A DNA stretch of 25,209 bases from a virus. Below, one piece after another: positions 1 through 25,209 of the stretch. A program made the position numbers and the translations under genes. The DNA lies in IMG/VR virus record IMGVR_UViG_3300047095_000126, positions 1-25,209 of that record, one strand, 5' to 3'. Within the stretch, counting starts at the first letter, position 1. Each line of letters opens with the position of its first letter. The notes under the pieces are model-generated. The model was not told where the DNA came from and ran no database searches. It worked only from the letters and a program-made list of their open reading frames with translations.

Positions 1-582
1 CAAGCGGATCTCATCTTTGGCTGCGACATTGCGCGTTACGGATCGGATAGATCTGTAATTTGCAAAAGACGCGGTAACGTCGTCATCGAGATGCGCCATT
101 GGTCTGGCGAGGATCTGATGGGAACGGTGGGGCGGATTGTCCATGAAGCGAATATGGACAAGCCCGCTGAGATTTGCGTGGACAGCATTGGCCTTGGCGG
201 CGGTGTCGCCGATCGTCTGCGCGAATTGGGTTTTAATGTTCGCGATGTCAACGTCTCCGAGAGCAATGCGCTCAATCAGCAGGCGTATCGACTGAGAGAT
301 GAACTCTGGATTGCAGCTAAAGATTGGCTGGAGACTAGAGCGGTTAAATTGCCGAAGGATGATGATCTCCGCGCTGAGCTAATCGCGCCGAGTTATGCAT
401 TCGCCTCAAACGGCAAGATCAAGGTCGAGAGTAAATCTGAATTGAAGAAACGCGGCATGCGCTCGCCGGATTTGGCCGACGCGCTGTGTCTTACGTTTGC
501 TGGTCAAGGCGCCTTGGTTGGTGGCCGATCGATGAAATGGATCACCGGCAAGCCTCTGCAGCGTCGCGTCTCTATTTGCTAG
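1..582 (+). CDS. terL: Phage terminase large subunit, C-terminal nuclease part (5' partial)
   Basis: The frame is open from the first base, so the gene starts outside the window; 193 residues are visible. This is the RNase H-like nuclease domain that cuts concatemeric DNA during packaging; the N-terminal ATPase is off the edge. The first acidic site is in GCDIARYGSD (Asp9 and Asp16 of the visible part). The second strand ends in ICVDSIG (Asp61), followed by a Gly-rich turn. The last acidic site is SPDLADAL (Asp157, Asp160). These three clusters are the metal ligands expected in TerL nucleases. The stop is 11 bases before the portal gene, so the two are probably co-transcribed. The internal ATG at 91 lies past the first catalytic Asp and is not the real start. 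Confidence 0.93.
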   Translation, partial: QADLIFGCDIARYGSDRSVICKRRGNVVIEMRHWSGEDLMGTVGRIVHEANMDKPAEICVDSIGLGGGVADRLRELGFNVRDVNVSESNALNQQAYRLRDELWIAAKDWLETRAVKLPKDDDLRAELIAPSYAFASNGKIKVESKSELKKRGMRSPDLADALCLTFAGQGALVGGRSMKWITGKPLQRRVSIC

Positions 583-593
583 GAAAGATCTGA

Positions 594-2957
594 ATGGCAC
601 GTCGTCGTCGCCGTCGTTCGTCTCCATCTCCGATGGATGCGGATCAGGCCGCATATCTCGAAACCTCCGCTCCCGTGCCGGGGGACGAGGACTATGCGGA
701 AGACATGGCCGAAGGCGGCGTCGAGGATGGCGCTGACGAGGACAATAATTCATACGGCCCTGGCAATGCGGATATGCGCCAGAAGCTCAATCCGCTCGAC
801 GAGACTGAGTTCCAGAACCGCGTCGGCATCGCCGTCCAGGCTGCAGAAAATTACATCGACACCCTAATCACGCCGATCCGCGTCCAGGCCGCTGAGTATT
901 ATCGCGGCGCGCCGTTCGGCGACGAGGAGGCGGGTAGATCTCAGGTGGTGCTTACGGAGGTGCGCGACACCATCCAGAGCATCATGCCGAGCCTCATGCG
1001 CATCTTCACGTCCGGCCAGCGGATTGTTGAATATATGCCGCGCACGGCTGAAGACGTCCCGACTGCTGAGCAAGCGTCGGATGCGGTGAATTTCATCTTC
1101 AACGAGATGAACCCCGGCTTCCAGATCCTTTACAGCGCATTCAAAGATGCGTTGCTCAAAAAGGTCGGCGTCGTCACCTGGTGGGCGGAAAGCGAAGACC
1201 GCGTCATCGAGCGGCATTTCTCTGGTCTGCAGAGAGAAGAGTTGCTGTTGATGATGCAGCAGAACCCGAATGCTCAACTGGTCTATGCGAACCCGGAGCC
1301 TGTTACGGATCCGATGACGCCCGAGACATACTCGGTTTGTGTGCGCCTTGTTGACCAGGAGAGGAAATATCGTGTTCGCGCATTGCCTCCTGAGTGCTTT
1401 ATCTGCGATCGGCGCGCTCGTGATACTGATAAGTTTTTTGATCTGGTCGGCTATCGCGACCTCGTTACGGTCTCGGAACTCATCGAGATGGGATACAACG
1501 AGGAAGATGTAATCGAACACGGCTCACCCGGAGAGGACAATCTCTGGATCGCTCAGATGGAAGAATTTGAGCGCAACCGTGGCATGTATTTTCCGACCGA
1601 CAACGACGACCCGACGATGCGTCGCGTGAAGTATATGAAAATCTTCATGCGCATCGATAAGGACGGGGATGGCATTGCGGAACTCCGCTGCATCGAATGC
1701 ATTGGTCGCGACTGTTTTGTCCTGAAGGATGAGATCGTCGATCACGTCCCGTTCGCTGTGTTCTGCCCCGATCCCGAGCCGCATGCAATCTTTGGACATT
1801 CGGTCGCCGACGTCACGATGGATCTCCAGCGCATCAAATCGCACGTCATGCGCGCGACGCTGGACAGCCTGGCTCAGTCGATCTTCCCCCGCACGGCGAT
1901 CGTCGAGGGCCAGGTCAATATTGACGACGTCCTGAACAAAGAGGTCGGCGCCGTCATCCGCATGCGCCAGGCTGGAGCCGTCCAGGATCTCTCCACCTCC
2001 TTCGTCGGCCAGCCGGCGATGGGCATCATTGAATACATCGACGAGATCAAAGCGCAGCGCACGGGCGTCACCCCGGCGAGCCAGGGTCTCGACGCTGATC
2101 TCCTACAATCGACCACGAAAGCCGCCGTCACGGCGCAGATCTCTGCCTCCCAGGAGCGCATTGAGCTGATCGCCCGCACGTTCGCTGAAAACGGCATGAA
2201 GCAGCTGTTCGGCGGTCTCCTCAAGATGATCTGCCGCCACCAGGACAAGCCGCTCCTGGTTCGCTTGCGCGGCGATTATGTCCAGGTCGATCCGACGACC
2301 TGGGATCCGAATATGGACTGCTCGGTCTCTGTGGCCCTGGGCCGTGGCGATGACGCGCAGCAGATGGCGTTCCTGACGACGGTCGCTCAGAAGCAGGAAC
2401 AGATCATCCAGCTCATGGGTTTGGACAACCCCCTGGTTAAGCTGTCGCAGTATCAATCGACGCTGAGCCAGATCGTGCGGAAAGCGGGTTACAAAAACCC
2501 CGACGCATTCTTCTCCCCGATCAGCCAGCAGCAGGAGGCGATGCTCGCCCAGCAGCAGGCTGCAATGAAGGCGCAGCAAAAGGATCCCAACGTCCTGCTC
2601 GCCGAGGTTGAGATGGCGAAGGCGCAGGCTGAGACTTACGCCAAGCTCCAGCAGCTCGCGATCGATCGCGCCCAGCTCCAGCTGGATGCGGATCTCAAGC
2701 GCGACCAGATGGAGGCCGACATCATCTTGAAGGCTGCTGATATTGCCGCGAAGAGCGGTGTCCAGGTCGATTGGCCCTCGATCATTGAGATGACCAGGAA
2801 GCCGCGCCAGGACATCCAGAACCTGGCCCAGACGCTCATCGACAACGAGAAGCTCGCCTCGGCGCAAGTTCTCTCGCAGATCGGCATGGGCCAGGCTCCG
2901 CAGCAACAGCAGCCAATGCCGCAGCCTAACGCTCCGGCGCCGATGATGCCGCAATGA
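594..2957 (+). CDS. Portal protein
   Basis: A 787-residue protein lies directly after TerL, preceded by a good ribosome site (AGGAAAG). Portals form the dodecameric ring at one capsid vertex through which DNA is packaged and ejected. The N-terminus is Arg-rich and then very acidic (about residues 15-55). The central part has the feel of the large portals of SU10/P22-like podoviruses. The last ~150 residues are Gln- and Ala-rich with long heptad-like stretches (QQQEAMLAQQQAAMKAQQ) and a Pro/Gln tail, which fits a coiled-coil barrel. Position, length and order (TerL-portal-scaffold-capsid) support the call more than any single motif. Confidence 0.87.
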   Translation: MARRRRRRSSPSPMDADQAAYLETSAPVPGDEDYAEDMAEGGVEDGADEDNNSYGPGNADMRQKLNPLDETEFQNRVGIAVQAAENYIDTLITPIRVQAAEYYRGAPFGDEEAGRSQVVLTEVRDTIQSIMPSLMRIFTSGQRIVEYMPRTAEDVPTAEQASDAVNFIFNEMNPGFQILYSAFKDALLKKVGVVTWWAESEDRVIERHFSGLQREELLLMMQQNPNAQLVYANPEPVTDPMTPETYSVCVRLVDQERKYRVRALPPECFICDRRARDTDKFFDLVGYRDLVTVSELIEMGYNEEDVIEHGSPGEDNLWIAQMEEFERNRGMYFPTDNDDPTMRRVKYMKIFMRIDKDGDGIAELRCIECIGRDCFVLKDEIVDHVPFAVFCPDPEPHAIFGHSVADVTMDLQRIKSHVMRATLDSLAQSIFPRTAIVEGQVNIDDVLNKEVGAVIRMRQAGAVQDLSTSFVGQPAMGIIEYIDEIKAQRTGVTPASQGLDADLLQSTTKAAVTAQISASQERIELIARTFAENGMKQLFGGLLKMICRHQDKPLLVRLRGDYVQVDPTTWDPNMDCSVSVALGRGDDAQQMAFLTTVAQKQEQIIQLMGLDNPLVKLSQYQSTLSQIVRKAGYKNPDAFFSPISQQQEAMLAQQQAAMKAQQKDPNVLLAEVEMAKAQAETYAKLQQLAIDRAQLQLDADLKRDQMEADIILKAADIAAKSGVQVDWPSIIEMTRKPRQDIQNLAQTLIDNEKLASAQVLSQIGMGQAPQQQQPMPQPNAPAPMMPQ

Positions 2958-3238
2958 GCGAACTCGACGCTGAGCAGCTCGCGCGCCAAGCGCAGAATAT
3001 TCTGAACTCCGACGCATTCAAAATCGCGATGGAGAAGATGGACGCCTACACGATCGAGATGTGGGCGAACGGGAACTTTAAGACGCCAGCGGAACGAGAA
3101 GAGGCTTACGGCCTCGTTCGCGGCGCAAGGACGTTCCGAGCGCGCCTGATTGGCCTGCTTGAGGACGCGAAACTCAGCAAGGCACAAGCCGAGACGCGGG
3201 AAAAACTCGCCCGCTCTCAAGGCACGCCCGCTCGCTGA
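2954..3238 (+). CDS. Small phage protein between portal and scaffold
   Basis: A 94-residue, mostly helical, charged protein with no membrane segment or signal peptide. It starts inside the portal stop codon (ATGA overlap), so it is translationally coupled to the portal. The middle contains an aromatic and acidic stretch (DAYTIEMWANGNF, about residues 32-44) followed by an Arg/Glu-rich helix. Small proteins are common at this place in podovirus head operons, but I do not recognise a named family. A role in head assembly is inferred only from position. Confidence 0.75.
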   Translation: MSELDAEQLARQAQNILNSDAFKIAMEKMDAYTIEMWANGNFKTPAEREEAYGLVRGARTFRARLIGLLEDAKLSKAQAETREKLARSQGTPAR

Positions 3239-3255
3239 GCAACCCAGAGAAATAG

Positions 3256-4275
3256 ATGTCTGATGGAACTCAGACGGCGCCGGCAAGCGAAAGCACCGGC
3301 ACCGTAGAGGAAGCTGCGTCCAAAATCGAAGCGCTGCTGTCGGGTAAAAAACCCGAGAAACGGTTAGCGGCTCCGGTAGAGGAGGCGGCACAGCCGGCCC
3401 CGGAAGCTGAACAGGCGGAAGAGGCTGAAACCGAGGATCTTGCGCCAGAGACGACGGCGTCCGACGAGGACGACGAGGCGCCTGATGCTCAACCCGAAAC
3501 CGATGATGAGGCTGAAGGCTCCGACGAGCCAGACCCGCTCTACACCGTTAAAATTAACGGCAAGGAAGAGAAGGTCTCGCTCAAAGAAGCTCTGAACGGC
3601 TATCAGCGGCAGCAGGATTATACGCGAGCCAAGCAAGAGTTCGCCGCCGAGAAACGTCAATTTTCGACAGAACTGGACGCTGCTCGTCAGGAGCGTGAGG
3701 TCTACTCACAGCTGCTGCCGGCGCTTATCCAGCGGATGCAGTCGTCAATGCCGACCGCGCCCGATCAGTCGCTGATCGACATCGACCCCTCGGCGTATCT
3801 TCGTCAAAAAGAAGCATATGAGCAGGCAATGGGTGATCTCCAGGCCGCGACCTCTGAGAGGCAGCGTCTGGAGCAAGAAACCAAGGTCGAGCAGCAGCGT
3901 AGGCTCCAAGCCTTTGTGGCAGAGAACGCGGCGAAGCTCCCTGAGTTAATCCCAGAGTGGAAAGATCGAAAAGCCTATGAGCGCGATCGCCCCAAGGTTC
4001 GGGACTATCTCGTCAGTCGCGGTTTCTCCGATGAGGAGATCAACCAGGCTTACGACGCCCGCCTTGTTGCGATGGCTGCCGACGGCATGCGCTGGCGCGA
4101 GCTGCAGAAAAGCAAGTTCAAGCCAACGGCGCCGCCGGCTGAGAAGGCTCTGAGACCGACACCGCCAAGCACATCTGCTCCGAAGGTAAATCGCGACGCG
4201 CAGGCTGCGCGCAATCGTCTCGCTAAATCTGGCCGCGTGGAAGATGCCGCTGCGGCCATTCGCGCACTCCTTTAA
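3256..4275 (+). CDS. Capsid scaffolding protein
   Basis: A 339-residue protein immediately upstream of the major capsid gene. Residues ~30-95 are extremely acidic and low in complexity (Glu, Asp, Ala, Pro). A conserved-looking segment around YTVKINGKEEKVSLKEALNGYQ (residues ~96-117) follows, then a long coiled-coil region (about 120-225). The C-terminus is basic (helix SAPKVNRDAQAARNRLAKSG). Acidic disorder, coiled coil and a basic capsid-binding tail are the usual build of a scaffold that shapes the procapsid and is lost before DNA fills it. The stop is 12 bases before the capsid ATG. Confidence 0.82.
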   Translation: MSDGTQTAPASESTGTVEEAASKIEALLSGKKPEKRLAAPVEEAAQPAPEAEQAEEAETEDLAPETTASDEDDEAPDAQPETDDEAEGSDEPDPLYTVKINGKEEKVSLKEALNGYQRQQDYTRAKQEFAAEKRQFSTELDAARQEREVYSQLLPALIQRMQSSMPTAPDQSLIDIDPSAYLRQKEAYEQAMGDLQAATSERQRLEQETKVEQQRRLQAFVAENAAKLPELIPEWKDRKAYERDRPKVRDYLVSRGFSDEEINQAYDARLVAMAADGMRWRELQKSKFKPTAPPAEKALRPTPPSTSAPKVNRDAQAARNRLAKSGRVEDAAAAIRALL

Positions 4276-4287
4276 TGGACTAGAAAA

Positions 4288-5786
4288 ATGGCTACCGTAA
4301 CTCGTTATGACTACTCTTCGTCGATCCGCGAAGATCTTGAGGATTGATTTAGTCCTCGTAAAATCGGGTGAACTGCAGGAACCCCTGACCGGATAAGCCG
4401 AAGGCAATCTGCAGCCAAGCCGCCTGATGTAAAAGGCAGGCGGAAGGTTCAACGACTAGACGGTGACGAAAGAATAATCCGTCCACGAGCGCCCGACAGC
4501 GCAAGCTGATGAAATAGTCTGAGCTGCATGGAAACATGCAGAGGTCGGTCATAAACAGGCCGGCGATAACAAGCTGATCATCTATAATATCTCGCCGACC
4601 AAGACGGCGTTTATGAACAATGTTGGTCGCACGACTGCGGACAACACCTACCACGAATGGCAGACCGACATCCTCGCTGACGCCAACGGCTCCAACGCCG
4701 CTGTCGAAGGCGCCGATGCTACGGACACCGCCTTTGTCGCTCCTTCGCGGTGTGGCAATTATACACAAATAAGCACGAAAACCCTGAATGTCAGCGGCAC
4801 GTCAGGTGCAGTCGATGCTGCCGGCATGAAGACGATTGAGGCTTACCTTAACTATGGGGTCGCCGCTTAGTAATGAGCGGTTGTAACTGGGTGAAATCGG
4901 TGAACATCCATCAAGCCGCCGTGGCTGAAATGGACAATACCGAGCCAAGCTGCAGAAATGCAGAAGGTGTAACGACTAGAGCGCAAGCTCGTAGGATCAA
5001 GCGATCCGAAGCGCCCAGCCCCTGCGAAAGCAGGGTGAAGAGATAGTCTGATCTCTGCGGTAACGTAGAGCGCCGAAAGGCGGGTTGAGCATCGCGAACT
5101 CAATCAAACATAATTGCATCGCCAAGCACGGCAAAGAGCTGAAGCGCGACATGGAGACGATCCTCCTGTCGAACCAGGCTGCGGTTGCTGGCGACGCCTC
5201 GACGGCTCGCAAGCTGGCCGGCTTCCCAACGTGGATCAAGACGACTGCTCAGACGCCTGCCGGCAACGGCATCGTCGTCGGCACCGTCACTGGCCCGGCG
5301 TATTCGGGCGGCGCTTCGACGGTTTCGGGCGCGCCGACGACCGCCTGGACGCTGACGAGCGGCTCGGCTGCTTTCACGGAAACTAACCTGAAAGACGCCA
5401 TCCGCAATATGTATCAGAAGGGTGGCGAACCCAAGATGATGCTCGTGTCGCCGGTCAATAAGGCCCGCGTCTCCGGCTTCGCTGGTCTCTCGCAGACGCG
5501 CGTTAATACCGAAGTCAAAAATGGTCAGGCGACCATTGTTGGCTCGGCTGACGTGTATCTGTCGGATTTCGGTTCGCTGGACATCGTCCCGTCGCTGTTC
5601 TGTAACGGCGCGTTCGCGTATTTCGTCGATCCTGATTACGCCAAGGTCGCCTATCTGCGTCCGTTCCAGCGCACGGAACTGGCCCGCACGGGTGACGCGA
5701 AGCGTTCGCAGCTGCTCGCGGAATACACCTTGGTCGTGAATAGCCCGTATGCTCATGCGGTCGTGGCTAACATCACGAACAGCTAA
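4288..5786 (+). CDS. Major capsid protein (DUF5309/SU10-type), split by two group I introns; join 4288-4344, 4577-4848, 5117-5786
   Basis: The gene looks broken into three frames but joins precisely when two group I introns are removed. Exon 1 gives 19 residues ending SSIREDLED. Exon 2 gives 90 codons plus two bases and opens with IIYNISPTKTAF, followed by NTYHEWQTDIL. Exon 3 completes a Leu codon (CT|C), continues IAKHGKELKRDME and ends SPYAHAVVANITNS. The joined protein is 332 residues, a normal length for this family. REDLxD-x-IYNISPT, HEWQTD and ELKRD are landmarks I recall for the DUF5309/SU10 major head proteins, and the spacing from AAG to ELKRD (14 residues) is restored by the proposed join. 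Exon 3 holds the rest of the HK97-like fold, including an ADVYLSDFGSLDIVPS strand region. The ribosome site before ATG 4288 is weak. A terminator follows the stop. Confidence 0.88.
4345..4576 (+). ncRNA. Group I intron 1 in the capsid gene (232 nt, no ORF)
   Basis: P1: exon GAGGAU (4339-4344) pairs with guide GUCCUC (4352-4357), ending in the required U-G pair. P3: UCGGG 4364-4368 with CCCGA 4492-4496. P4: CUGCAG 4373-4378 with 4409-4414. P6: CCGCCUG 4420-4426 with CAGGCGG 4437-4443. P7: GACUA 4454-4458 with UAGUC 4515-4519. P8: CAGC-GCAA-GCUG 4497-4508. P9: CUGCAU 4524-4529 with AUGCAG 4536-4541. P9.1: GUCGGUC 4544-4550 with GGCCGGC 4558-4564. The last base is G4576, and exon AUCA (4577-4580) can pair with UGAU at the intron start (P10). 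G4573 is an alternative 3' end, also in frame, adding one Leu; the family pattern D-x-IYN favours G4576. The first intron codon is an in-frame UGA. The extra stem between P7 and P3 points to subgroup IA. Confidence 0.9.
4849..5116 (+). ncRNA. Group I intron 2 in the capsid gene (268 nt, no ORF)
   Basis: P1: exon ACCU (4845-4848) with GGGU (4857-4860), ending U-G. P2: CCGCU 4863-4867 with AGCGG 4876-4880. P3: CUGGGU 4887-4892 with GCCCAG 5013-5018. P4: UCGGU 4897-4901 with ACCGA 4939-4943. P6: CUGCA 4950-4954 with UGCAG 4959-4963. P7: GACUA 4974-4978 with UAGUC 5044-5048. P7.1: GAGC-GCAA-GCUC 4979-4990. P7.2: GGAUC 4994-4998 with GAUCC 5003-5007. P8: CCCUGC-GAAA-GCAGGG 5020-5035. P9: 5053-5059 with 5064-5070. 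P9.1: CGCC-GAAA-GGCG 5071-5082. P9.2: 5083-5089 with 5099-5105. The terminal G is 5116, and exon CAU (5117-5119) pairs with AUG (4854-4856) as P10. P7.1/P7.2 mark subgroup IA. The start UAAC and the UUGUAA before P3 recall, from memory, the T4 td intron. Confidence 0.88.
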
Positions 5787-5809
5787 GTCGCGTTAAATCT
5801 TCAATCTGA

Positions 5810-5837
5810 GGGGTCGCCTAGTGCGGCCCCTTTTTTT
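5810..5837 (+). terminator. Intrinsic terminator after the capsid gene
   Basis: An eight-base-pair stem (GGGGUCGC with GCGGCCCC, one G-U pair), loop CUAGU, then seven T. It begins 23 bases after the capsid stop and ends 11 bases before the next start. It probably sets a high capsid/scaffold dose relative to downstream genes, with partial read-through into the tail genes. Confidence 0.9.
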
Positions 5838-5848
5838 ATGGGCGATCA

Positions 5849-6175
5849 ATGGCCGAAAATTACAGAAAGCTGGACGTCGAGAATTTCGACTATGACCCGG
5901 CAAATGGCGTTCGTCAGCGTCTCGTCATCGAGCAAGACGGCGGTGTCCATCTCGAAAGCACCCAGGATGTCAGCCACATCCTAAAGGCGGCGCACGAAAG
6001 CCGCATGGAACATTCCAAACACGAAAAGCTCGGCGACGACGTCAAAATCGCTTCTGTCCCGATGCTGATAAGAGCCGACCTGATGAAAAAGGGCATCTGG
6101 CAGGACAAAAAGCGCCTGTTCCAGTGGCTGATGAATGAAGGTCGGCCCTTCCTGACTAGGGATATTTCGCTTTGA
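5849..6175 (+). CDS. Hypothetical phage protein (108 aa)
   Basis: A soluble, charged protein with no signal or membrane segment. It has a mid-region with several His residues (AAHESRMEHSKHEKLGDDVKIASVP, about 47-70) and a C-terminal segment GIWQDKKRLFQWLMNEGRPFLTRD. It sits between capsid and adaptor, right after the terminator, and its stop overlaps the TTG of the next gene. I do not recognise the family. A head-completion or virion role is inferred from position only. Confidence 0.75.
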   Translation: MAENYRKLDVENFDYDPANGVRQRLVIEQDGGVHLESTQDVSHILKAAHESRMEHSKHEKLGDDVKIASVPMLIRADLMKKGIWQDKKRLFQWLMNEGRPFLTRDISL

Positions 6176-6867
6176 CGACCTTCGCAGATCCGACATTCGC
6201 GGCAAATTATCAGGGTCTTTGCAACAAGATCGCTGACACGCTCAATCGTCAGGATCTGACGTCCGTTATCCCGGATTTCACCGTCATGGCGACGACGCGG
6301 ATCTCGCGCGACATGGCGCGGATCAAGCATCCCGGATCCATCACGCGCGCGATCGCCAGCGTCGTCAATGATTACGCGCCGCTGCCGACTGATTTCCTCT
6401 CCATGTATCAGCTCATGGATCAGGACACGCAGATGGCCCTGATCTACATCACGCCTGATCAGTCGATGACGATCCAGGCGCAAGGCTGGTCGCCTCAGAC
6501 CACGATCGTCCCGGTTCTGGCGCCTTACTACACGCCGACGCAGAACACGATCTACTACACGATCATGGGCAAGACGCTGCGCATGGTGCCGCCCCCGGCA
6601 AGCGCAACGCCGGCTACCCTTGAGATGTGGTACTACTCAAATCTGCCAGCGATCTCGACGGGCAACCCGGCGAACTGGGCGCTGACGCAATATCCCGACC
6701 TCTACCTGTATGGATCTCTGGTTCATACGGCGCCGTATCTCAAAAACGACGAGCGCATCCAGGTCTGGGAAGGCATCTATCAATCAATCCTAAATGACAT
6801 CGAGGTCGAGGCGGATCGCTCAATCCGCCCGCAGACCAAACTTGTCGCCGCTCGCAAGAGCTTCTGA
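6172..6867 (+). CDS. Head-tail adaptor protein (SU10 adaptor-like)
   Basis: A 231-residue protein that would sit below the portal and connect it to the tail. It starts at TTG 6172, which overlaps the previous stop (TTGA), with a purine-rich AGGG about ten bases upstream; no better start is near. The N-terminus is helical with a di-Arg/acidic patch (TTRISRDMARIKHPGSITRA, ~41-60). The middle is beta-rich and aromatic (PTQNTIYYTIMGKTLRMVPPP, ~121-141). Residues 145-195 carry LEMWYYSNLP and YPDLYLYGSLVHTAPYLK, a motif I associate with phage adaptor/gp4-like proteins of capsid operons. The C-terminus is an Arg/Lys tail. Confidence 0.75.
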   Translation: MTTFADPTFAANYQGLCNKIADTLNRQDLTSVIPDFTVMATTRISRDMARIKHPGSITRAIASVVNDYAPLPTDFLSMYQLMDQDTQMALIYITPDQSMTIQAQGWSPQTTIVPVLAPYYTPTQNTIYYTIMGKTLRMVPPPASATPATLEMWYYSNLPAISTGNPANWALTQYPDLYLYGSLVHTAPYLKNDERIQVWEGIYQSILNDIEVEADRSIRPQTKLVAARKSF

Positions 6868-6877
6868 GAGGTAAATC

Positions 6878-7120
6878 ATGCCCGCTACTCAACTCTCCTC
6901 GCTTACCCCTGACACGGCGGCGTCTGTCACGACGTCTGACACCGGCCCTAATGTCTTCACGCGCCTCTACATCGGCGGCGCCGGCGACGTGGCTCTTGTT
7001 ACTGAGAACGGCGACACCGTCACCTTTAAGGCTGTTCCGGTTGGAACTCAGCTGGACATCCGCACGAAACAAGTTCTCGCGACGGGAACGACGGCGACCT
7101 ACATCGTCGGCATGCTCTGA
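6878..7120 (+). CDS. Small structural protein, spike-base-like
   Basis: An 80-residue beta-rich protein with a good ribosome site (GAGAGG). The middle and end (RLYIGGAGDVALVTENGDTV, FKAVPVGTQLDIRTKQVLATGTTA) resemble the short 'spike base protein' group known from Rhodobacter gene transfer agents and alphaproteobacterial phages. This match is from memory and is moderate. It is encoded just before a decoration-like protein and the first fibre, consistent with a part that holds fibres to the tail or head. Confidence 0.6.
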   Translation: MPATQLSSLTPDTAASVTTSDTGPNVFTRLYIGGAGDVALVTENGDTVTFKAVPVGTQLDIRTKQVLATGTTATYIVGML

Positions 7121-7130
7121 GGAGTAAATT

Positions 7131-7538
7131 ATGTCTGTCGTTTATTCCTCAACTCTCAAAAATAACCGCATGCAGCTGGTGGCGGATCTGATCGCCGGTA
7201 AGACTGCGGCGTCGTCTGTCGGCTCTGCGACGGCTGGAACGCTCGTCATCGGCACCTCGTCGCTGTCTGGCGCTACCGGCGTCCTGGTGAGCTTCACGCT
7301 TGGCGCGACGCCTGGCACGGTTTCCAGCGGCGTTCTGACGATCTCCGGCACCCCGCTGACGGCGACTGCGTCTGGCACCGGCACGGCTGCGAAGGCTGAG
7401 CTGCGCGACAACGCCGGCAATGTGATCGTCTCCGGCCTGACTGTCGGCACCAGCGCCTCTGACATCATCATCAATGCCACGGCGATCTCGTCGGGGCAGA
7501 GCGTCACGCTCTCCAGCGGCACAATCACGCACGGGTAA
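7131..7538 (+). CDS. Ser/Thr/Gly-rich beta protein, probable virion component
   Basis: A 135-residue protein with a strong ribosome site (GAGGAG). After a short charged N-terminus (SVVYSSTLKNNRMQLVADLIAG) it is almost entirely small residues and beta-prone repeats such as GTLVIGTSSL, GVLTISGTPL and SGQSVTLSSG. Such composition suggests a surface or fibre-associated beta fold. It lies 11 bases before the first fibre gene. No named family is recognised. Confidence 0.7.
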   Translation: MSVVYSSTLKNNRMQLVADLIAGKTAASSVGSATAGTLVIGTSSLSGATGVLVSFTLGATPGTVSSGVLTISGTPLTATASGTGTAAKAELRDNAGNVIVSGLTVGTSASDIIINATAISSGQSVTLSSGTITHG

Positions 7539-7549
7539 GGTAGTCCATA

Positions 7550-9919
7550 ATGGCTTCCAAGATGTATAACCGCGCCCGTATGACGGTGACGTCAACTGGC
7601 ACTGGATCTCTGAGTTTGGGCGTGGCCGTTGCTGGCTACCAGACATTCTCGTCATCTGGCGCGCAGAACGGCGACACCGTCAGCTATACGATTGAGGACG
7701 GCGTTAAGTGGGAGGTGGGAACCGGCTCGTTTAACTCGGTTGCCGGCACTCTCTCGCGCACGGTTACACAGTCTTTTGATGGCACCACCTACAGCACGTC
7801 GGCGATCAGCGTCTCGACAAGCGCCCAGGTGTATATCACGGCTCTCGCGGCGGATATTGTCGTCAACGGCGGCCCGCTTGGAACGCCCAGCAGCGCGACG
7901 CTGACGAACGCCACCGGCCTGCCTCTTGCCACCGGCGTCACCGGCGCATTGCCGATCGCCAATGGCGGCACGGCTGCGACAGATGCGGCGACGGCTCGCA
8001 CGAACCTCGGCCTCGGTTCGCTTGCTACGCTTTCCAGCATCAACAACAGTAACTGGAGCGGCACTCAGCTTTCTATCAGTAACGGCGGCACGGGAGCTAC
8101 TACAGCCTCTGGCGCACGAACCAATCTTGGCGTTGCTATTGGTAGCGATGTGCAGGCTTGGGATGGCGACTTAGACGCTATTGCTGCGCTTGCTGGAACA
8201 AGTGGTTTACTCAAGAAAACCGCAGCTAACACTTGGACGCTAGATACGACGAGTTACCTAAGTGGTAGCATATCGTTGACGAGTGGCGTCACCGGCACAC
8301 TCCCGGTTGCGAACGGCGGCACCGGCCTCACCTCGTTGACTGCTGGCTACATTCCGTATGGCAATGGGACGGGTGCGTTTAGTTCGAGCGCGAACCTTAC
8401 CACAAATGGCTCAACTCTTACGGCAATCGGTGGTTTCGTCTCAAATACCGGCAGAACAATATCTGGTGGCTCCGGCGGCGCGATTATCTCCTCAAACGGT
8501 ATCAACAACGACATTGTGATGAACGGGCGCACATCCGCCATCACAGGCGGTTGGGCTGGCCTGCGTATTCATCAGGTATATAATCTTGATGGGTTGGCGT
8601 TGGTTGGCGATGCGAGCCAAACCGCAGCTTACATGCGGATTGAGAATAGTTCTGGTGGTAGCGTATTTACTGTTAATAGCGCCGGTAACGTAGGTATTGG
8701 GACGAGTTCGCCCGGCTCTAAACTTACCGTTAACGGCGCATCTGGAACAAACGTCAGCTATGTTGGAACTGCCGCTAATGGAGTTATTGTCGCGCCGTAT
8801 GACAGCGGCGCTCTGTATCATTTAGCTGCAACAACTAATAGCACCATATACTGCACAGGCTCCCAATCGAACATTCCGCTTGCATTATTTACCAACAATG
8901 CAGAGCGTATGCGTATTGATACTAGCGGCAACGTAGGTATCGGGACGAGTTCGCCTGCCGCACAGCTTCATGTTCAAAACGGCGGTGGCAATTCAATAAG
9001 TATCCTAGGGCAATATGGTAGCGGAACCAGAGCGCAAGTTGCGGCATACTCCAACCAAGTGGACATCCGTGCGTATAACGGAACCAACGATATTATGTCG
9101 TTTACGGTTGGCGCATCAGAACGCGCCCGCATCACATCAGCGGGTGAACTGCTGGTTGGGACGACGAGCAACCCAAGTAATTTTAAACTTCTTGTCAATG
9201 GATATATGCGAGACAACAGCGTTGGTGGCGCTGGTGAGGGTATTTATTTATACAGAGGAGACGGCAATCCTTTTGACGTATTTATTAGAAACCAAAGCAG
9301 CACTGGTTTTATTCATACGGCAACATATTATGCTTGGAAAAACTACGCTGGAACCACTGAGTTTGGCCGTTTTGATACCAGCGGAAATTGGCTGGTTGGC
9401 GGAACGACACAATACGCTGGTGCTAGAACCACAACATTTGCATCTGCGAATAATACAAGAGGGTTGTCGGTAGTAAATGCTAATTCAGGTGATGCAGGAA
9501 CTGCGCCTCTTTACATCAGTAAATATGATGCAACTACGACAACGTCGCAGATATTCGTTCAATTTGCGATAAGCAATACATCTGCTGGCTCAGGCCAAAT
9601 CAACGCTAATGGTGCTAATACTGCCGCGTTTGGTTCTTACTCTGATAGACGACTTAAACAGAATATCGTCGATTTGCCCTCGCAGCTATCCAACATTCTC
9701 GCGCTCCGTCCGCGTGAATTTGACTATATCGAAAGTGAAGGCGGTGGCCATCAAATCGGATTTCTCGCGCAGGAAATGCAGCAAGTTTATCCTGACGCCG
9801 TTGGTGAACGCGCAGACGGTATGCTGACTATTACTGCTTGGAGCAAAACAGAAGCCCGTCTTGTAAAAGCCATTCAAGAACTCGCCGCCAAAGTATCAGC
9901 ACTAGAGGCTAAACAATGA
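7550..9919 (+). CDS. Tail fibre with C-terminal S74 self-cleaving chaperone domain
   Basis: 789 residues. The N-terminal ~105 residues ([34 protein letters not shown]) form a common virion-attachment domain. Residues ~110-290 carry repeats of the type [21 protein letters not shown] and [14 protein letters not shown] receptor-facing region with two NVGIGTSSP motifs follows. The last ~92 residues are a Peptidase_S74 intramolecular chaperone, starting at SDRRLKQNI (Ser698, catalytic Ser with the Lys downstream), then [16 protein letters not shown] and a C-terminal coiled coil. In this family the chaperone helps the fibre trimerise and is then cut off at the Ser. Base composition falls visibly between about 8600 and 9650. 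Confidence 0.9.
8687..8955 (+). repeat. Direct repeat within fibre gene (two 26-base copies)
   Basis: The copies at 8687-8712 and 8930-8955 share AACGTAGGTAT-Y-GGGACGAGTTCGCC with one difference and encode NVGIGTSSP. The motif is widespread in S74-type fibres. The near-identity at the DNA level suggests a recent duplication or a recombination point in the fibre. Confidence 0.7.
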
Positions 9920-10248
9920 GCAACACATACACGTGGGTAATCAGCCAACTCGACTGCTACCCTACGCAAAACAACAATACTGACGTTGTGTTCACCGTCC
10001 ACTGGCGTCGTCAGGCGACTGACGGCTCCGGCCACAACGGGGACATATACGGTTCGCAAGCTGTGATGCTTGATCCTGACGCGCCTTTCACGCCGTATGC
10101 CGATTTGACGGAAGCACAGGTTATCGGCTGGCTTGAAGAAGCATTCGGCACCGAAACGCTTGCCGCGCAGGAAGCCGCTCTCGACAAGCAGATTGCGGAT
10201 CAGATCAACCCGCCCGTCGTAAATCCGCCGCTTCCTTGGGTAGCCTGA
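9916..10248 (+). CDS. Tandem paralogue A, small phage protein
   Basis: 110 residues, starting inside the fibre stop (ATGA overlap). It is related to the next gene: both begin NTYxW, share VFxVxWRxxATDG, a GSQ...LDPxxxFTPYxxLT segment, a Trp-containing helix and the ending DQQIAxQI/NPP...LPW. The first ~55 residues look beta-rich, the rest helical. Similar proteins are commonly found next to fibre genes; I recall a DUF7936-like family but cannot confirm it. A fibre-associated or assembly role is inferred. Confidence 0.75.
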
Positions 10249-10574
10249 TGAACACATACGAATGGACGCCTGAGCGTCTTGACGCATACCCGCAGAAAGA
10301 CGGCTTCGATAACGTTGTGTTCGTCGTCTACTGGCGTGTGACTGCCACTGACGGCGAGCATGAGGCGACTGTGTCTGGCTCGCAGATGGTTGAGTTGGAT
10401 CCCGAGGGCGATTTCACACCCTACGACAAGCTGACGAAGGATCAGGTTCTGTCCTGGGTTCAGTCGTCAATGGGGCAGGGCAAGATCGCCGAGATTGAGG
10501 GCTACCTCGATCAGCAGATCGCAAACCAAATTACGCCGCCGGAAGCATCTCCGGCATTACCTTGGGGGAATTGA
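10248..10574 (+). CDS. Tandem paralogue B, small phage protein
   Basis: 108 residues from ATG 10248, which shares a base with the previous stop (TGATG). A longer reading from TTG 10236 is possible, but the ATG start makes the N-terminus MNTYEW align with its neighbour. It has the same plan as paralogue A: VVFVVYWRVTATDG, GSQMVELDPEGDFTPYDKLT, a Trp helix and the C-terminal LPWGN. The stop overlaps the next ATG (TGATG), so all three genes are translationally coupled. Confidence 0.75.
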   Translation: MNTYEWTPERLDAYPQKDGFDNVVFVVYWRVTATDGEHEATVSGSQMVELDPEGDFTPYDKLTKDQVLSWVQSSMGQGKIAEIEGYLDQQIANQITPPEASPALPWGN

Positions 10575-10735
10575 TGGAAGGCCAGGAAATTAACATCAAG
10601 CTGACGGTTGCTCAGTGGAATGTCGTCATGGCGGCTCTTGGCGAACTGCCGCTCAAGGCGAGCATTGATGTTTTCAGCGCGATCCGCGCGCAGGCTGACG
10701 CTGCTATGAAGCCGTCTGAAACTCAGCCCGAGTAA
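10574..10735 (+). CDS. Small phage protein (53 aa)
   Basis: Starts on the last base of the previous stop (TGATG). The protein begins MEGQEINIKLTVAQWNVVMA and ends with an acidic tail. The pattern 'QEINIKLTVAQWNVVMAALGELP' looks like the very short proteins often found in phage tail operons, in which an N-terminal strand leads into one or two helices. Overlapping starts and stops with its neighbour and the continuous frame support it being real despite its size. Function is not recognised. Confidence 0.7.
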   Translation: MEGQEINIKLTVAQWNVVMAALGELPLKASIDVFSAIRAQADAAMKPSETQPE

Positions 10736-10741
10736 TAGCCC

Positions 10742-11671
10742 ATGCTTGGCTTCTCGCCGCTCGCATCAGCGCCCATCGGGGCTACAGCGGCGACGGGAGC
10801 CACCCTCTATCTATCTGCCACTGAGGCTGCGGATACCGCCGCCGTAGCGGTTGATGTCGTCGCGTCGGCGAGCCTTGCTGTCACGGAAGCTGCAGACACA
10901 GCGTCTGTCAGCGTATCGCTTACAGCATCGGCCAGCCTAGACGTCACTGAGGCGACAGACACCGCCTCTGGATCTGTTTCCTCCGTCACGCTCGTCAACC
11001 TACTGGCGACTGAGGCGCAGGATACGGCTTCTGGCTCGGCTCAGATTGATCCGGCTTACGCCGATCTTGCTGCGACTGAGGCGGCTGATACCGCATCAAT
11101 CTCCACGGCGATCGTCGCGTCTGCTGATCTCGCTGTTACCGAGACGCAGGACAGCGCCTCCGGCTCGGCTGACATCGTGGCCGATGTTTCTCTGGTTGCT
11201 ACGGAAGCGCCAGACGTCGCGGCCTTCACGTCGGTAATTCTCAACGACGCTCGGCTCGCCGCTACGGAAGCGCCAGACGTTGCGTCGTTCTCGACGAGCA
11301 TAAACTCTGACGCCGTCCTAAACGCTTCAGAAACGCCCGACAGCGCGTCTGCTGGAATTGTAGTCCAGTGGGCCGTCATACCTGACGGGACGTCTGTATG
11401 GTCGCCGCAGGCCGATGGCGTCGCCACCTGGCAAAGCGTCGCGCCAAGCACGGCTACATGGACGCAGCCCGCCGGCACCATTGCTTACTGGGACAAGATC
11501 AACCCGCCAATGCCGCTGCCTAACATGCAGCCCACGGGCGCGATCGGCGGCGCACCGATTGGCGGCATCGCGACGGCAGACGGCGTTGCTGAGATCTCGG
11601 CTGACGGGCCAGGCGCAGCAGTCTGGACGCCAATCACATCGTCATTCACACCGCAACAACAGGCGGCTTAA
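10742..11671 (+). CDS. Repeat protein with nine ~21-residue units, virion-associated
   Basis: 309 residues. From about residue 22 to 215 there are nine imperfect units of about 21 residues with core L-x-A-T-E-A-x-D-T-A-S, followed by a Ser/Val/Ala strand. They change gradually (ATEAAD, VTEATD, ATEAQD, VTETQD, ATEAPD, ASETPD). The rest (~216-309) has several Trp in similar spacing (VWSPQADGVATWQSV, ATWTQPAGTIAYWDKI, AVWTPI) and a Pro/Gly hinge. It begins MLGFSPLASAPIGATAATGA, which is not a convincing signal peptide. Placement between fibres suggests an extended virion or fibre-linked rod. No family recognised. Confidence 0.75.
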   Translation: MLGFSPLASAPIGATAATGATLYLSATEAADTAAVAVDVVASASLAVTEAADTASVSVSLTASASLDVTEATDTASGSVSSVTLVNLLATEAQDTASGSAQIDPAYADLAATEAADTASISTAIVASADLAVTETQDSASGSADIVADVSLVATEAPDVAAFTSVILNDARLAATEAPDVASFSTSINSDAVLNASETPDSASAGIVVQWAVIPDGTSVWSPQADGVATWQSVAPSTATWTQPAGTIAYWDKINPPMPLPNMQPTGAIGGAPIGGIATADGVAEISADGPGAAVWTPITSSFTPQQQAA

Positions 11672-11674
11672 ATC

Positions 11675-13087
11675 ATGGCTAATACGTTTACCCCGACATA
11701 CAATCTGACAAAGCCTGAGATCGGCTCGGATACGAATGCCTGGGGCGCGCATCTCAACGCCGATCTGGATACGATTGACGCCAACATGGTGTCTCGCATC
11801 CTGACGAGCGCGCAGACGCTGGCGGGCGCGATCAACCTCCCGTCAAACGGTTTGAACGTCGGCTCCGGCCAGTTGCGTGTCACGGGCGGCAATGTCACGG
11901 CCTCCGGTGGCCTGACGGTGTCGGGCGCGACGCTGCTTTCCACGACGCTGACGGTAAGCTCTAACGTCACCTTCCAAGGCGCATTCACGCTGAGCGGCAC
12001 TGGCGCGACGAGCCTGGGCGGCGCGCTGTCAGTCACCGGCGCGACGACGCTGGCCTACAATGGGCTGAATGTCGGTTCTGGGCAGCTGAACTGCACGGGC
12101 GGAAATGTGGCGATGTCCGGCAATTTGCTTGTTTCCGGCTCTATCACGGCAGCCAGTCAGTCGCTCTCCAGCCTGTCGGTGTCCGGCAACATCGCTGGCG
12201 GCAGCCTGAATATCGGCTCAACGCAGCTTGTGGTGTCTGGCGGCAACGTCTCCACCTCCGGCTCTTTCTCTGCCAGCGGCAATATCTCGGCGTCTGGAAC
12301 GCTTTACGCCGGCAGCACCGCGACAATGGCTGGCGCGTTGAATGTCTCTGGATATACGAGCCTGGCGTCTAATGGGTTGAACGTCGGCTCCGGCCAGCTC
12401 TATGTCTCCAGCGGCAATGTGTATGTCGCAAACGCCTTATCCGTTGGCGGCGTGGCGTATCTTGGCGCTGTCTCAACGGGTACGGTTGGCTGCGCCGGCA
12501 TTACATGCACGACGATCAACACGCAGGGCAATACGATCTCTGCAGGAACGATCAGCTGCGGCGCTGTGAATACTAACGGCAACGCGCTTACGTCTGGTTC
12601 TGTCTCGACAGGCAACATTGCCTCGTCTGGTTATGTCACGGCTACAAACTACATGTCGATCGCAAATACGGCGCCTACGCTGTATATGAACGACACCGAT
12701 TACGGGCAGTTTGCGTTCCATAGTAATTCTGGGCTGATCGGTTGCTTGAGAACATCCGGCTCTTGGGCCAGCTACACTGACAACTCCGGTAATTTCACGG
12801 CCACAGGCAACGTCACCGCTTACTCCGACGCCAAGCTCAAAAAGAACGTCGAAACGATCCAGGATCCGATGTCTCTGGTTCGCCGGATGCGCGGCGTGTT
12901 CTATGATCGCATCGAGGATGACAAGGCCGGCGTCGGCGTTATCGCTCAGGAGATGCAGGAGGTTTTGCCACAGGTTGTTCAAACAAACGACGGAACGCTC
13001 AGCGTAGCGTATGGCAATATCTCCGGCGTCCTTATTGAGGCTCTGAAAAATATCGACGCTCGCCTGGCTGCTGTGGAGGCGCGTTAA
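11675..13087 (+). CDS. Second tail fibre with S74 chaperone domain
   Basis: 470 residues. The N-terminus (MANTFTPTYNLTKPEIGSDTNAWG, LNADLDTIDA) is a typical phage fibre attachment domain. The shaft is built from repeats of the form NGLNVGSGQLxVxGGNVxxSGxLxVSG, about four clear copies. The C-terminal ~87 residues are an S74 chaperone: SDAKLKKNV (Ser384 with Lys), GVGVIAQEMQEVLPQVV, then VAYGNISGVLIEALK and a terminal coiled coil. The stop TAA shares its last base with the next ATG. The two fibres differ fully in the shaft, so they probably bind different surface targets or sit at different places. Confidence 0.88.
   Translation: MANTFTPTYNLTKPEIGSDTNAWGAHLNADLDTIDANMVSRILTSAQTLAGAINLPSNGLNVGSGQLRVTGGNVTASGGLTVSGATLLSTTLTVSSNVTFQGAFTLSGTGATSLGGALSVTGATTLAYNGLNVGSGQLNCTGGNVAMSGNLLVSGSITAASQSLSSLSVSGNIAGGSLNIGSTQLVVSGGNVSTSGSFSASGNISASGTLYAGSTATMAGALNVSGYTSLASNGLNVGSGQLYVSSGNVYVANALSVGGVAYLGAVSTGTVGCAGITCTTINTQGNTISAGTISCGAVNTNGNALTSGSVSTGNIASSGYVTATNYMSIANTAPTLYMNDTDYGQFAFHSNSGLIGCLRTSGSWASYTDNSGNFTATGNVTAYSDAKLKKNVETIQDPMSLVRRMRGVFYDRIEDDKAGVGVIAQEMQEVLPQVVQTNDGTLSVAYGNISGVLIEALKNIDARLAAVEAR
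11849..12424 (+). repeat. Shaft-encoding tandem repeats in the second fibre
   Basis: Four imperfect units with the core 'TTGAACGTCGGCTCCGG' or variants occur near 11850, 12060, 12205 and 12372, each followed by the GGCGGCAATGT-type segment. The first and fourth are nearly identical over the core. They encode NGLNVGSGQLxV..GGNV. Confidence 0.65.
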
Positions 13088-13767
13088 TGACGCTCCCGAC
13101 GTCTGGCCCGATTTCAATCGGAGCGATAAATTCTGAGTTTGGGCTTGGAAATAGCATTGGAACCTATCGCGGCGTCAGATGGTTCAAAGACGACAATTCT
13201 CGCGGATATTTTGATGGCGCGTCCGGCAATATGGCTCCTACGGATATGTCGGAGTTTTACGGGACGCGATCATCAATACCCGTGTCCCCGTCAGGGCCGA
13301 CAGCACAAAGCAACGGATCAACCTACACGATCCCGTTCTATAACAAGCTCACGATAGTAATCACTGGCGCTCAAGCTGGCGGCAAAGGGCCAAATGGCTG
13401 GAACGGCGAGGGCAATTATCCGACGCCAGGCTCGGATGGGAACGCGGGCGGCGGCTCATCTTTTGGATCATTTAGCGTTAGTGGAGGATCGCCTAATTCT
13501 GGTTTGGGTGGTGTTAGAACGATTATCTATGACGCCAACAGTAACACAACCAGCGACAATGGATCTGTAACCAGCGGTTGCCCATTAAAAGGCGCTACGT
13601 TTGCCGTTTCCGTAGGTAGTGGTGGCGGCGGAGGTAGGGGTGGTTACAACCGCGTGTATCGAGATTTCCCCTCCCCATTCGATTATCTTGATGGCTGGTA
13701 CAACGAAGATAACGCAAATTTTGGCAGCACAGGCGCAAATGGCTCTGTCACCGTAAAGGTTGAATAG
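13087..13767 (+). CDS. Gly-rich tail adhesin-like protein
   Basis: 226 residues, coupled to the fibre by TAATG. The N-terminal ~60 residues (PISIGAINSEFG, then YRGVRWFKDDNSRGYF and PTDMSEFYGT) match the conserved start of many small phage tail proteins. The rest is rich in Gly, Ser and Asn with runs such as GNAGGGSSFGSF and GSGGGGGRGGYN. It resembles the Gly-rich adhesins of T-even type fibres, where variable loops between Gly strands contact the receptor. Role as receptor-binding tip is inferred. Confidence 0.7.
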   Translation: MTLPTSGPISIGAINSEFGLGNSIGTYRGVRWFKDDNSRGYFDGASGNMAPTDMSEFYGTRSSIPVSPSGPTAQSNGSTYTIPFYNKLTIVITGAQAGGKGPNGWNGEGNYPTPGSDGNAGGGSSFGSFSVSGGSPNSGLGGVRTIIYDANSNTTSDNGSVTSGCPLKGATFAVSVGSGGGGGRGGYNRVYRDFPSPFDYLDGWYNEDNANFGSTGANGSVTVKVE

Positions 13768-14121
13768 ATGATAGAGGAACTTATCTCCCGCGTCTTTGCA
13801 ACTCGCAACGCTGTCCATCTCGCCCACTGGGCGGAAACCTCTGGCTTTCGCCACAAGGTTCTCGGCAAGTTCTATGACAGACTGATCGACAAGGTGGACA
13901 CCATTGTTGAGGCGCACCAGGGCGCATACGGCCTGATCGGCGACGTTAAGCAGCAGACGGTGGATCCAGACGAGATCGCTGAGCATATCGCTGCCGAGGC
14001 GAAATGGATCGACAAAAACCGCGATAATATCGCTGGCAACATCCGAGCGATCTCAAATCTCGTTGATGATCTCGTCGATGAATATCTGACGACGCACTAC
14101 AAGCTGACGAAGCTCTCTTAA
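13768..14121 (+). CDS. DUF5856-like helical phage protein
   Basis: 117 residues starting right after the previous stop. The protein is all helical: [43 protein letters not shown] covers residues ~13-55 and carries His and Glu residues spaced like a ferritin/Dps-like four-helix bundle. I recall similar proteins (DUF5856) in T4-like and other phages. Whether metal is bound cannot be told from sequence alone. It breaks up the tail genes, so it may be virion-associated or simply carried along. Confidence 0.6.
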
Positions 14122-14132
14122 AGGATACTGCA

Positions 14133-16154
14133 TTGCCCTTTGTCCCGATGAGGGTGCAGCCTGGCGTCGTTCGTCAGGCAACGCCTTACGACGTCCCTAA
14201 CACCTGGTGGGACACCTCAAATGTGCGCTGGCTGTCTGGCGCCATGATGCCGATTGGTGGATCAACCCGCATCACGCAGCAGGCGCAGTCTGCTAAGATC
14301 CGTGGCCTGTTCCAGTGGCGTGACAGCTCGTCTCGTGAGTGGACGGCGATCGGGACTGAGACAGGCATCCAAGTTCTGTTTGGCGTTCTCAATGATGTGA
14401 CGCCGTCAAACTTTGTCTCCATGCTGTCGATCGCCGGCGGCGGTTACGGCACCCTGATATATGGCGATCAGTCGCCTATCTGGGATCCGTTTGGCACGAC
14501 GGTGAACACGTCCAGCATTGTCACTGTATCTATTGCGTCTCCCGGTGTCGTGACGTGGGCCGGGCATGGATTAACCACGGACGACGTCATCAAGTTCACG
14601 CTGTCAGGTGGTGGCGCGCTACCTACTGGGCTTGATGTCAACACCCCGTATTATGTCATCCCAGTGGATGCAAATACGTTCCGGCTCTGCGGGCCTTCGA
14701 CTGTCACCGGCTCAATCTCCGGCACGACGCTGACGGTGTCGGCAGTCTCTAGCGGCACTCTGGCTGTCGGAGATTTCATCAACGGCACCGGCGTCACCGG
14801 CGGCACCTACATCACCGCCCTTGGCACGGGATCCGGCGGCACTGGCACCTACATTGTCAATACATCGCAGACGGTATCCAGCACGACGATCACGGCGATC
14901 GGCAAGAACAAGACGGCGATCAATACAAGCGGATCCTCCAGCCCGACGATTACCGCCTCTCAGATTGTCGGCCAGGATACATACGGCAGGCAGCGCAATT
15001 ACAACCCGCCGATCTTCCGAAAGCCCGATCACTGGACGTTTGCGTCGTTCGGGCAGGATCTTCTGTCTGTTTGCTCCTCGGATGGCCGACTGCTCCACCT
15101 GGCTCCGACGAATACCAACGTCCCGCCTATGGACGTCCCGTCGAATGCTCCGACAGGCAATTACGCCGTGGCTGTCACGGCTGAGCGCGCCGTCATGCTT
15201 ATGGGCGCAGGCGGCAATCCGCGCCGCATAGCCTGGAGCGATTTCGAGAACTACAACGGCTGGACGTTCAACACGCAGACGGGCCAGGCCGGCTATATTG
15301 ATCTGGAAGCAACCTCTCCAATTATCACCGGCGTTCGCGTCAAAGAGGGCATCCTTGTCCTGACGCAGCACGAATGCTTTCTGGTTCGCTATGTTGGCGC
15401 TCCGTATTTCTATGGCGCTGAAAAGCTCGGCACGACGACGTTCTCGGCTCCAAATGCGATCGCTTCTGGCGGCTCGTCAACGGTTTGGTTCGGACAGTCT
15501 GGCTTCTGGCGTTACGACGGCGGCGCGATCCGGCAGATCCAATGCCCGATGTTCGGCGACATCAAGAACAACTACGATCCGCTGTATGGGAACTATCGCG
15601 CGCACATGCACGAGAGCGGCGTCTTTCCTGAGTTCTGGTTTGAATACCCGGATCTGAATGCGCCGGACGGCGAGTGCAACAACTATGTGATCTGGAATTA
15701 CGCCGACAATATCTGGATCCGAGGCCAGCGTCAGAGGACTGCGGCGGTTGGCGCGAATACTGCGGCTTACCCGATTGCGGCTGGTATTGATAACTATGTC
15801 TACCAGCAGGAGGACGGCTGGCTAGAGAATGGCGCAAGCCGCGTCGGCAGCGTCTGGGCTGAGACGTCTATTCTGGATTTCGGGCAGGGCGATCAAAACA
15901 TCGACATCAACCAGGCGCTGGTGTCTACCGATCCCGATAGCGTCGGCACCAACTACCAGATCAAGTTCTACTCTCGCTATGCCCCGACGCAGACAGAGAC
16001 GCTCTACGGCCCGTATGTGCCGAGGGTGGATGGCTACACTGACACGCGCGTGACGGGCAAAGACGTTCGCCTGCGGGTGGAGGCGACGAGCGACAACTAT
16101 TGGAGCGTCGGCCAGATCCGGTTTGATGTCGTCAAGGGTGGAGGCACTCGATGA
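14133..16154 (+). CDS. Large tail protein, nozzle-like
   Basis: 673 residues from TTG 14133, preceded by AAAGGAT at good spacing. The start [42 protein letters not shown] is the standard opening of a widespread podovirus protein of this length in alphaproteobacterial and marine phages. The body is beta-rich with [20 protein letters not shown] and a FWFEYPDL segment, like a beta-propeller tail tube or nozzle. A Ser/Thr/Gly insert (~195-255) has low complexity. The nozzle role is inferred from length, beta content and gene order. The stop overlaps the next ATG. Confidence 0.65.
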
Positions 16155-16402
16155 CGACGCCGACAAAACCGACAGCCTTCCCATCTTTTGGCGCGGCTCC
16201 TCAAAAATACGACGCGATCTGGATGACGGCGTTCCTGTCTCAGCTTGCACGTCGCATTGGCCTGCTCGCCGGCCCGAATATCATCCAGCCACAGATCCTG
16301 CTGCAGGCTCCTAACGGCACCGTTTACGAGGTGACTGTTGACAACTCAGGCACACTCACAACCACAGTCGCAACTCGTGGCGTCGTCCAGCCGCCGATGT
16401 GA
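16151..16402 (+). CDS. Small phage protein (83 aa)
   Basis: Coupled to the nozzle-like gene by ATGA. It has a Pro-rich start, one amphipathic helix ([22 protein letters not shown], ~20-41), then two strands ([18 protein letters not shown]). No family recognised. A role in virion assembly is inferred from its position only. The next gene probably starts within its 3' end. Confidence 0.7.
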
Positions 16403-16766
16403 AAGTCTCCCGGCGCTTTTCGACAAGGCGCTCAAGATCGGCGGGAATACGCACACCAGAGAGGACATCGCCGAAGGCATCAAGCTCGGGCGTTTCCAAT
16501 ACTGGGGCGACGACGAGTGCTGTGTAGTAACAGAAATTGTCGCATACCCCAGATGCCAGAAGCTACATCTGTTTATAGCCGCTGGAAATCTTCAGCGGCT
16601 TTTTGATGTGTATCTGCCGAAGGTGAAGGCCTTCGCTAGAGAACACGGCTGCGTCTCATTAACCAGCGTTTCGCGCAAAGGCTTCCTGAAGCGCTTTCCT
16701 GCAGTTGGCTTCAAGCCAAAATGCGTCACGTTTGAACTAGATCTCAAGGACGGCGAAAATGTCTAA
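16377..16766 (+). CDS. Acetyltransferase-like (GNAT-like) phage protein
   Basis: About 129 residues from GTG 16377; TTG 16338 is an alternative that adds 13 residues. Either start overlaps the previous gene, and there is no clear ribosome site, so translation is probably coupled. The body reads [32 protein letters not shown], then WGDDECCVVTEIVAYPRCQKLHLFIAAGN, then a helix and a final strand. I recall this type from podovirus tail/internal gene clusters, where it is annotated as GNAT-like. The Cys-Cys pair is unusual. No acetyl-CoA binding motif is clear, so activity is uncertain. The stop overlaps the next gene by eight bases. Confidence 0.6.
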   Translation: MASSSRRCESLPALFDKALKIGGNTHTREDIAEGIKLGRFQYWGDDECCVVTEIVAYPRCQKLHLFIAAGNLQRLFDVYLPKVKAFAREHGCVSLTSVSRKGFLKRFPAVGFKPKCVTFELDLKDGENV

Positions 16767-18276
16767 AGGCGGCGGCGGCACTCAATATATGTTCTTGCCC
16801 CAGGCGAGCAGCCAAAGCTCGTCAAGCAATACTAATCAGACGACAAACCAGCAGTCTCAGAACCAGAGCAACCAAGTCGCTAATTCCAATACGACTGGCC
16901 TAAATCTGAGCAATACTGGCAGCTCGCAAACGTCGCTTAGCCAGATCCCTCAGTGGCTAGAGGATGCCGCGAGAGCCGGTGTCGGCAGCGCGCAGAACAT
17001 GCTCAATCAGCCTGTGCAAGCTTACACGGGTGATCTGACGGCTGGCCTCAACCAGTATCAGCAGCAGGCTGGAAATATGTTCCAGAACGCTGTCGATCAG
17101 TTCTCGCCGTATTTTGATCAGGCTAGGTCAACTATCCAGTCCGGCCTACAGGCTGCGCCGCAGATCGAGGCTCAGACGCTGAGAAACGGTTTGTCCGGTA
17201 TCAGCGACTACATGAACCCATATATTCAGAACGTAGTTGATAATGTATCTGATATTAGCCGGCGCAATCTTGATCGCGCCCTGACGCAGACGGCTGATCA
17301 GGCGATTTCCGCGCGGGCGTTTGGCGGATCAAGGCAGGGCGTTCAGGAGGGTGTTGCGGTTGCGCAAAACAATCGTGACACCAACAACCTCATCGCCAAT
17401 TTGCTGAGCCAAGGCTACGATCGCGCAACGTCAATGCTCGGCCAAGATGTTCAGAACAACCTGACGGCTCAGCAGGGCAATCAATCGTCCTACCAGAACT
17501 ATCTCAACAATCTAATTTCTGGTGGTGGCGCGCTTGCCGGCCTCGGCTCAGCGGCTCAGAACTCGCTGAACACCGGCATTGGCAATCTGCTGAACTTTGG
17601 CAACCTTGCCCAAGGGACTGAGCAGAATGCAAACACCGCTGCGTATAATGAGTGGATGCGCCAGCAGGGCGTCCCACTCCAGCTGCAGCAGCTCTACAAC
17701 CAGACGCTCAGCGCAGCGCCGCATTCGACGATGCAGTCGTCTACCGGCCAGCAGACAAATACCGCTCTGCAATCCGCCGGCACGAACGCCACGCAGAACA
17801 CAAACTCAAACAGCACGATGTCAGGCAATACGCAGGGCAGCTCAAACACGAACAGCTCTGGCTTTAGTATGTCTCCCATGCAGCAGCAGAGCAGCAGCCC
17901 GCTTATGCAGGGTCTTGGCGGTCTCATGGGCCTTGGCAGCATGTTTGCCGCTCCCGCCGGCGGCGTCAGCGCTGCCTCCGGCCTTGGCTCTGCATTGATG
18001 TCCGGTTTGAGCCTCCTGTCTGACAAGGACATGAAAACCGACGTCAAGAAGCTCGGTAAGGATGAGGAAACGGGCCTCGACATCTACAGCTATCGCTACA
18101 AGGGCGATCCGAAAACCTACCCGAAGGTCGTCGGCCCGATGGCCCAGGATATTGAGAAGCACTATCCCGGCGCGACGGAACGGCGCGGCGATCGTCTGAC
18201 GGTTCATCCTGGCGCGTTTAATTCCTTGGCGGGCAAATTCGCCGGCGGCGAGGCTTCTGCGCGGGGGCTGCTGTAA
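16759..18276 (+). CDS. Internal virion/tail protein with S74-like C-terminal domain
   Basis: 505 residues, very rich in Gln, Asn, Ser and Gly (residues ~14-65, ~330-395). The middle (~70-325) is helical: IPQWLEDAARAGVGSAQNML, DYMNPYIQNVVDNVSDISRRNLDRALTQT and SARAFGGSRQGV, typical of podovirus ejection proteins of ~500 residues. A hydrophobic Gly-rich stretch (~385-418) follows. The end is an S74-type domain: SDKDMKTDVKKLG (Ser421, Lys426), YSYRYKGDPKTYPKVVGPMAQDIEKHYP. It lacks the usual terminal coiled coil. It may be placed in the capsid and ejected with DNA; this is inference. Confidence 0.75.
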   Translation: MSKGGGGTQYMFLPQASSQSSSSNTNQTTNQQSQNQSNQVANSNTTGLNLSNTGSSQTSLSQIPQWLEDAARAGVGSAQNMLNQPVQAYTGDLTAGLNQYQQQAGNMFQNAVDQFSPYFDQARSTIQSGLQAAPQIEAQTLRNGLSGISDYMNPYIQNVVDNVSDISRRNLDRALTQTADQAISARAFGGSRQGVQEGVAVAQNNRDTNNLIANLLSQGYDRATSMLGQDVQNNLTAQQGNQSSYQNYLNNLISGGGALAGLGSAAQNSLNTGIGNLLNFGNLAQGTEQNANTAAYNEWMRQQGVPLQLQQLYNQTLSAAPHSTMQSSTGQQTNTALQSAGTNATQNTNSNSTMSGNTQGSSNTNSSGFSMSPMQQQSSSPLMQGLGGLMGLGSMFAAPAGGVSAASGLGSALMSGLSLLSDKDMKTDVKKLGKDEETGLDIYSYRYKGDPKTYPKVVGPMAQDIEKHYPGATERRGDRLTVHPGAFNSLAGKFAGGEASARGLL

Positions 18277-18926
18277 TGACGCCGGAAGAGATCGCTTATC
18301 TGCGGGCAAAATCGCAGGCCGCTGGCTACAACGCCGACGACATCCTCAAGGTGATGAACTACGAAAGCTCTGGACGCCCTGGCGTCTGGGGCGGCAAGAA
18401 CGATCAGTATTTCGGCCTCATCCAGTTCGGCCCAGCTGAGCGCAAACAGTTTGGCGTCAATACCGCCAAGCCGTCAGCTCAGAACCAGATCGATGCCACG
18501 ATGAAATTTCTGGCGTCGCGAGGCTTCAAGCCGGGCATGGGCCTGCAGGATCTCTATTCAACCGTCTTGGCCGGATCTCCTGGTCACTACAACCGCAGCG
18601 ACGGCGCCGGCACTGTCGCCGAGCATGTCGCCAAAATGTCTGGCGGCGCGCCGCTCGCTTACTCAGGGGCGTCAAAAGCGCAGCCGAGCAACATCGGCGA
18701 GCTGATCGGATTGCTTGACGCTGAGCGATCGGCGCCGGCCTCCGAGCCTGTTCCTATGCCGACTGTCCCGACTGGCCTCGTCGGTATTCGCAAAGCCGCG
18801 ATGGGCCTCGCTGACGAAGCCCAGGACGAGCAGGACGATCAGGAGACCGCCGCGTTTCAGCAGGCCATGCTGGATTTCCACAATCGAAACCACGCCCAGG
18901 CTCTCGGCCTGCTGGGAGGTGAATAA
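18276..18926 (+). CDS. Lytic transglycosylase-like internal protein
   Basis: 216 residues, coupled by TAATG. The N-terminal ~125 residues look like a lysozyme/transglycosylase fold: helix AGYNADDILKVMNYESSG with probable catalytic Glu30, then QYFGLIQFG (~44-52) and a later helix. GLIQFG after an E-S-S-G turn is the SLT/lysozyme-like motif pair. It would cut peptidoglycan during DNA entry, being packed with the flanking internal proteins. The C-terminal ~90 residues are Ala/Pro-rich then acidic (DEAQDEQDDQE). It differs from the M15 endolysin at 22124, which acts in lysis. Confidence 0.68.
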   Translation: MTPEEIAYLRAKSQAAGYNADDILKVMNYESSGRPGVWGGKNDQYFGLIQFGPAERKQFGVNTAKPSAQNQIDATMKFLASRGFKPGMGLQDLYSTVLAGSPGHYNRSDGAGTVAEHVAKMSGGAPLAYSGASKAQPSNIGELIGLLDAERSAPASEPVPMPTVPTGLVGIRKAAMGLADEAQDEQDDQETAAFQQAMLDFHNRNHAQALGLLGGE

Positions 18927-20356
18927 TGCCGCTTCCGCTAGATGAATTTTTCCGCCGCATAACCGGCCAGCCGATGGCTCTGCCTGGCGCCGTCGCCCCC
19001 GCTGGCCCTGTTACCGCTCCGACGCCGACCCCCGCCGCTGTCGCCGCGCCGACGCTACGGGAGACGCAGCAGCAAGATTTCAACAACGCCGCGCAAAGCC
19101 GTATGGGCCAGCTCGGCATGATGCTTGTCGCCGCCGGCCAGCGCATGACGCCGCGTGAGCGCGCGACGATCCTGGCGCAGGCGCCGCAGTATATGGACGG
19201 CATCCAGAACGACATGCAGATGGCGGCGCAGGCCCGTCTGATGAATACCCGCGCGCAGCAGGAGCAGGGCGATGTCGAACGTCGCAATGCTCTCTTTGAG
19301 CGCATGAAATCCGAGCCTGGCTTCGCTGAGAAATTTGGCGTCACGCCGGAAGCGCTTGCGACGCTGTCGCCGTCCTCCCTGGAGCAGATCGTCGTCCACC
19401 GCGCGACGCAGGATCCGCTCGACCGCGCCGCCAAGATCGCCGCGATCAACGCCGCCTCCAAGCCAAAATTTGATAAGATCGGCACCGACGCACTAGGCCA
19501 GGATCAATATGGGTGGATATATCCCACTGGGAAAATTGATCCCTATGTCCAAGGAGGCGAAGGATCATCAGCTGGCGCCGCGCCATCCCTTGGCAGTGTA
19601 GCAAGTCAGCTTGATGGGAAAACGCCGCAGGAACGATTAGAAATAATCAAGAAAAATTATCCTGCATTAGCGTCAGAGGTTGAAGGTATCGCTATGGGTC
19701 GGATGCCATTTCCAACCAGGAAATTTGGCACGAAGCAAGGCGATGCGTTAAGCACTTTGGTGTCATGGATCGACCCGTCCTACACGCCAATGACATACGA
19801 CGAGCGCAAAAAGACTGAGCTTGACTATTCACCTGGCGGCACAGTTGGGAAGCAAATTTTATTTGCGAATACCGGCATCAAACACGGCGGAGAGCTTCTT
19901 GGTCTCGCCGACAAATTACCCAACCACACAAATTGGGGAATGTTCAATAAAACCGTTAATGAGCTAGACGCCGCACGACAAGTTAATGCAGCGAAAGGCG
20001 GCCCGGTCAATTCGTACAAGCAAGCCGCCATCAACTTTATGGACGAAATCGGCAAGGCGTTGGGCGCAGGAGCGTCTGGTGAGCGCGAAGAATTGAAGCG
20101 TCAGATTGAAGCTGCGAACGGCCCTGAAGCGATCAAAGATGTCATCAGGACGCAGATAACCCTTTTGAAGGACAAGATCGAAACGCAGCAAGGCGAATAC
20201 AAAAAAACTATGGGGCCGATGGCGGGAAATCCAAATTTTGTTTCCGAAGAAGCGCAGGCCTGGCTCAATAAAATATTCCAAAAAGAAGATAACGCGCCCG
20301 CTACTCAACAGAACAATCTTCCGCATGGCGTGCGCTCAATTAGAAGGGTCAACTGA
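18926..20356 (+). CDS. Probable internal virion (ejection) protein, 476 aa
   Basis: Starts on the last base of the previous stop (TAATG). It has a Pro/Ala linker (~18-45), a long helical, Gln/Met-rich region (~46-140), a linker, and a C-terminal helical half with AYRxxAINF-like pattern NSYKQAAINFMDEIGKALGAG and an acidic/Lys coiled coil. The composition shifts within the gene at about 19470: upstream is very GC-rich, downstream has clearly more A and T. No enzyme motif is seen. Its place between the transglycosylase-like gene and the next internal-like gene is that of podovirus core/ejection proteins. Confidence 0.65.
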   Translation: MPLPLDEFFRRITGQPMALPGAVAPAGPVTAPTPTPAAVAAPTLRETQQQDFNNAAQSRMGQLGMMLVAAGQRMTPRERATILAQAPQYMDGIQNDMQMAAQARLMNTRAQQEQGDVERRNALFERMKSEPGFAEKFGVTPEALATLSPSSLEQIVVHRATQDPLDRAAKIAAINAASKPKFDKIGTDALGQDQYGWIYPTGKIDPYVQGGEGSSAGAAPSLGSVASQLDGKTPQERLEIIKKNYPALASEVEGIAMGRMPFPTRKFGTKQGDALSTLVSWIDPSYTPMTYDERKKTELDYSPGGTVGKQILFANTGIKHGGELLGLADKLPNHTNWGMFNKTVNELDAARQVNAAKGGPVNSYKQAAINFMDEIGKALGAGASGEREELKRQIEAANGPEAIKDVIRTQITLLKDKIETQQGEYKKTMGPMAGNPNFVSEEAQAWLNKIFQKEDNAPATQQNNLPHGVRSIRRVN

Positions 20357-22014
20357 TGCCGACATATGAAATCGTCGGGCCTGACGGCGGAACTTATCAT
20401 ATTGACGCCGATACGGAGGAGGCGGCCCTTTCCGCGTTCCATCCAGAAGCGAACAAATATCAGCAGGCCGCGTCAGATCTTTACGCCAAGCAGAAAAAAT
20501 TTGGCTTGACCGGCGGAATGTCGGAAGGTCTTGCAAGCCGTGTCCTGCAGGGCGGAACTCTCGGGTTCGGTGACGAGATCCTTGCCGGCCTGGAGACGCC
20601 GATCGAAATGGCTCGGCGTGGCGTCGGCCCGTCAGAGGGATACAAATACGCCAAGGCATTCCAAGACGTTAAACGAGACGAGGCGCGCCGGAACACCGGA
20701 GCGTTCGGAACGGCGGCTGAGATCGGCGGCTCGTTTCTTCCTAGTGGCGTAGTCGCCAAAGGCGTTCAGCGTTTCTTCGGCGCTCCTGCTGCCGCCGGCA
20801 CGGCTCTGACAACCGGCGGATCCGCGACTAATCTACCGGCTGTGGCTGGTCAGGTTCTCCCAAAGGCTCAGAAGCTCAATCCGTTTGGGCAGAGCGTCGC
20901 CACAGGGGCCATCACGGGCGGCGTCCAGGGCGCCGGAGAAGAAGGCACTGATGGTATTGTGCCGGGCATGGTTGCCGGCGCGGCTGGAGGCGCAGCTGGA
21001 CACGCTCTTGGATCTGTTCTGGATCGAGGTGCGGGTCTTGTTAATGGCGCGCCGCGCGTGGCCCCGGCTCCCTCAACAGATGCTATACACGACGCGGCGC
21101 AGAACGCCTATGACGCATTTACGAATGCGGGTGGTCTATTCACTCAGCAGGGCGTCAATGACCTATCCAGCGCCATTAGAACCCGCCTGCAGAACGAAGG
21201 GTGGGCGCCGGAGCTTGCACCCCAGGTTACGGCTTTGCTTCGCCGGCTCGAAAGTTATCGTCAGGGTGGGGCGAGCGGCGTTGGACAGATGACGCCGCGA
21301 GAACTGCAAACCCTTCGCAAGATCGCGTCTAATATCAGTAAATCAGCTGATGATCAGACATCGTTCTATGGCGGCGTTTTGACCGATGAGCTGGACAACT
21401 TTTTGAGCGTGGCGAACCCGGCTCATTTTACTGGACGGCCAGGTGGAGCGTCGCAGGCGGATCTCGCTTATACCCTTCAAGGAGCGAATAAACTTTGGTC
21501 GCAATATAAGAAATCGGCAGACATTGATCTTGCGAAATGGAAGGCTGAGAACCGAGCCGCATCGACATATTCCGGCGGCAACGAGAACAACGCCTTCCGG
21601 CAGAACCTGAAAAGCCTTTGGGAGAAGCGCGGTCGGGAAGGCTTTACGCCTGACGAGAACGCCGCATTCCAGACGGCTGTGCGTGGCGGGACTGCTGAGA
21701 ATGTCGCGCGCGGCGTTGGCAAGTTAGCAGCATCGCGTGGTGGTTTGAGCGCGATGGCGCAGCTCGCGGCAATGCTGCATTCGCCTCATATCGCTATACC
21801 GCTGGAGGTGACGGCAGAGGGGGCTAAATACCTCGGCGATCGATTGACGCGGCGTAATCTTGAAGAGGTGTCGCGCGTCGTTCGCAACGGTGGTGTCAGA
21901 AGGACAGCCGCACCACCAGCAGGGAAACTGCAGAACTTTACTCGGCAGATGTCTCCTTATCTCGCCGGGCCTGCAGGAGCATTTGCGGTTCGAGGTCTCC
22001 TCGACGAGCCGTAA
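20356..22014 (+). CDS. Probable internal virion (ejection) protein, 552 aa
   Basis: Coupled by TGATG. The N-terminus (YEIVGPDGGTYHIDADTEEAALSAFHPE) is a small beta-alpha module found at the start of many phage internal proteins. After that come Gly- and Ala-rich hydrophobic stretches (GAITGGVQGAGEEGTDGIVPGMVAGAAGGAAGHALG, ~188-222), which could insert into membrane on ejection. A helical half (~245-500) follows. Low-complexity hydrophobic Gly/Ala segments in a long helical protein are common in DNA ejection proteins. No enzymatic motif is seen. The stop TAA shares a base with the following small ORF. Confidence 0.65.
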   Translation: MPTYEIVGPDGGTYHIDADTEEAALSAFHPEANKYQQAASDLYAKQKKFGLTGGMSEGLASRVLQGGTLGFGDEILAGLETPIEMARRGVGPSEGYKYAKAFQDVKRDEARRNTGAFGTAAEIGGSFLPSGVVAKGVQRFFGAPAAAGTALTTGGSATNLPAVAGQVLPKAQKLNPFGQSVATGAITGGVQGAGEEGTDGIVPGMVAGAAGGAAGHALGSVLDRGAGLVNGAPRVAPAPSTDAIHDAAQNAYDAFTNAGGLFTQQGVNDLSSAIRTRLQNEGWAPELAPQVTALLRRLESYRQGGASGVGQMTPRELQTLRKIASNISKSADDQTSFYGGVLTDELDNFLSVANPAHFTGRPGGASQADLAYTLQGANKLWSQYKKSADIDLAKWKAENRAASTYSGGNENNAFRQNLKSLWEKRGREGFTPDENAAFQTAVRGGTAENVARGVGKLAASRGGLSAMAQLAAMLHSPHIAIPLEVTAEGAKYLGDRLTRRNLEEVSRVVRNGGVRRTAAPPAGKLQNFTRQMSPYLAGPAGAFAVRGLLDEP

Positions 22015-22127
22015 TGCCGGACGACGAAATCCAATTCATCAAAGGGCTGTGCCTCATCGGTGCAGCCCTTTTTCTTTGCCGCCTACTCTTCGACATTGGG
22101 CGGCTTGTGCATTGGGAGCTGCAATGA
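22014..22127 (+). CDS. Small membrane protein (37 aa), possible lysis gene
   Basis: Starts on the last base of the previous stop (TAATG) and its stop overlaps the endolysin ATG (ATGA). The product is acidic at the N-terminus (MPDDEIQF), has one hydrophobic helix (CLIGAALFLCRLLF, ~12-25) and ends in HWELQ. One transmembrane helix ahead of an endolysin would suit a small holin-like protein. Against it, an intrinsic terminator (22044-22073) lies inside the frame. The hairpin codes for most of the hydrophobic part, so the hydrophobicity could be a by-product. Confidence 0.5.
   Translation: MPDDEIQFIKGLCLIGAALFLCRLLFDIGRLVHWELQ
22044..22073 (+). terminator. Intrinsic terminator at the end of the structural operon
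   Basis: Ten-pair stem GGGCUGUGCC with GGUGCAGCCC (two G-U pairs), loop UCAUC, five T. It lies 30 bases after the last structural stop and inside the small ORF 22014-22127. It probably reduces transcription into the lysis genes. Confidence 0.85.
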
Positions 22128-22501
22128 CAAAACTGAATGCAACAAGCCTCGTGCGCATGCGGGGGGTCGATCCTACGCTCGTACAGCTGGTGAAGCGCGC
22201 TCGCGAAATCAGCCCGATCCCGTTTGAGATCACAGAGGGGCTGCGCACAAAAGAGCGCCAGGCTTATCTGGTGAAAACCGGCAAGAGCCGAACGATGAAC
22301 AGCTATCACCTTCGCGGCAAGGCGATTGATTTCGTCGCCAAGCCTGGCGGTGAGGTGTCATGGAAGCTCGCTGACTACCAGACCATCGTCAACAAGGCGT
22401 TCAAAGCTGCGGCCAAAGAGCTTGGGCTGACGAAGGCGATCACCTACGGCGTCGAATGGAAATCAATTGTCGATGGCCCGCACGTCCAGATCGAAACATG
22501 A
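22124..22501 (+). CDS. Endolysin, M15-type peptidase
   Basis: 125 residues, cutting peptide cross-links in peptidoglycan at the end of infection. The core motifs of the zinc-dependent M15 (L-Ala-D-Glu type) family are present: ITEGLRTKERQ with Arg41, then SRTMNSYHLRGKAIDF with zinc ligands His62 and Asp69, and IVDGPHVQI with catalytic Asp117 and third ligand His120. The three-residue spacing D-x-x-H matches T5-type endolysin. There is no signal peptide and no separate cell-wall-binding domain, so it needs a holin. It overlaps the preceding and following genes by four bases. Confidence 0.9.
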   Translation: MTKLNATSLVRMRGVDPTLVQLVKRAREISPIPFEITEGLRTKERQAYLVKTGKSRTMNSYHLRGKAIDFVAKPGGEVSWKLADYQTIVNKAFKAAAKELGLTKAITYGVEWKSIVDGPHVQIET

Positions 22502-22641
22502 CCGAGACGATCCGCTTCCTCACATTGGCGGCTCTGTTCTGCCTGGCGCTGTTTGGCGCCGCAACTCTGCTCACGGGCTGCACATCGGCAAAATATGTCG
22601 AGTGCCTTGCCCGCGACAACACCAGCAACCCCTGCAACTAG
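22498..22641 (+). CDS. Small phage lipoprotein
   Basis: 47 residues from ATG 22498, overlapping the endolysin stop (ATGA). The N-terminus is a hydrophobic signal (about 7-27), followed by the lipobox LTGC with Cys28 as the likely lipidated residue. The mature part is only about 20 residues with two more Cys (Cys36, Cys46). This is like an outer-membrane spanin or a lysis lipoprotein. A second lipoprotein (22999) is a better spanin partner because it overlaps an inner-membrane spanin-like gene. Confidence 0.75.
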   Translation: MTETIRFLTLAALFCLALFGAATLLTGCTSAKYVECLARDNTSNPCN

Positions 22642-22650
22642 GAGATCTCA

Positions 22651-22830
22651 ATGTTTATTGGTTGGCGCACTTATCTCATGTCGGCTCTGACGGCGGCTTT
22701 CGGCGCCTTGGCTGTCGCCGATTGGAACTCATTCCTGCAGGATCCAAAGGCCGGCTGGTCGATCATCGCCATGTCTGTCGTGATGGCTGTCATGCGCTCG
22801 ATCACCTCGACCACGCCTGCCACGAAATGA
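22651..22830 (+). CDS. Small membrane protein, candidate holin
   Basis: 59 residues, with a clear ribosome site (AGGAG) nine bases before ATG. There are two hydrophobic stretches, ~8-24 (LMSALTAAFGALAVADW) and ~35-49 (GWSIIAMSVVMAVMR), separated by a polar turn with NSFLQDPKAG. Two helices, short length and place after the endolysin fit a class II holin. I recall similar small proteins in phages of this host group. The holin name is inferred. Confidence 0.7.
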   Translation: MFIGWRTYLMSALTAAFGALAVADWNSFLQDPKAGWSIIAMSVVMAVMRSITSTTPATK

Positions 22831-23039
22831 TGACGATCCTGATCATCGGCCTGCTTGGCGCTTTCGGCGTGACCCTGTTCATCTTTGCCCTCTCCCTGGA
22901 GCGCGAGAAGGGTGTGCTGTCCGAGCGTCTGCGCAAGCTGGAGGAGCAGGCGGCGATCGACAAGAAGCGCGCCGAGATCATTGCCCAGGCAAGGACAGAT
23001 GATGAAACGATCGATCGCCTTAACAGCGGCACTTTTTAA
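22827..23039 (+). CDS. Inner-membrane spanin-like protein
   Basis: 70 residues, coupled by ATGA to the candidate holin. One N-terminal transmembrane helix (~3-21) is followed by a charged coiled-coil region (SLEREKGVLSERLRKLEEQAAIDKKRAEIIAQ, ~23-54). This is the layout of an inner-membrane spanin: N-in anchor and periplasmic coil. The next lipoprotein starts inside its 3' end in another frame, the classical Rz/Rz1 arrangement. It is shorter than lambda Rz, so the call is by layout and context. Confidence 0.7.
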   Translation: MMTILIIGLLGAFGVTLFIFALSLEREKGVLSERLRKLEEQAAIDKKRAEIIAQARTDDETIDRLNSGTF

Positions 23040-23211
23040 TCTCGCTGCCTGCCAATCAACCGGGGGCAGCGGTTGCCCGCCCCTGGTCAATTATTCCGCC
23101 GACCAGATGAAGAGAGCCGCCGCTGAAATGCGAGCGCTCCATAAAGACGCCGAGCTGCGCCGCCTGGTTACTGACTATGGCAAATTCCGCGATGCTTGCA
23201 GGGTGAAATAA
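22999..23211 (+). CDS. Outer-membrane spanin-like lipoprotein
   Basis: 70 residues from the double ATG at 22999/23002. It overlaps the upstream gene by 41 bases in a different frame. The signal has KR at the start, then a hydrophobic stretch and lipobox LAAC with Cys18. The mature part is Gly/Pro-rich near the N-terminus (STGGSGCPPL), then helical with many Arg/Lys. Overlapping inner/outer spanin genes mediate fusion of the inner and outer membranes in lysis of Gram-negative hosts. The stop TAA shares its last base with the next ATG. Confidence 0.72.
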   Translation: MMKRSIALTAALFNLAACQSTGGSGCPPLVNYSADQMKRAAAEMRALHKDAELRRLVTDYGKFRDACRVK

Positions 23212-23489
23212 TGGACGAAGAACCGACCGGCCACATTAGATGGGATTTCTCTTTAGGTAATATCGTAAACCTTGTGGCTCTGGCCGGCGCCGGCTTTATC
23301 GCCTGGGGGTCAATGACTGAACGATCTGATGCAACCCACCAGGGTCTGTCGCATCTGACGGTCGCGCAGAAAGACATTGAGACCCGCGTGAGAGATCTGG
23401 AAACTGGACAAGCCAGATCCGCAGAGAAACTGGAAAGCATCCTAAAGTCTGTTGAGAGAATAGAAGCCGCGATAGAGAAGCGGAGATAG
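23211..23489 (+). CDS. Membrane-anchored coiled-coil protein in the lysis cassette
   Basis: 92 residues from ATG 23211 (TAATG). A short polar N-terminus (MDEEPTGHIRWDFSLGN) precedes one transmembrane helix (~19-36, VNLVALAGAGFIAWG). A long coiled coil follows (~53-90, VAQKDIETRVRDLETG...KSVERIEAAIEK). The layout recalls XhlA-type hemolysin/holin accessories, but helix order differs, so this is only a resemblance. It ends the plus-strand lysis operon. Confidence 0.7.
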   Translation: MDEEPTGHIRWDFSLGNIVNLVALAGAGFIAWGSMTERSDATHQGLSHLTVAQKDIETRVRDLETGQARSAEKLESILKSVERIEAAIEKRR

Positions 23490-23492
23490 AAA

Positions 23493-23508
23493 GAGGGCCG
23501 TAGCCCTC
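23493..23508 (-). terminator. Possible weak terminator for the minus-strand genes
   Basis: A six-pair hairpin GAGGGC-UACG-GCCCUC reads on the minus strand right at the stop of the gene 23507-23704 and is followed by TTTCT. The T run is short, so strength is doubtful. Confidence 0.45.
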
Positions 23509-23704
23509 AATCAGCTTTCGCGGCGCAATGCCCTTCATGGTCGAGGGGACAGAAATACCCGGCTGGAGGAAACTCTAGCCGGGCCTTTTTTGTTTCTGGC
23601 GGGTCGAGAAACGTATGAACGAGGGCCGCCACCCCGAGGATGACGACCAGCCCGATCAGGAAGACGATCATCGCCGCCTCGACGATTTCAAAGGCGGCTC
23701 TCAT
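23507..23704 (-). CDS. Small membrane protein, minus strand (65 aa)
   Basis: Overlaps the stop of the upstream minus-strand gene by four bases (ATGA), which supports it. A strongly hydrophobic helix spans residues ~11-30 (AMIVFLIGLVVILGVAALVHTF), followed by a polar tail with FPPAGYFCPLDHEGHC. Cys and His near the end (C-x6-H-x2-H-C type spacing) could bind metal, but this is speculative. The plus-strand lysis terminator lies within this gene. Function unknown. Confidence 0.6.
   Translation of the reverse strand: MRAAFEIVEAAMIVFLIGLVVILGVAALVHTFLDPPETKKARLEFPPAGYFCPLDHEGHCAAKAD
23558..23592 (+). terminator. Strong intrinsic terminator of the lysis operon
   Basis: Eleven-pair stem CCCGGCUGGAG with CUCUAGCCGGG (one G-U pair), GAAA tetraloop, then CC and seven T. 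It lies 69 bases after the stop of the last lysis gene, and inside an opposite-strand gene. Confidence 0.92.
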
Positions 23705-24021
23705 GCCGCCGCCTTACGCTTGGCCGGCTTCTCTTCGATCGTCTCCAGCTGATCCGAGATGATCTTGCTTAGCGCCTCCAGCTTGGGGTTGGCCGGCGCC
23801 TGCGTCTCAGAGACTAGGCCATAATGGTCGCCCGACTGCTGGGTCGGAGCCAGGGAGGCGAGATCCAGGTTCCACGCAACGCCGAGCATTCGCTGGGTGT
23901 CGTCATAGATCCACGGCTTGTTGGCCCGGCCATCGAACACTTGCTGAGCGACGATCGAGTTAATGGCGACGGTCAGGCGCGAGATGGCGCGCTGGTCGTT
24001 GATGATAGCCTCAAAGCTCAT
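23701..24021 (-). CDS. Hypothetical phage protein, minus strand (106 aa)
   Basis: A clear ribosome site AGGAGAT lies eight bases before its ATG at 24021. Residues 1-35 are helical (MSFEAIINDQRAISRLTVAINSIVAQQVFD), then a conserved-looking middle with KPWIYDDTQRMLGVAWNLDLASL. The last ~30 residues are an acidic helix and a Lys/Arg/Ala tail. No membrane segment. No family recognised. It forms an operon with the 65-residue membrane protein, in the same direction as the integrase. Confidence 0.7.
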   Translation of the reverse strand: MSFEAIINDQRAISRLTVAINSIVAQQVFDGRANKPWIYDDTQRMLGVAWNLDLASLAPTQQSGDHYGLVSETQAPANPKLEALSKIISDQLETIEEKPAKRKAAA

Positions 24022-24132
24022 TTTGACATCTCCTGGCCGCCCAGGGAGATGCGAACCCTCACGCGCGGCGGGCGACCAGCCCGGCGGGGGTTATTGGTGC
24101 CTGGCGATCCCCAGTGGCGGGCGCCGGTGATT

Positions 24133-24160
24133 TTTGTACGAGAGAACAGGCGGCGAACAA
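24133..24160 (-). promoter_or_regulatory. Weak promoter candidate for the minus-strand pair
   Basis: On the minus strand, TTGTTC (24155-24160) and TACAAA (24133-24138) are 16 bases apart, about 110 bases before the ATG at 24021. The match to the sigma-70 consensus is poor, and this is offered only because a promoter is expected here. Confidence 0.2.
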
Positions 24161-24169
24161 TGTAGTGAA

Positions 24170-24203
24170 TTTTGTGGGAGATCTGTCCCACAAAACTCCC
24201 ACA
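24170..24203. repeat. Inverted repeat with TGTGGGA motifs (possible integrase arm sites)
   Basis: A perfect 10-base inverted repeat, TTTTGTGGGA (24170-24179) and TCCCACAAAA (24186-24195), has spacer GATCTG. A third copy, CTCCCACA, is at 24196-24203. Two more TGTGGGA copies lie on the far side of the tRNA segment (24392-24398, 24403-24410). This is what arm-type integrase sites would look like. The inverted repeat might instead be an operator or a weak terminator. Confidence 0.55.
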
Positions 24204-24289
24204 TGGCCCGTTTTGTTCTAGTTTTTGTTCTGGGGGTCTTGCCGAGGCGCTAGAGAAGCTGTAATGATTTCTGTGCTTTACAAAAGCGC

Positions 24290-24327
24290 GCGGGCGTAGT
24301 TCAGTGGTAGAACGACAGCTTCCCAAG
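24290..24327 (+). other. 5' half of a tRNA-Gly(CCC) gene, probable attP core
   Basis: The stretch reads as the acceptor 5' strand GCGGGCG, D-arm (TAGTTCAGTGGTAGA) and anticodon loop CTTCCCAAG of tRNA-Gly with anticodon CCC. After 24327 the match ends: the anticodon stem does not close properly and there is no T-loop, variable loop or acceptor 3' strand. It lies 33 bases from the end of the integrase gene. Phages that integrate at tRNA genes carry such an identity block. Here it is the 5' half, ending at the anticodon loop, which is less usual than the 3' half. Confidence 0.8.
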
Positions 24328-24360
24328 ATGCGCTTCCAGCAAGCATAGATCCCAGACATA

Positions 24361-25209
24361 TCAATCATTTGCAGCCTTATCCTGCTTGTCCTGTGGGACG
24401 ATTGTGGGAGATGCGGCTGCGTCCAGGGCGGCGCGCACGTCCTCGGCGGCGAGGTGGGCGTAGCGCTGGGTCGTCGTGATCCGCTTGTGGCCGAGAGCCT
24501 TGCTTGCCGCCATCAGGTTGCCTGTCTTGCGCACGACACGAGAGGCGGTCGTGTGCCGGATGTCATGCAGGCGCAGATCGGTGACGCCGGATCTTGCCCT
24601 AGCACGATTGTAAGCCGTGGAGAGGGATGCCGGGCAGATCGGGACGCGAGACCCGCGAGGTGCGTCTGCGACATCAGCGCGCTTTACGACATAGGTGAAG
24701 ACGCGGGTAGGGTGATTGCCAAGCTCGCCCTGAAGGATCGCCATAGCGGCTTTTGGCAGCGGGCGCCGATCAACCGTCCCGCCCTTACCGCGAACCGTCA
24801 TCATGGCGGTGTCCATATCAACGTCGTTCCAGACCAGGTTGCAGGCCTCGGCACGCCGGATCCCGGTGGCGAGCAGGAACTTGACGATAGGGATATAATC
24901 TTGGCGGAAGGAGCTAAACAGACGCTGCTCCTCGTCGGCTGACATCTCGCGAACGCGCTCGGCTTCCTCTTTCAAGAGATGTTCGCGCCAGTTAATCCGC
25001 TTGACCGGCTGCTCAAGGAACTCGGCGTAGCGCAGGATCGCGCGCATTGGCTCAGTGACCGAGCGATTGACGGTGCCGGCGGTAACATCCTCGGCGCGGC
25101 GCTTGGCGACGAGCTGGGCCACGACCTGGTTGTCGATCGTAGCAAGCGCTCTTTTCGAGCCGATCTGCATGTTAAGCCATTTCAAAAAACGCACGACATC
25201 CTTGTGGTC
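24361..25209 (-). CDS. int: Tyrosine-type phage integrase (5' partial at window edge)
   Basis: The frame stays open to the edge (residues before GTG 25194 read DHKDV), so the true start is outside. Numbering from that GTG, the catalytic set is present: Arg113 (ATGIRRAEA), Lys137 in a beta turn (RGKGG), His210 and Arg213 (HDIRHTTAS), His236 (LGHKRI) and Tyr245 (TTQRYAHL). The region before residue 85 is the core-binding domain; the arm-binding domain is outside. It integrates the phage at its att site, and its 3' end lies 33 bases from the tRNA-Gly segment. Two TGTGGGA motifs lie within its last codons. Confidence 0.92.
   Translation of the reverse strand, partial: DHKDVVRFLKWLNMQIGSKRALATIDNQVVAQLVAKRRAEDVTAGTVNRSVTEPMRAILRYAEFLEQPVKRINWREHLLKEEAERVREMSADEEQRLFSSFRQDYIPIVKFLLATGIRRAEACNLVWNDVDMDTAMMTVRGKGGTVDRRPLPKAAMAILQGELGNHPTRVFTYVVKRADVADAPRGSRVPICPASLSTAYNRARARSGVTDLRLHDIRHTTASRVVRKTGNLMAASKALGHKRITTTQRYAHLAAEDVRAALDAAASPTIVPQDKQDKAAND

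What the first reader, a model, noticed from the sequence alone, without database searches (positions are those of the whole stretch)
4288..5786. Capsid gene interrupted twice by group I introns
The MCP reading frame is split by two independent group I introns, and the exons join in frame at places that restore family landmarks (REDLED|IIYNISPT and EAYL|IAKHGKELKRD). Phage group I introns are known mostly in replication, nucleotide-metabolism, terminase and lysis genes. Two in one major capsid gene, the most highly expressed late gene, is unusual to my knowledge. A normal annotation would report three broken fragments or a pseudogene. Splicing speed would then limit or time capsid production.
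Basis: partly seen in the sequence, partly recalled or inferred. Interest (0 to 1): 0.92.

Follow-up and report, generated by a model that had tools for sequence, protein, structure and literature searches.

The report
Phage capsid gene with two introns
The coat-protein gene of this bacterial virus is cut by two small RNA introns of a self-splicing kind, and a survey of other virus contigs shows coat-protein genes hit by such introns again and again, so the case looks real but is not unique.

Summary
Window 4288-5786 is an SU10-type major capsid gene (PF17236) in three exons, split by two ORF-less group I introns, 4345-4576 (232 nt) and 4849-5116 (268 nt). Both exceed the RF00028 cut-off (77.8 and 69.9 bits against 50). 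An IMG/VR contig with a 98% identical capsid protein (L001) has the gene uninterrupted, with breakpoints at the predicted splice sites. Codon differences from it are 84 synonymous and 6 non-synonymous, which argues against a pseudogene.

The claim of rarity does not hold. Multi-intron capsid genes are in print (PMC7886860). A gene-blind scan for this intron core gave 120 IMG/VR loci; 26 flanking fragments were SU10-type capsid and 41 fell in capsid clusters. A second core gave 30 of 120. In 28 SU10-type genes I mapped 35 introns at 14 sites, up to four per gene. Introns at different sites of this gene are often close relatives.

Splicing itself, and any timing of capsid production by it, was not tested. 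How the introns move is open.

The parts
4288..4344 (+). Capsid gene exon 1 (codons 1-19); its tail GAGGAT is the P1 target of intron 1
   Evidence: aligned without a break to intact L001 up to 4343
4345..4576 (+). Group I intron 1, 232 nt, no ORF found in it; P1 guide GUCCUC pairs with exon GAGGAU (U-G at the splice site); its first in-frame codon is the stop UGA
   Evidence: RF00028 77.8 bits; fold z -4.31; P1; stop; covariation in 32 introns of the family; absent in L001 and L081
4577..4848 (+). Capsid gene exon 2 (codon 20 to the first two bases of codon 110)
   Evidence: collinear with L001 3058-3329 without gaps
4849..5116 (+). Group I intron 2, 268 nt, no ORF found in it; P1 ACCU:GGGU (short), P10 CAU:AUG next to it; in-frame stop 22 nt in
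   Evidence: RF00028 69.9 bits; fold z -4.71; P1/P10; stop; same site filled in L081, empty in L001
5117..5786 (+). Capsid gene exon 3 (last base of codon 110 to stop)
   Evidence: PF17236 E 1.2e-52 for the ORF piece 5085-5786; collinear with L001 from 5117
594..2957 (+). SU10-type portal protein, upstream gene of the same head module
   Evidence: PF23899 633.9 bits
3256..4275 (+). Head scaffolding protein
   Evidence: phrog_3927 E 3.4e-56
6172..6867 (+). SU10-type adaptor protein
   Evidence: PF24175 E 4.3e-28

Best explanation
The window carries a working SU10-type major capsid gene with two group I introns that are only distantly alike (55% identical) and carry no ORF. Inferred: each intron folds into a ribozyme in the pre-mRNA, pairs its guide sequence with the end of its exon and excises itself, so that 332 codons are joined. 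Inferred: ribosomes on exon 1 or exon 2 stop at an in-frame stop just after the 5' splice site, before the ribozyme core, so that translation need not unfold it. Shown by comparison: the introns are present or absent at exact sites between close relatives, and members of the same intron family sit at other sites of the same gene in other phages. Inferred from this: they are guests that are or were mobile, and the capsid gene is a recurrent target of this family.
For: Rfam hits; exact empty sites in L001; site 1 empty and site 2 filled in L081; 84 synonymous against 6 non-synonymous codon differences from L001, and 153 against 14 from L081, which also carries intron 2; 20 of 30 predicted core pairs with changes on both sides in 32 introns; P1 score with the own exon 10.66 on average against 5.05 with exons of other sites, own above the mean of the others in 34 of 35; in-frame stop within 46 nt of the 5' splice site in 35 of 35; 35 introns at 14 sites in 28 SU10-type genes.
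Against: No RNA or protein data: splicing is not shown. P1 of intron 2 is weak: 39% of T-ending positions in the 250 nt upstream pair with it at least as well (0% for intron 1; mean over 35 introns 12%, one at 100%). Stops come early in the other frames too (medians 22, 26 and 3 nt), so their place is weak evidence of selection. The codon pattern shows selection on the protein between lineages, not that this very copy is expressed. No endonuclease was found in the window (31 of 110 mechanical ORFs scanned), so how these introns moved is open.
Confidence: 0.93

Rival explanations
1. The gene is a decayed pseudogene; the inserts are relics that no longer splice.
For: No expression data; the unspliced frame stops right after codon 19.
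Against: 84 synonymous against 6 non-synonymous codon differences from L001 and 153 against 14 from L081; P1, core and terminal G are present in both introns; portal, scaffold and adaptor genes beside it are intact ORFs.
Confidence: 0.04
2. The introns sit in the capsid gene because they regulate it: slow or conditional splicing delays or meters capsid production.
For: None tested.
Against: Presence is patchy: L001 lacks both while its capsid protein is 98% identical; 100 relatives fetched by protein similarity (80 viral, 20 genomic; L081 and L102 left out) have a single capsid ORF of 280-332 aa, though that list favours intact genes. Sites and introns differ between phages.
Confidence: 0.05
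3. On movement only: the introns change sites by RNA-level reverse splicing guided by the IGS, without an endonuclease.
For: 32 of 35 mapped introns are under 400 nt; sister introns at codons 110 and 258 share the target UAC[C/G]U|CA, and in L081 both introns have GGGU where the guide should be (my reading of the sequence; the script chose another pairing for the one at 258).
Against: Over 13 sites, similarity of introns does not track similarity of targets (Mantel r 0.04, 757 of 2000 permutations as high). At other site pairs sister introns have different guides. Two of three long introns at codon 26 carry HNH ORFs, and 5 of 10 tested fragments on the other side of the intron at non-SU10 capsid loci are endonucleases. 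A review says no direct experimental evidence supports the whole pathway (PMC3984707, passage).
Confidence: 0.3

Closest known systems
crAss-like phages of the Delta and Zeta groups (PMC7886860, passages read)
   Same: Group I introns in the major capsid gene; [quoted passage not shown]
   Different: Large phages of the human gut whose introns were recognised there by endonuclease domains; here short introns without ORF in an SU10-type head module
Mycobacteriophage LittleE capsid intron, cluster J (PMC3706429, passages read)
   Same: Capsid gene intron shown by RT-PCR and protein sequencing; U before, G at the end of the intron; intron-less relatives
   Different: Insertion of 819 bp with an endonuclease ORF on the other strand; one intron in the gene
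Phage C72C1 (OQ984150.1), SU10-type capsid gene with one intron
   Same: Same gene family and intron class (RF00028 81.8 bits), 251 nt, site 4 nt upstream of the window's second site
   Different: One intron; annotated as two head-protein pieces, the intron not recorded
Twort and T4 group I introns (genes recalled; Twort's 'single gene with three introns' seen only as a cited title)
   Same: Phage group I introns, several in one gene
   Different: In orf142, nrdE, td, nrdB and nrdD rather than the capsid gene (recalled)

Membership tests
Group I self-splicing intron (RF00028) | Covariance-model score above the curated cut-off | tested here: met
   77.8 and 69.9 bits against 50
Group I self-splicing intron (RF00028) | P1 with U-G at the 5' splice site, terminal G, P3-P9 core with P7 | tested here: met
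   GACUA and UAGUC, read by me as the strands of P7, are invariant in 32 introns. P1 of intron 2 is only four pairs
Group I self-splicing intron (RF00028) | Exact removal restores the host protein | tested here: met
   Empty sites in L001
Group I self-splicing intron (RF00028) | Guanosine-dependent self-splicing | not testable with these tools
   Needs RNA work
Subgroup IA | Extra hairpins P7.1/P7.2 between P7 and the 3' strand of P3 (recalled rule) | tested here: inconclusive
   Hairpins are predicted there, but no subtype models were available
Mobile intron with its own homing endonuclease | Endonuclease ORF in the intron | tested here: not met
   232 and 268 nt; the minus-strand ORFs overlapping them (4349-4768, 4867-5103) match no PHROG
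SU10-type major capsid protein (PF17236) | Profile match along the protein | tested here: met
   Two ORF pieces cover profile positions 30-104 and 109-292 of 292; the spliced protein is 98% identical to intact L001 over residues 1-332

The most novel reading that the evidence does not exclude
Major capsid genes, not DNA-metabolism genes, are the main home of small group I introns in environmental tailed phages, and within this gene the introns spread by hopping between sites and re-fitting a short guide sequence to each new exon.
Probability: 0.42. Interest if true: 0.72.

Novelty: new member of a known kind. Interest (0 to 1): 0.52.

Why it matters
A 2025 research article (PMC12350094, passage read) says phage group I introns show apparent preferences for genes of nucleotide synthesis and DNA metabolism, and that this has remained mysterious. 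The two samples here point to major capsid genes of several families. If a full survey agrees, a gene that many phages need in great amount depends on ribozymes, capsid genes are being annotated in pieces, and the 14 sites, with empty and differently filled relatives, form a natural series for testing how introns without an ORF move.

Tried and rejected
Pseudogene: made unlikely by the codon pattern. Endonuclease in the window: none among 31 distinct ORFs scanned of the 110 mechanical ORFs (79 not scanned). General rule that introns hop to sites with similar target sequence: not supported. Early in-frame stop as a selected trait: left as weak. A third intron-core pattern gave 16 loci, which were not labelled. 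Frequency in isolates: of 299 phage records with a capsid match, the rows seen (40 best, 60 spread, with overlap) show only C72C1 with an insert; PVA7 has two pieces but no insert-sized gap. The intron-led scans cannot give the share of capsid genes that carry an intron.

Rows dropped: of 29 pattern loci with a capsid match, L168 (splice sites ambiguous), L138 (intron beside a tape-measure gene), L133 and L174 (pattern before codon 23, not mapped) were left out, leaving 25 plus window, L081 and L105. Further intron cores before codon 24 in L111 and L179 were not mapped. Site labels 259/260 were merged into 258, 115 into 113, 31 into 26, and L132/L210 relabelled 256, by hand from junction peptides. 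The first intron of L150 failed automatic mapping and was placed by hand. The three introns over 400 nt were left out of the tree and the covariation. L228 and L242 were dropped from the 122 fragments to keep the 120 loci. The two samples share 8 loci.

Full report
What is there. The window is a virus record of 25,209 bases. Its head genes are of the phage SU10 type: portal (PF23899), scaffold, capsid (PF17236) and adaptor (PF24175). Between 4288 and 5786 the capsid frame is cut twice. Rfam places a complete group I intron model over 4297-4541 (77.8 bits) and over 4834-5070 (69.9 bits), cut-off 50. I set the borders at 4345-4576 and 4849-5116: each intron is preceded by U, ends in G, and its guide pairs with the exon end. 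Joined, the exons give 332 codons and a stop.

Proof of the borders. The IMG/VR contig L001 encodes the protein at 98% identity without interruption. Its DNA aligns to the window in blocks that break at 4343|4577 and 4848|5117; base 4344 is a C/T difference. It has no intron match. L081, from a Methylocystaceae MAG, has site 1 empty, site 2 filled by an intron 83% identical over 232 aligned columns, and a further intron at codon 258. Codon differences are 84 synonymous to 6 non-synonymous against L001 and 153 to 14 against L081.

Ribozyme structure. Thirty-two introns of this family, all under 400 nt, align. Their consensus fold has 30 pairs, which I read as P3, P4, P5, P6 and P9; 20 have at least one sequence changed on both sides with the pair kept. 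P1 fits the own exon: mean score 10.66 against 5.05 with exons of other sites, own above the mean of others in 34 of 35. Against this, for the window's second intron 39% of T-ending positions in the 250 nt upstream score as high (0% for the first; mean of 35 introns 12%).

How common it is. For each locus the longest open fragment beside the intron was taken by one rule and labelled: 26 of 120 matched SU10_MCP; then came another major head family (phrog_267, 8), DNA polymerase (7) and a LAGLIDADG endonuclease family (7). A second core, with a different P7 flank, also stopped at 120 loci (fragments). There the leading PHROGs were two major head families (10 and 8) and endonuclease VII (8), then psbA (7) and SU10_MCP (6); in Pfam, psbA's family led with 7 before SU10_MCP with 6. 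One fragment can match several families, so I grouped all 240 fragments: 101 clusters, of which 21 (147 fragments) were labelled, the SU10 one by its profile and 20 by one representative each. Capsid clusters hold 41 of 120 and 30 of 120; endonuclease clusters 21 and 21. Limits: the first pattern came from SU10 capsid introns; the samples are the first 120 of more and share 8 loci; 93 fragments are unlabelled; a gene beside an intron core is not proved to be cut. Of the 39 fragments in non-SU10 capsid clusters I scanned the other side for 10: 2 continued the same capsid family, 5 were endonucleases, 1 was of unknown function, 2 had no match.

Sites and kinship. In 28 SU10-type genes 35 introns were mapped at 14 sites. 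Codon 258 is used in 11, codon 109 in 5; L150 has four. On a tree of the 32 short introns (13 sites) the sites cluster but also switch: 15 changes, where 12 is the least possible and 20.2 the shuffled mean. The window's second intron and its counterpart in L081, both at codon 110, join five introns of codon 258 with support 100/97; the window's first intron, at codon 19, joins three of codon 113 with 97/94. The introns of L182 at codon 21 and L150 at codon 52 are 92% identical over 212 columns, while the two window introns are 55% identical, so those two are not recent copies of each other. At codon 258, guide GCGU faces exon ACGU in most cases and, by my reading, GGGU faces ACCU in L081 (sequences; the script picked another pairing there). 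But target similarity does not predict intron kinship over all sites (Mantel r 0.04).

Movement. Two introns at codon 26 (902 and 920 nt) carry ORFs with an HNH domain; the other 33 are 529 nt or shorter, 32 of them under 400. My best guess is DNA homing at established sites, with nucleases lost or supplied from elsewhere, and rarer hops to new sites. Reverse splicing is possible for the 110/258 pair but not shown.

Known and new. Capsid introns are published: crAss-like phages with several in one gene (PMC7886860, passages); mycobacteriophage LittleE with proof of splicing, and lactococcal Tuc2009 named there (PMC3706429, passages). Homing endonuclease genes near capsid genes are also known: 31% of the neighbourhoods of one family (PMC10448857, passage). 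In the listings of ten full-text searches and passages of ten papers I saw none that names the capsid gene as a leading home of phage group I introns. I read no paper whole, and most subscription journals are not held.

Changes made on re-checking: the number of window ORFs scanned, the Pfam order in the second sample, the weak P1 of intron 2 and the loci shared by both samples were corrected or added; confidence was lowered a little for the P1 result, and the odds of the novel case for the psbA lead in Pfam and the shared loci.

Noticed in passing
L105 (OQ984150.1) 2992-4193: Phage C72C1 is deposited with its capsid gene as two 'major head protein' pieces and three small opposite-strand ORFs; its group I intron is not recorded.
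   Followed up: yes
L150 2253-4074, minus strand: One capsid gene with four introns; those at codons 21 and 52 are 82% identical over 212 columns, and by my reading their guides (GAUC, GAGC) differ by one base in step with their exons (GAUU, GCUU).
   Followed up: partly
Second-core sample, cluster of 7 led by L277, L252, L349: Seven of 120 loci with the second intron core have psbA (photosystem II D1) as the fragment beside the intron.
   Followed up: no
L228 (G001 contig 151, 4764-4972): The genome that holds L081 has a third group I intron match (50.7 bits) on another contig.
   Followed up: no
window 20356-22014: A 552-aa protein matches phrog_21712 'major head protein' although the capsid gene is at 4288-5786; the family label may be wrong.
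   Followed up: no
window 24361-25194, minus strand: Integrase of the PF00589 family near the end of the record: the phage may be temperate.
   Followed up: no
window 7550-9919 and 11675-13087: Two tail-fibre-like proteins whose C-terminal parts match some of the same PHROGs, such as phrog_5668 and phrog_18186.
   Followed up: no
window 9916-10248 and 10236-10574: Two neighbouring small proteins match the same family of unknown function, phrog_7802: probably a tandem gene duplication.
   Followed up: no
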